From: an uncultured Victivallis sp.
GTDB lineage: Bacteria > Verrucomicrobiota > Lentisphaeria > Victivallales > Victivallaceae
Reading direction: 5' to 3'
DNA: 64,000 nt
Assembly: GCA_944389895.1 (NCBI GenBank)
Contig: CALXOA010000052.1
Coordinates: 1 to 64,000, forward strand
The translations under genes were made by a program, and so were the position numbers. The notes under the pieces were generated by a model. The model did not search any database, was not told the DNA's origin, and was given only the letters and a program-made list of their open reading frames with translations. Shown here piece by piece: positions 1 to 64,000 of this stretch. The stretch's first letter is position 1. Each line of letters begins with the position of its first letter.

Positions 1-84
1 GGACTGATCGACCGCAGGGAACCGGTGGATGCCCCCACCGGACACTCCGAACGAGGCACCTTCAAAGTCATGTACCGCCAGTAA
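1..84 (+). CDS. C-terminal fragment of an unidentified protein (cut by window edge)
   Basis: Frame 1 is open from base 1 to a TAA at 82-84 and encodes 27 residues ending in GTFKVMYRQ. The 5' part lies outside the window, so no start can be assigned. The frame ends immediately before a GC-rich hairpin that also follows the stop of the facing gene, which supports this as a true gene end. The tail is too short to name a family; no membrane segment or catalytic motif is visible in it. Confidence 0.55.
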   Translation, partial: GLIDRREPVDAPTGHSERGTFKVMYRQ

Positions 85-85
85 T

Positions 86-108
86 CCGGGCGCCATCCGG
101 CCGCCCGG
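86..108. terminator. Bidirectional hairpin between two convergent genes
   Basis: Arms CCGGGCG (86-92) and CGCCCGG (102-108) form a perfect 7 bp stem with a 9 nt loop. The hairpin lies exactly between the stop codons of the two facing genes (84 and 109). There is no U-tract, so termination efficiency is uncertain. Confidence 0.5.
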
Positions 109-999
109 TTATCGACGGCCGGGGCGAATCCCCACAGATGGCCGTCCCCCCGTCGCGCCCCCCGCCGGCCGGCCGCCGACACCAAGCCCGGCTCCCGGCC
201 TCACCTCCGGGCGCGGCTGCGGCCGCACGTCGGGACGCTGAGGCGGACGCGGCGGACGCGGCGGATTCCACTCCGGAGGACGCGGGCGCGGCGGGCGCGG
301 CGGATGATTCCAATCCGGGCGCGGCGGACGCGGCGGCTGCCACGGCGGAGCGTAACCGCCCCAATACCACCAGACCGGGTAGTAACTGCCCCCGAGGTAA
401 TAACCGATGTAGTTGCTGTAACCATCCTCATCCGCATAAACCGTCACACTGTTGCCGCGCTTGAAATCAATCCCCTCTACGGCATTGTCGGAACCGTTCT
501 CCGCCCGGGGCGAGGCATTCGCAGCTCCCCCCTGCTCGGCAAATTCGCTGTAGATGTCGAGATACCGGCTGAGCAGCTCAGCCGCACTTTCGGCAGAACC
601 GCAGAAGACCGCCAGCGGGCTCTCGCCGGGTTGCCGCAACTTGACTCCGGCGGGGTAGATGATTCCCTGCCAGCGGCTGCCGACCGGAAGCTTCAACGCG
701 TCGATCACCAGCCGGCCGGAAAGCGCCGGAAGACGACCGGTACGATCCTCAACCACCTCGACGATCGTGCCGCCGGTCGGAGTATTTCTGATCGCGTTTA
801 CCGTCACGCTGCGCTGCCCGGCGGTGACCAGTGAAACGATCTCTTCGTCTGTAACCTCGGCATCACCGCCGCGCAGACGATCCCGCAGGCGTCCAATGAT
901 CTCCTCGCGGCGCGCCTCAGAATCCCCGGAATCCGCCATCGAAACAACGGCACCGGAAATCAGCAGCGCAGGAATCAGCAGAAAATGCGGCAGTCTCAT
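109..999 (-). CDS. Secreted protein with proline/arginine-rich C-terminal repeat region
   Basis: The 296-residue product begins MRLPHFLLIPALLISG, a plausible Sec signal peptide ending near VSMAD. A globular middle part of about 170 residues has no recognised domain. A Tyr/Gly/Trp-rich stretch (YSNYIGYYLGGSYYPVWWYW) follows, then about 90 residues of low-complexity PPRPPRP-type repeats. The start is the ATG at 997-999, behind GGAGGAGGG. A longer frame reaching 1062 is rejected because its start falls between the -35 and -10 of the promoter at 1045-1073. The extended basic tail could bind the wall, outer membrane or a polyanion, but this is inference. Function is unknown. Confidence 0.7.
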   Translation of the reverse strand: MRLPHFLLIPALLISGAVVSMADSGDSEARREEIIGRLRDRLRGGDAEVTDEEIVSLVTAGQRSVTVNAIRNTPTGGTIVEVVEDRTGRLPALSGRLVIDALKLPVGSRWQGIIYPAGVKLRQPGESPLAVFCGSAESAAELLSRYLDIYSEFAEQGGAANASPRAENGSDNAVEGIDFKRGNSVTVYADEDGYSNYIGYYLGGSYYPVWWYWGGYAPPWQPPRPPRPDWNHPPRPPRPRPPEWNPPRPPRPPQRPDVRPQPRPEVRPGAGLGVGGRPAGGATGGRPSVGIRPGRR

Positions 1000-1044
1000 C
1001 AAAGCACCCTCCTCCGGCAGAAATTTCGTTTTCCCTCTGACACC

Positions 1045-1073
1045 AGTATAAATCAAAACCAACGTTTTGTCAA
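1045..1073 (-). promoter_or_regulatory. Near-consensus sigma70-type promoter for the secreted Pro-rich protein
   Basis: Read on the minus strand, TTGACA (1073-1068) is followed by a 17 bp spacer and TATACT (1050-1045). The expected start of transcription is near 1038, giving a leader of about 40 nt before the ATG at 999. Confidence 0.75.
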
Positions 1074-1083
1074 GCGGTGCGGA

Positions 1084-1112
1084 TTGAAATATGATCAGAG
1101 AGTATCTAAATT
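1084..1112 (+). promoter_or_regulatory. Promoter candidate for the comEC operon
   Basis: TTGAAA (1084-1089), a 17 bp spacer and TAAATT (1107-1112) predict a transcription start at about 1119-1120. That coincides with the GTG chosen as the comEC start, so the message may be leaderless. Confidence 0.5.
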
Positions 1113-1119
1113 ATCCGGT

Positions 1120-3333
1120 GTGAAGATACGCTGGAACAATCTTTTCGGGCGTCTCCCGCTCCGGCCGGAACCGGCGCTGGCCGGGGGGAGCCTCTTCGCC
1201 GCCGCCGTGCTGACGGTGGGGAACTCCTCTCCGGGAACAGCCGCTCTGCTGCTGATCGCGGGCTGTGGGGCAGCGTTTCTGCTGCTGGTGAAACGTTCCG
1301 CCGCCGCGGTAACCGCCGGACTCCTGCTGGTGACATCAAGCGTACTGATCCGGGAGACCGGCTTCTTCGCTCCGCACGACTGCCGCCGGAGCCTGCCGGA
1401 ACGGGATGTTCATGCCACAGCCCGTCTCCGGATCACGGATCCACGCCTGACCGGTGTTCCCGGCATCCCGCCGCCCGGCCTGATCCGGGCGGAACTGCAA
1501 TCCTGCATATTGCATGGAGAGACCACCGCCATCCCGCTCACGGGAACCGTTTTCCTGTCACCGCCTCACGGTTCGCCGCAACAACTCCATTACGGAGAAG
1601 AGGTTTCGGGGACAGGAACCTTCGAGAGGCCGGCCCCGGGACCGGTCCGGAGAACCCCGGCCGGCCTGATCCCGTTTCCATCGGGAGCCGATTTCGCCGC
1701 CTACCTGGCCGGCCGGGGCGCAGACCGGATTTTCCGGGCCGACCGGCTCGAAACGGCAGGAGAATCGCCCGGCATCCTCGGACATCTGATCCGGGTACGG
1801 GACGCAATCCTCGAGCGGGCGCTTGCCGGGGTGAAACGGGACTCCACCCGCCGTCTTGCCGCGGCACTCTTCTTCGGGGCAACCGGCGGTCTCGACGCAA
1901 CGACCCGCCGGGAGTTCATCGATGCCGGAGCAATCCACCTGTTCAGCGTCAGCGGGATGCATGTGGCGATTCTCGCGGGGGTTCTGCTGACCGGGCTGCG
2001 TATTCTGCCGCCGCGGATCCGCTATCCGGCACTGCTGGCAATCCTCGGGGGATATGTGGCAACCACCGGTGCGAATGCTCCGGCCACCCGTGCCTTCTTC
2101 ATGATCGCAGTCTGGGCATTGCTGCGGATGGCTCTCTTCTCCACGCCAGCCGAAAACGTACTCTGCCTTGCCGCAGCGGTACTGGTGATCCTCACACCAC
2201 CGCTGGTCGCCGATCTCGGTTTTCAGTACTCTTTCACCATCACTCTGATTCTGATCCTGACTGCCAGAAGGTTCCGCGAGCTGAATGCGCTCTTCAGCGA
2301 ACGATTCCGGTTCATGCCGGGCGGACCGGCCACCCGCCGTCGGGAGAGAAGACAGCGCAGGCTGTTATCCGTCGGATTCGCCGCGGCGGGATGTATTGCG
2401 GCCTTCCTCGGCGGCGCCGGAATCTCGCTCTATTCTCAGGGGTTGCTTCTGCCCGGCTCGATCGTCGCCAATCTGCTGTTGATTCCGGTAATTTCAATTC
2501 TTTTTCCGCTGCTCGGATTCAAACTCGTTTTCGGCAGTCTCCTGTCATCGGCGGATCACCTTGGCGCGGAACTCCTCGACTTCGGATTCCGCCTTCTTGA
2601 GGGTGTCACCCGGTTCGCGGCCGACACCTTCGACAACCTCGCCGCGCTCCGCCCCGGAGTCGTGGGCCTGCTGCTCTTTTACGCCGGATTGCTCGCTCTG
2701 CTGACCGCCCGGTCGCGCCGCATTGCCGCCGCCGGAGGCGCCACAACGGTGCTGATCATGACAGCCTGGATCGCACTGGTCCGTTTCGAACCGCCCGTAT
2801 TGCTGGCCGGCTACGGAGGCAGGGCGGAACTTCCGTTCGCAGTCATCGCGGAACCGGCCCGCAACATCGCCTTTCTGTTGAATGCGCCGGATCGCGATTC
2901 AACCCGAGCCATCGTCGATTTTCTGCGCCGCCGCGGTGTTACCCGGCTCGAAGAAGTGAGCCTGTCCCGCTATCGCAACGCCTGCATCGCGGGTCTGCCA
3001 CTTCTGGCCACCCTGTTGCCGATCGGCCGGATCAGCCTGCCCGTTCCCGACCGTTTCGGCTGGCGGGCACTTGACCGTCTCGAACTCGAGTTGCCTGACG
3101 CTCGGTACGTTCCGTATGCCGGCGGCAACCGGACGATCTGGCACATTATCGATCAAAAAAACCGTTTCGAGATTGAATATTTCAATCCGGGGTCTATGTT
3201 TAACCTCCGTATGAGCATGGATGAATGTGACGCGGGCTGGCGGGTGACGATCCACCGTCCGGACAACCCGGAACTGATCCGGCTCCTCACTTACGGTAAC
3301 GTTCTGGAGATCTGGGAACATGAGTTCCGTTGA
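1120..3333 (+). CDS. comEC: ComEC/Rec2-family DNA-uptake channel protein with degenerate C-terminal MBL region
   Basis: ComEC forms the inner-membrane channel that imports single-stranded DNA during natural transformation. The product (about 737 residues) has hydrophobic segments near the N-terminus. The family's competence-domain signature is present as FSVSGMHVAIL near residue 275, followed by multiple membrane helices to about residue 545. The last 175 residues sit where many ComEC proteins carry a metallo-beta-lactamase nuclease-like domain, but the HxHxDH metal motif is absent; the corresponding region reads LSRYRNACIAGL. The start is uncertain: no good SD precedes the GTG at 1120, and upstream ATGs run into the divergent gene. 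The stop overlaps the glycosyltransferase start by 14 nt, indicating an operon. Confidence 0.8.
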   Translation: MKIRWNNLFGRLPLRPEPALAGGSLFAAAVLTVGNSSPGTAALLLIAGCGAAFLLLVKRSAAAVTAGLLLVTSSVLIRETGFFAPHDCRRSLPERDVHATARLRITDPRLTGVPGIPPPGLIRAELQSCILHGETTAIPLTGTVFLSPPHGSPQQLHYGEEVSGTGTFERPAPGPVRRTPAGLIPFPSGADFAAYLAGRGADRIFRADRLETAGESPGILGHLIRVRDAILERALAGVKRDSTRRLAAALFFGATGGLDATTRREFIDAGAIHLFSVSGMHVAILAGVLLTGLRILPPRIRYPALLAILGGYVATTGANAPATRAFFMIAVWALLRMALFSTPAENVLCLAAAVLVILTPPLVADLGFQYSFTITLILILTARRFRELNALFSERFRFMPGGPATRRRERRQRRLLSVGFAAAGCIAAFLGGAGISLYSQGLLLPGSIVANLLLIPVISILFPLLGFKLVFGSLLSSADHLGAELLDFGFRLLEGVTRFAADTFDNLAALRPGVVGLLLFYAGLLALLTARSRRIAAAGGATTVLIMTAWIALVRFEPPVLLAGYGGRAELPFAVIAEPARNIAFLLNAPDRDSTRAIVDFLRRRGVTRLEEVSLSRYRNACIAGLPLLATLLPIGRISLPVPDRFGWRALDRLELELPDARYVPYAGGNRTIWHIIDQKNRFEIEYFNPGSMFNLRMSMDECDAGWRVTIHRPDNPELIRLLTYGNVLEIWEHEFR

Positions 3334-4507
3334 ATCGCGAAAAAAATTGAAGATCTGTCACGTCATCACCCGGATGATCGTCGGTGGAGCACAGGAAAAT
3401 ACGCTTTATTCGGTAATCGGCCACCTTGAGCGCGGTCATGAAGTGGTACTCGCAACCGGCCCCTCTCCGGGCCGGGAGGGAAAACTTCTCGGTCACATTG
3501 AGCGGCCCGATTTCGAGATCTTCGAGCTCGAAAATCTGGTCCGTGAGATCGATCCGGTCAACGACATCAAGGCGTTTTTCGCCCTGCGGAACTTTTTCCG
3601 GGAAAGAAACTTCGATGTTGTACACACCCACACCTCAAAAGCCGGAATCATCGGTCGCGCGGCCGCCCGGGCGGCCGGAGTTCCCGTCGTCGTCCACACG
3701 GTGCACGGGCAGGCGTTTCACCCCTACGAGAAACCGTGGAGGAATTTCCTGTACAAGGCGGCGGAACGTTTCGCCGCCCGGTGCAGTGACCGGATCTTCG
3801 CCGTCGCACAGGCGATGATCGACCAGTGCGTCGCCGCCCGGATCGCTCCGCGCGAACGTTACAAAGTCATCTACAGCGGCATGGACACCCGGTTGTTCGC
3901 CGAGGCGAAGCGGGAACAGACCCTCCGCAGGGAACTCGAGATTCCTCCCGATGCCCGGGTGATCGCGACGGTTGCGCGATTGTTCCGGCAGAAGGGATAT
4001 GAGTATGTGATCCCCGCAGCAGCGGATCTCATCGCCGAATTCCCGGATACCCACCTGCTGATGATCGGTGACGGGCCGATGCGCTTCGAGCTGGAACGTC
4101 AGATCGCCGACCTCGGCTTCTCCGCCAATGCCCATTTCGCCGGGCTGGTTCCGCCGGGGCAGGTTCACCGCTACATCGCTCAAGCCGATCTTCTGTGGCA
4201 TCTGTCGCTGCACGAAGGACTGCCCCGTTCGGTGGTACAGGCGCTCGCCGCCGGCATTCCGGCGATCGGATTCCGGCTTGACGGAACCCCGGAGGTGGTG
4301 ATCGACGGGGAAACCGGTTTCTGCACCGCACCGGAGAATATCGGAGAGGTCGTCTCGCGCAGCCGCGAAATCTGGCTCGATCCCGCGCTGGCACGCCGGA
4401 TGGGCGAAAACGGTCGGAAAAAGGTCGTCGAACAGTTTGACTGGCACCGCATGTGCGACATTCTCGAAGAGGAATATTATGATCTCCTCCGTCGCAAAAC
4501 TCCATGA
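3320..4507 (+). CDS. Family 4 glycosyltransferase (GT-B fold)
   Basis: The 395-residue product is a cytoplasmic or membrane-associated glycosyltransferase that would move a sugar from a nucleotide donor onto a cell-surface glycan or lipid. The N-terminal Rossmann half contains RMIVGGAQENTL and DVVHTHTSKAG. The C-terminal half has the donor-binding features of GT4: VARLFRQKGYEYVIPAA near residue 210, a GDGP turn, and the HEGLPRSVVQALAAGIP signature with its EX7E-type acid pair near residue 300. The coding frame begins inside the comEC end and its 3' end overlaps larE by 29 nt, so the three genes are probably co-transcribed. Acceptor specificity cannot be read from sequence. Confidence 0.88.
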   Translation: MSSVESRKKLKICHVITRMIVGGAQENTLYSVIGHLERGHEVVLATGPSPGREGKLLGHIERPDFEIFELENLVREIDPVNDIKAFFALRNFFRERNFDVVHTHTSKAGIIGRAAARAAGVPVVVHTVHGQAFHPYEKPWRNFLYKAAERFAARCSDRIFAVAQAMIDQCVAARIAPRERYKVIYSGMDTRLFAEAKREQTLRRELEIPPDARVIATVARLFRQKGYEYVIPAAADLIAEFPDTHLLMIGDGPMRFELERQIADLGFSANAHFAGLVPPGQVHRYIAQADLLWHLSLHEGLPRSVVQALAAGIPAIGFRLDGTPEVVIDGETGFCTAPENIGEVVSRSREIWLDPALARRMGENGRKKVVEQFDWHRMCDILEEEYYDLLRRKTP

Positions 4508-5261
4508 CATACTTGAAGCCTGCGGCAGAGTGGCGATCGCTTTCTCAGGCGGTTGTGACAGCGCGGTACTGGCCGAAGCGGCTCGAAGGACTCTCGGCGC
4601 CGACAATGTGCTGTTGCTGATCGCGGTGTCGGTTCTGTTGCCGCGTTCGGAACTGCGCCGGGCGGAAAGCTGTGCCGCTGGACTCCGGCTGGAGAAGATC
4701 GAGTTCGACCCTCTGAGTCATCCGGAGGTCGCCGCCAACACCCCGCAGCGCTGTTACTTCTGCAAGAAAAATCTGTTCAATACCCTGCTCGTTTGCAGCA
4801 CGGCAGCCGGATTCCCCACGCTTGCCGACGGTACCAACGCCGACGATCCCGGTGATTACCGCCCGGGCCTGCGGGCGGCCGACGAACTCGGCATTCTCCA
4901 CCCGTTCCTGGAAGCCGGGATCACCAAACGCGAAGTGCGCGCCCTCGGTCGGGAATGGGGCGTTCCGGTCTGGAACCTTCCGGCCGCCGCCTGCCTCGCC
5001 AGCCGGATTCCCACCGGGACGCCGCTGACCGCAACAGCATTGCACCAGGTGGAACAGGCCGAGAATCAAATAAGAGAACTCGGCTTTTCCGGCTTCCGGG
5101 TCCGCCACCTCGGGGACGCCGCCAGGCTCGAACTACGTCCGGAGGAGCTGGAGGAGGCCGCAAAACTTCACAGCCTGCTGGAAGAGCGGCTGCACCAAGC
5201 CGGATTCAGCAGCTTTGAAACGGCCCCCTACCGCACCGGCTCAATGAACGGATCGCGCTGA
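4479..5261 (+). CDS. larE: LarE-type ATP-dependent sulfur transferase (three-cysteine form)
   Basis: LarE adds sulfur to the pyridinium dicarboxylate precursor of the nickel-pincer cofactor used by lactate racemase and relatives. The 260-residue protein has the PP-loop SGGCDSAVL (residues 23-31), RCYFCKK (Cys92, Cys95) and AACLASRIPTGTPLT (Cys172). Family members with one cysteine sacrifice it; members with all three are reported to carry a [4Fe-4S] cluster, so a catalytic form is inferred here. The ATG at 4479 is preceded by GAGGAA and lies within the glycosyltransferase gene. LarB and LarC are not in the window. An N-type ATP pyrophosphatase of other function is the main alternative, but the cysteine pattern favours LarE. 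Confidence 0.87.
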   Translation: MISSVAKLHDILEACGRVAIAFSGGCDSAVLAEAARRTLGADNVLLLIAVSVLLPRSELRRAESCAAGLRLEKIEFDPLSHPEVAANTPQRCYFCKKNLFNTLLVCSTAAGFPTLADGTNADDPGDYRPGLRAADELGILHPFLEAGITKREVRALGREWGVPVWNLPAAACLASRIPTGTPLTATALHQVEQAENQIRELGFSGFRVRHLGDAARLELRPEELEEAAKLHSLLEERLHQAGFSSFETAPYRTGSMNGSR

Positions 5262-5301
5262 ACGAGCCCCTGTGCCACATCGTCTTACGGCGCACGATTA
5301 C

Positions 5302-5334
5302 AAAAAACGGGTGACGAAACCAGCTCGCCACCCG
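5302..5334 (-). terminator. Intrinsic terminator of the GspG-like gene
   Basis: On the minus strand a 10 bp stem (CGGGTGGCGA with TCGTCACCCG, one G-U pair) encloses a 7 nt loop and is followed by six T. It lies 21 nt after the stop of the pseudopilin gene ending at 5355. Confidence 0.8.
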
Positions 5335-5354
5335 CCCGTTCTGTGCAATTCTCA

Positions 5355-6035
5355 TCAATCCCAGCTGGTGATGTCATCGGTGCCCTTGGCTCCGTCATTC
5401 ACCCGGGCATTGTTTCCATCATCGTCGCTGCCGTTGGGGCCGATCGAATAGACCGCGGACTTGACCGCGAGCCGTTTCGTATCATCTCCGGGATAGGGAA
5501 TCCTTTCAGAATAATCGGTGTTGATCATCACGAAATAACGATTCCCCCACGGATCCAGCCACAGATACTGCGCATTGTCCGTGCTGTCGTAATCCTGACT
5601 GGGATCATATTTCGGCCGGGGATCGAGGAATTTCATCTTCCTCTTGTTCAGGCTCGGCTCAAAACCGCTCTTCCCGTTGCCGGGATCCGAAAGCTCCGCA
5701 ATGAAAGCGTCGTAGACATCGGCTGTGGAACTGTCGTCGCCCCCGAAAATCACATAACTGCATCTGTTGCCGGCCGCCTCTGTCCCCGCGGTGGTGATTC
5801 CGACACTCTGGCCGCCCCACTCGACATTGCTGCCGTTCACCTTGGCCATCGTATTGTAGGTGCTTTCCAGCTGTTTCAGCGCCAGCTGAATCGCCGCGAT
5901 ATCGGATTTCGCAGTGGTGATCCTCCCCTGCAGCTGGGCCGACATCACCGCGGGCAGAATCAGGCCGGCCAGAACACCGATGATGACGATAACGACCAGC
6001 AACTCGATCAAAGTAAAGTAATTACGCCGTTTCAT
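5355..6035 (-). CDS. GspG-like type II secretion pseudopilin
   Basis: The 226-residue protein opens with a class III prepilin signal (MKRRNY before FTLIELLVVIVIIGVLAG), the hydrophobic helix that packs pseudopilins into a short periplasmic filament. The residue before the predicted cleavage site is Tyr, not the usual Gly; Glu+5 is kept. The C-terminal part has the LDPWGNRYFV motif typical of the major pseudopilin GspG and lacks the H-x9-DG tail of the other three pseudopilins here. It is longer than classical GspG (about 140 residues) because of an insert near residues 70-150. No other type II secretion genes adjoin it. It diverges from a second pseudopilin gene 225 bp away and ends at a strong terminator. 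Confidence 0.8.
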   Translation of the reverse strand: MKRRNYFTLIELLVVIVIIGVLAGLILPAVMSAQLQGRITTAKSDIAAIQLALKQLESTYNTMAKVNGSNVEWGGQSVGITTAGTEAAGNRCSYVIFGGDDSSTADVYDAFIAELSDPGNGKSGFEPSLNKRKMKFLDPRPKYDPSQDYDSTDNAQYLWLDPWGNRYFVMINTDYSERIPYPGDDTKRLAVKSAVYSIGPNGSDDDGNNARVNDGAKGTDDITSWD

Positions 6036-6172
6036 GAAAAATTGTTCCTATCTTCTCTGATGGTTATCCCCCGTAGTGCATGTACCTGTTAGTTATAGTA
6101 GATGATTTTACGGTTTTTTCAATCGTGAAAGCATTTTTTTTATGAAAAAACGGCGGAAAACAGATGTTGGAC

Positions 6173-6201
6173 TTGACAAAACGCGGCCAATCCACTAAGT
6201 T
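6173..6201 (+). promoter_or_regulatory. Promoter candidate for the pseudopilin at 6261
   Basis: TTGACA (6173-6178) and TAAGTT (6196-6201) are separated by 17 bp. The predicted transcription start is near 6208, about 50 nt before the ATG. Confidence 0.55.
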
Positions 6202-6260
6202 TATGAAGCAGGGATATGTTCCCGGAATTATGCAATCTGCCGCGAGAAAGGGCTTAGGAA

Positions 6261-6950
6261 ATGAAAAACATGCGTCATAGTTTCACCATCATCGAGTTGC
6301 TGACCGTGATTGCGATCATCGCCATTCTGGCCGGTCTGATCATGCCGGCAGTCGGCCGCGCCCGCGTTTCAGCCAAAGCGGCGGCCTGCAGCAGCAATCA
6401 GCGCCAGACCATCGCCGCGATCAAAATGTGGATGAACGACTCCGATCAGTTCCTGAAATCGCTCACGAGTGAGCCGTACTGGAGCGAAATCCTGGTGGGG
6501 AAAACCGACAACGGCAAGAATTATCTCGGCGATTACAGCGTAATGCGCTGCCCCGGAATCATCTACGACTACAAGGCAAACGCCGATGCCCCGGAACGGA
6601 CCTACGGACTGGTTTACACAACCAAGGCAAATTCAAAAGGATTCGACTTCCGCGGCACGAAACTTCTCCAGACCGCGGGGAAAGATCCGGTCGCCTCGAA
6701 CATGTTGATTCTGGGGGGGTGTTCCGCGACCGAAAGCAACAATGTCCTGACACCGAACAATCTTCTGAATCTGAACAGCTCCGGCGGTAACGGCAGCCCC
6801 GCCCAGGCTCATGCGAAGGTCGCCAACTTCTTCTTTCTGGACGGTCATGTTGAACCTTTGAACAACGACGAGGCAAAAACGAAGTTTTATCCGCTGCAGG
6901 ATGAGTCCGCGGCGGCCAATTTGGCGGCGACATTCGTCGTCCAGCACTGA
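6261..6950 (+). CDS. Prepilin-type protein with H-x9-DG C-terminal motif
   Basis: The 229-residue protein has the signal MKNMRHS followed by FTIIELLTVIAIIAILAG, with Ser at -1 and Glu at +5. The downstream domain is of the Lentisphaerota/Planctomycetota type and ends with AHAKVANFFFLDGHVEPL, which fits H-x9-DG. Such proteins are processed by a prepilin peptidase and sit in the envelope. Their role is not established; they are not recognisable classical GspH, I, J or K. TAGGAA precedes the ATG. The gene diverges from the GspG-like gene and is followed 40 nt later by an AhpD-like gene, possibly in the same transcript. Confidence 0.8.
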   Translation: MKNMRHSFTIIELLTVIAIIAILAGLIMPAVGRARVSAKAAACSSNQRQTIAAIKMWMNDSDQFLKSLTSEPYWSEILVGKTDNGKNYLGDYSVMRCPGIIYDYKANADAPERTYGLVYTTKANSKGFDFRGTKLLQTAGKDPVASNMLILGGCSATESNNVLTPNNLLNLNSSGGNGSPAQAHAKVANFFFLDGHVEPLNNDEAKTKFYPLQDESAAANLAATFVVQH

Positions 6951-6990
6951 TCGGGAAACAGCGGGTTCCGACCCGGGAAGGAGAATAAAA

Positions 6991-7368
6991 ATGGCAGGAG
7001 TAAAACTCTACAACAAGACCGGAGATGCCAAGGCGGTCAAGATTCAGGAAGGGATCGCGAAGAAATTCGGTTTTGTTCCCGAAGTGTTTCAGGCGATGGG
7101 AAGGAACGGGGAGTTCCTCGAAACCGCGATGAAAATCGCCGACGTCGCCGGCAGAGGACTCGATCCGAAAACCAAGGAGCTGATCATCATCGCAGTCAGT
7201 GCGGTCAACGGGTGCGAATATTGTCTTGACGCTCATCGTTCCGCCGCGCTGGCCGCCGGTGTCACCGATGAGGAGATCACCGCCGCCATCGAGGTCGCAG
7301 CATCGATCAGCCTCTACAACAACTTCAACAAAGCGATCAGCCTCAAATCCGACCTCAAGCGCAAATAG
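6991..7368 (+). CDS. Carboxymuconolactone decarboxylase / AhpD-like protein
   Basis: The 125-residue product is an all-alpha AhpD-fold protein. The redox motif CEYCLDAH, a C-x2-C with a nearby His, matches the active site of alkylhydroperoxidase AhpD, which reduces peroxides with electrons from a disulfide partner. Length and the LDPKTKELIIIAVSAVNGCEY-type core agree with the family. The ATG at 6991 follows GGAAGGAG. A longer upstream frame is rejected because it overlaps the pseudopilin. A rho-independent terminator follows at 7402. No AhpC partner is adjacent, so the substrate is unknown. Confidence 0.85.
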   Translation: MAGVKLYNKTGDAKAVKIQEGIAKKFGFVPEVFQAMGRNGEFLETAMKIADVAGRGLDPKTKELIIIAVSAVNGCEYCLDAHRSAALAAGVTDEEITAAIEVAASISLYNNFNKAISLKSDLKRK

Positions 7369-7401
7369 GGGAAATCCGTTCTTTCTGCGTGAGAGGCTCA
7401 A

Positions 7402-7429
7402 AGGACCGGTTCAACACCGGTCCTCTTTT
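7402..7429 (+). terminator. Intrinsic terminator after the AhpD-like gene
   Basis: A perfect 9 bp stem, AGGACCGGT (7402-7410) and ACCGGTCCT (7416-7424), has a TCAAC loop and is followed by CTTTT. It overlaps the stop codon of the convergent GNAT gene, so it may serve both strands. Confidence 0.75.
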
Positions 7430-7866
7430 GTTGCTCCGCCATCGGTATTGACGGGAAACTTCCATAATGTGAAGCCGGGTTGCCGTTCAAACCCGAGTCC
7501 GCGGTAGAAACTTTCGGTACCGGGTTCCCCGACCAGACCGATCCAGTCGACGCCACGGCGTTCAAGTTCGCGCGCCAGCCGCATCACGATCTCGCCGCCG
7601 ATCCCGCGCCGGCGCCATTGCGGGTGGACGGCGATGTCCTGAATGTAGCCATCGGAAGCACCGTCCGACAACGCACGACCGCAACCGATCAGCCGTCCGC
7701 TTCCGCTGTCGAAAGCGGCGATGAATACCGCCGAACCGGCGATCATTCCCGGCAGGAAATCCGCCGGTTCACCGGCCGGAATCCAGCCGGCGAAGACATA
7801 CAACTCCGCCAGCTCCGCCAGCCGGACGGAATCGAGCGCGGTTGCGAAACGGTACTCCACCGACAT
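7411..7866 (-). CDS. GNAT-family N-acetyltransferase
   Basis: The 151-residue protein is a single GNAT domain, which transfers an acetyl group from acetyl-CoA to an amine. The acetyl-CoA-binding motif A is seen as IQDIAVHPQWRRRGIGGEI, with the Q/R-x2-G-x-G/A element, and motif B as FYRGLGFERQ. The ATG at 7866 is 1 nt from the nhaD stop, implying translational coupling. An upstream GTG at 7878 is possible but would overlap nhaD. It is the last gene of the icd - EIIA/CBS - nhaD run. The substrate is unknown. Confidence 0.8.
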   Translation of the reverse strand: MSVEYRFATALDSVRLAELAELYVFAGWIPAGEPADFLPGMIAGSAVFIAAFDSGSGRLIGCGRALSDGASDGYIQDIAVHPQWRRRGIGGEIVMRLARELERRGVDWIGLVGEPGTESFYRGLGFERQPGFTLWKFPVNTDGGATKEDRC

Positions 7867-7867
7867 C

Positions 7868-9313
7868 TTACTTCGCACAGACCAGATAGTAGCGGGCGAT
7901 GATGTAGATCGAGGCCAGCACCATGCTGCCGACCGTCACCGGCACGCCGTAACCGAGGAACTGGGTAAACGAAACCTTGTTACCGTTCTTTTCCGCAATG
8001 CCGACCGTCACCAGATTCGCGGCCGCACCGACCAGAGAAGCATTACCGCCGAGGCAGACCGCCAGAGCCAACCCCCACCAGAGCAGATGCTGGCACTCAA
8101 TGGCGCGGAACGAAGGCGTGTTACTGATGAATGCGGCAATCACGGAAACCATTGCCGCAGTGAAGGAGACGTTGTTCATTACCGCTGCCGCCAGAGCGCT
8201 TCCCCACATGATGACCATCACCACCACCGGAACCGGCCAGTTGCCCATCAGTTCCAGAACGCTGCCGATCTTCGCCATCAGTCCGCACTGCTCGGCACCG
8301 CAGACGAGGATGAAAAGGGCCATGAAGAAGAAAAGGGTGCTCCATTCGATCTTCTCAAGCGCATGATCGATGTTGACCTTGCAGATGGCCAGCGCCAGTG
8401 CCGCGCCGCTCATCGCAACCACGCACGGCTGAATCCCGGCCGCGCCATGAACCAGAAAACCCACGATCGTCAGAAGCATCACAATTCCACCGCGCCGGAG
8501 ATTGCTGTGATCGGTGATCGCGGCATTCTCATCAAGTTCCATGATCAACGCGCGCTTTTCAACCGTCACGTGCATCCGACGGGAATAGTAAGCCCAGAGG
8601 CAGATGCAGTAAACGACCATCACCAGGAGGATGAACGGCGCCAGATTGATCAGAAACGCCATGAAATTGAGATTGGCCACCGAACCGATGATCAGGTTCG
8701 GCGGATCACCGATCAGCGTCGCGGTTCCCCCGATGTTCGAAGCCATCGTCTCAGCCATCAGGAAAGGTACCGGAGGCACGCCGAGCTGATTTGCCACCAG
8801 CAATGTAACCGGAGCCACCAGCAGAATCGTGGTCACATTGTCCAGGAAAGCCGACAGAAACGCCGTTGCGAACACCAGCAGGATCATCGTACGGATCGGC
8901 GACCCCTTGGCGATCTTCGCACAACGGATCGCGACGTACTGGAAAAGTCCGGTTCCGGAAAGCAGATTCACCAGCAGCATCATGCCCGCCAGCGTAAACA
9001 CCACGTCAAAGTTGGAGTAACGGGCGAAGGTGTCAAGCTTGTCATACTTCCCGGCTTTGATCGCGTCGTCGGACAGTGCAAGATTGGCCGCAGTCTGCTG
9101 TGCAGCTGAGTGCAGAGCGGAACTGTTTTCAACGACTTCGATTCCGATTTGCGTCGCTTCGTGATCTTCTCCGCCATGGTTCGGACCGGGCAGAATAATC
9201 AGCATCATCAGGGCGGCGCCGAGCAGCGCGGCGACCGTTTTATGAACTTTTTCGGACGCAATCAGAATGTAGGTGCCGAAAAAGACAATTGTTCCAATCC
9301 AGAAGGTAACCAT
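7868..9313 (-). CDS. nhaD: NhaD-type Na+/H+ antiporter (ion transporter superfamily)
   Basis: The 481-residue inner-membrane protein has about twelve hydrophobic segments. Paired motifs typical of NhaD and relatives occur in inverted-repeat halves: SAFLDNVTTILLVAPVT with NIGGTATLIGDPPNLI in the first half, and AAVMNNVSFTAAMV with GGNASLVGAAANLV in the second. NhaD exports Na+ (or Li+) in exchange for protons. An acidic, His-containing loop (HGGEDHE) near residue 46 is unusual and faces out of the membrane. The ATG starts 2 nt after the EIIA/CBS stop, so the two are tightly coupled. A dicarboxylate or arsenite carrier of the same superfamily is less likely because of the DNVTT / GDPPN pair. 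Confidence 0.85.
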   Translation of the reverse strand: MVTFWIGTIVFFGTYILIASEKVHKTVAALLGAALMMLIILPGPNHGGEDHEATQIGIEVVENSSALHSAAQQTAANLALSDDAIKAGKYDKLDTFARYSNFDVVFTLAGMMLLVNLLSGTGLFQYVAIRCAKIAKGSPIRTMILLVFATAFLSAFLDNVTTILLVAPVTLLVANQLGVPPVPFLMAETMASNIGGTATLIGDPPNLIIGSVANLNFMAFLINLAPFILLVMVVYCICLWAYYSRRMHVTVEKRALIMELDENAAITDHSNLRRGGIVMLLTIVGFLVHGAAGIQPCVVAMSGAALALAICKVNIDHALEKIEWSTLFFFMALFILVCGAEQCGLMAKIGSVLELMGNWPVPVVVMVIMWGSALAAAVMNNVSFTAAMVSVIAAFISNTPSFRAIECQHLLWWGLALAVCLGGNASLVGAAANLVTVGIAEKNGNKVSFTQFLGYGVPVTVGSMVLASIYIIARYYLVCAK

Positions 9314-9315
9314 TT

Positions 9316-10224
9316 TTAACCGCGCAGCACTTTCTTTACAAGATGTTTGACCATGATTTCACCGATGTAGCGCCGTTCGGCATCGACCACGAAACAGGCG
9401 TTGACACCACGCTTGGCCATTTTGACCGTAAACTGAATCAGCGGAGTTTCAGGATGAACAACCAGTTCGGGTTCCCGCATGAAGTCGCGGACGAATTTGT
9501 TCCCTTCATCGCTGAAGATACGGTTGAACGGCTCGAAACTGTTCAGAAAATCGAGGTTGTCCATCCGGAACATGTATTCCGGCGTAAACTGCTTGAGGAT
9601 GTTCAAACTGCTCAACTCGCCGACCAGTTTTCCCTGCCCGTCAACCACCGGAAGAATCGAGCGGTCGCAGCGGCAGAAAAGATCGATTGCGGCGGCAAGC
9701 GTATCATCCTCCTTCAGCGGAACCGCGTCGGTGATCATCAGATCTTCGGCGGTCAGGTTGTTGCGCACTTTGACATCCGCGTGATTCAGGATACTCAGAA
9801 ACTCGGCGGGACTGGCCGAAGAACAGAGCGTCTGTTTATTCTGGCCGATTCCGAGAAAACGGGCAAAGGCGGCCAGCGACTTCAGGTAGAGATCACTGGT
9901 CTCCGGCGAGATCAGCGACATGAAAACCAGTCGGCACTGTTCCGGATCGATGGTCTGGAGTTGAACCGGCTTGGGCAGAATGCCGACAATGAAGTAAAGA
10001 TCATTGAACTCAGGCCGCCGCAGGTGCGGCAGCGCGACGCCTTCATAAGGCATCTGAAGCGCGTCTTCGCGCTCGATAATCGCCGAGACAATCTGGTCGA
10101 CGTCGAGCGGCAGCCCGAGCGTTTCCTGCGCACGGCGGAGCATATCGGTGTAGATGCCGGAACGGCTGACGCCCTTCACTCCGGTGAACACGAGCTCTTC
10201 ATTCAGAATGGAAACCAGTTTCAT
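9316..10224 (-). CDS. PTS EIIA-like domain fused to a CBS pair
   Basis: This 302-residue soluble protein joins two signalling domains. The N-terminal 150 residues form a PTS IIA type-2 (nitrogen/fructose) domain with the phosphorylatable histidine in GVALPHLR. The C-terminal part, from about residue 170, holds two CBS repeats (AEDLMITDAVPLKEDD and FVRDFMREPELVVHPETP), which usually bind adenine nucleotides. The ATG at 10224 has GGGAG 7 nt upstream. Directly upstream of nhaD with a 2 nt gap, it is a likely regulator of the antiporter, sensing PTS phosphorylation and energy charge. That role is inference; no EIIB, EIIC, HPr or EI gene is in the window. Confidence 0.85.
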   Translation of the reverse strand: MKLVSILNEELVFTGVKGVSRSGIYTDMLRRAQETLGLPLDVDQIVSAIIEREDALQMPYEGVALPHLRRPEFNDLYFIVGILPKPVQLQTIDPEQCRLVFMSLISPETSDLYLKSLAAFARFLGIGQNKQTLCSSASPAEFLSILNHADVKVRNNLTAEDLMITDAVPLKEDDTLAAAIDLFCRCDRSILPVVDGQGKLVGELSSLNILKQFTPEYMFRMDNLDFLNSFEPFNRIFSDEGNKFVRDFMREPELVVHPETPLIQFTVKMAKRGVNACFVVDAERRYIGEIMVKHLVKKVLRG

Positions 10225-10288
10225 GATCAGCTCCCTGGTAATGGATTGAAGTTCCGGCGGCGGGGTCACCACCGGAACCTGAAAAAAC

Positions 10289-11539
10289 TTACATCCGATC
10301 GACAACGGCCCTGGCAAAGCCGGAGCAGCTCACCTCGGTGGCGTTCTCCATCATCCGCGCGAAGTCGTAGGTGACGACCCGGTCGCCGATGGCGCGTTCG
10401 ATACCGCGATTGATCAGATCGGCCGCCTCGGTCCAGCCGAGATGGCGCAACAGCATCTCGCCGGAGAGGGCGAGCGAACTCGGATTGACCTTGTCCTGAC
10501 CGGCATACTTGGGCGCGGTACCGTGGGTCGCCTCAAACAGAGCGTGCCCGGTGGTATAGTTGATGTTGGCGCCCGGAGCAATGCCGATTCCACCGACACA
10601 GGCGGCCAGAGCGTCCGAGACATAATCGCCGTTGAGATTCATCGTCGCAATCACGTCATACTCCTCCGGCCGGGTCAGGATCTGCTGCAGGAACGCATCA
10701 CAGATGCAGTCCTTGACCAGAATCCGGCCTTCCGGAACCTGCCCGTTGCAGTCGGCGGCCACCACGGCGACGTCGGCGTACTCCCGGCGGACGAGATCGT
10801 AGCCCCAGTTCTTGAACCCGCCCTCGGTGAACTTCATGATGTTCCCCTTGTGGACCAGCGTGACGCTGCGCCGTTTGTTGCGCACCGCATAATCGATGGC
10901 GGCGCGGATCAACCGCTCGCTGCCCTCGATGGAGATCGGCTTGACACCGATGCTGGAACTCTCCGGGAAACGGATCTTCCGGACATTCATCTCCTTCTGC
11001 AGGAAATCGATCACCTTCCTGACCTCGGGAGTGCCGGCATTCCATTCGATTCCGGCGTAGATGTCCTCGGTATTTTCCCGGAAAACAACCATGTCGGTCT
11101 TTTCAGGTGACTTGACCGGGGAAGGCACCCCGTTGAAATAACGCACCGGCCGCAGACAGACATAGAGGTCGAGTTGCTGGCGTAACGCGACGTTCAACGA
11201 CCGGATACCGCCGCCGATCGGCGTGGTCAGCGGGCCCTTGATCGCAATCAGATATTCGCGGATCGCGTCGACGGTCTCGTCGGGCAGCCAGATCGGTTCA
11301 CCGTAGACAGCATTGGCCTTTTCTCCGGCGTAAAGTTCCATCCACGCAACGGAACGTTTGCCGCCGTAGGCTTTTTCGACCGCCCGATTCCAGATCATCA
11401 TCGATGCACGGGTGATGTCCGGCCCGATGCCGTCTCCTTCAATGAAACCGATGATCGGATGATCGGGCACCTGGAGCCGACCGTGCTCATCGGCAGTGAC
11501 GGGTTCCCCGGCGGGAATTTGAATCTTCTTGTATGCCAT
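10289..11539 (-). CDS. icd: NADP-dependent isocitrate dehydrogenase
   Basis: The 416-residue protein catalyses oxidative decarboxylation of isocitrate to 2-oxoglutarate in the TCA cycle. It has the length of the bacterial Icd type and key motifs in order: [16 protein letters not shown], the substrate loop [13 protein letters not shown] (the serine phosphorylated in E. coli lies here), [26 protein letters not shown] and the cofactor region [14 protein letters not shown]. The ATG at 11539 has AGGA upstream; an in-frame TTG at 11548 is an alternative. A strong promoter lies at 11612-11640. The downstream EIIA/CBS gene starts 64 nt after the stop, so read-through into nhaD is plausible. Confidence 0.95.
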
Positions 11540-11602
11540 AATTCGCAAATTCCTGGTGTTTGAGGGCCGGAGGGGAAGACGCCGCCGGCTGTTTTCTACA
11601 CA

Positions 11603-11640
11603 AACGGTATTTTAATATACCGCAAAAAACAACCGTTTAC
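11603..11640 (-). promoter_or_regulatory. Promoter of icd overlapped by an inverted repeat
   Basis: On the minus strand TTGTAA (11640-11635), a 17 bp spacer and TATATT (11617-11612) form a strong promoter. The -10 lies inside an 18 bp inverted repeat with arms CGGTAT (11603-11608) and ATACCG (11615-11620). This could be an operator or a hairpin at the very 5' end of the message. Confidence 0.65.
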
Positions 11641-11681
11641 AAGCTGTCCGGAGGATCGGGAACGGAATAATTCGAAAATCC

Positions 11682-13378
<1,697 letters not shown>

Positions 13379-13382
<4 letters not shown>

Positions 13383-14446
13383 CGGGACATCTCCGTATTT
13401 TCGTAATTGCGCAGGGCCTCGAGATACTCCCGGAGCCGGCTCTGTTCCGCCTCCAGCCGGTCGAGCTCCCGGCGCAGTTCGCCCGCTTCAGCGGAAACGG
13501 GAACAGGCGTCGGCGGCGGGATCGCCCGGAACCAGGATACACCGCGGCAGACAAGGGTCAGCAGCAGTAATGCTCCGAATGCGGCGCAGAGCCAGTCGAT
13601 CCAGCTGAAACTGCGCAAGGATCCGGCGAGAAAGCCGCCGCGACCGCGGTGCGGTACCGCCTGTTCATCGAGCCGCCGCAGTTCGGGGGGAGGCGTCGGA
13701 ACGATCTCCCCGCGAATCAGATTCACCGAAGCCAGCAGCTCTTCGGCGCTGCGGAAACGCTTCGAACGGATCGGCGACAGAAGCCGCGCGATCACTTCGG
13801 CCAGCGAAACGGGAATCGACGTATCGAACTTCCGCGGATCCCCTTCATTCTCCGGCGGTTTTCGGCCGATCAGGAGCTCGAACAGAACCACGCCGACCCC
13901 GCGGAGATCATCATCGAGCGAAGTTCCGCTGATGCTCAGGACGGAAGACTCCCGAAAATCCAGTTTCAACAGCCGGTAGTCCGGAGTGAATACAAAGCTG
14001 GAAGCACTGATGTCACCATGATGGAGTCGTGCAGCCTCCCATGCGCAGAGAGCTTCGGCGGCGGTGTGGAGCACCGTCATCGCGTCGGAGGGAGAAAAAC
14101 GGCCGAAAAGGCGGAAATCGCCGAGGGTTTCCGGCGCGCACTCTTCCAGCACGGCATAGGCGAAGTTGCGGGTGTCGTCGAATCCGGCTTCGAACACCCG
14201 CCGGATCGACCTGGCCTGGGCGGCGGCAAGCGCCTGTTCCCCGTGCAGAAATTCCTCTTCGGCCCCTTTCCGCAGCAGCACCTTCAGAAGTCGTTCGGTG
14301 TCGAGGCTGCAGTGATGAACCCGATAGAGGCGGAAATCCCCGCAGACGACCCCGTCGTCGGAGAGTTCATACTGCTCAATGAAATCGCCCTTCCGGAGAA
14401 CTCCGGCAGTCGTCGGAACACGTTCTTCCGCTGCTTGCAGAGACAT
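13379..14446 (-). CDS. Membrane pseudokinase with C-terminal coiled coil
   Basis: The 355-residue protein has a kinase-like fold but lacks several catalytic residues. There is no Gly-rich loop, the catalytic loop reads HGDISASSF (143-151) with the usual Lys and Asn replaced, and the DFG triad is DFR (163-165). A Lys resembling the ATP-binding one (LLKVLL, near 55) remains. A single membrane helix near 285-305 is followed by a Pro stretch and a heptad-rich segment (about 320-348), likely a dimerising coiled coil. It is immediately upstream of an intact kinase with a 4 nt overlap. Residual activity cannot be excluded; a scaffold or allosteric role is inferred. Confidence 0.78.
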
Positions 14447-14510
14447 CGGGCCCCATTCCCTTTCGATTTACCCGGGATCCTCGAAAACCGCGCTTTGCTC
14501 TTACGATTTT

Positions 14511-14539
14511 AATTTAGCCGCAGCCTCTCTCTTTTACAA
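14511..14539 (-). promoter_or_regulatory. Promoter for the pseudokinase-kinase operon
   Basis: On the minus strand TTGTAA (14539-14534), a 17 bp spacer and TAAATT (14516-14511). Transcription would start near 14504, about 58 nt before the ATG at 14446. Confidence 0.65.
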
Positions 14540-14720
14540 ACGTGAAACGGGGGATTTTTCGGCTTCTGCGCCCTTTTGCCTCCGTCGTCGACAAAGGCAC
14601 ACGGAATCAAGGCCCGTGCGCGGCAGTTATTCCCGTACGACCTTCCATCCGGATGATGCTTCACAAATTCACCGGAATCCGGGATCTTTCAAAAAAACCG
14701 TAAAAAAAGCAGTTCCACTC

Positions 14721-14780
14721 TTGACTTTTCCGGTGTTTTACATCATAATAAAACTGTAAACTGTTTTTTGTTTTTACATC
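14721..14780 (+). promoter_or_regulatory. Promoter and putative operators of the first carbohydrate module
   Basis: TTGACT (14721-14726), a 17 bp spacer and CATAAT (14744-14749) form a good promoter. The word TTTTACATC occurs at 14736-14744 and again at 14772-14780, with an inverted TGTAAA at 14755-14760 between them. The two direct copies are 36 bp apart and bracket the likely start site, as expected for binding sites of the adjacent regulator. Confidence 0.6.
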
Positions 14781-14799
14781 TATCACAGGATTTTCTGAA

Positions 14800-15843
14800 A
14801 TGGCAGGAATGCGAACGCAACTGGCGAAACAGGCGTTGGTACGATATATTCGCGAGGGAAATCTGAAAACCGGCGCACAACTGCCCCCGCAGGAAGAGTT
14901 GCGGCAGCGGCTCGGATTCGGTACGGCGACGATCGCCGCAGCGCTTCATGAGTTGCGCAATGACCGGGTGATCGAGGTGCGCGACAAGATCGGTGCATTC
15001 GTGCTGAATCCGGAAGCCGACGGGCATGCCGGCCGGATCATCGGCCTTGCGGTAAATGCGCTTGAGGTCAGTGCCTTCCGCAGCTGTCTGTCGAGCCTGC
15101 TGCAGATCCGGTTGGCGGAACGCGGTTGGCGGGTGCTCCCGTTTTTCTGCATGGCTCCGCAACTGGACGGTCGACTCGAATACACCGCCTTCGCAGGACT
15201 GCACCGCACGGTGGAACAGGGAGGAATCGAGGCTCTGATCACCCTCGGTGACCTCTCTGCGGAATCGCTCGATTATTTCGAAGCGAAAAAGTTGCCGGTG
15301 ATTTTCGTCGGCTGCCTGGAAACCCGATCGGTCCGGGTGGTGGTCGACATGCCGGCTTACCTCGAAGCAGCCCTCGACAAGCTGAAGGGGGCGGGGATTC
15401 ACCGTCCCGCGATTTTGATTCCGGAAGCGCTCCGGGAGCAACTGACGCCGCGTTTCGAAAACGCCCTGCGCCATTTCCCCGGGGCCGGCAAGGCGGAAGA
15501 GCTGATTCTGACCGGAAATTTTGTTCCGGAGGGAGCGCAGGCGGCGCGGCGGCTGCTTGCATTGCCGGAGGCGCAACGCCCGGATGGAGTGGTGACCTTC
15601 GACGATACTCTTGCGAGCAGTTTCGTCGCGGAACTCTTCCGGAGCAGGGATTCCGGTTACCACCCCAGGATGGCGATTCTGCGCAACCTGCAGAACCCGA
15701 TGGATTTTGCCACCGATAACCCCTTCTGTTTCGCCGTCGATCTGAATGTGCTTGCCGGATTGACCGCGGAACTGCTGGGAGATCTGTTCAACGGAAGCAA
15801 CGCGCAGGCAAGGCATCATGTCCCGCAATACATTCAACCGTAG
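14800..15843 (+). CDS. GntR-type winged helix fused to a periplasmic-binding-like sensor (transcription regulator)
   Basis: The 347-residue protein has a GntR-like winged helix in residues 5-70 (LAKQALVRYIREG, QLPPQEELRQRLGFGTATI). A LacI/GalR-type ligand-binding region follows from about residue 80, with IIGLAVNALEVSAF and a later domain containing VTFDDTLASSFVAELF. Such chimeras bind a sugar and control the neighbouring genes. AGGA lies about 9 nt before the ATG. The gene is first in a run with a pseudopilin (13 nt gap), a secreted glycosidase-like protein and a solute-binding protein. TTTTACATC repeats at its promoter are candidate operators, implying autoregulation. Confidence 0.85.
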   Translation: MAGMRTQLAKQALVRYIREGNLKTGAQLPPQEELRQRLGFGTATIAAALHELRNDRVIEVRDKIGAFVLNPEADGHAGRIIGLAVNALEVSAFRSCLSSLLQIRLAERGWRVLPFFCMAPQLDGRLEYTAFAGLHRTVEQGGIEALITLGDLSAESLDYFEAKKLPVIFVGCLETRSVRVVVDMPAYLEAALDKLKGAGIHRPAILIPEALREQLTPRFENALRHFPGAGKAEELILTGNFVPEGAQAARRLLALPEAQRPDGVVTFDDTLASSFVAELFRSRDSGYHPRMAILRNLQNPMDFATDNPFCFAVDLNVLAGLTAELLGDLFNGSNAQARHHVPQYIQP

Positions 15844-15856
15844 AAGGAGAATCTGT

Positions 15857-16522
15857 ATGAAAAAGAAAAATTATTTCACTTTGATTGAACTTCTAGTAGT
15901 GATTGCGATCATAGCCATACTGGCCGCCATACTGCTGCCGGCACTGAATCAGGCCCGTAATCAGGCGTATGCGGCCGCCTGTCTGAGTACGGAAAAGTCC
16001 CTCGGCCAGGTGGTGGTCTTCTATGCGGACGACAATAACGGATTTCTGGTCAGCGGACAGCGCAACTGGAGATTCAACGGGGATTACTACTACTACTGGT
16101 ATCAGGATCTTTCGAGATATCTCCCCAGTCGCAAATCATTCTTCTGTCAAGTCGGCGGCGAGGAATACGCCTGTGCAACGGAAAACGACGTAATACGATA
16201 TTTCCACCCGGATCGCGGTGCCTACATCAGCTATGCCGTCGATATCAGCGTCTCCGGTGCCCCCGGCATAGCCCCGGAGTATAATGTATGGCGTAAACTC
16301 AACCAGATCAAAGCTCCGTCACGAACCATTTTCCTGATGGATGGTCATAGTGACATTCTGTTCATCGGCAGTGAGAACGAAGTGTTGAATAAACCGCAAC
16401 GGGTACCGAAAAACTTCCGGCACAATAATCAAACCAACGCATTGCTGCTTGACGGGCACTCCGCTGCGGTCAGACACGCAAGCTGGGCGGCCCTCACGGA
16501 GCAATATATTTGGTTCCTCTGA
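15857..16522 (+). CDS. Prepilin-type protein with H-x9-DG motif, first carbohydrate module
   Basis: The 221-residue protein starts MKKKNY then FTLIELLVVIAIIAILAA, a class III prepilin signal with Tyr instead of Gly before the cleavage site. The C-terminus has FRHNNQTNALLLDGHSAAV, which fits H-x9-DG. The middle is rich in Tyr and Trp (DYYYYWYQDL), a composition suited to carbohydrate contact, though that is speculative. AAGGAG lies just before the ATG. The gene lies 13 nt after the regulator and 45 nt before a secreted glycosidase-like gene, so it is almost certainly part of that operon. It belongs to a family expanded in this genome, of unproven function. Confidence 0.82.
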   Translation: MKKKNYFTLIELLVVIAIIAILAAILLPALNQARNQAYAAACLSTEKSLGQVVVFYADDNNGFLVSGQRNWRFNGDYYYYWYQDLSRYLPSRKSFFCQVGGEEYACATENDVIRYFHPDRGAYISYAVDISVSGAPGIAPEYNVWRKLNQIKAPSRTIFLMDGHSDILFIGSENEVLNKPQRVPKNFRHNNQTNALLLDGHSAAVRHASWAALTEQYIWFL

Positions 16523-16567
16523 AGTACCCTGAACAGGAACTTAAACTTCACAAAAAGGCTGATCATC

Positions 16568-18700
16568 ATGCGCCACTTTATCTTCATAGTGGTCATCGCG
16601 GCTGCTGCCGCAACTGCCGCGGATCCTCATTACCGAAGCAATTTTGCCACTGGCCGCGGAGAGTGGGTCGGTTGGAGTGCCACCGGTCCGGTCAACGTGG
16701 CGACAACTCATGACAAGACGCTGGGAAAGACCGTCTTGGAATTTACCATTGCGGATCCTGCCCCCCGCGCATGGAACGTACCGCTTCTTGACAAACTGAA
16801 ACCATTCACTGTCACCAGCCGGACGATGATCCGCTTCCAGGTGAGAGCTGAAAACAGCATCGACAATGAACTTACCTTCTTCGACGAAACCGAGGGGGCG
16901 GAATATTCCGTTTTTTTCCCGACCCGTGCCGGAGAGTATGTCACAATACAGAAATATCTCTTCAAGGCGGCCCATAAGCGCGGAGGGAAGCCGGAAACTC
17001 TCAACGACGGCCTGCTCGGTGACCGGATCAACGGATTCCGGATCGCCACCTGTGGGAAAAACATCCGGATCGCCGACATTGAAATTTTCGAGGCGGAGAA
17101 CGAGGCGGAGATGCCGGCGGATACCGCCCAGGAAGCGCTGGATGCCTATCTGACCGACTACCGGGTGCCGGACTATCCGGTACTGCGGCGCAACAGCATC
17201 TTCCCCTACGGAGCGGTCACCCGGATCGACGCAATTGTCAGTTCCTCCGGACTTTTCGAGCGGCCGATCCGCGAATCGCTACATGACGATCTCGTCGATA
17301 TGCGGCGACACTATCTGAACACCTATCTCAACTTCTGCGAAAAAACGCCGCTGGAGTTGCGGCTGGAACTTGCGGAGGAAACCGGTATCCGGCTGATCGA
17401 AACGATGTTCTGCGCCACCGATTTCTCCGTACTCCCGGCCGATGATCCGGGATGGCGGGCTTTTGAAACAGCGAAGAGATCTCCCGCTTTGCTCGCATGG
17501 TATGGTCAGGACGAGCCGCTGCCATCCGCGTACCCCGCCTATCTGGCCAACAAGAAGAAGATCATGGAACTCGATTCCCTGCATCCGCTGACCAGCGCGC
17601 TTCATCTCGGGACTGTCCGGCAGCAGCTCGGGGCAACTCTTGAAGTAATGGTTCCCGACATCTACTCCCTCGGTCCGAATACACCTGCAGATGGAAAGGC
17701 AATCACGGAACACTTCAAAATCATCCGTCTCTGCCGCAACCAGACGGCTGGGAAACGGGTCTGGTTCATGACCCAGAGTTTCAGCAATCGTCATCCGCGA
17801 GGAAACAAAGCGGAATTTTCCAAGCGCTTTCCGACCGTGGTCGAAATGCGGCTTGACCTGTACACCTCGGCGGCAGCCGGCGCAAGCGGAATCCTCTTCT
17901 TTCTGTACAACGATCATGCAACGATTCTCGACGGGACACTGCGCGGGGAGGAGTTCGACCGAACGCTGGTCGATCCATGGGGCAACGGAAATCCCGTCTA
18001 CGATGAGATCTCCGAGTTCGGTCGGCGGATCGTCCCGATCCTTCCCTCGTTCCTCGATGCCGAACCGGTGAATGAACTGCCTATTTCCGCCGCACCCGCA
18101 CTGCTGGTGGGGCAGCTCAGAAACGATTTCGGCACAATGGTCGTTTTCGTCAATCGGAGTACTTCGGCCGACTATCGGGGAGTCCCGATGCTCAAACTGC
18201 CGGAAGGGAAACGACTTTACCGACTCGAATCGCTTGAGCAGGCAACCGCCCCGAAACTCCATCTGCGCCCCGGAGAAGGAGAGCTGTACTTGGTCGCCAC
18301 CCCGGAACAATTCCGGGTGATTGCAACCGAAATCAAAGCCCGGCGGGAGGCCGTCGCTGCCGATCTTGCGGCATTGCGCCGTGCGGAACTTGACGCAGCC
18401 GGTTTTTCGGGAGAAGCCTCTTCCGAATGGCTGGCTGCCGAAAAGGAACTTGTCGGCATTCGGCAGGCATTCGGCGAACTTTACGCCTACCTGACCAAAC
18501 CCGATCTGGTATTCCGGGTTGAAATCGACCCGACGTTCAAACCATTGCTGGAAAAACTCAAACAGCTGAGTCGCAGTTATTTCACATTGAGGCGTGCACA
18601 TCGGACCGGAAAAATACCGGAGCAGACGGCGCTTTCAGAACTGCGGAACGACCTGAAAAAAACGGATGAATTATGCCGTAAAATGGTAAGAGCAAAATGA
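16568..18700 (+). CDS. Secreted glycosidase-like protein (TIM-barrel type, family unassigned)
   Basis: The 710-residue product begins MRHFIFIVVIAAAAATAAD, a clear Sec signal. Residues 20-180 look like a beta-sandwich carbohydrate-binding domain. From about 200 to 520 there is a likely TIM barrel with a catalytic-style acidic motif, LAWYGQDEPLPSAY near residue 310, like the acid/base strand of clan A glycosidases. A C-terminal region of about 150 residues is helical and charged. No named glycoside hydrolase family is certain. The stop overlaps the solute-binding protein start by 4 nt. It probably acts outside the cytoplasm on the glycan sensed by the regulator at 14800. Confidence 0.65.
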   Translation: MRHFIFIVVIAAAAATAADPHYRSNFATGRGEWVGWSATGPVNVATTHDKTLGKTVLEFTIADPAPRAWNVPLLDKLKPFTVTSRTMIRFQVRAENSIDNELTFFDETEGAEYSVFFPTRAGEYVTIQKYLFKAAHKRGGKPETLNDGLLGDRINGFRIATCGKNIRIADIEIFEAENEAEMPADTAQEALDAYLTDYRVPDYPVLRRNSIFPYGAVTRIDAIVSSSGLFERPIRESLHDDLVDMRRHYLNTYLNFCEKTPLELRLELAEETGIRLIETMFCATDFSVLPADDPGWRAFETAKRSPALLAWYGQDEPLPSAYPAYLANKKKIMELDSLHPLTSALHLGTVRQQLGATLEVMVPDIYSLGPNTPADGKAITEHFKIIRLCRNQTAGKRVWFMTQSFSNRHPRGNKAEFSKRFPTVVEMRLDLYTSAAAGASGILFFLYNDHATILDGTLRGEEFDRTLVDPWGNGNPVYDEISEFGRRIVPILPSFLDAEPVNELPISAAPALLVGQLRNDFGTMVVFVNRSTSADYRGVPMLKLPEGKRLYRLESLEQATAPKLHLRPGEGELYLVATPEQFRVIATEIKARREAVAADLAALRRAELDAAGFSGEASSEWLAAEKELVGIRQAFGELYAYLTKPDLVFRVEIDPTFKPLLEKLKQLSRSYFTLRRAHRTGKIPEQTALSELRNDLKKTDELCRKMVRAK

Positions 18701-20172
18701 AAAATCTCTTTCTGGGAATCGCACTTGTCCTTGCCGCAGCAACCATCTTCACCTGGCTCAGCCGACAGCGGACCGAGGCCCGGCCGGTATTGGTCTGGAC
18801 GGCGGGCCTGTCGCAGGACCGGATCGAACAGGTCGAGGCATTCCACAACTGGCTGCGCTCCAATGGTTATGCCGATGCGGACGGCCGCCTGCCCTTCACC
18901 GTAAAACTGGAGGCGACCGACAATCAGAGTACGCTGATTCAGGCGGTATCCGGCGTGGCGGGAGATCTGATCGACCACGTGCCGGTGAACCGTTTCGCGC
19001 CGATGGGGGTGCTTGAGGACATCACCGATTTCGCCCGGGAAAACGGCCTCGATCCCGCACACAACTATCCCGGAGCGGCCTCATTGCTGACCTCCGACGG
19101 CCGCCAGTACGCCTATGCGTGCAACCTTGCGGCGCGCGGTCTGCTGGTGAACGCCGACACTTTTGCAAAGTACGGCGTTCCCCTGCCGCCGGAGGAGTGG
19201 ACGCCAGCCCGGTTCGAAGAACTCGGAATCGAATTTACCCGCCAGGCAAACGCCGGAAAAAAACAGCAGGAGGTGTTCTTCGCCGGGCCGATGCCGGATC
19301 TGATTCTGCCGCTGGCCCGCAGCGGCGGCGGCGATGTATTCAATGAAACGCTGACCGCCTCCCGTCTCGATTCGGAACCGTTCCGGCGGGCACTGGAACT
19401 CTATCGCCGCTGGGTACATGAGCTGCACCTGATTCCGACCGCCGCCGAGGCGGCCTCTGAAAACAACCGGGGTTCGAGTGCCAATGGGGAAGCGACGCCG
19501 CAGTTGATCTACGGCCGTTACGGCATGATCCTGACCGGCCGCTACGTGAATATGGATCTGCGGCGGTCGCCGCGGGGCGGTTTCCGGCTCCATTTCGTGC
19601 AGTTTCCTGAGTTTGAGTTCAAAAACACAGTGCTGACCGCCCGCTGCACGTCGATCTACAAAGGAGCGAAGCATAAGGAGGAGGCGAAAATCTTTCTGAA
19701 ATTTCTCGCGAGCCGGGAGTATAACGAACTGCTGATCGCCGGCTCCGACGGCCTGCCGCCGAATCCGCGGTGGGCGAAGGACAATCCGGCCTTTCACGTT
19801 CCGCCGGGACGCGCTTTTGAGGGGAACCTGCACTCCAATGAACTCAAATGGGCACTCTCCATCGCCATTCCGGAGAGTTGCAGCCCCTTCTATCCCTTCC
19901 CCGACAACAAGCTGAATGAAGCACGGGAAAAGGTGATGAATGATCTCGCAACCGTGCCGGAAGCGTTGAAACTCGCGGCCAGCGCCCTGGATCGCGCCAT
20001 CACGGACTATGTCGGGGGGACCGTTTCCCTGCAGGAGCGTTACCGCCGGGCATGCGAACTGCAGCGGAAGATCGAAGAGTACAAGGCAGCCGGCAGGAAA
20101 CTCCCCGCCGCCTGGATCGCCAACCCCTTCCTGCTGGAGTATTACCGGCAGAAGAACATGCTGGAAGAGTGA
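18697..20172 (+). CDS. Extracellular solute-binding protein (family 1, sugar type), orphan
   Basis: The 491-residue protein has an N-terminal hydrophobic segment (NLFLGIALVLAAATIF) without a lipobox, so it is probably membrane-anchored or secreted. The rest has the two-lobed layout of bacterial family 1 sugar-binding proteins, with LEDITDFARENGL, an AYACNLAARGLLVNADTFAKYGVPLP core and a lobe-closure region near MILTGRYVNMD. These normally deliver sugar to an ABC importer, yet no permease or ATPase gene follows; the transcript appears to end at the hairpin at 20220. It overlaps the upstream glycosidase-like gene by 4 nt. Confidence 0.83.
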   Translation: MKNLFLGIALVLAAATIFTWLSRQRTEARPVLVWTAGLSQDRIEQVEAFHNWLRSNGYADADGRLPFTVKLEATDNQSTLIQAVSGVAGDLIDHVPVNRFAPMGVLEDITDFARENGLDPAHNYPGAASLLTSDGRQYAYACNLAARGLLVNADTFAKYGVPLPPEEWTPARFEELGIEFTRQANAGKKQQEVFFAGPMPDLILPLARSGGGDVFNETLTASRLDSEPFRRALELYRRWVHELHLIPTAAEAASENNRGSSANGEATPQLIYGRYGMILTGRYVNMDLRRSPRGGFRLHFVQFPEFEFKNTVLTARCTSIYKGAKHKEEAKIFLKFLASREYNELLIAGSDGLPPNPRWAKDNPAFHVPPGRAFEGNLHSNELKWALSIAIPESCSPFYPFPDNKLNEAREKVMNDLATVPEALKLAASALDRAITDYVGGTVSLQERYRRACELQRKIEEYKAAGRKLPAAWIANPFLLEYYRQKNMLEE

Positions 20173-20219
20173 CTTCCCCCTCCCCGATACCGTCGGAACT
20201 GCGGAATCAACGGAAGCAG

Positions 20220-20254
20220 AAACGGCCCCCTGTCCTGAAGACCGGGAGCCGTTT
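20220..20254. terminator. Hairpin between convergent genes, likely bidirectional terminator
   Basis: Arms AAACGGC (20220-20226) and GCCGTTT (20248-20254), extended by an imperfect C/G-rich inner stem, enclose about 12 nt. A short T-run follows on the plus strand. It lies between the solute-binding protein stop (20172) and the small minus-strand gene stop (20275). Confidence 0.6.
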
Positions 20255-20274
20255 TCCGTAACCGGGCAGAAGAG

Positions 20275-20382
20275 TTATTTCTTCTTCGCCTGGGCGATCG
20301 CAGCGCGGATTTTTTCCTTGCAGCGCTCGAGATAAGCTTTGCGACGACGACGTTTTTCAATCTTGTTCAGCTGCTGTCCCAT
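20275..20382 (-). CDS. Small basic protein, 35 residues
   Basis: A short frame on the minus strand encodes MGQQLNKIEKRRRRKAYLER followed by CKEKIRAAIAQAKKK. It is preceded by a strong SD (AAGGAG, 5 nt before ATG) and a promoter at 20436-20463, and ends shortly before a hairpin. The product is highly basic (about 15 Lys/Arg), probably helical, and would suit RNA, ribosome or DNA binding. I recall no named family. The combination of promoter, SD and terminator makes it a likely real gene despite its size. Confidence 0.72.
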   Translation of the reverse strand: MGQQLNKIEKRRRRKAYLERCKEKIRAAIAQAKKK

Positions 20383-20435
20383 TTCGACTCCTTACAAAGA
20401 AAGCAAAAAACTATTTTCCACCAGTTCAGATGATA

Positions 20436-20463
20436 AATATAGTTCCGGATCCGTAAAAATCAA
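20436..20463 (-). promoter_or_regulatory. Promoter of the 35-residue gene
   Basis: On the minus strand TTGATT (20463-20458), a 16 bp spacer and TATATT (20441-20436). The predicted leader is about 45 nt. Confidence 0.6.
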
Positions 20464-20550
20464 ATAAATGTGGCGTTTTTCATTTCATTTTCCTGAAAAG
20501 AGATCTATCTTATGAAGAGGAAAGTGTCTTTGATGAAAAAGAGGAGGTGA

Positions 20551-23500
20551 ATGATGAGAATGATACGTCTGCTGATGCTGGCACTGCTGTTGCCGGTATT
20601 CCTTGTATCGGCCGCGGAAACGATTTCCCTGCCGGAGGTGCTGGAGCTCTCACGACAGGCGGTCGCGGAAAAGTACCCCGATGCCGACAGCGTGCTGCTC
20701 CATGATGTGCAGAGCGCCGTCTACCAGCCCGACGGACTCGGCACGATGACCGACGACTTCTACCAGAAGGCGCTCAACGAGGCGGGCCGCAGGAGCCTGC
20801 GGGAACTGAAGTTCTATTTCAATACCACTTATGAGAAATTCGAACTCCCGGTGGTCGAGGTGATCCGTCCCGACGGTTCCGTCGTCAAAGTCGACACCGC
20901 AGTCAACGGCAAGGTGGCGATCAGTCCCGGCCAGATGGGGGCCAACATCTACGATCCGGCCAACAAGGTCATGACGGTGACGATTCCCGAACTTGCAATC
21001 GGCGACATCGTCCATGTCGTCTCGGTGGAAAAATCGATCAAGGCACGCATTCCCGGCGTCTGGTGCGGGTATTTCGTGCTCCAGGCAGACGTGCCGATCC
21101 TGAAGTACGTAGTCCGGGTCGACGCCCCGGCGGAAAAACCGCTGAAGGCAATCGCGTTGAAGGACGAGGTGCCCGGGACCGTGACCTTCAGCGAGAAAAA
21201 GGAGCAGAAACGGATCCTCTACAGCTGGGTGGCCGAAAATGTCCCGCAGGTGATTCCGGAACCGGATATGCCTCCGCTCTATTCGAGCGTCCAGCGGCTG
21301 CTGGTAAGCACCGCGGCGAACTGGCGTGAGATCTCAATCTGGTACGACCGGCTCTGCCGACCGCGGCTGACCGTGACGCCTGAAATCAGGGCGGAAACCG
21401 AAAAATTGATCCGCAACGCCCGGACTCCTGAAGAGAAGATCATGGCGCTGTTCCAGTTCGTTTCGCAGCAGATCCGTTACATGGGCGTCACCGCCGAAGC
21501 GGAAGCACCCGGCTACGAGCCGCACGACATCGCGTTGACGTTCAACCAGCGTTACGGAGTCTGCCGCGACAAGGCGGCACTGCTGGCGGCGATGCTGCGG
21601 GAGGCCGGCTTCAAGGCGTATCCGGTGCTCTTCATGAGCGGGGAACCCAAGGACGACGAGGTGCCGAACAACTATTTCAACCATGCGGTGACTGCAGTTG
21701 AACTCGAACCGGGAAAATATCAGTTGATGGATCCGACTTTCGAAACCACAACCGAACTTTTCCCTTCGGCCCTCTCCAACATGAGTTACCTCGTCGCGAA
21801 GCCGGAAGGCGAGACACTGCTGCGCTCGGCACGGATTCCGGCGGAAGCGAACCAGATGCGGATCGAATCGGAAGCGACGGTCTCGCCGGGCGGCGTGCTG
21901 CACGGCGAATCGACATTCCGCTTCGAGGGAATCAACGACCAGATCTACCGCGACGCCTTCTCACGCTGGTCGCCCGACTACCGCAGACAGTTTTTCGCGG
22001 CCAGCCTGAAGCAGGCGATTCCGGGGGCGGAACTTGACTCGCTGACCGTCGAACCGGATAATGTGCGCGACATGAGCAGGCCGCTGACGGCGAAGCTGAC
22101 GTTTTCGATGAAGAACTTCCTGCCGGAACACGCTGCGGAATTTCTGGTGCAGCTGCCGGAGTTCGGCACCCGGATCGGCGCAGCAGGCTTCGTGCTCGGT
22201 TCGGTCGGACTTGAGAAACGCCGTTTCAAACTGGAAATCTTCTCGACCTGCGCGGTTGATGAACGGTTCAAACTGACGCTGCCCCCGACCTGCCGGATCG
22301 TCGCGGTACCGAAACCGGCCGAAATCAGCGCCACGGGAGTACTCTCGTGGAATCGCAGAATGACGCTCTCCGACAATACGCTTTCAGGGGAAAGCCGGTT
22401 TTCCATCGACACGGTAGAGGTGACGCCGGAGGCCTACCTCGAACTCAAAAGAGCACTGCGCGAAATCGACGTCGCAGATCGGGAACTCCCGGTGGCGAAG
22501 CTGGATTACGCGGGAGTTCCCGCGGAAGCGCTCGCGGCAGCCTTTCCGGAAGCCGATTCGGTAGTGCTCGACTACCGGGATAAAATAACTCTTCTCGATG
22601 AGACAAGCTGGACGCGCGAAGAGAAGTGCGTGCGCCGGATCCTGAACTACGCCGGGGTCAAATCCGGTTCCGAGATCAAGATTCCCTACAACCCGGCGTG
22701 GGAGACGGTCAAGATAGCGGCGGCGGTAACACTGCCCGACGGTACGCGCCGGGAACTGCAGAAGGGGGAACTCAACCTGATGGACCAGCCGTGGGTCTCT
22801 TCGGCGCCGCGTTACCCGGCCGGCCGGATCCTGGTTGCAAGCCTGCCCGGCGTCACGCCGGGAGCGGTTGTCGAGAGTGTGATTCTCCGTGAGGTCAGGC
22901 AACAGCCGTTCTTCGCGGAAGCGGTCTCCTTCGCCGGTCCGAGCCCGGTGGTGCACCGCAGCTGCACGATCGACGCGCCGGCTTCGCTGGAACTGAAAGT
23001 TTCACCGGCTCCGGTTGGCGTCACCAGTCAGGAAAGGCGCAGCGGTGACCGGCTGTTACGCACCTGGAGTTGTTCCAACGTTGCGCAACTGCCGCGCGAA
23101 CCGGGAATGGCTCCTCTCTGGACTTTTGCACCGACGATATTCATCTCCTCGGGAAATTATGGTGTTTTCGCGAAGGAACTGAACCGGGTGCTGGAGTCAA
23201 AGCTGGAAAAAGCCGCTCCGGCAGTCCATGAACTGGCCCGCAAGCTCGACCTGCTCGATGATCCGGCATTCGGTCCCGACCCGTCGAAATTCGAGGCGCG
23301 GATTCAACGGATCCGGGATTTCGTGGCGCACCGCATTCGCGCCGTCGGACCGGAACTGAACGCCCTTCCGCTTTCCGCGCTCAATGATCCCGGTGTTACC
23401 CTGGAATCCGGATACGGCAATTCCGCCGACCGGGCGCTTCTGATCGCGGCGCTGCTGAAACAGGCGAAAATCGACTACCAGTTCGTCGCGGCGAGTGACC

Positions 23501-24360
23501 GCGGATACGTGCCGTCGGCGGTAAAACTTCTCTCCCGCTATCCGCAGGACATCTTCAGTGCGCTGCTGGTCTATCAGCCCGGCCTGGAGTGTTATCTCAA
23601 CGACTCCAGCGAATACGCCCGGCTCGGGACGGTCAGTCACGAAGAGGCGATCGGACTCAACCTTGAAACCGGGAAATTGACCGCAATCCGCCCGAAACGG
23701 CAGGCGGAAAGTTCCGTGACGGTCCTCTACGATCTCAAGCTCGCCGCCGACGGGCAGGCGGAAATCCGGGTGACACGCAAATTGTTCGGGCGCGAATTTG
23801 AAGCCGCGCGCCGGCAGTTCGCCGAAATGACTCCGGAAGCGGTACGCCGCCATTTTGAAGAACTCGCGGCGGGCTTCTCGCAACAGGCGAAGATCGTCGG
23901 GACGCCGAAAACGGACTTCAACTCCTATCCCGGTACGGTGAGTTTCGAACTTTCGGTACCTCACTACGCCACGGCATCGGGGAAATACCTTGCCTTCGCA
24001 CTGCCGGGATTCGGAGAACTCGCCTCGCGGATCATCACCGCCGGCAGCGAGCGGCGCACCCCCTTCTGGCGGAACTCCCCCGGCCGGATCGAACTCGAAT
24101 ACCGGATCGAAATTCCCCGGAACTTCGAAGTGGTGCGAGACCGCCCGGAAGCCGTGGAACTGGGCAGTTTCGGCTCGGCGCTCTTCTATGAATACTTCGA
24201 GCCCGGAGTCGATCTGCTGCGGCTCGAGTGCGGGCTGACCCTCCCCGTGGAACAGGTTGCCCCGCTCGACTACGGGAAACTGGTGAATCTGCAGCGGGAA
24301 CTGACAAAACTTTCGGCGGATCGGATTCTGCTGGTACCCCGTTCCGTCGTTCAAAAATAA
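20551..24360 (+). CDS. Secreted protein with two DUF3857/transglutaminase-like units, the second degenerate
   Basis: The 1269-residue protein begins with a signal peptide (LLMLALLLPVFLVSAAE). The first half has a DUF3857-like beta domain (about 70-270) and a transglutaminase-like cysteine-protease fold with a complete triad: YGVCRDKAALLAAML (Cys near 331), FNHAVTAVEL and MDPTFE. The second half, from about residue 650, repeats the layout, beginning with AFPEADSVVLDY, similar to KYPDADSVLLHD at the N-terminus. There the catalytic region reads YGNSADRALLIAALL, so the Cys is lost. The protein probably acts in the periplasm; substrate unknown. GAGGAGG lies 4 nt before the ATG. It is followed by five compactly spaced genes and may head their operon. 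Confidence 0.8.
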   Translation: MMRMIRLLMLALLLPVFLVSAAETISLPEVLELSRQAVAEKYPDADSVLLHDVQSAVYQPDGLGTMTDDFYQKALNEAGRRSLRELKFYFNTTYEKFELPVVEVIRPDGSVVKVDTAVNGKVAISPGQMGANIYDPANKVMTVTIPELAIGDIVHVVSVEKSIKARIPGVWCGYFVLQADVPILKYVVRVDAPAEKPLKAIALKDEVPGTVTFSEKKEQKRILYSWVAENVPQVIPEPDMPPLYSSVQRLLVSTAANWREISIWYDRLCRPRLTVTPEIRAETEKLIRNARTPEEKIMALFQFVSQQIRYMGVTAEAEAPGYEPHDIALTFNQRYGVCRDKAALLAAMLREAGFKAYPVLFMSGEPKDDEVPNNYFNHAVTAVELEPGKYQLMDPTFETTTELFPSALSNMSYLVAKPEGETLLRSARIPAEANQMRIESEATVSPGGVLHGESTFRFEGINDQIYRDAFSRWSPDYRRQFFAASLKQAIPGAELDSLTVEPDNVRDMSRPLTAKLTFSMKNFLPEHAAEFLVQLPEFGTRIGAAGFVLGSVGLEKRRFKLEIFSTCAVDERFKLTLPPTCRIVAVPKPAEISATGVLSWNRRMTLSDNTLSGESRFSIDTVEVTPEAYLELKRALREIDVADRELPVAKLDYAGVPAEALAAAFPEADSVVLDYRDKITLLDETSWTREEKCVRRILNYAGVKSGSEIKIPYNPAWETVKIAAAVTLPDGTRRELQKGELNLMDQPWVSSAPRYPAGRILVASLPGVTPGAVVESVILREVRQQPFFAEAVSFAGPSPVVHRSCTIDAPASLELKVSPAPVGVTSQERRSGDRLLRTWSCSNVAQLPREPGMAPLWTFAPTIFISSGNYGVFAKELNRVLESKLEKAAPAVHELARKLDLLDDPAFGPDPSKFEARIQRIRDFVAHRIRAVGPELNALPLSALNDPGVTLESGYGNSADRALLIAALLKQAKIDYQFVAASDRGYVPSAVKLLSRYPQDIFSALLVYQPGLECYLNDSSEYARLGTVSHEEAIGLNLETGKLTAIRPKRQAESSVTVLYDLKLAADGQAEIRVTRKLFGREFEAARRQFAEMTPEAVRRHFEELAAGFSQQAKIVGTPKTDFNSYPGTVSFELSVPHYATASGKYLAFALPGFGELASRIITAGSERRTPFWRNSPGRIELEYRIEIPRNFEVVRDRPEAVELGSFGSALFYEYFEPGVDLLRLECGLTLPVEQVAPLDYGKLVNLQRELTKLSADRILLVPRSVVQK

Positions 24361-24371
24361 GGATGGAAAAC

Positions 24372-24992
24372 ATGAAGATCGCAACCATTCCGGTCGGACT
24401 GCTTGAAACAAACTGTTATCTGGTATTCGTTGAAGGAAGTCGTACGCTCTACGTGATCGATCCCGGTGCCGACGCCGGAGAGATTCTGCGTCAGGTGCGG
24501 CAATTCGATTTCGACCGGGCGGCAATCCTGCTGACTCACGCCCACGTCGACCACATCGCCGCGGCGGGTGAAGTCGCCGACGGGCTTGGAGTCGACCGCG
24601 TCTTTCTGGCCCCGGCCGATCACGCGTTCTACCGCAGTCCGGAAAACGCACTTCCTCCCTACATCGACGCTGCGGAAAACCTCCCGGAACCGGCGGATTT
24701 CGAACCGAACGACGACTTCTCGGTGATCGCGCTACCCGGCCATACCCCGGGAGGGAGCGGGTTCCTGTTCCGGGAAACTCCCGCCCTGTTCGCCGGGGAT
24801 ACGATCTTCGCCGGTTCAGTCGGGCGTACCGACCTGCCCGGAGGCGACCCGGATGCACTGCTGCACTCCATCCGCACCGGAATCTATCCGCTGCCGGACG
24901 ATCTGGTGATCCACCCGGGACACGGTCCCGTCACCACGGTAGGCCATGAACGTCACACCAATCCTTACATCCAGGGGAGCATGGATTTCTGA
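24372..24992 (+). CDS. Metallo-beta-lactamase-fold hydrolase, glyoxalase II-like
   Basis: The 206-residue cytoplasmic protein carries the complete MBL metal set: THAHVDH (HxHxDH), PGHTPGG, AGDTIF and a C-terminal HPGHGP. Its size and arrangement match the small glyoxalase II / YcbL-type thioester hydrolases. The ATG at 24372 follows AAGGATGG; an ATG at 24363 is possible but too close to the SD. It starts 11 nt after the transglutaminase gene and ends 3 nt before pyrK. Substrate is not determined by sequence. Confidence 0.87.
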   Translation: MKIATIPVGLLETNCYLVFVEGSRTLYVIDPGADAGEILRQVRQFDFDRAAILLTHAHVDHIAAAGEVADGLGVDRVFLAPADHAFYRSPENALPPYIDAAENLPEPADFEPNDDFSVIALPGHTPGGSGFLFRETPALFAGDTIFAGSVGRTDLPGGDPDALLHSIRTGIYPLPDDLVIHPGHGPVTTVGHERHTNPYIQGSMDF

Positions 24993-24995
24993 ATC

Positions 24996-25775
24996 ATGAA
25001 AAACGGAGAAATCATCGACAACATCCGGTTGAAGAACGACTACCATATCGTTCGATTCTTCGCGCCGGAGATCTGCCGGCAGGCGCGGGCGGGACAGTTC
25101 GTACACGTCCGGATCGACCACCGCGGCGACCGGATTCTGCGCCGCCCGTTCAGCATACACAACGTGGAGTCGGACGGTGCTCTGTCCGTAGTCTACAAAG
25201 TGGTCGGGGCGGGAACCGCAACCCTGGCCGAACTCGGTCCCGGCACGGTCTGCGACCTGCTCGGTCCGCTCGGCGTCGGTTTTTCCGACGTGCCGGCCGA
25301 CGTTACGCCGGTGCTGGTTGCCGGCGGTTACGGCGCGGCGGCAACCTTTCTGCTGACCCGGCAGATGACGCAACGCGGCATTTTTCTCTTCGGTGCCCGC
25401 AGTTCGGCCGATGTGATCCTCACCGACGTCTACCACCGGGCCGGATACGATGTGCGCATCGCAACCAACGACGGCAGTGAAGGGAAGAAGGGATTCGTCA
25501 CCGGCCTGGTGGAGCAGCTGCTCGCCGAATGGAGCGGCGGAAAATTGTTTTTTTACGGTTGCGGCCCGCACCCGATGCTGATGGCGCTGGCGCGACAGCT
25601 GCATTCCGCCGGAATGCCCGGCGAACTCAGTATCGACCACCTGATGTGTTGCGGTGTCGGCGCCTGTTTCGCCTGCGTGGTCAAGATCAAGGCGGACACG
25701 CCGGAGGGGTGGAAATACGCCCGCGCCTGTACCGACGGCCCGGTATTCAACCTCGATACAGTTTACGTGGAGTAG
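24996..25775 (+). CDS. pyrK: Dihydroorotate dehydrogenase B, electron transfer subunit
   Basis: PyrK passes electrons from dihydroorotate oxidation in PyrD to NAD through FAD and a [2Fe-2S] cluster. The 259-residue protein shows the FAD motif RRPFSIHNV, the NAD-binding stretch VLVAGGYGAAATFLL near residue 105, and a C-terminal cysteine cluster MCCGVGACFACVVK with a further Cys in ACTDGPVF. It starts 3 nt after the MBL gene and is followed 6 nt later by pyrD, its known partner. Confidence 0.95.
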   Translation: MKNGEIIDNIRLKNDYHIVRFFAPEICRQARAGQFVHVRIDHRGDRILRRPFSIHNVESDGALSVVYKVVGAGTATLAELGPGTVCDLLGPLGVGFSDVPADVTPVLVAGGYGAAATFLLTRQMTQRGIFLFGARSSADVILTDVYHRAGYDVRIATNDGSEGKKGFVTGLVEQLLAEWSGGKLFFYGCGPHPMLMALARQLHSAGMPGELSIDHLMCCGVGACFACVVKIKADTPEGWKYARACTDGPVFNLDTVYVE

Positions 25776-25781
25776 GACATC

Positions 25782-26702
25782 ATGGCTGATCTGACAACCC
25801 GGCTGGGGGAACTCACCCTCAAGAACCCGGTTATGACCGCTTCCGGCACCTTCGGGTATGGTTTCGAATATCACAAATACTACGACATCTCCCGGCTCGG
25901 AGCGGTGGTGGTCAAGGGGATTCGGATGACGCCGTCGCACGGCAATCCGACCCCGCGTGTCGCCGAGGTCACCGGCGGGATGCTCAATGCGATCGGACTT
26001 CAGGGACCCGGCGTCGAAAAATTCCTGCACGGGGATGAGTATCTGCCTTTCCTGCGCCGGGTCGGAGCGACCGTAATCGTGAACATCTGGGGAACCTCCA
26101 TCGCCGAATACGGGGAAGTCGCGGCGCGGCTGGATGCCGAATCCGCCGGAATCGCCGCGCTTGAGATCAACATCTCCTGCCCCAACGTGAAGGCCGGAGG
26201 CGTCGCTTTCGGCACCGATCCGAAACTGGCCGCCGAGGTCGTTTCGACGGTGCGCCGCGCAACCGGGCTGCCGCTGATCACCAAGCTCAGTCCCAATGTC
26301 AGCAACATCGGCGAATTTGCCCGTGCGGTGGAAGCCGCGGGCAGTGATATGATCTCGCTGATCAATACGATAACCGCGATGGCGATCGATATTGAGACGC
26401 GCCGGCCGAAAATCGCGAACCGGACCGGGGGGTTCTCCGGACCTGCGCTCAAACCGATCGCAGTCCGGATGGTTTACGAGGCGGCGCGGGCAGTCAAGGT
26501 TCCGGTCATCGGCATGGGCGGTATCTGTACCGGGGAAGACGCGGTGGAATTTCTGCTGGCCGGAGCGAGTGCGGTCGCAGTCGGAACCGCGAACTTCGTC
26601 GATCCCCACGCTCCGCTCGCGGTGATCGACGGAATCAACGGCTATCTCGACCGCCATGGTTACCGCAGCGTCTCCGAGATCGTCGGCGCGCTGGAAGTGT
26701 AG
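25782..26702 (+). CDS. pyrD: Dihydroorotate dehydrogenase, class 1B catalytic subunit
   Basis: PyrD oxidises dihydroorotate to orotate with FMN, the fourth step of pyrimidine synthesis. The 306-residue TIM-barrel protein has PVMTASGTFGYG, NAIGLQGPG, the INISCPNV segment containing the class 1 catalytic Cys, LITKLSPN, and the FMN phosphate-binding end GMGGICTGEDAVEFLLAGA. It pairs with the upstream pyrK, which defines the NAD-dependent 1B type. The ATG follows the pyrK stop after 6 nt. Confidence 0.96.
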   Translation: MADLTTRLGELTLKNPVMTASGTFGYGFEYHKYYDISRLGAVVVKGIRMTPSHGNPTPRVAEVTGGMLNAIGLQGPGVEKFLHGDEYLPFLRRVGATVIVNIWGTSIAEYGEVAARLDAESAGIAALEINISCPNVKAGGVAFGTDPKLAAEVVSTVRRATGLPLITKLSPNVSNIGEFARAVEAAGSDMISLINTITAMAIDIETRRPKIANRTGGFSGPALKPIAVRMVYEAARAVKVPVIGMGGICTGEDAVEFLLAGASAVAVGTANFVDPHAPLAVIDGINGYLDRHGYRSVSEIVGALEV

Positions 26703-26714
26703 GAGTCCTGCGCC

Positions 26715-27905
26715 ATGGAAACCCCGGAGATCATCTGGAACGTCAGTGACGTGAATCGCGCAGTGCGTGAAATCGTCGAAGGCAGCCTGTTGCCCTTCTG
26801 GCTCCGGGGAGAAGTCGGATCGCTGACGATGCACCGTTCCGGTCACGCCTACTTCACGATGAAGGATGCGAGATCCCAGATCCGCGCAGTCTATTTCGGT
26901 GGAGCGGCGCTCTGTGCCCGGCTCGGTGTCGCCAACGGTTCCCAGATTGAAGCATTCGGTAACCTGTCGGTCTACGAGGTACGCGGCGAATATCAGTTCG
27001 CGATCCGGCAGTTGAGGCTCGCCGGGCTCGGGGATCTGCAGCGCCGGTTCGAAGAACTGAAACGCAAACTGGCGGCGGAGGGCCTTTTCGATCAGTCGCG
27101 CAAGCGGCCGATTCCTCTGTTGCCGCAGCGAATCGGGGTGGTGACCAGCCCGACCGGTGCGGCGATCCGCGACTTCCTGCAGATCATCAACCGCCGTTTT
27201 CCCAACGTGAATGTCCGGATCTACCCCTGTCAGGTGCAGGGAGAGGGCGCGGCGGCCCAGGTTGCGCAGGGCGTCGAATTTTTCAACCGTACCGGCGGCG
27301 CCGATGTAATCGTAGTCACACGCGGCGGGGGGAGCATGGAGGACTTGTGGCCGTTCAATGAGGAAATCCTCGCCCGCACGGTGGCAGCGAGCCGGATTCC
27401 GGTGATCAGCGCAGTCGGGCACGAGATCGATTTCTCCATCTGTGACTTTGCGGCGGACCTCCGGGTGCCGACCCCGTCGGCTGCAGCAGAGCTGGTGATC
27501 GGAAAACGCAGGGAGTTGTCCGACACGCTCACGCGCTGCGGCAAGGATCTGCGTACCGCGTTGCAAATGCGCCTGACCCGGTTGAAAGGACGGCTGGACA
27601 AAGCTTCCGGAAGTTTCGTTTTCCGGGAACCGATCCATATGGTTGAAATGCGCCGTCAGCAGCTCGATGAACTGGAAAATCGCCTGGCCGGCGGAGCCGA
27701 CCGACTTTTGATCCGGCACCGGGCGCGCCTCGACCAGCTGACGGGAACCCTGGAGGCCTTGAATCCGCGCCGGCAGCTGGAACGCGGCTACGCGATCCTC
27801 TTCGATCCCGCCGAGGGGAAACCGGTCACCACCAGCAAAGTGGCTCCGGGGCGGCGGTTGCAGGCGCAACTGGCAGACGGCGAAATGACGGTCGAAGTCA
27901 AATGA
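26715..27905 (+). CDS. xseA: Exodeoxyribonuclease VII large subunit
   Basis: XseA is the catalytic subunit of exonuclease VII, which degrades single-stranded DNA from both ends. The 396-residue protein has an N-terminal OB fold (LPFWLRGEVGSLTMHRSGHAYFT-type start, about 15-100) and the catalytic domain with VVTSPTGAAIRDFLQI, VTRGGGSMEDLWPFNEE, ISAVGHEIDFSICDFAADLR and TPSAAAELV, followed by a coiled-coil C-terminus. AGGAG precedes the ATG. The small subunit gene xseB is not adjacent. The stop overlaps the dus start by 4 nt. Confidence 0.95.
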   Translation: METPEIIWNVSDVNRAVREIVEGSLLPFWLRGEVGSLTMHRSGHAYFTMKDARSQIRAVYFGGAALCARLGVANGSQIEAFGNLSVYEVRGEYQFAIRQLRLAGLGDLQRRFEELKRKLAAEGLFDQSRKRPIPLLPQRIGVVTSPTGAAIRDFLQIINRRFPNVNVRIYPCQVQGEGAAAQVAQGVEFFNRTGGADVIVVTRGGGSMEDLWPFNEEILARTVAASRIPVISAVGHEIDFSICDFAADLRVPTPSAAAELVIGKRRELSDTLTRCGKDLRTALQMRLTRLKGRLDKASGSFVFREPIHMVEMRRQQLDELENRLAGGADRLLIRHRARLDQLTGTLEALNPRRQLERGYAILFDPAEGKPVTTSKVAPGRRLQAQLADGEMTVEVK

Positions 27906-28798
27906 TCCACTTCACCGGCGAACTCTGGCCCGGGCCGATGGAGGGCGTGATGTCGGAACCCTTTGTGCGCGCTGCCGCGTCGCTCGATCTGATCGAACGG
28001 TGGATGACCCCCTTTCTCAGGGTTTCGACGGCCTGTCCGAAAGAGCGGATTCTCAATGCATTTCTCTCTCCCTTTCTCGGTCATGTGCCGGTCACGGTAC
28101 AGCTGATGGGGACCGACCCGGCGGTAGTTGCGGAAACGGCATTTCGCTTCCGCAGAATCGGTGTCGCCGGAATCAACCTCAATTTCGGTTGTCCGAGCCG
28201 ACAGGTGACCTCCGGGTTCGCCGGCGGCGGAGCGTTGCGGACGCCGGAAAAAATGTTGCGGATCGTACAGGCCGTCCGGCAGGCGGTTCCGGAACTTCCG
28301 GTCAGCGTCAAGATGCGTTCCGGCTGGCATGATCCGGCAGAACTGGAACATCTGGTGCCGTTGCTGGCGAAAACGGGCGCGGTCGATGCAATTTTTCTCC
28401 ATTACCGGACCGTTGCCGAACGCTATCTCCCCGCGCCGGGCCGGGAGGAGCGGCTGCGACGCGCCGTGGAACTGGCCGCGGGAATCCCGGTAATCCTCAA
28501 CGGCGACATCGCAACCGCCACCGAAGCGGCCGAACTGCTCGCGGCGACGGGCGGAGCTGGAGTGATGATCGGGCGCGCCTGGCTGCGTGACCCGTGGCTC
28601 TTCCGGAGATTTCGCGGGGAAACGGCACCGGAGCCGGAAGAGGGACGGCGGAAGTTTTTCTTCACCGTGCTCCAAAACGGCTTCAAATGCTGCCGTGCAA
28701 TTGAACTGTCCAACTTCCTCTGGGGAAAGGAGAATCCTTTTTTTGAACGGCTGAAGGCGATGCCCCGCTCCGGAATGGTGACGCCGGATCAGTTGTGA
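27902..28798 (+). CDS. dus: tRNA-dihydrouridine synthase family protein
   Basis: Dus enzymes reduce uridine to dihydrouridine in tRNA D-loops with FMN and NADPH. The 298-residue protein shows APM-like GPMEGVMSEPFVR, VQLMGTDPAVVAE, and the active-site segment INLNFGCPSRQV with catalytic Cys. VSVKMRSGW and the phosphate-binding end NGDIATATEAAELL / GVMIGRAWLRDPWLF follow. HYRTVAERY replaces the usual HGRT. The C-terminal helical domain is short. It overlaps xseA by 4 nt and its 3' end overlaps the convergent CapA gene by 10 bp. Which uridine it modifies (DusA, B or C type) is unclear. Confidence 0.88.
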   Translation: MIHFTGELWPGPMEGVMSEPFVRAAASLDLIERWMTPFLRVSTACPKERILNAFLSPFLGHVPVTVQLMGTDPAVVAETAFRFRRIGVAGINLNFGCPSRQVTSGFAGGGALRTPEKMLRIVQAVRQAVPELPVSVKMRSGWHDPAELEHLVPLLAKTGAVDAIFLHYRTVAERYLPAPGREERLRRAVELAAGIPVILNGDIATATEAAELLAATGGAGVMIGRAWLRDPWLFRRFRGETAPEPEEGRRKFFFTVLQNGFKCCRAIELSNFLWGKENPFFERLKAMPRSGMVTPDQL

Positions 28799-30003
28799 TG
28801 CATCCACGGCGGATCCTGATACTTCCGAATCAACGGCAGAAGTTCAGCCTCCTTGACCCCCCGCCCCTCGGTGATCTGCCGCAACCGGCAACGGATCAGG
28901 TCGTGATGTGACTCACAGGAGAACTGATTGCGGAGTCCGAACAGGGCCGCTTCAATCCCGGGGTCCCCTCTCCGTGTTTCCCAGTCTTCGGGCAGATTGA
29001 CCGGCCCGGCCTGTGTGCACCATGCCTCGAAAAACGCCCGCAACCGTTCCGGCGATCCGATGGGAAGACAAAGTTCCGTCAGTTGCGTGAAAAACAATTC
29101 ACGCTCCTTTGCGTCGAGCGGTGTCACCTGCCGGTTGTCGAAACGATACGGGCAGAGTTCCAATTCAAAAGCGCCGTTCCGATCGCAACAGCAGCGCGTC
29201 AGATAACCGGTCCGCCACGAGGGATAGCGACCGTAGAGTTTCGGGAAAAAGAAATTTCCAGGAGAATAGATGATCGCCGTTCCGTTGTAAAATTCCACCC
29301 CCTCCGGACAATGGGTATGGCAGTTGAATACAATCCCGGCGCCCGCCTCCGCAAACGCCCGGCAGAGTTCAACCAGCCGCGGCGATGGAAACGGATTGTA
29401 TTCATGACCGCCGTGCAGTGCAACAATGGTGAAATCCACCTCTTTCGCCGTCTTCCGGACGGCGGCGAGATCCTCCAGCGGAGACTGCGGAGCAGCGCCC
29501 GGAGTGTGGGGGCCGGCGATGCCGAACTCGTTTTCCGCAAAATTGAAGATGGCGATCCGCCGGGAACAGCAGTCCAACAGCAGAGGCGCCCGGGCGGAAC
29601 ACCGGTCCGGACCGGCCCCGACAGTAGCCAGTCCTGCCCGGCGCAGTACCGTAATCGTTTCCAGAACCCCCTCCGCACCCTGATCTCCGATGTGGTTGTT
29701 GGCCAGCAGCGCGACATCGAAACCTCCGGCAACGGCGATTTCGGCGCTGACGGGAAGGCAGTTCAGGTTGGGACCACTCTTGGGGATCGGCCGTTCCACC
29801 GTGGCGAGCGGGGTCTCCCATTGAACGACAGCGAGATCGCCCCGGGAAATGAAATCCCGCACCGGTGCGAGTACCTCGGCCGCCCGGCCGGCGGATGCCA
29901 TCTCCTCTCCGCTGCGCCATGGACAGAGATCTCCAGCCAGTACGATGCTGAACAGCTGGCCGCCCTCCGGTTTCCGATCCCGCAGTTTCCCGTTTACAAA
30001 CAT
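28789..30003 (-). CDS. CapA-like metallophosphoesterase-fold protein
   Basis: The 404-residue protein belongs to the PGA_cap/CapA family, named for polyglutamate capsule synthesis but widespread. Metal-site style motifs are present: LAGDLCPW near the start, WETPLATVERP, NNHIGDQGAEG, ALHGGHEYNPFPSPR and NCHTHCPEGVEFYNG. The ATG at 30003 follows AGGGAGG; a longer frame to 30225 lacks support and runs into the regulator. No signal peptide is visible and no capB or capC gene is near, so a capsule role is doubtful. The divergent AraC gene suggests shared control. Confidence 0.78.
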   Translation of the reverse strand: MFVNGKLRDRKPEGGQLFSIVLAGDLCPWRSGEEMASAGRAAEVLAPVRDFISRGDLAVVQWETPLATVERPIPKSGPNLNCLPVSAEIAVAGGFDVALLANNHIGDQGAEGVLETITVLRRAGLATVGAGPDRCSARAPLLLDCCSRRIAIFNFAENEFGIAGPHTPGAAPQSPLEDLAAVRKTAKEVDFTIVALHGGHEYNPFPSPRLVELCRAFAEAGAGIVFNCHTHCPEGVEFYNGTAIIYSPGNFFFPKLYGRYPSWRTGYLTRCCCDRNGAFELELCPYRFDNRQVTPLDAKERELFFTQLTELCLPIGSPERLRAFFEAWCTQAGPVNLPEDWETRRGDPGIEAALFGLRNQFSCESHHDLIRCRLRQITEGRGVKEAELLPLIRKYQDPPWMHHN

Positions 30004-30133
30004 GATTTGCCTCCCTGCCGTTGTAAATTCATGCCGTTCTTCAAAATAGCTTCTTCTGACGAGAAAATCACATCCCCGGAAACGGGAAAACATTCGTTTT
30101 TCAAACAAACCAATCTCTTTTTCCGACAACTTC

Positions 30134-30162
30134 TTGAAAAGCGGGAGCCGGAAGGGTATCTT
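30134..30162 (+). promoter_or_regulatory. Promoter of the AraC gene at 30188
   Basis: TTGAAA (30134-30139), a 17 bp spacer and TATCTT (30157-30162). A start near 30169 leaves an 18-20 nt leader containing the AGGAGG site, and excludes an in-frame ATG at 30134. Confidence 0.6.
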
Positions 30163-30187
30163 GATTCGGACAGGAGGAATCCGGAAA

Positions 30188-31096
30188 ATGCGCATCATCG
30201 AATTACGCCGCCCCCCGGCCGCCATCGAGCGGTACCGGGATGACTGGTTCCGGCGGAATATCCGGATCGCGGTGAGCGACTGGATCGGACCGGAACCTTT
30301 TTCCGGTTTGCTCTGGTGCCGTTACTATTCGGAAATCCGGCGGGAGAGCGGGGCATGGTACCAATTCATCAACGCAGCCGATCTGACACTCGAACTGTTG
30401 ATCGACGGCAGATTGCATTTTCGACAGAACGGTCTCGAGACGGAGGTCTCGCCCGGAGAACTCTATCTGATCCACAAGGGAAGTGACTGCACATTCAGCA
30501 CACCCAAGGGAAGTTCCTTTCACAAATTGCGCCTGATGCTGTGCGGCCGGCTGATTCCCATTCTGGAACGTGAGCTGAATCTCCATTCAAGCAACTGCAT
30601 CCGGCTGTGCGATCCGGAATCGTATTTCCGGCGCTTCCGCGAAATCGGCGAAGGGCTGCGAAAACAAAGGGAAGAAGAGGGAGCTGCAATCACCGGAATG
30701 ATCTACACCCTGCTGGCCGATCTCTCCACGGAATTGCGTGCCTCGACCGGAAGAACGCAGCCCGGCGGACTTCCGGCCAGGGCAATCGGACTGATGAAGC
30801 AACGACTCGGGGAGAAACCGTCTATCCCGGCTCTGGCAGCTGAATGCGGAGTCGGCGTACACACGCTGCTGCGGGCATTCCGGCACGATCTGAACTGCTC
30901 GCCGCATACATACTGGGATCGGTTACGCCTGGAACGGGCGCGTGAACTGGTCGGAGACTCCGATCTCTCATTCAAGGAAATTGCCGGACAACTCGGTTAT
31001 TGCAGCGGACTCTATTTTTCCACGGTATTCCGGAAGGCGGTCGGCCTCTCTCCCTCGCAGTTCCGACGCCGCTGCCGTTCCAGCTACGGGGAATAA
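30188..31096 (+). CDS. AraC-family transcription regulator
   Basis: The 302-residue protein has an N-terminal cupin-like sensor (about 40-130; LTLELLIDGRLHF, EVSPGELYLIHKGSDCTF) and a C-terminal pair of helix-turn-helix motifs: IPALAAECGVGVHTLLRAFR and LSFKEIAGQLGYCSGLYFSTVFRKAVG. The family binds direct repeats near promoters in response to sugars or related ligands. AGGAGG is 10 nt before the ATG. It diverges from the CapA-like gene, a natural target, with 184 bp between. Confidence 0.88.
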   Translation: MRIIELRRPPAAIERYRDDWFRRNIRIAVSDWIGPEPFSGLLWCRYYSEIRRESGAWYQFINAADLTLELLIDGRLHFRQNGLETEVSPGELYLIHKGSDCTFSTPKGSSFHKLRLMLCGRLIPILERELNLHSSNCIRLCDPESYFRRFREIGEGLRKQREEEGAAITGMIYTLLADLSTELRASTGRTQPGGLPARAIGLMKQRLGEKPSIPALAAECGVGVHTLLRAFRHDLNCSPHTYWDRLRLERARELVGDSDLSFKEIAGQLGYCSGLYFSTVFRKAVGLSPSQFRRRCRSSYGE

Positions 31097-31693
31097 ACCG
31101 TGAACCGCGTGTAAATCCTCGATGAAATGCCGGAAAATCGGGAAGAGGCAGGCCTGCGCTCTTTCCCTCCCGGATCACGTTACCGGTCCGGCCCGATCGG
31201 CTGATGGGATGTCGTTGTCGGCACCGCGCTCTCAGAAGCGACGCATTCTGGAGTCATATGCAATCTCAGAAAGGATTCGGCATGGCCGGCCCAAAGCGGG
31301 GAACCATCGTTCCCTTTTTCCCATCTCGATCTCTCCCGGGCCCCCCCTGGAAGACGTTTGTCGCAGGAGGAGAAATCATTCTCCACGACAGGCGAAACGA
31401 CGATCCGCAATCGGACAGTACGGACCCGCCGCTTACCGGGAGTGGTGTGATGGGGTTCCGACCGTCATGGGCCTTCTGGCATTCCCGGCGCAATGCCGCA
31501 ACCGCCGCGGATCACCAGACTTGCCGGCATGACCGGAAAACACTGCCCTGCTGCCCGTGGCACTATTCGAATCTCTGCGATACAACTCTCTCCGGAGATT
31601 ACGCCAGAATGCTGTCGAAACGGGAGGAGATCCTGTTCCGGTCAGGACCGCGACGCCAACCGGCATCCGACAGGGTCTCCGGGGGGGCAATCC
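31097..31693. other. 597 bp stretch with no convincing gene
   Basis: Several overlapping open frames exist on both strands (for example 31204-31926 plus, 31433-31690 minus), but none has an SD, a promoter, recognisable motifs or a natural end. The plus-strand one runs deep into the PHP gene. No tRNA-like fold was found; a TTCGAAT word near 31565 lacks matching stem arms. The sequence could be decayed coding DNA or a long 3' region after the AraC and PHP genes. Confidence 0.6.
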
Positions 31694-32551
31694 TCAGCTC
31701 GCCGGCGGACGCAGCCGGGAAAGAAGTTCGGCCGGGACCCGGAGCTTCCCGGCCCCGGTGCCGATGGAGACACCCGGTGAATTTTTTCCGTGATAATCGC
31801 TGCCGCCGGATACAGCAAGGCCATACATTGCGGACAATTCGAGAATCATCGCCGTCTCGGCGGGGCCGAACATGCTGTAATACCCCTCCACAGCGTCAAG
31901 ACCGAGCGGTGCGAAGCGTTTCATGATCCGTTTCGCCCATGCCCGTTCGTTGCATTCCCGATAGACCGGGTGAGCCCATACCGCCACCCCGCCGGCGGCA
32001 TGAATCGCCCGGATGGCGCGAACCGGATCGGGAAGTTCACGAGGCACATAGGCGGGACACCCCTTCTTGAGCAGCTTGTCGAACACCGCCTGCATCGAGG
32101 GGAAGCCGTAATTCTGCATCAAAGCCCGGGCGAAATGAGGCCGCCCCACGGAGGAGGAGTCGGTGACCTCGGAAAATACCGGATCATCCCAGGTCAACAC
32201 ATAACCGAGTTTATTCAGTTTGAGCCGGATCGCCTCATTGCGCCGCTGCCGGTTGCGACGCATCTCTTCGAGAAATAGCTTCAATTCCGGACAGGAGTGA
32301 TCGATAAAAAGCCCGACGAAGTGCAACTCCCGTCCACTGAAGGAGGTCGATATCTCAACCCCGGGAACAGCCTCAATCGCCGGACAGGAACGGGCGGCCG
32401 CCAGAAAATCAGGGATCCCGGCGACCGTATCATGGTCGGTCAGTGCAACGGCAGCCAGTTCCGCCCGTACAGCGGCAGCCAGCAGCGCAGCAGGAGTATC
32501 ACTCCCGTCGGAAAAAACACTGTGAGTGTGTAGATCAATATAGCGACTCAT
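31694..32551 (-). CDS. PHP-domain phosphoesterase
   Basis: The 285-residue protein has the metal-binding PHP motifs in order: DLHTHSVFSDGSDTP (9-20 region), ALTDHDTVAGIP, VPGVEIS, VWAHPVY and GGSDYHG. It matches the YciV / nucleoside 3',5'-bisphosphate phosphatase group (RNase AM in E. coli), which hydrolyses pAp and trims short RNA. The start ATG has only a weak SD. It is probably a single gene; the next gene upstream on this strand is over 130 bp away. Confidence 0.85.
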   Translation of the reverse strand: MSRYIDLHTHSVFSDGSDTPAALLAAAVRAELAAVALTDHDTVAGIPDFLAAARSCPAIEAVPGVEISTSFSGRELHFVGLFIDHSCPELKLFLEEMRRNRQRRNEAIRLKLNKLGYVLTWDDPVFSEVTDSSSVGRPHFARALMQNYGFPSMQAVFDKLLKKGCPAYVPRELPDPVRAIRAIHAAGGVAVWAHPVYRECNERAWAKRIMKRFAPLGLDAVEGYYSMFGPAETAMILELSAMYGLAVSGGSDYHGKNSPGVSIGTGAGKLRVPAELLSRLRPPAS

Positions 32552-32682
32552 CGCAACCGGAACTCAATCCGGGATGCATTCCGGAAAAGATCCCGGCCGG
32601 CGTCTTCCGGACCGGGATTCCTCATACGCCCCGTCTTTTCAAGCCTGTCGAACCCGATTTCAGGAGAATCCGGCAGCCGGGT

Positions 32683-34146
32683 TCACCGGATCAATGCATC
32701 CGGAATCCACTGGAAGTCGGCCGCATCTCCGATGCCGACGGTCCAGCGGATCAGCTCCTCGTCACCGGCCGGGGCAACGCCGGCAGTCAAAATATGCTCC
32801 CCGGCAGCCAGCTCCAGGTCGGCGAACTGGTTGATCGGGCAGTGGTGGAATGATGGCTGACACCAGCCGCCGTCGCGGCCGAAAGCAAATTCACCGTCAA
32901 TCCAGACGCGGGAGAGCGAAGAGGTGCAGAACATCACCCGGACCCGGCGGGGAGCCGCAAGCCGGAACTTGAACTTCATCAGATAGAGCGCATTGAGCGG
33001 CACCTCGCTCGCCTCAATCGACCCGTTGGAGCCGGGGAAGGTCCGGAGAACAGTTTTCTCCGGCCAGACCGGCGGCGATTTGCGATCGTCATAACGGATC
33101 CAGCGGTTGAAAAGTCCGCATTCGGCGGTCAGAGCGAAGCGATTCCAGTCCGGCGCCGGATCGTCGGGCCTGTCACGCAGCGTCACCTTGTCCTTGAGCT
33201 CGAGCAGCTGTTCGACGAAATCGTCGAGGGTCGCCGGCGGGGTGATGCCGACGATGGTCGGAGAGAGGACCAGCTTGCGCCCGATCGGCTTGAGCCATTC
33301 CGCCGGAATCCCCTCCGGATCGATCATGCCGAGGATCGAACCGACGGTAGCACCGGTACAGTCGGCATCCTTGCCGCAGTTGACCGCGAGGCAGATCGAT
33401 CTGCCGAAATCACCACCGCCCATGATCAACGCCATCACCGAGAAGCCGAAATTCATCACGGTGTTGGTGAAATCCTCACTGCCGAAATGAGTTTTGATCA
33501 GCTGGAACACCTCGGTCCAGGTGCGCTTCTGAGCACACCAGCGACGGGTGTCGCGAACCACCCGGGCAATGTCGCAATCAGCGGGAATCGCAGCAAGCGC
33601 GGTATCGAGGAGTTTGTCCATATCGCTCTCGACAAAGGCGGCACTCTCAAGCACGGCGAGAAAAACCGCCGCATTGACACCTTCGCCGACGTGATCCACC
33701 ATCGCGTCTTCCCGCATGAACTTCGCCGCCAGCTCCGGGTTTCCGGGAGCGAGGCAGGCCCAGATCTCACTGCGGATCGCCGCCCCGAGACCATCCTTGA
33801 ACCAGTTGTCGTAAGTACCGCTCCAGGTGGCGGGAATGCCGAGTTTCAGGTTGCGGATCGCAATGCCGTACTCACTCCACGGGAACTGCACGTGGTCGAG
33901 CCATGCCCGGCCGAAAAGGTCGCGATCGACCACCGGTTCCGGCTGGGCGGCCAGCTCCTGCGCCCAGAGCACCTGCAGATCGAGATCGTCGTTCGGGATC
34001 ATGTCGGTGGGAACCGGATCATAGAAGGTCAACCCAAGCGGCCCTTCCCACCCCTCATAGGGCTGGCCGAGAGTTCCGCCAACCGATTTCCCGAGAAAAC
34101 AACCCAGCATCTTTCTGCGCAGCAATTCTCTATCCATCATCCGCAT
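32683..34146 (-). CDS. ADP-ribosylglycohydrolase-fold protein with C-terminal beta domain (paralog 1)
   Basis: The 487-residue protein has an ADP-ribosylglycohydrolase-like helical domain in residues 1-340. The three family motifs are altered but recognisable: GCFLGKSVGGTLGQP, NDDLDLQVLW and VNCGKDADCTGATVGSILG. The acidic residues that hold metal in true hydrolases are partly kept. The last 120 residues look like a jelly-roll domain (FRLAAPRRVRVMFCTSS, AAGEHILTAGV), as in carbohydrate-binding proteins. AAAGGAAAG lies before the ATG. A second copy of the first domain occurs at 60484. With no ADP-ribosyltransferase nearby and a glycan-rich setting, a non-ADP-ribose N- or O-glycoside is a possible substrate. 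Confidence 0.82.
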   Translation of the reverse strand: MRMMDRELLRRKMLGCFLGKSVGGTLGQPYEGWEGPLGLTFYDPVPTDMIPNDDLDLQVLWAQELAAQPEPVVDRDLFGRAWLDHVQFPWSEYGIAIRNLKLGIPATWSGTYDNWFKDGLGAAIRSEIWACLAPGNPELAAKFMREDAMVDHVGEGVNAAVFLAVLESAAFVESDMDKLLDTALAAIPADCDIARVVRDTRRWCAQKRTWTEVFQLIKTHFGSEDFTNTVMNFGFSVMALIMGGGDFGRSICLAVNCGKDADCTGATVGSILGMIDPEGIPAEWLKPIGRKLVLSPTIVGITPPATLDDFVEQLLELKDKVTLRDRPDDPAPDWNRFALTAECGLFNRWIRYDDRKSPPVWPEKTVLRTFPGSNGSIEASEVPLNALYLMKFKFRLAAPRRVRVMFCTSSLSRVWIDGEFAFGRDGGWCQPSFHHCPINQFADLELAAGEHILTAGVAPAGDEELIRWTVGIGDAADFQWIPDALIR

Positions 34147-34206
34147 ATTCTTTCCTTTGTGTTGTTACAGGAGTTGTCGCTGAAATTCGCGCCGCAGCAC
34201 CGAATT

Positions 34207-34235
34207 ACTATAATCGCTCCGATCGGGAATTGCCA
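34207..34235 (-). promoter_or_regulatory. Promoter of ADP-ribosylglycohydrolase-like gene 1
   Basis: On the minus strand TGGCAA (34235-34230), a 17 bp spacer and TATAGT (34212-34207). The -10 is good, the -35 weak. Confidence 0.5.
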
Positions 34236-34252
34236 GATGAAAACCTCCGGGG

Positions 34253-34281
34253 TTGACAAAAAAACCGAGAAAAGGTCATTT
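34253..34281 (+). promoter_or_regulatory. Promoter candidate for the gene at 34350
   Basis: TTGACA (34253-34258) with a 17 bp spacer to TCATTT (34276-34281); strong -35 and weak -10. Confidence 0.45.
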
Positions 34282-34349
34282 CAGCCGGAACAATCCGGTT
34301 CCGGCTGGAAATCGAAACGAACGACACACAGAAACAGGAAGGAGAGGGT

Positions 34350-35222
34350 ATGATGACCGCGATGCCGAAAACGGAACAACACCTTTTTCACCGAAACGGG
34401 AGGGAAACGGCCCACCCCCGGAATGGAAACGTTCCCGGAAGGAGGGGAAAAGAGAGTGTGCCGCAGAAAAGCCGCCTCCCGGACAGGGCGCAGATCGATC
34501 ACCGGCTGAAACTGCTGGCTGCAGGAGCTGCCGATCCGGCAGTGATCGAACGCGGGATCGCCGTCCTGATCGGCCGACTGGAGCACAGCGCAACGGAAGC
34601 GACCGTGATTCTGAACGACCTTTCTTTCCATTTTGATCAGGACATCGCATTCGGGGGAGTTCTGTTGTGCGCAAGGAAACACCCCCTGGCCGCACTGGCG
34701 TCCCGCCGCTTCGGAGAGAACACGTTGTCGCTGCCCGCCGGCTCACGGTTGGCATTCTCCCGGATTGCGTTCGCACAACGGCCGGAACTTCCCGGCCGTC
34801 CCGGTTCTCCGGAACTTCTTCACGGTACGTTTCAACTCGATCTGAAGACTTCGGCACTCACCGCCGCCGACCGCCCCCGCAACGCATCCGCCCCGGCACC
34901 CGATTTTCTTCAGCTGGAAACGGCACTCGCCCGAAGCCTCGCGGATCATCTTCATTGCCCGGTTCTGCCCGGCCCGTCGGAGGAGACGACCGCCGATCTT
35001 GCACTTGTGGCGACGGCGGCAAGAATCGAGCCGGACTCCGAAACAACCGTGGATTTCCGGTTTGACGGCAACCTTGCCGCCCGAGAGGAGGCGAAGATCG
35101 ACCGGGAACTCCGGAACCTGTTTCCCCGGTGGTTCTTTCCGCTGGCCGACGGATTCCGGGTTCATTGTGTTTCGCTCTCCCGCGAAAAGGGCAATCTGCC
35201 GATGTTGACATTGCGGTTCTGA
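34350..35222 (+). CDS. Protein of unknown function, 290 residues
   Basis: No family is recognised. The first 50 residues are basic and low in hydrophobics, with no signal peptide. The remainder alternates short helices and strands and has no membrane segment. Repeated LE/AR/HLH stretches (LEHSATEATVILNDLSFHFDQD, LARSLADHLHCPVLPGP) are typical of a folded cytoplasmic protein. GGAAGGAG lies 5 nt before the ATG and a TTGACA promoter is upstream, so expression is likely. The gene lies between the divergent ADP-ribosylglycohydrolase-like gene and yjbQ, with 137 bp before the latter. Confidence 0.6.
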   Translation: MMTAMPKTEQHLFHRNGRETAHPRNGNVPGRRGKESVPQKSRLPDRAQIDHRLKLLAAGAADPAVIERGIAVLIGRLEHSATEATVILNDLSFHFDQDIAFGGVLLCARKHPLAALASRRFGENTLSLPAGSRLAFSRIAFAQRPELPGRPGSPELLHGTFQLDLKTSALTAADRPRNASAPAPDFLQLETALARSLADHLHCPVLPGPSEETTADLALVATAARIEPDSETTVDFRFDGNLAAREEAKIDRELRNLFPRWFFPLADGFRVHCVSLSREKGNLPMLTLRF

Positions 35223-35359
35223 CAGTCGCACTCTCAGCAGCAAGGGGGAGTGGAAAATCCGGCATTCCGGCGTTACATTAGCTGCATCGCACCGGATACG
35301 GTGGTGCGGATTCCCGGGAAAGAGAATCCAGCTGCAACCTTATTTGATCGGAGGAAAAC

Positions 35360-35776
35360 ATGAAATCGTACCGCAAGGAACTCTCGTTCCGGCTGCCGCG
35401 CCGCCGGGCATTCGTAAACATCACGCCGGAGGTGGAAGCCGCTCTCGCCGAATCCGGCATCCGCGAGGGGCTGCTCCTCTGCAACGCAATGCACATCACG
35501 GCGTCGGTGTTCATCAACGATGATGAGGCCGGGCTGCATTCCGATTTCGAAGCGTGGTTGGAGAAACTCGCACCGGAACTCCCCCATGAGCAGTACAACC
35601 ACAACGGTTACGAGGACAACGCCGACGCCCATCTGAAGCGGCAGGTGATGGGGCGTGAAGTGGTGGTCGCCGTTACCGGCGGCAAGCTGGACTTCGGACC
35701 GTGGGAACAGATTTTCTACGGCGAATTTGACGGCAGACGCTCCAAGCGGGTCCTGATCAAGATCATCGGCGAATGA
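35360..35776 (+). CDS. yjbQ: YjbQ family protein (UPF0047)
   Basis: The 138-residue protein matches the YjbQ family across its length, including [23 protein letters not shown] and the highly conserved end [20 protein letters not shown]. Members form trimers with a His-containing pocket; thiamine-phosphate synthase side activity has been reported, but the true role is unclear. GGAGG precedes the ATG. It seems to be a single gene; a new promoter starts at 35850. Confidence 0.93.
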
Positions 35777-35849
35777 GCGGCTTTCCCGGCCACGGGGACG
35801 GCTCCGGCGACTTTCTCAGGTTTCCCTGAAGGTTTTTTGAGGAAAGATC

Positions 35850-35878
35850 TTGAAAACGGGCGGTTGATGCGCTATACT
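35850..35878 (+). promoter_or_regulatory. Promoter of the pilT-lepB-uvrC operon
   Basis: TTGAAA (35850-35855), 17 bp spacer, TATACT (35873-35878). Predicted start near 35885, leader about 48 nt with GGAAGGAG before the ATG at 35933. Confidence 0.72.
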
Positions 35879-35932
35879 TACCGATAAGATTCAGCGTGAA
35901 ACGAATCAAGTCAGGAAGGAGAGTTTCAATAT

Positions 35933-37495
35933 ATGCCGCTCGATGTTCAATGGTTTATCTATGCGCTGGTCAGCAACGGTGCACTGACTCCCGCGGAGGC
36001 GGAGCAGCTCTACGCCGGGCTCGGTCCGAACGCCGATCTGACCGCGTTCGCCCAGGCGGTGCTTGATCGGCTGGTTGCCGGGCTGAGCCAGGAGGACGCC
36101 CAGTCGGTTCTCGAGCAGATTCAGTCGGTGATCGATTATGCAACCGAACAGGCGGAAACCGGCATTGCCCCCGAACTGGAGGCGCCGTCTCCGGCAGCGG
36201 CGCCGGCGGCACCGGTATCCGATACCGGTGACGAAGAGGAAAACGTCCAGAAAAGACCGAAACGCCGCGGGATCGTCAAGGATTCCGCAACCCGGTTTGA
36301 AGGAATCGACATCGACCTCAGCAAGATCCACTCTTATGAGGATCTGCCGACCTTGCGGGACATTGCGAACCTCTCCGATGCTCAGGTTGCAGAGCGGATG
36401 ATCATGCTGCTCACCTGCCTGCGAGCCCTCGGTTGCAGCGACCTGCATCTTTCCGGCGGAGCGAAACCATTCGTGCGCCGTCAGCTCAACATCGAGCGTT
36501 TCGACGACTACGTTCTTCCCCCCGAAGCTGCCGAGCGGCTCAACACCGCGTTGCTCTCGCCGGAGCGGAAAAAGCAGTTCTACGAGGAACTCGATCTCAA
36601 TTTCGCACTCGAAGTCGGCAAGGACCGTTTCCGCGTCTGCCTGATGATGCACAAGGACGGTATCGAGGGAAGTTACCGGCTGGTTCCCGATCATATCTGC
36701 ACTCTTGAGGAGCTCGGCTTCCTCGATCATGACATCGTTTACATCAAACGCCTGCTGGACTACAACAACGGCCTCGTGCTGGTTACCGGACCGATCGGAG
36801 CCGGCAAGACGACGACCCTTGCGGCGATGGTCAACATCATCAACAACAAACGGACCGATCACGTGATCACGGTGGAAGACCCGATCGAAATATTGCAGCT
36901 CTCCAAGGGATGCCAGGTGACTCAGCGCGAGATCGGGAAACACACCATCAGTTACCACTCCGCCCTGAAAGCGGCGTTGCGCGAAGACCCCGACGTGATC
37001 GTGGTCGGCGAAATGCACGACCTCGAAACCATTGAAAATGCGATTACCGCGTCGGAAACCGGCCACCTCGTGATCGGGACGCTCCACACCAGCGACGCGG
37101 CGAACACGCTGAACCGCCTGCTCGACGTCTTCCCGCCGGCGCAGCAGCCGCAGATCCGCGCGATGACCGCCGGAAGTCTGCGCGGGATCATCTGTCAGAG
37201 GCTGTTGCCGGCTGTCGACGGCGGGCTGACCGTCGCTTATGAGATTCTGATCAACACAATGGCGGTCGGAAACATCATCAACGAAGGAAAGACGTTCCGC
37301 CTGAAAGCGACGATGGCCACCGGCAGCAAACAGGGGATGTGCACTCTCGACCAGTGCCTGCTGGAAAAATATCTCCTCAACGAGATCGATCATGATGTGG
37401 CACTGGCGAACATGCGCGATACTTCAGTGATCGCCCAGCTGCAGAAGGAGTGGGCGACTCGCGAGGCCCGCAAGCTGAAGGCGGGCAGGAAATAA
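35933..37495 (+). CDS. PilT/PilU-like retraction ATPase with N-terminal extension
   Basis: The 520-residue cytoplasmic secretion ATPase has a roughly 130-residue N-terminal extension: a helical part that contains SNGALTPAEAEQL, then an Ala/Pro linker. The PilT core follows, with Walker A GPIGAGKT (286-293), Asp/His boxes around EDPIEIL and a Walker B region DPDVIVVGEMHDLET. GTLHTSDAANTLNR and a C-terminal INEGKTFRLKATMATG region in place of the PilT AIRNLIREG signature are also seen. It would depolymerise or control a type IV pilus or type II pseudopilus. It heads a set of four genes and is 24 nt from a second PilT paralog. Confidence 0.87.
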   Translation: MPLDVQWFIYALVSNGALTPAEAEQLYAGLGPNADLTAFAQAVLDRLVAGLSQEDAQSVLEQIQSVIDYATEQAETGIAPELEAPSPAAAPAAPVSDTGDEEENVQKRPKRRGIVKDSATRFEGIDIDLSKIHSYEDLPTLRDIANLSDAQVAERMIMLLTCLRALGCSDLHLSGGAKPFVRRQLNIERFDDYVLPPEAAERLNTALLSPERKKQFYEELDLNFALEVGKDRFRVCLMMHKDGIEGSYRLVPDHICTLEELGFLDHDIVYIKRLLDYNNGLVLVTGPIGAGKTTTLAAMVNIINNKRTDHVITVEDPIEILQLSKGCQVTQREIGKHTISYHSALKAALREDPDVIVVGEMHDLETIENAITASETGHLVIGTLHTSDAANTLNRLLDVFPPAQQPQIRAMTAGSLRGIICQRLLPAVDGGLTVAYEILINTMAVGNIINEGKTFRLKATMATGSKQGMCTLDQCLLEKYLLNEIDHDVALANMRDTSVIAQLQKEWATREARKLKAGRK

Positions 37496-37519
37496 CTCAC
37501 CGGGAGGAATCAAGTAGTT

Positions 37520-38644
37520 ATGGCAAACGAACCGATGATCAATAAATATCTGCGCCAGATGCTCAGCATGGGCGGGTCGGACCTGCATATGTCGATCAAT
37601 TTTCCGGCCAAGGCGCGAATCCACGGTAACATTCACCCGCTCGACGACGATGTATTCGATGCGCCGCGTATGGAGGCGCTGATGAAGGAGATCTGCCTGC
37701 CGGAAAAGCGCTGGACAAAGTTCATGGAGACGCATGACCTCGATTTCGCCCATGAGATCCCGGGTCTGGCCCGTTTCCGCTGCAACTACTTCTACAACTA
37801 TCACGGAATGGGCTGCGTTCTCCGTCAGATTCCGAGCAAGATTCTGACGATGCAGGATCTGCATCTGCCGGAGACGCTGGTCGAAATCTGCAACTACAAA
37901 TCCGGCCTCGTCCTGGTGACCGGGCCGACCGGTTCCGGGAAATCGACGACCCTTGCGGCGATGATCGATTACATCAACGACAACCTTCACAAACACATCA
38001 TCACCATTGAGGACCCGATCGAATTTGTGCATCAGAACAAGAACTGCACCATCGTCCACCGTGAAGTCGGCATCCACAGCGACTCCTTTCCGCGGGCGCT
38101 GCGCGGAGCAATGCGTTCCGACCCGGATATCGTACTGATCGGAGAAATGCGGGAAAACGAGACGATTCGTCTCGGCCTCACCTGCGCGGCGATGGGCATG
38201 CTGGTTTTCGCAACGCTGCACACCAACAATGCGCCGAAAACAATCGACCGTATCATCGACGCCTTCCCCTCCGACGAGCAGGCACAGATCCGGACGATGC
38301 TTGCAGAATGTCTTCAGGCGGTGGTTTCGCAGCTGCTCTGCCGCAAAAAGGGCGGCGGCCGGGTTGCGGTTCACGAAATTCTGCTGTGGGCGGAAGGTCT
38401 GCCCAATACGATCCGCGAAGGACAGATCTCCAACATCCGCACGATCATCGACTCGGGCGGCGGCCGGGGTATGCGTTCGATGGACAACTCCATTCAGGAG
38501 CAGTTCGACGCAGACAACATTTCGGCGGAAGAGGCGTATATGAAGGCCACCGACAAATCGCGTTTCCTGCCGTATCTGGAGGCGGAGGAAGCCGCGGAAC
38601 GAGTGGCGGCGGAAGCTGCGGCCGGCGTCAAGAAGAAACGCTGA
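37520..38644 (+). CDS. pilT: PilT-family type IV pilus ATPase
   Basis: The 374-residue ATPase has Walker A GPTGSGKS (135-142), ITIEDPIEFVH, Walker B DPDIVLIGEMRENET, His box ATLHTNNA and the retraction-ATPase tail LPNTIREGQISNIRT. Length matches canonical PilT (about 345) plus an Ala/Lys-rich C-terminus. PilT powers pilus retraction for twitching, adhesion and DNA uptake. GGAGG lies before the ATG. The ComEC-like gene elsewhere in the window could use the same uptake machinery. No pilB, pilC or pilQ is in the window. Confidence 0.92.
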   Translation: MANEPMINKYLRQMLSMGGSDLHMSINFPAKARIHGNIHPLDDDVFDAPRMEALMKEICLPEKRWTKFMETHDLDFAHEIPGLARFRCNYFYNYHGMGCVLRQIPSKILTMQDLHLPETLVEICNYKSGLVLVTGPTGSGKSTTLAAMIDYINDNLHKHIITIEDPIEFVHQNKNCTIVHREVGIHSDSFPRALRGAMRSDPDIVLIGEMRENETIRLGLTCAAMGMLVFATLHTNNAPKTIDRIIDAFPSDEQAQIRTMLAECLQAVVSQLLCRKKGGGRVAVHEILLWAEGLPNTIREGQISNIRTIIDSGGGRGMRSMDNSIQEQFDADNISAEEAYMKATDKSRFLPYLEAEEAAERVAAEAAAGVKKKR

Positions 38645-38663
38645 GGCAACGCGGACAATCATC

Positions 38664-39224
38664 ATGTCGCTCGGAAAAATCAAAGATGTCTGGCTGAAAA
38701 TCGCCGGAGCGCATCGTTCGGACGATGCGACCGGCGCGGGGTCCTTCATCGAATTTTTCGTTCCCCGCCTGAACCGGGGATTCTTTCTGAGGATGGCTGC
38801 GGTGGCGATTCTCGCGGTAATCGTATTCGGTTTTGTGCTGATACCGTGCGTCATCAACGGCGAGAGCATGGTGCCGACCTTTCCCTCACACGGCTTCACC
38901 TTCTGCTGGCGGGGGAAATACCTCTTCTCCGAACCGAAAAGGGGTGATGTGGTAATCATCCGGTATGCAGACAAGGTTTATTTTCTGAAACGGATTGTCG
39001 GGCTTCCCGGAGAGACGGTCGAATTCCGGAAGGGCGACCTCTACATCAACGGGGAAAAGCAGCACGAACCCTATGTCCGCTACCTCTGTGACTGGGAGCT
39101 GCCGCCGCGCAAGGTGGAGCCGGGACACTTCTATGTGGTGGGGGACAACCGCAGCCAGCCGATCGAGCAACACCGTTTCGGTCAGGTGTTGGGAAACAAA
39201 ATCGAAGGAGCGCCGTTATTCTGA
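38664..39224 (+). CDS. lepB: Signal peptidase I
   Basis: Signal peptidase I cleaves Sec and Tat signal peptides at the outer face of the inner membrane. The 186-residue protein has one membrane helix (about 44-62) followed by the catalytic Ser68 in NGESMVPTF and Lys109 in YFLKRIVGLPGE, then GDLYINGE and VVGDNRSQP. It lies 19 nt after pilT and ends 73 nt before uvrC. The SD is weak, so coupling to pilT may drive translation. Confidence 0.93.
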   Translation: MSLGKIKDVWLKIAGAHRSDDATGAGSFIEFFVPRLNRGFFLRMAAVAILAVIVFGFVLIPCVINGESMVPTFPSHGFTFCWRGKYLFSEPKRGDVVIIRYADKVYFLKRIVGLPGETVEFRKGDLYINGEKQHEPYVRYLCDWELPPRKVEPGHFYVVGDNRSQPIEQHRFGQVLGNKIEGAPLF

Positions 39225-39297
39225 GCCACCGCCGACGAGACTCCGCCGGGAAACGTGCGGATCCCCGGGGGAGCCCCCGGCCCCATCAGGAGAGAAT

Positions 39298-40755
39298 ATG
39301 CAGCGTTCCGATTTCCATCCATCCGAAATTCCCCCGAAGCCCGGGGTCTACGTTTTCCGGGATCGCTTCGGCAAGGTGATTTACGTCGGGAAAGCCGCAA
39401 ATCTGCGGCGGCGGATGAGCTCCTACTTCCAGCCCTCCCGGCTGAAACGCGCCGACGCGAAACTCCGGTCGCTGGTCAACTCCATCGATGACTGGAACTA
39501 CGAGATCGTCAGGACCGAGGATGAGGCGTTGATCCTCGAATCGCGCCTGATCAAGGATTTCGCACCGCATTACAATGTTCTGATGCGCGACGACAAACGT
39601 TATCTGCTGCTCAAGGTGGATCCGCGGGAGAAGTTTCCGACCTTGAAACTCGCACGGCTCAAGAAACCGGATGGGGCACAATATTTCGGTCCGTTTCCGA
39701 AGGGAAGCGCCCTGAAAATGACTCTGGAATTTCTGCTGGCGCATTTCGGCCTGCGCGCCTGCCGCGATTCGGAACCCGATGGAGAGACACGGAAACGCTG
39801 CCTGAAACGGATCGTCCACGACTGCTGCGCCCCATGCATCGGCGCCGTGACGCCGGAGGAGTACCGCAACCGGCTCGACCGGGCTCTGGCGGTACTTCAC
39901 GGAGACATCGGCGAAGTAACTGCCCTGGTACGCCAGAAGATGGGAGAGGAAGCGGCGGCCCAGCGATTTGAAAAAGCAGCTCACCTGCGGGATGTATTGA
40001 CCAATCTCGAGACGGTGTTCGGCCGCCGTAACCGTGCCTTCGAGCGACCGGAACTGCCGGATGCGACACCGGGCGGCGCAGCGGTCGCGGCACTGGGAAA
40101 GGCGCTCGGACTGGCCAGACCTCCGGATCGGATCATCGGCTTCGATATTTCAAACATCCTCGGAAAGCTGGCGGTATCGAGTCTCGTCGCCTTCAAGGGC
40201 GGCAAACCGGATCGGGCGAACTATCGCCATTTCCGGATCCGCACGGTTCACCAGAGTGACGATTTCGCGATGATGCGGGAAACGTTGATCCGCCATTTCG
40301 GCCGGCTGCTGGAGGAAAAACGCGAACTGCCCGATCTGGTGATGGTCGACGGCGGCAAGGGACAACTTTCCGCGGCGATCGATGCACTGATCGAAATCGG
40401 ATGCCCACCGCTGCCGGTGATCGGACTGGCCAAACGCAACGAGGAGATCTACCTGCCGGGCCGAAGTGATCCGATTGTGCTAGACCGTCACAATCCGGCG
40501 TTGCGGATGCTGCAGGCGCTGCGGGACGAAGCTCATCGATTCGCAATCACTTATCATCGCAATCTGCGGAACCGGAGAATCGAACAATCCCGGCTTGATG
40601 AGATTCCCGGCATCGGCGACAACCGGAAGAAACAACTGCTGCGCGCCTTCGGCTCGCTGCGGGAACTGCGGAAGGCCTCTCCCGCCGAGATTGCCGAACG
40701 GGTGCCGGGCATCGGGGAACTGCTCGCACGCAAAATTCTGGATACGCTCGGCTGA
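39298..40755 (+). CDS. uvrC: Excinuclease UvrC, short form
   Basis: UvrC makes the dual incision in nucleotide excision repair. The 485-residue protein has the GIY-YIG nuclease (KPGVYVFRDRFGKVIYVGKA) at the N-terminus, a Cys-containing middle (CLKRIVHDCCAPCIG), a UvrB-binding UVR motif near 225 and the RNase H-like nuclease with GFDISNILG and MVDGGKGQL. A C-terminal helix-hairpin-helix region has IPGIGDNRKKQLL and VPGIGELLARKIL. At 485 residues it is shorter than the usual 600. The ATG at 39298 follows CAGGAGAG. The catalytic DIS box has Asn where many homologs have His. Confidence 0.93.
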   Translation: MQRSDFHPSEIPPKPGVYVFRDRFGKVIYVGKAANLRRRMSSYFQPSRLKRADAKLRSLVNSIDDWNYEIVRTEDEALILESRLIKDFAPHYNVLMRDDKRYLLLKVDPREKFPTLKLARLKKPDGAQYFGPFPKGSALKMTLEFLLAHFGLRACRDSEPDGETRKRCLKRIVHDCCAPCIGAVTPEEYRNRLDRALAVLHGDIGEVTALVRQKMGEEAAAQRFEKAAHLRDVLTNLETVFGRRNRAFERPELPDATPGGAAVAALGKALGLARPPDRIIGFDISNILGKLAVSSLVAFKGGKPDRANYRHFRIRTVHQSDDFAMMRETLIRHFGRLLEEKRELPDLVMVDGGKGQLSAAIDALIEIGCPPLPVIGLAKRNEEIYLPGRSDPIVLDRHNPALRMLQALRDEAHRFAITYHRNLRNRRIEQSRLDEIPGIGDNRKKQLLRAFGSLRELRKASPAEIAERVPGIGELLARKILDTLG

Positions 40756-40766
40756 GCCCCGCGGAT

Positions 40767-41774
40767 TCAATCGAGCCGGACAGGAGGGATCAGGGTTCCG
40801 GAGCGATTGAACTGCCTGCGTCCGGCAATCAATCCGGCGAGTCGTCCGATCTCAACGGTCGGCTGACAGAGACGGGTCACTCCGGCAGCCAGCGGCTCGG
40901 CGTTGTCGACGAATGCCAGCATCCGATCCGCAAGTTCCGGGAAAACCTGACGGGTACACTCGTAAAGCGAACCGCTGTTGATGACCAGAAGCGGGGGCTC
41001 CCGCCCATCATCGGCAACAGCCTCCATACGCACCTGCTGCAACTGTTCAAGCCGCTCCGGAAAACGAATCTCGACCCGCCGGTATTCTATCGCCGGGTCG
41101 AGTTTTTCGAGCAAACCTCTTTCTCGCTCCTTCCAGAGACCTTCCTCTCCCGCCACGGCCAGAAAAAGCACCCGGCGCCCATGTCGCTCATGGATGAACT
41201 CCGCAACCATCTCGCCGGCACGGTAATGGTCAACGCTGACGAAATGGATGCCGTGGTAACCGCTCCGGCGGTTGACGGCCGTCACCCATCCGCCGGCATC
41301 GGCCAGCTCGCGCATCGCAGCCAGCTCGTTTTCCTCCGGAGACAGCCAGAGACTCGGCACGTCAGGCGTTTCAAGCAGTTCCAGGAACAGCTTGTCGGAG
41401 AACTGCCCGATCGAAAGCCCGATTCCGGTACCGTCCAGAGCGGCGTAAACCCCCTGAACCACAAGCCCGAAATAGCAGTCACCGGCCCAGCCGCGCCAAT
41501 CCCTGCGGATCACCAGTCGAACCTCGGTCGGCAGTTTTTCCGGAATCGAGGGACGGCGGAAAAACGATCCCTTTCCGGCCCGGCGCACCATCATATTGTT
41601 CTCGACGAAGTAGCTCAGCGCCTTCTGAACCGTCGGGCGACAGACATTGTAACGCCGGCAGAGTTCCCGTTCCGGAGGGAGCCGCCCCTCGGGATCCTCC
41701 TGAAAAAGGCGCATCAGATCTTCCCTGATCCGCAGATAGATCGGTTTATAGGAATCTCCCCTGTGCTCCGCCAT
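40767..41774 (-). CDS. GntR-type winged helix fused to LacI-like sensor domain
   Basis: The 335-residue regulator has a GntR winged helix (residues 8-75; PIYLRIREDLMRLF, RLPPERELCRRYNVCRPTVQKAL) and a periplasmic-binding-protein-like effector domain with FVSVDHYRAGEMVAEFI and RVLFLAVAG. It ends 12 nt from the convergent uvrC gene. Its own promoter at 41819-41847 overlaps repeated TATGT-type words, suggesting autoregulation. No carbohydrate enzyme is immediately downstream; the upstream MlaA-hydrolase gene or distant genes may be its targets. Confidence 0.85.
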   Translation of the reverse strand: MAEHRGDSYKPIYLRIREDLMRLFQEDPEGRLPPERELCRRYNVCRPTVQKALSYFVENNMMVRRAGKGSFFRRPSIPEKLPTEVRLVIRRDWRGWAGDCYFGLVVQGVYAALDGTGIGLSIGQFSDKLFLELLETPDVPSLWLSPEENELAAMRELADAGGWVTAVNRRSGYHGIHFVSVDHYRAGEMVAEFIHERHGRRVLFLAVAGEEGLWKERERGLLEKLDPAIEYRRVEIRFPERLEQLQQVRMEAVADDGREPPLLVINSGSLYECTRQVFPELADRMLAFVDNAEPLAAGVTRLCQPTVEIGRLAGLIAGRRQFNRSGTLIPPVRLD

Positions 41775-41818
41775 GACCTTCCGTTACCCTGCGTTCCATT
41801 CCCTCTGTAAAATGATAC

Positions 41819-41847
41819 ATAATGACATATCTTGTCTCAAAAGTCAA
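41819..41847 (-). promoter_or_regulatory. Promoter and possible operator of the GntR gene
   Basis: On the minus strand TTGACT (41847-41842), 17 bp spacer, CATTAT (41824-41819). The spacer end and -10 contain TATGTCAT followed by TATGTATCAT, a short direct repeat that could be a regulator site. Confidence 0.5.
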
Positions 41848-41855
41848 GTACTCAG

Positions 41856-41881
41856 GGACGTTTTTCCGGGAAAAAACGTCC
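41856..41881 (-). terminator. Hairpin after the MlaA-hydrolase gene
   Basis: GGACGTTTTT (41856-41865) and AAAAACGTCC (41872-41881) pair perfectly over 10 bp with a 6 nt loop. It lies 27 nt beyond the minus-strand stop at 41909. Confidence 0.6.
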
Positions 41882-41908
41882 TGAAGCGAACAAAACTTCC
41901 GCCGACAA

Positions 41909-44242
41909 TCACTCATCCGCCGGAAGGACAAGAGCATCGAGAATCGCCTGCTGAACCGTGGTAACATAAAGATTGCCCAGATGGGCGCCATGGTCAAACC
42001 AGGTCAGGCGCGTTCCGAGGGTCCGGTCAAGCCAGAGACGATCCTCAGGCGTCAGCAGGAAATCGTCGTAGTTGTGAATCACCCGGATCTTCGGATTCCC
42101 CTTCAACGACTCCTCGATGGAACGCAACCCGGACTGCCGGTAAAGCTCGGCCAGCGGAATATCCGGCTTTTCAGGTGCGAGGAACTGCTCGGCATATTCC
42201 CGGAAGGAAACCCGGTCTATTTCGCAGTAGAGCGCATTGCGATCCCCCCACTTGTAAGGTTTCGCAAACTGCGGCAATCCCCGTTCGCGATGAGCGACGA
42301 AGAGAAGTCCGCGCATCGAAATCCGGAAGTAAAGCGCGGCAATGTAGTTCGCATCCTCCTCGGAAATCGGAGCACGGTAGTCAACGCCTTCCGCCGGTTC
42401 CGCCTCGGGATCGAATGGAGGAAACCTGGTCATCATGGCCGCGACCTGCTGGCCGCCGGCGTCGACGAGATGATCGATCGCCTCGGAAGCAGTCCACCCC
42501 GAACCGGTTTCGGCAAGGCTGTCGGCCCGCTCCATCGCATGAGAAAGTTCAACCGGCGGATTGATCGCAAGGAAACGCTGTATTCCAAGCATCGGTTCCT
42601 TTTCTTCAAGCTCCGAGATCTTCAACGTGTGGAGCGCGCCGAACGAATAGCCGAGCATCACGATCTCCGGCGCCGAAATCAGTTCGTCACGTTCAAGGCT
42701 GTCGAGAATCCGGCGCAGCGCCATGCGGACGTTCTCTGCGTCCTCCGGCAGAAACCCCGGCAGCGGATTGTTGCCGACCGCCGTCATGAACTGCCAGGAA
42801 AAGGTGCTGTCGAGCGCCAGCACCATCCAGCCGTGGCGATTCAGAAGCTCCGCCAGCGCGGTGGAAGTCATCCCGTAATAGTTGCCGCCGATACCGGGCA
42901 GCAGAATCGCCAGCCGTTCCGGGGCAGCGGCTTTCTCATCGTTCTCACTTTCCGGCTCCTCCTCCGGTTCCGGCGCTTTCCAGAACCCGTACTGCAACTC
43001 CGGCCGATCCGCCGCAAATTCAATTTCCCGTTCCAGGCATTTCTTCGAAAAGTCGGAGTTGAACCATGACAACCGGAAATACCACGGATCATCGTTGTTT
43101 TCAGCGACGAAACGGGCGACCCGCATCGTATCGAGCACCGGTGTCTGCGGCTGATAATTGCGGATCGAATTCCAATTCCCGGTAAGCTCCGCCGGTTTCG
43201 GAGTCGGCTCCCATTCCGGCCCGGAAGAGGAAGTCGCCCCTTCCGCAGACGGTTCCACGCTCTCTTTCTCTTCCGCGGCATTCTCCGCCGCCTCCGCGGC
43301 AGCCTTCGCCTGCCTGCGCGCTTCCGCGGCGGCATTGCGCAGGTGATAGAAATAGAGCCGCTGAGCAATTTCACGCTGCGCGACCGAGAGCTCACGAAAA
43401 CTCTTGTACTTGTCGCTGCTGCCGGCCATCGTCTTGGAGAAGGTACGCTCCGCGATCACCATCCGGTTCAACGCGGTCGCATATCCTGCGTAAGGGATGT
43501 ATGTCTTGAGATCAAATGCCATATCGAAAATACTGCCGACCGTATCGCGGACATTGACCGACGACATCAGAGGCAGCACCAGCGTACACCCCGGCCCGAT
43601 TCCCCACTCCGCGAACGCCTGGCCGAAATTGGAATCGGTACTGTAAAAATCAAAGTAGTAGGCGGCAGGATCAAACAATCCCGCGATTCCCATGGTCGTA
43701 TTGATCAGAAACCGGGCAGTCTCGTCACCAGCCCCCCCCCACTCCGCCCGGAGCAGGCAGCTGAAAGCGCGGGCTGGGAACTCGAGGTTGACGCAGAGAT
43801 TGTTGATCTTCTCGATCACCGGTCGCGGCAGAATCGATGTGTAGACACGGCCAACCGGATCGGCGACATACTCCATCACGAAATCCGTACAGGCGAACAT
43901 CGCTCTGTTGAACCCCTCAAGAGGATCTTCACCTGCAAGCTCGTTTTCCAATCTCGAAGGCGTCCAGGGACCGCAGGAATCCTCCTCCGGCACGGCAGTT
44001 GCTTCCGATGTTTCAGAAGATTCCGGCGCGGACTCCGGGGACTCGACGACCGCCGCTTCCGGGACCTCCGGAACAGCCGGAGACTCAGAAGATTCTGAAG
44101 ATTCCGGCGCGGCTCCCGGGGACTCGACGACGACCGCTTCCGATGTTTTCCCTGACGGTTCCGGTGTCGTCGAACGGCACCCCGCGAAAGAAATCATCGC
44201 CAGGACCGTCAGCAGGATCGCGATTTTTCTGAAAACCATCAT
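41909..44242 (-). CDS. Lipoprotein fusing an MlaA/VacJ domain with an alpha/beta hydrolase
   Basis: The 777-residue protein has a lipoprotein signal ending in FAGC (Cys22), an acidic Ser/Glu/Pro linker with two near-identical 24-residue units (about 36-87), and an MlaA domain (about 105-290). MlaA motifs include EDPLEGFNRAMF, FLINTTMGIAGLFDPA, FGQAFAEWGIGPGCTLVLPL and VRDTVGSIFD. MlaA sits in the outer membrane and removes misplaced phospholipids. After an Ala/Glu linker, residues 440-777 form an alpha/beta hydrolase with oxyanion segment LLPGIGGNYYGM, nucleophile elbow GYSFG (Ser533) and a late His (FDHGAH). The ATG at 44242 follows AAGGGA; a TTG six codons upstream is rejected. Lipid hydrolysis is inferred. 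Confidence 0.85.
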   Translation of the reverse strand: MMVFRKIAILLTVLAMISFAGCRSTTPEPSGKTSEAVVVESPGAAPESSESSESPAVPEVPEAAVVESPESAPESSETSEATAVPEEDSCGPWTPSRLENELAGEDPLEGFNRAMFACTDFVMEYVADPVGRVYTSILPRPVIEKINNLCVNLEFPARAFSCLLRAEWGGAGDETARFLINTTMGIAGLFDPAAYYFDFYSTDSNFGQAFAEWGIGPGCTLVLPLMSSVNVRDTVGSIFDMAFDLKTYIPYAGYATALNRMVIAERTFSKTMAGSSDKYKSFRELSVAQREIAQRLYFYHLRNAAAEARRQAKAAAEAAENAAEEKESVEPSAEGATSSSGPEWEPTPKPAELTGNWNSIRNYQPQTPVLDTMRVARFVAENNDDPWYFRLSWFNSDFSKKCLEREIEFAADRPELQYGFWKAPEPEEEPESENDEKAAAPERLAILLPGIGGNYYGMTSTALAELLNRHGWMVLALDSTFSWQFMTAVGNNPLPGFLPEDAENVRMALRRILDSLERDELISAPEIVMLGYSFGALHTLKISELEEKEPMLGIQRFLAINPPVELSHAMERADSLAETGSGWTASEAIDHLVDAGGQQVAAMMTRFPPFDPEAEPAEGVDYRAPISEEDANYIAALYFRISMRGLLFVAHRERGLPQFAKPYKWGDRNALYCEIDRVSFREYAEQFLAPEKPDIPLAELYRQSGLRSIEESLKGNPKIRVIHNYDDFLLTPEDRLWLDRTLGTRLTWFDHGAHLGNLYVTTVQQAILDALVLPADE
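43980..44140 (-). repeat. Imperfect tandem duplication in the MlaA-hydrolase linker
   Basis: Two roughly 81-84 bp units encode AVVVESPGAAPESSESSESP and AAVVESPESAPESSETSEAT-type sequence. They share many identical stretches at DNA level (for example GGGGACTCGACGAC and GATTCCGGCGCGG words on the plus strand). Copy number is prone to change. Confidence 0.7.
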
Positions 44243-44275
44243 GATGTCCCTTCGTTTCAAAACCCGAGGCGGAAA

Positions 44276-45514
44276 CTATTTCATCAGCAATGCCAGCAGG
44301 TTCCAGTTCAGAAATCCCGGCCCGGAAATTCCTCTGCCGGTTTCCGGGCTGTAGTATTCGTGCAGCACGCCGGTCGTACGCGCATCTTCCGCCAGCATTC
44401 CAACCGTGTTGGCGGCCAGTTCGGCGGCAACGTCATCGAAACCGTAACGTTTCAGGCCGCACCAGACCATGTAGTCGGCGATGATCCAGATCGGCCCGAG
44501 CCAGTTCGACGGATTCCCGCGCGAGACTTCCGGAGAATACATCGGTTCATCGGCTGCGAGCGAACGGATCCCCCACGGAGTCCAGAACCGCCCGGGTTTC
44601 ACCAGATGTTCGCGAACCATCCGTTCCGCCTCTTCCGGAGCAGCCACCCCGGCCCAAAGCGGCAGAAAACTGCTCCAGGCGCCGATCTTCAACGGCAGAG
44701 CATGCCAGAAGGCATCGAGAGAAACGTTCAACGTAAACATCCGGAACACCGGGTGCGCCGTCCGGCACTGTACGTCGACCGTGTAATAGAGCCCGTCGCG
44801 CCGGTCGAAGCAGTATTTGCGTATCGCCGCGCCGAGCTCGTCGGCGGCACTCGTGAAGAACTGTTCATTTGCCGAGTCACCAAGGCGGCCGGCAAATTGT
44901 GCAGCGGCGCGGAAATCACTGTATACGAGACAGTTCAGATAAATATGCGCGCTTGACTTCGGCGGACGCCCCCACGCCGCGGGGTCGTCGTCGACGCCGA
45001 TCGCCGCATCGCTGTTCCAGACAAACAGATTGGTCGGCAACGATTTGGAACGGTTGATCCGACATTCGGCAAACCGGCGCAGCCCGGCCATGACAATGTG
45101 TTTCTCCCCGGCGGAGAAAGCCCCGCAATCATCGAGCAGAAGTGCGAACTGCGCATGGACCGGCTTCCCGATATTCTGCCCGGGATCCATGGTGTCGAAA
45201 ACGTCACGGTCGCTGTCGGTCAACAGAATCGGCATACTGCCGTCCGGCGCCTGGTGATCAAAGAAAGTCAGCAGAGATCCCTTCGCATGGATGATGGCCT
45301 GATCACGAAACGCGGCATCACCGGTTTCTGCGGCGATGCCGAGAAGCGCGACGGAAGCCCAGTAGGAGTCCCAGTCCCACAGGTTGCTGGAGTACTGGCC
45401 GCCGGGATCGAGGTAGGGACGCGTCAGGTACCCGGTAGGTTCGTTGAACATTCTGGCCGCCTGCTTCATCACCAGCTCAAGCAGTACAGCCCGGTTTTCT
45501 TCAAATGGATTCAT
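44276..45514 (-). CDS. Glucosidase / mannosylglycerate hydrolase-like enzyme (GH63-type)
   Basis: The 412-residue protein is an (alpha/alpha)6-barrel glycosidase. Family-like motifs are LWDWDSYWASVALLG near residue 45, SLDAFWHALPLKIGAWSSFLP, FWTPWGIRSLAADEPMYSP and RGNPSNWLGPIWIIADYMVWCGL, which hold the acidic catalytic pair in GH37/GH63 enzymes. No signal peptide is seen, so it is cytoplasmic and likely trims an imported alpha-glucoside or mannosylglycerate. The start is uncertain: ATG 45514 (chosen), 45547 or 45553. The promoter at 45569-45596 excludes longer forms. It ends 33 bp before the MlaA-hydrolase gene. Confidence 0.75.
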   Translation of the reverse strand: MNPFEENRAVLLELVMKQAARMFNEPTGYLTRPYLDPGGQYSSNLWDWDSYWASVALLGIAAETGDAAFRDQAIIHAKGSLLTFFDHQAPDGSMPILLTDSDRDVFDTMDPGQNIGKPVHAQFALLLDDCGAFSAGEKHIVMAGLRRFAECRINRSKSLPTNLFVWNSDAAIGVDDDPAAWGRPPKSSAHIYLNCLVYSDFRAAAQFAGRLGDSANEQFFTSAADELGAAIRKYCFDRRDGLYYTVDVQCRTAHPVFRMFTLNVSLDAFWHALPLKIGAWSSFLPLWAGVAAPEEAERMVREHLVKPGRFWTPWGIRSLAADEPMYSPEVSRGNPSNWLGPIWIIADYMVWCGLKRYGFDDVAAELAANTVGMLAEDARTTGVLHEYYSPETGRGISGPGFLNWNLLALLMK

Positions 45515-45568
45515 CGTGTATTTCCCAACCGAATTTTCACATTTCATTCCCATTAAAATTTCGGAAAT

Positions 45569-45596
45569 AATATAACGTTTCCTGCGACAAATGCAA
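45569..45596 (-). promoter_or_regulatory. Promoter of the GH63-type gene
   Basis: On the minus strand TTGCAT (45596-45591), 16 bp spacer, TATATT (45574-45569). Predicted start near 45562. Confidence 0.6.
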
Positions 45597-45699
45597 TCCA
45601 TGCAGATCGGAAAACCTTCAGAGAAACGTCCTCAGGACCTTCCGGCGGCCGAGAGTGAAGGAAATGCTCAAAAGGGATGGCGGCCGGAAAACCTGCATT

Positions 45700-45735
45700 G
45701 CATAAAAAAGAAAAGAGGCGGAACCGTGTTCCGCC
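45700..45735 (-). terminator. Strong intrinsic terminator of the small lipoprotein gene
   Basis: GGCGGAAC (45717-45724) and GTTCCGCC (45728-45735) form a perfect 8 bp stem with a 3 nt loop. On the minus strand it is followed by a T-rich tract (TCTTTTCTTTTTT, 45716-45704). Confidence 0.85.
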
Positions 45736-45763
45736 CCCTCGCCGTCCGGCAATGCCGGAGATG

Positions 45764-46273
45764 TTACTTGATCATGGTCGGCTTCACGCCGGGCTCGAGG
45801 TAGATCAATTTCGCACCTTCGGGCAACACATACGGAACCATCTTCTCAATCGAGGTCATCACAGCCGGGAAGCCCTCGACCTCGCACTTGACCTGCTTGA
45901 AGACAAAGTAATCCGTCGTGGTAACCTTGTAACGGGTACCGAGCAACGTATCCGCGCCGTTGGTCTGGCAGGCATTGTAGACCGCCGAACTCTTGGCATA
46001 GTTCGCCGGTGACGGGAAAAAGCTGAAGTAAGAGAGATCGGAATTTTCCGCGAACCCCTCGGAACCCCACGCGAAAATGCCGAACAGGACGTTGACGTTT
46101 CCGGATCCCTTCACCCTGACATTCTTATGCTCGAAATTCGCCCGGTAATCGGTGGAGACCGATTCCGGCAGATCCATGCGCTCCGCGCCGTCACTGGTCG
46201 TTATGGTCGTGCAGCCTGTTGCGACAAAAGCAACGACACCGGCAAACAGAGCCATCATCATCAGTTTCTTCAT
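45764..46273 (-). CDS. Small putative lipoprotein, 169 residues
   Basis: The protein begins MKKLMMMALFAGVVAFVATGC, a lipoprotein signal with Cys21 in the lipobox VATGC. The mature part is a small mixed alpha/beta domain with an N-terminal GNVNVLFGIFAWG segment and KVTTTDYFVFKQVKCEVEGFPA near residue 120. It is reminiscent of small outer-membrane lipoproteins with a Gly-rich loop, but no family can be named with confidence. Clear SD, strong promoter, 5' hairpin and intrinsic terminator show a single well-expressed gene. Confidence 0.8.
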   Translation of the reverse strand: MKKLMMMALFAGVVAFVATGCTTITTSDGAERMDLPESVSTDYRANFEHKNVRVKGSGNVNVLFGIFAWGSEGFAENSDLSYFSFFPSPANYAKSSAVYNACQTNGADTLLGTRYKVTTTDYFVFKQVKCEVEGFPAVMTSIEKMVPYVLPEGAKLIYLEPGVKPTMIK

Positions 46274-46326
46274 TCATCCATTCCTTTCCCTTGTTTTGAT
46301 CTCGATCCGCCGACCGCATCCGCGAA

Positions 46327-46356
46327 CGGAGCTTCATCGACCTTCCGAAAGCTCCG
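46327..46356 (-). other. Hairpin in the 5' untranslated region of the small lipoprotein mRNA
   Basis: CGGAGCTT (46327-46334) and AAGCTCCG (46349-46356) form a perfect 8 bp stem with a 14 nt loop, about 15 nt after the predicted transcription start. It may stabilise the message or bind a regulator. It does not match a riboswitch I recognise. Confidence 0.6.
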
Positions 46357-46377
46357 ACGGACCTCATATGACCGCCT

Positions 46378-46405
46378 ACTATAGCAGTCCCCGGACAAAT
46401 GTCAA
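46378..46405 (-). promoter_or_regulatory. Strong promoter of the small lipoprotein gene
   Basis: On the minus strand TTGACA (46405-46400), 16 bp spacer, TATAGT (46383-46378). The predicted start near 46371 gives a leader of nearly 100 nt. Confidence 0.75.
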
Positions 46406-46545
46406 CCCACCTCATATTTATACCAGTAAAAATTCAGGTAATATTTCCCCGGAGTGTCGCTCATAACTCTTTGCGGAAGAGATCGATTTTTTCCGGGGGG
46501 GAAGCCGGAGGAAGTAAGACCGGGAACCACGGAAAACAGCCCGCA

Positions 46546-47895
46546 TCAGGCCTCCGCTTCCTCGAAATCCTCTTCCTCGGCCTCCCTGCCGCTCTGCCGG
46601 TTCACCCGGGCCCCTTCCGGAGCCCTCAGCGGTCCGCGCAACAGGGGATCGTCAGTCCGGGTCATCCACTCCGACAGCCGGGTGCGCAGAAGCGAAAGAA
46701 CTTCCGCATAAGCCGGCTCCTCCGCAACCGATCGTCCCTCCGCCGGATCACGGAAGAGATCGAACAACTGCTCTTCCGGACCGCGCGGTCGGTTCTCCAG
46801 TCCGGCTTCCCGGCGCAGGAAACGCTTGGTCAGCCCGTCGTCGATGTTCGGCAGGATCGTTCCGGGCCAGGAATCGAAACGGCGGATATACCGGAAACGG
46901 CGGATCCGCACCGTCCGCTGAACATCGCGCGCCGCATGAAAGTTGAGCTCGGCAAACACCGCGTCACGCACTTCCCCGGCCTCTCCGCGCAACAGCGGCA
47001 GAAGGGATCGCCCTTCAAGCCACGGCGGAGCCTCCAGACCAGCCCACTCGCAGATGGTCGGATAGAGATCAAGGTGAGACACCAGCGCATCCGAAACCAT
47101 GCCCCGCATTCCGGGAACCCGCAACATCAGCATCACACCGCAACCGTGATCGGTCAGGGTACACTTCATGCCGGGAAAAGCCGGCCCGTGATCCGTGGTG
47201 ACGATCACGAGTGTTTGTTCTGCAAGTTCAAGCTTTTCAAGTGTCTCAAGGACCTGCCCGAAACAGCGATCGGCATGACGGACCAGTGTCAGAAAAGCCG
47301 CCCAGTCCCGGCGACACTCCGGGGTATCGGGTACCGGGGGCGGCGGCAGCAGGAAATCGGGGTTTCCCTCAGCGTCCGGCTCCGTCGGAAACGGACGGTG
47401 AGTGGCGAATAAACCGAAAGAGAGAAAAAACGGCCGGTCATGATTTCGGCTCAGCCGGTCACAGACGGCGGCGGTATTTTCAAGGTCGCGCACCATCATC
47501 TTCCGGCAGAAATCCGCACCAGCCGGCGCCGCCGCGGATTCCACAACCTCGCCGTAACCGAGAGCGGCGGCCGGGCCGTCGGTCTCATGCTGGATCCCGC
47601 AGAGGATGGTCTCGTAACCGCGTTCCGACAGAAAATGTGCCAGATGGCGCCGCGGTTCGAAGAGCCGGAATCCCCGGTGGGCCAGCCCGAACATACCGCA
47701 CTGATGCGGATATTGCCCGGTGAGCAGCGAGGCTCTGGCCGGCGAACAGGTCGGCCCACAGTCGAACGCCTGCCGGAAAAGAACGCTCCCGCGCGCAAAG
47801 CGGGCGAGGTTCGGCGTATCGACGGCATATCCGCAGGGAGAGATGCAGCGCCCGGTGTCATGCGTGTGAAGCAGTAGAATGTTCCGGGGGGTCAT
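46546..47895 (-). CDS. Sulfatase, family S1 (formylglycine type)
   Basis: The 449-residue protein has the activation motif CSPARASLLTG (Cys50, Pro52, Arg54), which is converted to formylglycine. The N-terminal metal box is LLLHTHDTGR rather than the usual DD form, and the later metal ligands lie in VTTDHGPAFPG. This pattern resembles heparan N-sulfatase-like S1 members. No signal peptide is visible, so its location is uncertain. The C-terminus is acidic. The ATG overlaps the stop of the upstream sulfatase by 4 nt and follows GAGGAG. An FGE or anSME maturase is needed but is not in the window. Confidence 0.88.
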   Translation of the reverse strand: MTPRNILLLHTHDTGRCISPCGYAVDTPNLARFARGSVLFRQAFDCGPTCSPARASLLTGQYPHQCGMFGLAHRGFRLFEPRRHLAHFLSERGYETILCGIQHETDGPAAALGYGEVVESAAAPAGADFCRKMMVRDLENTAAVCDRLSRNHDRPFFLSFGLFATHRPFPTEPDAEGNPDFLLPPPPVPDTPECRRDWAAFLTLVRHADRCFGQVLETLEKLELAEQTLVIVTTDHGPAFPGMKCTLTDHGCGVMLMLRVPGMRGMVSDALVSHLDLYPTICEWAGLEAPPWLEGRSLLPLLRGEAGEVRDAVFAELNFHAARDVQRTVRIRRFRYIRRFDSWPGTILPNIDDGLTKRFLRREAGLENRPRGPEEQLFDLFRDPAEGRSVAEEPAYAEVLSLLRTRLSEWMTRTDDPLLRGPLRAPEGARVNRQSGREAEEEDFEEAEA

Positions 47896-49250
47896 GATTT
47901 GAGCTCCTCTCGTTTGAAATAACGCTGGCTCGCATTCCAGTCGGCGACGTAACCGTCCTCACGAACCATCCGCCGCCAGGGGCGGAAACGGTAACCGGCA
48001 GCGGAAAGCTCGCGATCGAGCTCGCGGTGCAACCGGCGCTCCAGGGCAGCAGCTTCGGGCATCCCCGCAAGGTTCCGCAGCTGGCAGGGATCGGCAAAAT
48101 TGTCGAACAGTACGGTGGTTTTCCCCTCTCCATCGCGGGCAAAGGTGTAACGCCCGGTACGCAATCCGATCCACTCGCACCCTCCGCGATCCTCCGCCTG
48201 ATGGCAGGGAATCAGATCGTAGATCAGACGGGATCCCGTCACCTGGGCGGCGGGATTCCGGAACACTTCCGCCAGATTCCGCCCATCGCACTCCGGGTAC
48301 TCTATTCCGAGAAGAGCAGCCAGCGTCACCGGCAGATCGACCAGGCCGATCAGGGCATCGCAGACGCTTCCGGAACCCCAGTGCCCCGGCCACGCGGCCA
48401 GCAGCGGCACGGCGATCGCCTCCTCATGCGGGAGCTGCTTGTCGCGAAATCCATGGCTGCCGAGCAGATCCCCGTGGTCCGAGGTGTAGACGATCAGCGT
48501 ATCGTCGGCAATTCCGAGGCGCTCCACCGTTTCCCGCAGCCGCCCGAACTGGCGATCGAGCAGAGTGATCAACCCGTAATATCCCTGCAGCCACCGCCGG
48601 GCCGCATCGGAAATTTCAGAAGGGACATTGGCGCGCAACTCCAATGTCGCCGGTTCGTACAATTCGAGAAACTCCGGAGGAACCGCATCAAAAGGTTCAT
48701 GCGGCGGACTCCACGACAGGAAAAGCGCCCATGAAACTTCCCTTCCGGAATTTCGCCGGATGAAATCGAGCGCGAGATCGGTCTCTTCAACCGACTGAAA
48801 ACGGGTCATCTCATGACGTCGGTTCTCTTCGTCGAAGTAGTATCCGCGGTCATAGAGATGATTGCACTCGGCGACCTTCCACTCCGAAAACCCGAGGCGC
48901 TCACCGACCGGAATCGCCTTGTCGCGCGGAATGCCGCCGAGATGCCACTTCCCGATGTAACCGGTATGGTACCCGGCACCTTCAAGCCAATCGCCGACGC
49001 CGGAGATGTCAGTACGGATCGGAAGATCATTGGTGAGGGCACCGTGGTTCCACGCATAGCGCCCGGTCAGCAGCGAGCCGCGCATCGGAACACAGAGCGG
49101 AGAGTTCGAAATGCAATGGTCGAAACGGATTCCGTCTGCGGCGAGCCGGTCGAGGTTCGGAGTCTGTACCCGGTGGTCGCCATAACAGCCGAGGCTGCAT
49201 TTACGATGCTGATCGGAAAAGACGAAAAGAAGATTGGGACGGCGGCTCAT
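47892..49250 (-). CDS. Sulfatase, family S1 (formylglycine type)
   Basis: The 452-residue sulfatase has the metal box FVFSDQHRK, activation motif CVPMRGSLLTGR (Cys53, Pro55, Arg57) and IGKWHLGG. YTSDHGDLLGSHG, a metal-site His/Asp cluster, and a C-terminal subdomain follow. It removes sulfate from a sugar or related ester. The ATG at 49250 has AGGGAGAG upstream; a longer frame to 49451 has no SD and crosses the promoter at 49347-49375. It starts a two-sulfatase operon and has no visible signal peptide. Confidence 0.9.
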   Translation of the reverse strand: MSRRPNLLFVFSDQHRKCSLGCYGDHRVQTPNLDRLAADGIRFDHCISNSPLCVPMRGSLLTGRYAWNHGALTNDLPIRTDISGVGDWLEGAGYHTGYIGKWHLGGIPRDKAIPVGERLGFSEWKVAECNHLYDRGYYFDEENRRHEMTRFQSVEETDLALDFIRRNSGREVSWALFLSWSPPHEPFDAVPPEFLELYEPATLELRANVPSEISDAARRWLQGYYGLITLLDRQFGRLRETVERLGIADDTLIVYTSDHGDLLGSHGFRDKQLPHEEAIAVPLLAAWPGHWGSGSVCDALIGLVDLPVTLAALLGIEYPECDGRNLAEVFRNPAAQVTGSRLIYDLIPCHQAEDRGGCEWIGLRTGRYTFARDGEGKTTVLFDNFADPCQLRNLAGMPEAAALERRLHRELDRELSAAGYRFRPWRRMVREDGYVADWNASQRYFKREELKS

Positions 49251-49552
49251 CGATTCTCTCCCTGGAACGTTTTCCATTTTCCCGACCGTCTCCGGATGGT
49301 TCCGGCTCCGCCTCCTCCACCGGCAGACAGGCAGCGGGATTGGGGGAATATAACAGCATTTTCCCGTTTTTGCAATCCGGCAGGGGGAACAGAGGGAAAA
49401 TAAAAATTCTCCCCGGGAAGCCGGAGGTTCGGGAAGCCAGTGGCGTTCCATCCATTCCGGGATTATTGTAAAAAAGCATTTTTCTGAAATCCGCTGTCAC
49501 AAAACAGCTTTTCAAACGTTATATCCGGTGTAACATCTGAACCGGTGAGATT
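49251..49552. other. Intergenic region between divergent sulfatase and sigma factor genes
   Basis: These 302 bp contain the sulfatase promoter (49347-49375) and the sigma factor leader. No gene was found. A small inverted repeat, GCTGT and ACAGC, lies near 49493-49508, ahead of four T. Confidence 0.6.
49347..49375 (-). promoter_or_regulatory. Promoter of the two-sulfatase operon
   Basis: On the minus strand TTGCAA (49375-49370), 17 bp spacer, TATATT (49352-49347); predicted start near 49340, leader about 90 nt. Confidence 0.65.
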
Positions 49553-50095
49553 GTGGAAGAAAACGATTCGGAATTGATTCAAGCCTATCTGGAAGGGTCG
49601 GATGCCGCTTTTGAGCGGCTCTACCGACGCCACCGGCAGGCGCTTTACGGATATCTGCGGAGCCTGCTGTCGGAAACCGATGCCGACGACACGTTCCAGC
49701 AGACCTGGCTGCGCGTCTGTGCCGCGTTGCCGGGGTACCGGAACCACGACCGATTCCGGGCATGGCTGTTCCGGATTGCCCGAAATCTCGCATTCGATGA
49801 GATCCGCCGTCGAAACCGTCGAAAAGAGGTCGGCCCGGAGGAGGCGGAAGAGCAATTCGTTCCGGAGTCGGAACCGTGGCGGCAATTCGCGGATGCGGAA
49901 CTGCGGCACCGCCTTTCGGAAGCACTGTCGCAGCTGGCGCCGGAGCAACGAGCGGTTTTCCGGATGCGCCGGAATGAGGTTTCATTCAGGGTGATCGCCG
50001 CACAGGAGAACTGTTCCGTGAATACCGCGATCGTACGCATGCGTTATGCGGTCCGGAAATTGAAGAAGATCCTGGAAACGGGAGGAAAAACATGA
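49553..50095 (+). CDS. ECF-type RNA polymerase sigma factor
   Basis: The 180-residue protein has sigma region 2 (about 20-90; YGYLRSLLSETDADDTFQQTWL, FRIARNLAFDEIRRR) and region 4 (about 115-175; LSQLAPEQRAVFRMR, IAAQENCSVNTAIVRMRYAVRKLK), with no region 1 or 3. This directs polymerase to stress or envelope genes. The start is GTG with a GGTGAG site. The next gene, a zinc-binding anti-sigma factor, overlaps it by 4 nt. Confidence 0.9.
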   Translation: MEENDSELIQAYLEGSDAAFERLYRRHRQALYGYLRSLLSETDADDTFQQTWLRVCAALPGYRNHDRFRAWLFRIARNLAFDEIRRRNRRKEVGPEEAEEQFVPESEPWRQFADAELRHRLSEALSQLAPEQRAVFRMRRNEVSFRVIAAQENCSVNTAIVRMRYAVRKLKKILETGGKT

Positions 50096-50526
50096 GTGAA
50101 TGTCACAGGATGGAGCGTCGCATCCGGGAAGCCGGAGGAGTGCTCGACCGGGAGACCATCGCCCATTGTCTGACGTGCGACCGCTGCCGCCGGGAACTGG
50201 CGGCCTGCCTCGCGGCTGACGATCCCGATGCACCGCCGGTACCCGGCAGGCTCGATCCGACAGTGCTTGCCGCCGCACAGGCCAGGAGGGGCCAACGGTT
50301 CCGCCGGCTGGTTCGCCCGGTATTCTGGAGCGGGGCGGCGGCGGCAGCGGCGGCTCTGCTGATCTGTCTTCTCCCGGCCCGGCCCGGAAGAGTCGCGGAT
50401 ACCGCCGCCGCCACGGGGTTGTGGGACGGCTCGGAACTGATCGGGGAACTCGATGCGATCGACGCCGAAACGACCCGGGTGCAGATGTTGCTCGCCGACG
50501 GCGGCGAAGAAGAGCAAACCATTTGA
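50092..50526 (+). CDS. Zinc-finger transmembrane anti-sigma factor
   Basis: The 144-residue protein carries HCLTCDRC near residue 25 (H-x3-C-x2-C), the core of the zinc anti-sigma domain that clamps ECF factors in the cytoplasm. One membrane helix lies near 78-96 (WSGAAAAAAALLICLLPA) and a short periplasmic acidic tail follows. The gene overlaps the sigma factor by 4 nt. It most likely senses an envelope signal and releases the sigma factor. Confidence 0.85.
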   Translation: MSECHRMERRIREAGGVLDRETIAHCLTCDRCRRELAACLAADDPDAPPVPGRLDPTVLAAAQARRGQRFRRLVRPVFWSGAAAAAAALLICLLPARPGRVADTAAATGLWDGSELIGELDAIDAETTRVQMLLADGGEEEQTI

Positions 50527-50541
50527 CGGGAGGAAACAAAA

Positions 50542-51105
50542 ATGAAAAGAAGTTGTTGTATTCTGGCACTGTGCCTGGCGGCGCCATTCGGCTTTTCCGC
50601 CATGGCGGAACCAGCCGCGGACGAGGTGATTCCTCAGCGGGAACTGCGGGAACTGCTCAGGGAGGAAAAGAACGCCTTCGGTCCCGCCGGCGAACTGATC
50701 TTCGGAATGGACGCGGCCGAACAGCAGAAACTGCGTGAACTTTACCGGACCGACCGTGACGGTGCACGGAAATTCATCCTCGAAAAGCTTGAGGCAAACC
50801 GGCAGAAACATCAGGAGGCGGAGCAGGAGATCCGGAAGTTGTCACGGCTCTGCCGCCAGAGCCGGAACCAGACCGAGCAACAGGAACTGCGTGCCAGACT
50901 GCGGAAGTTGCTGGCGGAACAATATGAACAGACCTCCGCGGAAATCGCCCTTCGGCTGAAGATGCAGGAGGCGCGGCTCGCAGAAGTCAGGCGTCGTTAC
51001 GAGGAGCGGGTCGCCAACGCGGATAAAATGATCGATGCACGGCTTGAAAAGATGCTGGCGAAACAACAACCGGCAAAGCGGAAGAAAGCCGAGAAAAAAC
51101 AATAG
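50542..51105 (+). CDS. Secreted coiled-coil protein, Spy/ZraP-like
   Basis: The 187-residue protein has a signal peptide (CCILALCLAAPFGFSAMAE) followed by an almost fully helical, charged mature part rich in Glu, Lys, Arg and Gln heptads, with a basic tail. It has the composition of periplasmic chaperone or metal-resistance proteins of the Spy/CpxP/ZraP type, though no diagnostic LTxxQ motif is seen. GGAGG precedes the ATG and it follows the sigma/anti-sigma pair by 15 nt. It may help sense or buffer envelope stress. Confidence 0.7.
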   Translation: MKRSCCILALCLAAPFGFSAMAEPAADEVIPQRELRELLREEKNAFGPAGELIFGMDAAEQQKLRELYRTDRDGARKFILEKLEANRQKHQEAEQEIRKLSRLCRQSRNQTEQQELRARLRKLLAEQYEQTSAEIALRLKMQEARLAEVRRRYEERVANADKMIDARLEKMLAKQQPAKRKKAEKKQ

Positions 51106-51120
51106 GTCACAGTCAGAGCC

Positions 51121-51158
51121 GGATACGTGCGGGCGGCCCCTGAAGGCCGCCCGTATCC
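51121..51158. terminator. Hairpin between convergent genes
   Basis: GGATACG (51121-51127) and CGTATCC (51152-51158) pair around an inner stem of GGGCGGCC and GGCCGCC(C) with a 6 nt loop. It separates the coiled-coil gene from the facing GH2 gene. No T-tract is present, but it is a stable two-part stem. Confidence 0.7.
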
Positions 51159-51165
51159 ATCCGGC

Positions 51166-54100
51166 CTATTCCAGCCGGAGGTTTTTGATCTCCACCTCGC
51201 ACCCCTCGCGTCCTTCGCCGCTCTGGTAGTGGATGAAAAACTCCCCGAGCAACTTTCCGAAGTCAGTCTCCCCGCCCCGGAACTCCCTGCCGAACCGGAG
51301 CCGGTAGTGATGGAACTGCCCGTCACCGGCAAGATCGGCGAATCCGACGTAATTGCGAACCCACTTCTGCCCCGGCAATACGAATTTGACCCGGAACCAG
51401 GTTTTCGTTCTGGCATCAAAGCTGAGGGTGTGAACGTGGTTTTCAAGTTTGTCCTTCTTCAGGAACAGAATGGCGCCCGGCGTTCTGCGCGTCTCCACTT
51501 TCGGGAAACGGACCTTCAGGATGCCATCCTTGAGTTTCACATCGCCTTTGTCGGGCAGATGGTAGGAGCCGATCGGTCCCATCCGGCTCAGAATCTCCGG
51601 GGAGAGCAATGAGATCGGGGCGCCCTCGTTCTCCTCCATGCTCACGGCAATCAGCACCGGAACCGGTTCCCGGCCGAGAAGATAGTCGATCCCTTCCTTC
51701 CGCAATGCACCGGCAGAGAGGAAATCAAATGACGCCACCCGTTTTTCCGGATGAGGATTGATCCATTCCGCGACAAAGGAACCGACCTGCCGCTGTGCAG
51801 CATTCACCACGATGAAACCGACCTTCGCTTCGGGCAGTGCGCCGCAGCGCCACCAGTCGGCGATGTTGCGGTTTCCGTGCAACACGAAATCGACGGTGCT
51901 GCCGTCGGTGTAGTGAATCCGATAGGCGCCGGTGAGTACGTCGGCCCCCCACGCGGAAGTGTGAAGGAAGAAGAGCCGCGAAACAAAAGCGTCCACCCGG
52001 ATTCCCCGGACCGCTTCCGGAAAGTCCGGCCGATGGGTGCCGCGAAGCACCAGGCAGCTGCGGTCGCCGTTTTTCGCAGGATCGATGATGTGGAAAGGAA
52101 TACCGGACGCTTTGACATCGCCGGTCGGAATCTTCCGGAAGTCGTTGGGCCCCTGATCGGTCCAGCCGCCTTTGCCGTCGTTGGCGGTCTCATCGGAGAA
52201 GGAACGGTTTGCGTAGGGAGCAAGATCGATCGGCCGCATTGACGACTCCACGACCTTGAAATCGAGATCCGGGGCCTGCATCAGCGGCCGGATCTTATCC
52301 CAACGCGTGCCGGAAGCGGCGTATTGGAACAGATTCACGAGGTAACGTGCGGCAGAACTGTCGGTGTCGTGCTGTGAAACCGCCTCTAGCTGCGATGCGA
52401 TCACCTGTCCCTTTCCCCATTCGGCGTCGATAACCGCGCCTCCGAGGTTCCGATTCCCGAGCATCAGCCCCTTTGCAGCCAGTGAGTTGATCGGAAACGG
52501 TGTCAGGGAATAACGCAGCAGGAGACCGGGATTGAGCGTATTGTTCCAGGTGTCGAAATTACGCTGATCGAGTCCGTCGAAGACCGGATGGTCCGGCACG
52601 ATCAGATCAGCGAAACAGGTCGGCTCAAACAGGAGCGTCTGGCCACCGGGGAACCGGGTGCGGGGGTGTTGCTGCTCCAGAATCAGCAATGTGCCGCCTT
52701 TCTGCCGGCAGAAAGCATCGGCGCCCGTGTCGGTGTAGAGATCGACGGCGGTCCCGTCCTCCGGGGTCGGAGGAATAATCGCAAGCTCCTTCCCGGAGAG
52801 GGCGGCGAGGGAATCGACGCTTTTCGCATCAATCCCGTGACGCTGCAGAAGCTCGAGCACCGTTTCGACACTGGCCCGGTTCCCGGTATTCAACACCACG
52901 ACCGGGCGCTTCGTCTCGATCTTCCGGAAGCGGATCGCCGGATCGGCGATGGAAAGATCGTAGTAATTCCGGCCGAGTTCCCTGCCGTCCTCAAAAAGCG
53001 TCAACCGCAGTTGACGGAACCCAGTGACTCCCGCCGGAAGTTTGAGCGTACAATCTCCGCGCCCGATTTCGAAACCGGGCACCGGCGGCAACGAAACAGA
53101 TCCTATCGGCAGTTCCGTCCCTTGCCGGTCTGCCAGAGTGAACCGCAGCTCCCCTTTGTTGAGCGGGCGGTTCGAGGAGTTGATGATCGCCCACTGCCAG
53201 CGGCTCTCCTCGCCGGCGAACAGATTACGTGGGAACAATTCAGCCGCGTTGGTCAACGCCGGATAAACCGGCTGGGTCCATAAGGTCGAGTTGTCGAAAT
53301 CCGGCAGCGTATGCCACGGCGCGATTCCCTGGAACAATCCGCTGAGACGAAGGCCTTCGTGAATCCGGTGCATGTAAATGGCCTGAGCATAATTCTGTCC
53401 GCGGCGGGGATCAAGCGCAGCGGCCAATCCGATGGAACCGGAGAAACCGATCCCGTTTGGACTGCTCCAGTTGGACATTTTCTGGGCATAATCCCAGTAA
53501 GCATCGACATCCCCCACCCGGAACGCCGGATCTGGTTTGAATCCCCAGGAATAACCGCCGGTTTCCCAGGCAACCTGCGGAATCGGCAACTCTTTCGCCC
53601 CGGGCGCGTAGATTTTCAACAGAGTCTGGTAATTCTCACGGGAGTTCGGCTGAATGTCGATCCACTTACTGCCGAGCCCGATGTAGGTGTGCCAATCCAC
53701 AAGGTCGGTATCGAGTTTGTTGTAACCATAGGCTCCGACTCCGGCCGAGCCGGAGAAGCTGCTCACCGGGCGCCGCTGCCGATCGAGGCTGCGCACCAGC
53801 TGCACCTGCAGATCCTGCACTCCGGAGATCCACCCCTTCTCAAGGTGTGAAACCTCGTTGCCGAGCGACCAGAGCACCACCGAGGGGTGATTGTAGATAT
53901 GAAGTACGTGTTCGGCGAGTTCGACATTGTTGACTTCCGGGAATTTCTCGCGGTCGATCTGGTGCTCAAACGCCCATCCCCACTCGGAAGCGATCATCAC
54001 GCCGCACTCATCGGCGAGTTCAAGCACCCTGTCCGCGATCGGCATATGGCTGGTTCGCAGAATGATATATCCACGGTTCCGATAACCGAGCAGGGTTTCG

Positions 54101-55257
54101 ACCGCCAGCTCGTCAAGCGTTTCGGGATTCATGGCCGGATCAAAATTATGGGATGAGATATTCTCGCTGAAGAGCCAGATCGGCTCCCCGTTAAGCTCAA
54201 AACGGCGATTTTTGATTCTGAAGTCGCGGTATCCGAAGCGGAATGGCTCGGCATCGATGGTTTTACCATCCTTCTCCAGCGCAAGCGTCAGGAAGTAAAG
54301 CTGCGGATCGGTGACGCTCCAGAGTTTCGGTTCAGCGAGAGCAACTTCAAGAGTACCGCGATTCGTCCCCGGTTTCAAGGAGACCGTCTGTTGTGCGGTC
54401 CCGGCAGCGGCATTGGCGTCTTTCCGCATCGCCGAAGTCACATTGCCGCACAACACGACATCCGCCGCCCCGCCGTTGTTCTCGATCTCATAATCAACCC
54501 GCAGCATTTTCCGTTTGAGATCGGGAGTTATGAGTGCCCGGACGATCCGCACTTCCGGTTCGAGCGAGAGCTTCACACTCCCGGTGATGCCGCCGGGAAT
54601 CAGCCCCATCCACCAGTGGGAACCGTACACATGGACCGCCGGCAGAGGAGCACCATAGGTCGGGCTGTTGTCCGACAGGACGCGGAGCGCCAGCAGATTC
54701 CGCCCGGGTTTCGCGGCAGCCGTCGCATCGATCTCAAACGGGGTGTAAGTCCCGTGATGACGCCCGATTTCAACTCCATTCAAATAGACGATCGCCTCAT
54801 AGGCAACCCGGTTGAAGTTGAGGATCAGCCGCCTGCCGGTCAGTTCTTCCGGCGTCAGCTCGAATGTTCTGCGATACCATGCTCTGGAGTAGGGACGTTC
54901 CTTGCTCTGAACCTTGTATTTCTTGAAATAGTTGCCCGGTACATCGATGGAATCAAAACCGGAGTCATCGAAATCAGGTGCCGCGTGCCGGAGCTCCTCC
55001 GCTGTCGGCGGAGCAAAAGGCTGTTTCGCAGTCTCGACGCCGGAGATCTTCCAGACACCGTCGAGCGAGCGCATCCGCCGGAAATCGGCGGGACGCAGCG
55101 AACCGACCCGGATTTCAGGAGGTGCAATCACTTCGGCCCGCTCGAATTTCTGCAACGGCGGCAGATACGGCGGCAGTTGGTCGGAAACGTCGAAGAGATC
55201 GGCCACCGCCGGCAGTGTCGCCAGCATGCCAGACAACAGAAACAGAGTTAATCGCAT
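51166..55257 (-). CDS. Large secreted GH2 glycosidase (beta-galactosidase-like)
   Basis: The 1363-residue protein starts with a signal peptide (LTLFLLSGMLATLPAVAD). It has the GH2 sugar-binding N-domain (about 60-235; YSRAWYRRTFELTP), an immunoglobulin-like domain (235-340) and a TIM barrel with acid/base Glu468 in WSLGNEVSH and nucleophile Glu565 in AWETGGY. About 500 more residues with further beta-rich domains follow, unlike the roughly 1000 of E. coli LacZ. It acts outside the cytoplasm on beta-galactoside, glucuronide or mannoside linkages; specificity is unknown. AAAGGA precedes the ATG. It is the last gene of the LacI - pseudopilin - lyase - GH2 module. Confidence 0.88.
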   Translation of the reverse strand: MRLTLFLLSGMLATLPAVADLFDVSDQLPPYLPPLQKFERAEVIAPPEIRVGSLRPADFRRMRSLDGVWKISGVETAKQPFAPPTAEELRHAAPDFDDSGFDSIDVPGNYFKKYKVQSKERPYSRAWYRRTFELTPEELTGRRLILNFNRVAYEAIVYLNGVEIGRHHGTYTPFEIDATAAAKPGRNLLALRVLSDNSPTYGAPLPAVHVYGSHWWMGLIPGGITGSVKLSLEPEVRIVRALITPDLKRKMLRVDYEIENNGGAADVVLCGNVTSAMRKDANAAAGTAQQTVSLKPGTNRGTLEVALAEPKLWSVTDPQLYFLTLALEKDGKTIDAEPFRFGYRDFRIKNRRFELNGEPIWLFSENISSHNFDPAMNPETLDELAVETLLGYRNRGYIILRTSHMPIADRVLELADECGVMIASEWGWAFEHQIDREKFPEVNNVELAEHVLHIYNHPSVVLWSLGNEVSHLEKGWISGVQDLQVQLVRSLDRQRRPVSSFSGSAGVGAYGYNKLDTDLVDWHTYIGLGSKWIDIQPNSRENYQTLLKIYAPGAKELPIPQVAWETGGYSWGFKPDPAFRVGDVDAYWDYAQKMSNWSSPNGIGFSGSIGLAAALDPRRGQNYAQAIYMHRIHEGLRLSGLFQGIAPWHTLPDFDNSTLWTQPVYPALTNAAELFPRNLFAGEESRWQWAIINSSNRPLNKGELRFTLADRQGTELPIGSVSLPPVPGFEIGRGDCTLKLPAGVTGFRQLRLTLFEDGRELGRNYYDLSIADPAIRFRKIETKRPVVVLNTGNRASVETVLELLQRHGIDAKSVDSLAALSGKELAIIPPTPEDGTAVDLYTDTGADAFCRQKGGTLLILEQQHPRTRFPGGQTLLFEPTCFADLIVPDHPVFDGLDQRNFDTWNNTLNPGLLLRYSLTPFPINSLAAKGLMLGNRNLGGAVIDAEWGKGQVIASQLEAVSQHDTDSSAARYLVNLFQYAASGTRWDKIRPLMQAPDLDFKVVESSMRPIDLAPYANRSFSDETANDGKGGWTDQGPNDFRKIPTGDVKASGIPFHIIDPAKNGDRSCLVLRGTHRPDFPEAVRGIRVDAFVSRLFFLHTSAWGADVLTGAYRIHYTDGSTVDFVLHGNRNIADWWRCGALPEAKVGFIVVNAAQRQVGSFVAEWINPHPEKRVASFDFLSAGALRKEGIDYLLGREPVPVLIAVSMEENEGAPISLLSPEILSRMGPIGSYHLPDKGDVKLKDGILKVRFPKVETRRTPGAILFLKKDKLENHVHTLSFDARTKTWFRVKFVLPGQKWVRNYVGFADLAGDGQFHHYRLRFGREFRGGETDFGKLLGEFFIHYQSGEGREGCEVEIKNLRLE

Positions 55258-55327
55258 TACAAGGTCCTTTCTTTAAAGATGTTCTGGTGTAATTTCCTCG
55301 ATCTATCAAATACAACTTCTCATTTCT

Positions 55328-57535
55328 TCAAAGAGCCTCCCGCCCCACCCCCTGCGGTGCAGCATCACGCCCGCTGCCGGGAACGGAATCCTCTCCGGAG
55401 TTCCCGAAGGAGAATATCCGGGGGGACTCATCCGGAGAACTCACTCTCACAACCGCCTCATCGTACTCGATGGTATATTTCCCGACGGTCACGCGATTTC
55501 CGGAAATCGAAAAAACAGGCGTGGATTTTCCCGGCAGGTGCGGAATCAACACCATGGTCAGGCGCGCCTCCGTCACCGGCTGCGCCGGTCCGAACTCGAG
55601 GGAAAACACATTCCCGCGTTGCTCTTCCCCACGCTGCGAAGTCAACGCGCCGGGAGCAAACAGCTCGCTGACCGTAAATCCTTTCTTCCGTTCGACAATA
55701 AATTCCTCCCCGGAAGAACAACCGATGACCATCTCCACGAACCGATTGAAGTAAACATGGCACCCGGTCTCGCGTTGTTCCAGTCTTGAATCGTGCCGGA
55801 CGTTGTTCAGATGGAGATGGGAGCGCGGCAGGACCGGGTCCCCGGAAACTACGGCATCGGAGATCACAATCGCGTCATGGATGGGAAAGTAAAGTACCAG
55901 TCGTTCCAGTTTCTCCAGATTCTCCCAGCCGCTGCGGCAATCCAGCGCCATGAACTGCACCGATCCATCCTCCGATGCACCGATGATTCTGTTCCGCTGT
56001 AATTTCGGCGCCCGCTGATTCCCGCCATCGATTGTAACGGTGTTGGCCGCCGCGGTACGCATTGCATAGTTCCGGTGCAGATCGGAACCGTAGAGATTGG
56101 TGTTACCGGCCGATACGACAACCGGAAAGTTGTTGAAGCTCAATGTAAAGCTCCCGTTTTCCGGCCGCTTGTGGTGATGCAGCGTTCCCTTTTCCGTGTC
56201 AATGCAGCAGAGATTGAACGAGACCGGGGCTTCTCCATCGTTCCGGCGGATGAAATTGTCACCGCTCTCAAAACAGACCGGCGACGACGGCAGCGGCGGC
56301 GGTTCCTCCGGCGGCGGGAAACCGGAACCGGTCAGCAGCGTGAAGATTCCGTCGACCCACCAGGACTCTCCGCGCCCGGTACGCCGTCCGAGCGCTCCTG
56401 CAACGGAGTCATTCCAGAAATCAGCCAGCCAGTAGAAGACCAGGGGTTGCTCGCCGCCGAAGTAGTTTGCGTCGCCGTGCAGCGTCTTATAAGGGGAGCG
56501 CTGTTTCGGGTAGAGCTTCTTTTCTGCGATGAAGCAGTCGAGCCAGCGTGCACTTCCCGCCAGCGGAGAAGCGCCGAACATCGCCTTCCGTTCCGTATCG
56601 TCCATCGCCTCAAACGCCCAGCGCAGATGTTCAAGCGCATAGAGTGCATAGTGATACCCTTCGCCGTAACTGCCGTCGGAGAAAAAACCGTTGTTGATGA
56701 AACAAGCAAGCTTCTCCTTCGCCAGAGCTTCCGCCTCCGAATCCCCCAGTGCCCGGGCGGCGAGAAACAGACCGCTGCCGAGAACGGCATGAAAGTTGTT
56801 GAAGAGATCGGAATACCTGAAAAATGACAGAATGGCCTCGATCCCGTTTTCACGCAGTTTCTTTTCAATCAACGCCCGTTCCGGGGGAGAGAAGAGATCC
56901 CCCGCAAACGTCAGAACGTAGACCGTCATCCGCGCAACTTCAGCGTTGGAGAGAAAAGCCATGCGGCGCCGCTCAAAATCATCCCGGAAGGCGAAGTGGC
57001 TGAACCAGTACCACTCCGGCAGCGACATCGCATGAAGCATGTAACTTCTGACAAATTCACCTGCAGCGCGGTTCCCGGTGAAGAAATAGACCAGAGCTCC
57101 CCGCATCAACGGCATCCGGTAATGCGCCCAGAACGAGGTGTAACCGCCGGAATAGCGCGGCATCCGCCATGTGTTGATCCGTTCGATAATCGCACTGCGC
57201 TGTAATTCCGAGCGCCAGATCTCCCGTCCGGCAGGATCGGAACGCAGAAATTCAGCCATCGCAAGGAAACGCTCCCGGCTTCCGAAAACCGGGCGGAACT
57301 CCGGCAGAGAGCGGATCCGATCCGGATTGACCGGAAAATCCGCCTCTGTCACCTCACCGATCCACGCTGGACGCGGAATCACATGGTTGAAATCCGCTTC
57401 GATCCGCGGCTCCGCCCCGCAGCACCAGATTCCGACCATGCAGAGAGCGACGGCAACCCGGCAAAGCACTCTTCCCGCCGGGCCGCGCTTCCATTTCGGA
57501 ACAACAGGTTCACACCTCTCCGCAGCTGAACTCAC
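55328..57535 (-). CDS. Heparinase II/III-like polysaccharide lyase
   Basis: The 735-residue protein has a signal region near residues 21-40 (VLCRVAVALCMVGIWCCGAEP). An alpha-helical toroid follows to about residue 400 (FWAHYRMPLMRGALVYF, DLFNNFHAVLGSGLFLAARALG, DGSYGEGYHYALYALEHLRW). The beta-rich part is typical of heparinase II/III-like lyases, with a KGTLHHHKRPENGSFTLSF-type catalytic His stretch and NLYGSDLHRNYAMRTAAANTV. Such enzymes cleave uronic-acid glycans by elimination. The start is GTG at 57535 after GGGGTGG; a start at a later ATG is possible. It lies 91 nt after the pseudopilin and 70 nt before GH2. Confidence 0.82.
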   Translation of the reverse strand: MSSAAERCEPVVPKWKRGPAGRVLCRVAVALCMVGIWCCGAEPRIEADFNHVIPRPAWIGEVTEADFPVNPDRIRSLPEFRPVFGSRERFLAMAEFLRSDPAGREIWRSELQRSAIIERINTWRMPRYSGGYTSFWAHYRMPLMRGALVYFFTGNRAAGEFVRSYMLHAMSLPEWYWFSHFAFRDDFERRRMAFLSNAEVARMTVYVLTFAGDLFSPPERALIEKKLRENGIEAILSFFRYSDLFNNFHAVLGSGLFLAARALGDSEAEALAKEKLACFINNGFFSDGSYGEGYHYALYALEHLRWAFEAMDDTERKAMFGASPLAGSARWLDCFIAEKKLYPKQRSPYKTLHGDANYFGGEQPLVFYWLADFWNDSVAGALGRRTGRGESWWVDGIFTLLTGSGFPPPEEPPPLPSSPVCFESGDNFIRRNDGEAPVSFNLCCIDTEKGTLHHHKRPENGSFTLSFNNFPVVVSAGNTNLYGSDLHRNYAMRTAAANTVTIDGGNQRAPKLQRNRIIGASEDGSVQFMALDCRSGWENLEKLERLVLYFPIHDAIVISDAVVSGDPVLPRSHLHLNNVRHDSRLEQRETGCHVYFNRFVEMVIGCSSGEEFIVERKKGFTVSELFAPGALTSQRGEEQRGNVFSLEFGPAQPVTEARLTMVLIPHLPGKSTPVFSISGNRVTVGKYTIEYDEAVVRVSSPDESPRIFSFGNSGEDSVPGSGRDAAPQGVGREAL

Positions 57536-57626
57536 GTTGCCACCCCTGCTTCAGACTCTTCAATTGCGCAGTTGCCGGATTCCGGGAACAGAAAATCTCC
57601 ATCCGTTCCTCCGGCCTCCCTTCTGA

Positions 57627-58328
57627 TCAATAAACGTAAGTGGACCACATCGCCTTGTTGCCCAGGGAGTCCCAGGTGGCTTCCGCTCCCCTCAGATTGC
57701 CGACGTGACCGTCGAAGAAGGAGAAGTTCGCCGAATTGCCGGAATGGCGATAAGCAACGGTCATCCCCGTCGCCTTCAATTCGCCACCGCCGATCAGATA
57801 GGTCTCTGGTTTGCTTCCGTTGCGACTCACCCACCAGTCAATGGCATCACAGAGCATGATTTTGGCGGAGGGATTGCGTACCTTGGACATGTGATAGACG
57901 TTTTTGAGTGCATCGGTGGAGGGTTCACTCCCCATGTAAGCACTTCCGGACTTGTAGACAAGATAGCCGAATGCGTTCATGCCGTAGGATTTGCCCATTT
58001 CGTTCGTCCCGGTGAGAACCGCGCGGGACCGGCTGCAGAGCATTCCGGCCGGATAGATGCCGGTACTTCCGTTGATGGTCGCCGCGATCCCCAGCAGATT
58101 GCGGTACGAGGCTTTGGAGTACCAGTCGTTGATCTGAATGATTCCCCGGTTTTCGTCTGCATACATCAGCACTGCGGAGGTGTGTTGCCGGATTGAGGCG
58201 GAACAGTTGATCTGCGCACCCCTTTCACGCGCCTGTGAAAGGACCGGCAACAACATTGCCGCCAGGATGGCAATAATGGCAATAACTACCAGAAGTTCGA
58301 TTAATGTGAAAGATCCCGCCTTTTTCAT
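57627..58328 (-). CDS. Prepilin-type protein, second carbohydrate module
   Basis: The 233-residue protein has the signal MKKAGS then FTLIELLVVIAIIAILAA, with Ser rather than Gly just before the cleavage site. The C-terminal region contains YRHSGNSANFSFFDGHVGNL, close to the H-x9-DG motif but with ten residues between. GGGAGG precedes the ATG at 58328. It starts 24 nt after the LacI gene ends and precedes the lyase, mirroring the gene order of the module at 14800-20172. Role inferred: envelope component serving the locus. Confidence 0.83.
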   Translation of the reverse strand: MKKAGSFTLIELLVVIAIIAILAAMLLPVLSQARERGAQINCSASIRQHTSAVLMYADENRGIIQINDWYSKASYRNLLGIAATINGSTGIYPAGMLCSRSRAVLTGTNEMGKSYGMNAFGYLVYKSGSAYMGSEPSTDALKNVYHMSKVRNPSAKIMLCDAIDWWVSRNGSKPETYLIGGGELKATGMTVAYRHSGNSANFSFFDGHVGNLRGAEATWDSLGNKAMWSTYVY

Positions 58329-58351
58329 GACCGCCTCCCTGCTCTGATGGG

Positions 58352-59356
58352 TTAACGATAGTTTCTGTACCAGGAGTCCTGACATTGTCGTCTCCGAAGT
58401 TCCTCCAGTTCCGCATGCGAAATGAAGCGGGCGGGCAGCAGCAGCGACTCAAGAGGCCTGCCCGGTTCGTCGATAAGCCGCCGCAGAAGTTCGATTTCAT
58501 TTTCGACCCGCTCCCGCAGCGGCACATGAACCACACCGATCACCGCAGGGTCGGCGAGATATTCAAAGGGTAAGGTGTAGGTGCAGGCGCAGTCCGGGGC
58601 AACGACCCGGTTGCGACCGCAGAAATCGAGCAGCCCGGCCAGTTCGACATAGCTGTTGGTGTAAAACGCACGGACCCCACGGCCGACAACCTCTTCAAAC
58701 GCCTTTCCGTCATGCCGGTTATCGGAGTCGAACACCACGGTTTCCACCTCAAAACCGTTTTTTCCGGCCGTTTGCAGAAACAGATCAGCCTGCCGGTCAT
58801 ACGGCCAGGTCAGAAAGGTGATTCTGTCGTGCTTCCTGCGGCGAAACGCTTCGAACATCGAACCGAATGCTGCCTTATAATCGTAATTGACCGAACTGAA
58901 ATCACCGTTCCCGGAGTTCAACAACGGAAAACGGCGCTTCTTCAGCTCCTGATAGAGACGGTTGGAGGAATCGAAATGAAGCGGGTAGATCACGCCGTCG
59001 ACGTTGAAATGCAGCAGATCCTCGAGGCAATCGCGTTCGCGCTCCTGCCCGTAATTGGTGGTTGAGATCACCAGCCGCAGACCGTGTTTCTCGGCCTCGT
59101 TCAGCAGAGCCTGGGCGTAACAGCCCGAATAACGTTCGGAAATCTCACCGACCACCAGACCGATGATACCGCTGCGCCCGGTCTTCAAACTGCGTGCGTG
59201 CAGATTCGGCGCATAACCGCGCTCCCGGGCGAGAGCGACGATCCGCCCGGCAATCTCGGGGTGCACCGTCCCCTTGATCCGCCCGTTCAGCACGCGCGAA
59301 ACGGTCGAATGCGAAATATTCAGTTCCCGCGCCAGCTTAGTAATCGTCACGCCCAC
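58352..59356 (-). CDS. LacI-family transcription regulator
   Basis: The 334-residue repressor has the LacI helix-turn-helix at its N-terminus (VTITKLARELNISHSTVSRVLNGR, about residues 3-26). A hinge with NLHARSLKTGRSGIIGLVV and a periplasmic-binding-like sugar domain (GLVVGEISERYSGCYAQALLNEAEKHG, VDGVIYPLHFDS, AVIGVVHVPL) follow. The GTG at 59356 is preceded by GGGAG and starts 19 nt downstream of a 14 bp palindrome lying in its own promoter. It likely represses itself and the downstream pseudopilin, lyase and GH2 until a sugar binds. Confidence 0.9.
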   Translation of the reverse strand: MGVTITKLARELNISHSTVSRVLNGRIKGTVHPEIAGRIVALARERGYAPNLHARSLKTGRSGIIGLVVGEISERYSGCYAQALLNEAEKHGLRLVISTTNYGQERERDCLEDLLHFNVDGVIYPLHFDSSNRLYQELKKRRFPLLNSGNGDFSSVNYDYKAAFGSMFEAFRRRKHDRITFLTWPYDRQADLFLQTAGKNGFEVETVVFDSDNRHDGKAFEEVVGRGVRAFYTNSYVELAGLLDFCGRNRVVAPDCACTYTLPFEYLADPAVIGVVHVPLRERVENEIELLRRLIDEPGRPLESLLLPARFISHAELEELRRRQCQDSWYRNYR

Positions 59357-59374
59357 TTTCGTTCTCCCACATAA

Positions 59375-59397
59375 TGCACACGTGTGCAACTTGTCAA
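59375..59397 (-). promoter_or_regulatory. LacI promoter with perfect 14 bp operator palindrome
   Basis: TGCACACGTGTGCA (59375-59388) is perfectly palindromic with a central CG, as in LacI-family operators. On the minus strand TTGACA (59397-59392) lies 3 bp upstream, and weak -10 candidates (CATTAT or TATGTG) overlap or follow the palindrome's end. Repressor binding would block polymerase. Confidence 0.72.
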
Positions 59398-59541
59398 TAT
59401 TATACCATAAATGAAAAAAAAAAGCAAGAGGGTTTTCAAAAAATTTTTCAGAAACCACTCGCCTTCCGCTGCCTCCTGCCGGATCCGTGGATGCTCTCGC
59501 CCCGCCACATGGATCCGGCAGGAATCGATTGGACGGCTTCG

Positions 59542-60354
59542 CTATCCGGAACTCAGGCGCAATCGGTAATCCGAAGGTGCGACTCCGCAGAACTTCCGGA
59601 ATCGGGAGGAAAAGTAGAAGGGGTCGCTGATACCGACCTGACGGGAGATCTCGGCAATCGGCAGAGTGGTGCTCTCAAGGAGCAGTTGAGCACGGCGCAA
59701 TTGATGCAATTCACGATAAGCGCGCGGCGACATGCCGCAGAGCCGCTTGAAGGCGGTGTAGAATTTCGTCCGCGACATGCCGCACCGGCTCGCAATGCGA
59801 TCCATCGAAACACTGTCCGATGTGGAATCCAGCAACATCTTCTGGGCCCGAAACAACCACGCATCCGCGGGCTGGATCTCCCGGGTTGCTCCGCAGCAGC
59901 CGCGGAGGAGAGCAGTTTCGAGCAGGGCAATCGCCAGCGGGTGCCAGTTCGGCGGACGGCGGCGATCAAGCTGGCAGGTTTCGAGCAGGGCGGCGCGGGC
60001 ACGCAGAAACTCGGCTCCCGGCAGCCGGGAACAGCGCACCCCCGGCAGAAACTCCGGCCAGCCGGACGGCGGAGTGAGATGGGGCCGCATCAGAAAGTGG
60101 ACCCACAGCAGATCCCATTTCCCGGCACAACAGAACCGATGGGCGTATTCCGGAGCGATCAGTACAAGATCACGTTTCGCCACCGGAACGTCACCCGAGT
60201 CGAAGGAGATTCGGCCGTTGCCGTCGAGCGTCAGAATCAGACTCCAGTCATCGATCCAGCGGCTCTCCCACTCCAGGCCACCCGGTTCGATCACATTGGT
60301 CCGCCCGGAGAAGAGGTCCGCCCCGGGAAAGGGACTGATGGAAACAATCGCCAT
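59542..60354 (-). CDS. AraC-family transcription regulator
   Basis: The 270-residue regulator has a cupin-like sensor (RDLVLIAPEYAHRFCCAGKWDLLWVHF) and a C-terminal AraC DNA-binding domain with MDRIASRCGMSRTKFYTAFKRLCGMSPRAY and IAEISRQVGISDPFYFSSRFRKFCGVAPS. The SD is weak. It diverges from the ADP-ribosylglycohydrolase-like gene at 60484 with 129 bp between, and that operon (with the GH3 gene) is the probable target. Confidence 0.88.
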   Translation of the reverse strand: MAIVSISPFPGADLFSGRTNVIEPGGLEWESRWIDDWSLILTLDGNGRISFDSGDVPVAKRDLVLIAPEYAHRFCCAGKWDLLWVHFLMRPHLTPPSGWPEFLPGVRCSRLPGAEFLRARAALLETCQLDRRRPPNWHPLAIALLETALLRGCCGATREIQPADAWLFRAQKMLLDSTSDSVSMDRIASRCGMSRTKFYTAFKRLCGMSPRAYRELHQLRRAQLLLESTTLPIAEISRQVGISDPFYFSSRFRKFCGVAPSDYRLRLSSG

Positions 60355-60411
60355 TTTTGAACAAAATTAAAGGGATTCAGAACGATCTTCCATTCTGTTT
60401 TCATTACAGTT

Positions 60412-60434
60412 CAGGTATAATATAGTGAAACCTG
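60412..60434 (+). promoter_or_regulatory. Promoter -10 with flanking inverted repeat, upstream of 60484
   Basis: A perfect TATAAT at 60416-60421 lies inside an inverted repeat CAGGT (60412-60416) and ACCTG (60430-60434). No good -35 is seen at 17 bp, as expected for an activator-dependent promoter, with AraC encoded next door. Confidence 0.45.
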
Positions 60435-60483
60435 GAGCAAAATACAATCAACTGACTGAAAAATAGAAACAGGGAGATGAACA

Positions 60484-62040
60484 ATGTTCGGGTCGAAACT
60501 TCCATCACGTGAGCAATTCAACATCGATGAATTTCGCGACAAGGTTCTCGGTTGCTGGACCGGCAAAAACATCGGCGGCACTCTCGGCGCTCCGCTGGAA
60601 ACAAGTCGCAGCATCCACGACATCAGTTTCTATCTTCAGGATCTCGGAGGGAATCCGGAACCGAATGACGATCTCGATCTCCAGCTGGTCTGGCTGCTGG
60701 CGGTGGAACAACACGGTGCCTACCGCCTGACGGAACGGCTCCTCGGGGAGTACTGGATGCGCTACATCACCGGCCCATGGAATGAATACGGCACGGCCAA
60801 GGGCAATATCGCCGCGGGCCTCTATCCTCCACTCTCAGGATTCTGCAACAATGAGGAGTGGAAAAACAGCAACGGCGCCTGGATCCGTTCCGAGATCTGG
60901 GCCTGTCTCTTCCCGGGAGCTCCGGATGACGTCGCGCACTTCGCCTGGATGGACTCCTGTGTCGACCACACCGGGGACGGGATTTACGCCGAAATCTTCA
61001 CCGCAACGCTGGAATCCGCCGCGTTCGTCGAAACCGACCTGAACAAATTGATCGATATTGCACTGGCACGAATCCCGGAGGAGTGCCGGGTCGCCCGCAG
61101 TGTCCGGATCGCAATCGACTGCCATCGCGACGGTCTGGACTGGAAGACGGCACGCAACCGGATCGTCGAAGACAGCGCCGACCTCGGCTGGTTCCAGGCG
61201 CCGGCCAACCTCGGCTTTGTCGTACTCGGCCTCCTTTACGGCGGGGGAGATTTCGGTCGCAGCCTCTGCCTCGCGGTCAACTGTGGTGACGACACAGACT
61301 GTACCGGGGCGACAGTCGGGGCCGTACTCGGTATCCTCAAAGGGCGTTCCGGGATTCCGGACGAGTGGGCGGCTCCGATCGGAAACGCAATCAGGACGGT
61401 AGCGGTTTCGACCTATCAGCTTTTCGTACCGGCGACCCTCGGCGAGTTGACCGAACGGGTGATCCGTTGCAAGCAGCTGGTCGAAGTCGAGAATCCGACC
61501 CTGCCGCACCTCTCCGAAGGGCCGACCAGCATCAGTTCCGACCTCAGGAACCGGTTCGCAGACGGGACGGCCGTCAGAGAGCGGATCTGGCCGCGCAGTT
61601 CACGGGCACTCGGATTCGATCTGCCATGGGGCAGATTGACCGTCGAATATGGGACAAGCCCGGTCACGATCCCCGGAGAAACGCAGCAGATCCGGCTTGT
61701 CATCGACGACTGTCCGCACAACAACCGCCTGGCCTGCTTCAACTGGAAACTGCCGGAGAACTGGATCATGCGTCCGGGGCCGGCCCAGATGCTTCAGGTC
61801 AAGCAGCGTATGAGCTCCGCCCTGACCGTTGAACTTACGCCCGGAGAATTTCCGGCACCGATGGTCTACGTGCAGCTCGAGGTACGGCTTTCCGACCGGC
61901 TCGCTCCATTCTGGGTTGCAGTGCCGTTCGAACGGAAAGAAGCCGTCGAGCAGGAGCACCAGATCTACACCGGAGCCTATAAGGACAATGAGGATCGCCG
62001 GATGGCGCAGTTCAACGGCATCGTCTACCCGGAACGGTAA
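60484..62040 (+). CDS. ADP-ribosylglycohydrolase-fold protein (paralog 2)
   Basis: The 518-residue product resembles the protein at 32683 over its helical domain: GCWTGKNIGGTLGAP, NDDLDLQLVWLL, GPWNEYGTAKGNI, NSNGAWIRSEIWACLFPG, and VNCGDDTDCTGATVGAVLG. This copy keeps CGDDTD, closer to the metal-binding GGDTD of true hydrolases than the CGKDAD of the paralog. The final 160 residues form a beta-rich domain different from the paralog's. GGGAGATG lies before the ATG. It sits 46 nt upstream of a GH3 enzyme. Acting on a glycan or glycoconjugate is inferred; ADP-ribose removal remains possible. Confidence 0.83.
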   Translation: MFGSKLPSREQFNIDEFRDKVLGCWTGKNIGGTLGAPLETSRSIHDISFYLQDLGGNPEPNDDLDLQLVWLLAVEQHGAYRLTERLLGEYWMRYITGPWNEYGTAKGNIAAGLYPPLSGFCNNEEWKNSNGAWIRSEIWACLFPGAPDDVAHFAWMDSCVDHTGDGIYAEIFTATLESAAFVETDLNKLIDIALARIPEECRVARSVRIAIDCHRDGLDWKTARNRIVEDSADLGWFQAPANLGFVVLGLLYGGGDFGRSLCLAVNCGDDTDCTGATVGAVLGILKGRSGIPDEWAAPIGNAIRTVAVSTYQLFVPATLGELTERVIRCKQLVEVENPTLPHLSEGPTSISSDLRNRFADGTAVRERIWPRSSRALGFDLPWGRLTVEYGTSPVTIPGETQQIRLVIDDCPHNNRLACFNWKLPENWIMRPGPAQMLQVKQRMSSALTVELTPGEFPAPMVYVQLEVRLSDRLAPFWVAVPFERKEAVEQEHQIYTGAYKDNEDRRMAQFNGIVYPER

Positions 62041-62085
62041 AACATTCGTTTCATTCATCCGGGAATTTATCGGGAACATTGCGAC

Positions 62086-64000
62086 ATGCGAAAAAGAAGT
62101 CAGGACTCTTTTTGTCTTTCCCTGCTGCCGGCGGTACTCTTTCTGTCCGCCTTGACTGCTCAGGGAACGGGGATTCTGCCGGGGAATCCGGAACGTGCCC
62201 GCCGACTTGTACCGCAGGGGGCGGTACTGCTCCGGAACGAAGCCGGTGTGCTGCCCCTGCCGTCCGGTGAAAAAATCGCGGTATTCGGTTCCGGGCAGCT
62301 CGCATTACAGGCCGGTGGGGGTGGTTCGGCATTTCTCGACCGTACCCCGGTAACCGTGCCGTTGGATGCCCTGCGCCGGGAGTCCGACTCCGGCAACCTC
62401 CGGCTGGAACCGGAAACCGAGAAAGCGTACCGGGCCGATTGCAAGCTGAAAGTCACGCCGGAGTTCGCGAAACGGGCCCGCTCCGGCGCCGATACGGCCC
62501 TGATCGTACTCTCTCGTTTCGCCGGCGAAGGCAGCGACCGCGCCCCCGGTCCCGGCGGATGGCAGCTGACTCCGGAGGAAGAGGAGATGTTTCAAAGCAT
62601 CAACGATGCCGGTTTCGAGAAAACAGTTGTCATCCTGAATACTCCTGGACCGGTTGACACCTCCTTTCTCGACCGCTTCCGGATCGACGCGCTGCTGCAG
62701 ATCCATCTGCCCGGCATGGCGGGCGCTGAAGCACTTGCCGACCTGCTGACCGGGCGGGCGTATCCTTCGGGAAAACTCACCGCGACCTGGGTAAAAACTC
62801 TCGATGCACACCCCACTATCCCCACCCTCAATGAAAGCGCGGCTTTCGTCAACTACTATGAGGATATTTTCGTCGGATACCGTTGGTTTTCAACCTTCGA
62901 TCCCGCCGGAGAGAAGGTCCGCTACCCCTTCGGGTTCGGACTCGGATACACGAGTTTCGAAATCGGAACGATCGAAGCTGAGCACGATGGAACCACAATC
63001 AAAGTGACCGCCTCCGTCCGCAACACCGGGAAGCATCCCGGCAGGGAGGTGCTGCAACTCTATTTCGCCGCACCGCAGGGAAAACTCGGACGGCCGGGAG
63101 CCGAACTGGCCGCCTTCGCAAAAACCCCGGAGCTCGCTCCGAATGAGGAATGTAAACTGAAGTTGAGTTTTCCGATCGATCAGATGGCCGCCTATGACGA
63201 TACCGGCCGCAGCGGCAACCATTCCTGCTGGGTATTGGAAGCGGGCGATTACCGGGTTCTGCTCGGCAACAGCCTGCCGGATGCGATGAAACGTCCGGTG
63301 CTGACCTTTTCCCAAGCTGAGCCCCGGGTTGTCCAACAACTCTCGGAAAAACTCGTACCTCGGAAACTTCCACGCCGCCTCCTTGCCGACGGCAGTTATG
63401 AAACGCTCAGAGAGCAACGGCCGGTCGCTGTCGGGCCGGATCGGGCGGTCCGAATTGAAGGGGAAGCATTCTGCGCCTCTCACCCCGCAGTCCGGATCGA
63501 ACGCTTTCCGGGAGGTCGTTGCCTGGCATACATGTCCGGTCCGGATCGCCGTTTTGCCGAATATCTGTTGCAAGTGGAACAACCGGGACGTTACACATTG
63601 CTCTTCAATGCCGCCAACGGTAACGGCCCGATTGGAGACCTGGTGCTTCTGTCGGTCAACGGCAAGGCGCAGCCGGTGAAAATCGCCGCTCCGCAGAGTC
63701 TCCCGGGAGGCGGAGGGAATCCCTGGTACAATTTTGCCGATCTGAAACCCGTAACCGTGGAATTTCCTGCCGGAGAGGTCAGACTGCGTTTCACCTCCAA
63801 CGGAAATTTCGCCAACCTCGACTACTTTCTGATCGCCCCGGAAGAGGGAAGCGCCGCCCGTTTTGCAGCATTGCGTTCCGAAGGAGAAAATACGGTTCCG
63901 GGACAACAGCGGAAACTCCGCCCCCGAAAACCGCGCCGCCCCCATCCCATCAATTTCGTCTGGCTCGAGTTGCTGCAGCAGAAATCCGATCGGATCGACG
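62086..64000 (+). CDS. GH3-type glycosidase, apparently domain-permuted (runs off window end)
   Basis: The frame is open from ATG 62086 to the window end (638 codons). A signal peptide (CLSLLPAVLFLSALTAQG) is followed at once by the domain that is normally C-terminal in GH3: ARRLVPQGAVLLRNEAGVLP, LLQIHLPGMAGAEALADLL, PSGKLTATWV, EDIFVGYRWF and RYPFGFGLGYTSF. A fibronectin-like domain (NTGKHPGREVLQLYF) and then a CBM6/35-like beta domain (about 460-580) come next. The TIM barrel with the nucleophile Asp is absent so far. Some GH3 enzymes (for example from Ruminococcus albus) have the barrel last, so it probably lies beyond 64000. The SD is weak. Co-transcribed with 60484. Confidence 0.8.
   Translation, partial: MRKRSQDSFCLSLLPAVLFLSALTAQGTGILPGNPERARRLVPQGAVLLRNEAGVLPLPSGEKIAVFGSGQLALQAGGGGSAFLDRTPVTVPLDALRRESDSGNLRLEPETEKAYRADCKLKVTPEFAKRARSGADTALIVLSRFAGEGSDRAPGPGGWQLTPEEEEMFQSINDAGFEKTVVILNTPGPVDTSFLDRFRIDALLQIHLPGMAGAEALADLLTGRAYPSGKLTATWVKTLDAHPTIPTLNESAAFVNYYEDIFVGYRWFSTFDPAGEKVRYPFGFGLGYTSFEIGTIEAEHDGTTIKVTASVRNTGKHPGREVLQLYFAAPQGKLGRPGAELAAFAKTPELAPNEECKLKLSFPIDQMAAYDDTGRSGNHSCWVLEAGDYRVLLGNSLPDAMKRPVLTFSQAEPRVVQQLSEKLVPRKLPRRLLADGSYETLREQRPVAVGPDRAVRIEGEAFCASHPAVRIERFPGGRCLAYMSGPDRRFAEYLLQVEQPGRYTLLFNAANGNGPIGDLVLLSVNGKAQPVKIAAPQSLPGGGGNPWYNFADLKPVTVEFPAGEVRLRFTSNGNFANLDYFLIAPEEGSAARFAALRSEGENTVPGQQRKLRPRKPRRPHPINFVWLELLQQKSDRID

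Follow-up and report, generated by a model that had tools for sequence, protein, structure and literature searches.

The window, the whole stretch of 64 000 nucleotides that was analysed, encodes a single polypeptide in which an MlaA-family lipoprotein is joined to an MlaY-type α/β-hydrolase with a conserved Ser–Asp–His triad. In the genomes sampled, this hydrolase and MlaC are almost mutually exclusive, and the genomes that carry the hydrolase have no PldA. The fused protein is probably a self-contained outer-membrane MlaZ–MlaY that breaks down misplaced phospholipids rather than sending them back; we infer its phospholipase activity from the homology to MlaY and from the triad. A pairing of lipid extraction with lipid degradation had been put forward in the preliminary description of this DNA and stands as the best explanation of the fusion, but the principle itself was already known from the two-protein MlaYZ system of Pseudomonas aeruginosa, published in 2023. 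New here are the fusion of the two parts into one polypeptide and the finding that it occurs in genomes lacking both MlaC and PldA.

Architecture of the fused protein

The preliminary description placed one polypeptide joining MlaA to a hydrolase at this locus, and its coordinates and strand were confirmed (Table 1). An in-frame TTG at 44260 is an alternative start that would add six residues. A frame split by a sequencing error, which had been raised as an objection, is ruled out: the frame is intact in relatives, and the same single frame is found in dozens of independent genomes. The window belongs to the Victivallaceae, in the Lentisphaeria. The long frame recurs at the genus, family, order and class levels, and the one-frame architecture was found down to 23% identity with the window protein.

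Table 1. Features of the fused gene and its product (positions in the window).
Feature	Position	Strand	Details
Fused MlaZ–MlaY gene	41909..44242	(-)	777 aa; ATG start 44242; single uninterrupted frame
Lipoprotein signal peptide, residues 1-22	44177..44242	(-)	lipobox FAGC; Cys22 predicted lipidation site; read from sequence
Low-complexity Pro/Glu/Ser tether, residues 23-84	43991..44176	(-)	pLDDT < 50 at residues 21-83
MlaA domain, residues 105-291	43370..43930	(-)	PF04333 E 3e-45, 154.7 bits (cut-off 25)
C-terminal helix of MlaA part	43265..43369	(-)	helix 297-326 in AlphaFold2 model
MlaY-type α/β-hydrolase, residues 356-777	41912..43177	(-)	AlphaFold2 pLDDT 93.6 (domain alone); MlaY homology
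Catalytic Ser533 (GYSFG)	42644..42646	(-)	invariant, 55/55; aligned with MlaY S187
Catalytic Asp727 (HNYDD)	42062..42064	(-)	53/55, one Glu (Fusobacterium), one truncated row; aligned with MlaY D388
Catalytic His754 (GAHLG)	41981..41983	(-)	54/55, one truncated row; aligned with MlaY H415

Most of the fused relatives have a cysteine behind a hydrophobic helix. The tether, which differs in length between relatives, holds a near-duplicate segment (EAVVVESPGAAPESSE / EAAVVESPESAPESSE) that suggests a recent internal duplication. The flanking genes (40767–41774 and 44276–45601) lie on the same strand and encode a GntR-type regulator and an MGH1/GH63-like glycoside hydrolase. The genomic context is uninformative for the fused gene, because no gene family recurs beside it across families in the neighbourhood comparison. 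A protein scan of the genome-contig records returned two loci only.

The fused protein belongs to the MlaA family: it scores above the curated cut-off of PF04333 and has the MlaA fold, with Foldseek matching this half to the MlaA structure 5nur with a TM-score (target) of 0.80. Residues N112, R113, N152, R177, F178, N181, R232 and D233 of the MlaA half are invariant among the fused homologues. The docking partner of MlaC in Escherichia coli is MlaA, whose C-terminal helices and tail recruit it where the channel opens to the periplasm (PMC10719372). The chain of the fusion runs from the MlaA C-terminal helices and a linker into the hydrolase (at about residue 356), and the hydrolase is attached at the position equivalent to the MlaC docking site of E. 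coli MlaA.

Pfam sees the hydrolase half weakly (Abhydrolase_6, E = 0.001, under its cut-off), and the proposed architecture is borne out for this half by AlphaFold2 and Foldseek. Foldseek gives an α/β-hydrolase fold with a query-normalised TM-score of ∼0.4 and no close relative; the PDB profile and Foldseek matches are to generic α/β-hydrolases only, with PlaF and monoglyceride lipases among many. We accept the divergent domain as real despite the weak Pfam score, because it is modelled with high confidence (Table 1) and its fold is recognised by Foldseek. The whole chain was modelled with a pLDDT of 87.8 and a pTM of 0.86; as ∼13% of the chain is disordered, this pTM implies that the two domains are held in a fixed arrangement, as predicted by the model.

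A serine hydrolase with a GYSFG elbow and a late histidine had also been claimed; Ser533 and His754 are the residues concerned, and the acid is Asp727. The objection that the triad might be incomplete did not hold. All three residues are invariant in the first alignment (49 homologues), and the triad is complete in 53 of 55 sequences in a wider alignment, which takes in P. aeruginosa and identities down to about 25%; the two exceptions are a truncation at a contig end and a Glu in place of the Asp.

Distribution and complementarity with MlaC

The main sample comprised 195 genomes of the phylum, which were searched with the window protein and with PF04333. The fusion is present in 49 of these genomes, and a further four have MlaA and the hydrolase as side-by-side genes. 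Adjacent genes are the form found in families f3, f5, f53 and f54 and in one member of f1, and the two genes often overlap in different frames. The hydrolase is predicted to work in the periplasm, because the stand-alone versions carry signal peptides of their own (4/4 of the split-form hydrolases read). Every genome with a hydrolase-profile match of E < 1e-30 also has MlaA (53/53 fused or adjacent; 195 searched), and the MlaA half is an MlaA-family protein dedicated to an MlaY-type hydrolase. A tree test rejected one clade of all fused sequences (AU p = 0.0097); either fusion took place on two or more occasions, or it took place once and some descendants were split again.

MlaA is present in 74 of the 195 genomes, 52 of them without MlaC and 22 with it. 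All 52 of the former, the window genome among them, carry the hydrolase, which is absent from 21 of the 22 latter; the exception is G173. MlaA is a separate gene in the MlaC genomes that were fetched, usually adjoining MlaC. The hydrolase and MlaC are near-perfectly complementary in the sampled genomes; because the pattern is strongly clustered by lineage, few independent events lie behind it, the genome counts are not independent events, and several of the genomes are drafts. With MlaC absent, the fused protein is not part of a canonical Mla system.

The genome of G173 (L044, L045), from outside the class, carries on one contig both an MlaC–MlaA pair of the conventional kind and, apart from it, a fused MlaZ–MlaY gene. 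Its fused gene groups with that of Lentisphaeria G192 and looks like one acquired by horizontal transfer. Both systems are also carried by G206 and G207, which are 9% contaminated. Of the short-frame MlaA genes lacking MlaC in a sample of 198 genomes from across the class, 12 were fetched: eight adjoin a hydrolase, two are cut by a contig end and the one in G266 is uncalled. The last, in G241 (L105; Lentisphaeria, 88% complete), has neither MlaC nor an adjoining hydrolase and is a clear exception in the class.

PldA (PF02253, the PLA1 β-barrel) was found in none of the 53 hydrolase genomes. LpxC is present in 52 of the 53, and these genomes therefore make lipid A. As to mlaBCDEF, which the preliminary description had left to be looked for, the window genome lacks MlaC and has two MlaE and two MCE proteins, located away from the fused gene. 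Most fusion genomes still encode an MlaE/MCE transporter, and lipid might pass to it from the fusion. MlaE and MCE proteins are both absent from six of the 53 hydrolase genomes (G014, G031, G058, G097, G144 and G162), drafts in which gaps are possible; all but one of the six are closely related, so the set represents about two loss events. In another set of close relatives (G022, G034, G067, G061, G092 and G141), MlaA and the hydrolase were lost together and the MlaE and MCE genes were kept; the two systems were therefore lost independently.

Relation to MlaYZ and to other lipid-handling systems

A tblastn search of plasmid records with the hydrolase gave matches in P. aeruginosa, Skermanella and Fusobacterium vincentii. 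The hydrolase gene is followed directly by an MlaA-family gene in all three records (‘VacJ’ in Pseudomonas and Skermanella, detected by profile in Fusobacterium). The P. aeruginosa hydrolase has 453 residues and is MlaY/PA3238, since its S187, D388 and H415 are exactly the triad reported for that protein (PMC11977310); the neighbour of MlaY/PA3238 is MlaZ/PA3239 (PMC11131202). The window protein aligns with MlaY at 28% over 361 amino acids (blastp, E = 1e-32) and with MlaZ at 35% over 135 residues. The family profile gives MlaY 230 bits, compared with 32 bits for the best non-family hydrolase in the 195 genomes. On sequence grounds, the hydrolase half is assigned as a homologue of MlaY and a member of the MlaY lipase family. 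The best tree places the MlaA half apart from P. aeruginosa MlaZ; a clade of all hydrolase-linked MlaA proteins was not rejected by the tree test (AU p = 0.15).

In the published model of MlaYZ (Guest et al., 2023, as described in PMC11131202, PMC11977310 and PMC12569750), MlaZ extracts misplaced phospholipid and hands it to MlaY, which degrades it; the phenotypes given in these papers support the degradation of mislocalised lipid by MlaYZ, and MlaY is mostly called a putative lipase there. The fusion resembles MlaZ–MlaY (PA3239–PA3238) in that an MlaA-family protein is dedicated to a hydrolase, predicted to be periplasmic, of the α/β type and with the same triad, and an extract-then-degrade route is proposed for both. 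In P. aeruginosa, however, two genes run in the order Y–Z and the cell has a complete canonical Mla system as well, whereas here there is one polypeptide in the order Z–Y with a lipoprotein signal, and neither MlaC nor PldA. No MlaA–hydrolase fusion was found reported in the searchable literature, a scope that excludes the primary MlaYZ paper, or in the literature on Lentisphaerae.

The F. vincentii locus (L101, 7791–9864) is an MlaY–MlaZ-like gene pair from the Fusobacteriota with Glu at the position of the catalytic Asp (NADE). MlaC was not found in this record (2.1 Mb), which repeats the Lentisphaeria pattern in another phylum. On plasmid pSM-1 of Skermanella mucosa (L102, 7878–14258), a TamB-domain gene in the same direction follows mlaY and its MlaA-family neighbour; TamB is another envelope lipid-transport protein. 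The mlaY frame on the P. aeruginosa plasmid pPALO11 (L103, 7425–9066) is disrupted into two pieces and the adjoining mlaZ is intact.

Among other known systems, the canonical Mla pathway (MlaA–MlaC–MlaFEDB) shares the outer-membrane MlaA channel domain with the fusion but differs in that the fusion genomes have no MlaC, and have MlaE and MCE proteins in most cases but not in all; the canonical pathway returns lipid, whereas the fusion would destroy it. PldA (OMPLA) degrades misplaced outer-leaflet phospholipids, a role to which that of the fusion may be likened, but it is a β-barrel acting in the outer leaflet, whereas the hydrolase of the fusion is predicted to be periplasmic and PldA is absent here. 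The Veillonella-type MlaEFD system with a long transenvelope MlaD likewise has no MlaC, but it also lacks MlaA, and it transports lipid rather than degrading it (PMC10665443).

Proposed route, alternatives and implications

In the route that we propose, the MlaA-type half would take strayed phospholipids from the outer leaflet, and these would pass through the MlaA channel to the periplasmic face. There the hydrolase, sitting at the MlaC docking position, would receive the lipid in a hand-over from channel to enzyme that is intramolecular. Ser533–Asp727–His754 would then cleave the acyl ester, the lipid being degraded on the spot rather than carried back by MlaC, and the products would be recycled. 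In this lineage, outer-membrane asymmetry would then be maintained by the fusion, in place of PldA and of the return of lipid through MlaC. A more far-reaching version, in which lipid destruction alone maintains the outer membrane across most of a bacterial class, with the fusion as the sole asymmetry machine and independent of any Mla/MCE transporter, is a possibility that we find about as hard to dismiss as to adopt, leaning slightly against it.

The complementarity with MlaC and the attachment at the MlaC docking end would also fit a hydrolase that replaces MlaC as the receiver or holder of the lipid and passes it to another carrier or to an MCE protein, hydrolysis being secondary; that most fusion carriers keep MlaE and MCE proteins is in line with this. 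We nevertheless regard such a role as unlikely, given that the triad persists among the 55 homologues even at identities of about 25%, that six carriers are without any MlaE or MCE protein and that P. aeruginosa MlaY mutants lose cardiolipin degradation (PMC11977310). It is similarly improbable that the enzyme is an acyltransferase, a lysophospholipase or an esterase acting on some other envelope lipid (lipid A, lipoprotein or dietary acyl esters), with MlaA as an anchor only. The substrate is not readable from the sequence, and esterases, thioesterases and acyltransferases of the fold family lie at a similar distance; however, the MlaA residues are conserved throughout, MlaA is kept in the side-by-side versions, where covalent anchoring is impossible, and none of the 195 genomes has a strong match to the hydrolase profile without MlaA. 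A chance fusion or an assembly artefact with no functional link between the halves is scarcely credible and is refuted by the comparative data: the weak Pfam scores of the hydrolase, and nothing else, speak for it, whereas dozens of genomes have the architecture, the fused sequences fall into two groups that branch apart, the triad is conserved, and versions with adjacent genes exist in three phyla.

The direction and the purpose of Mla transport are disputed. If the fused protein acts as a self-contained MlaZ–MlaY, it would offer a line of evidence, not reliant on mutants, for the removal of outer-leaflet lipid by MlaA-type channels. Together with the genomes that lack MlaC and PldA, some of them also without an inner-membrane transporter, it would be evidence that degradation can substitute for return. 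As a single chain, the fusion would also be suited to structural work on how lipid passes from channel to enzyme, and the range of MlaYZ is extended to Lentisphaeria and Fusobacterium. Should the fusion prove to be the sole asymmetry machine, retrograde transport would be dispensable for outer-membrane asymmetry. In this gut Victivallis-type bacterium the usual lipid-return shuttle is missing, and the fusion seems to take its place.
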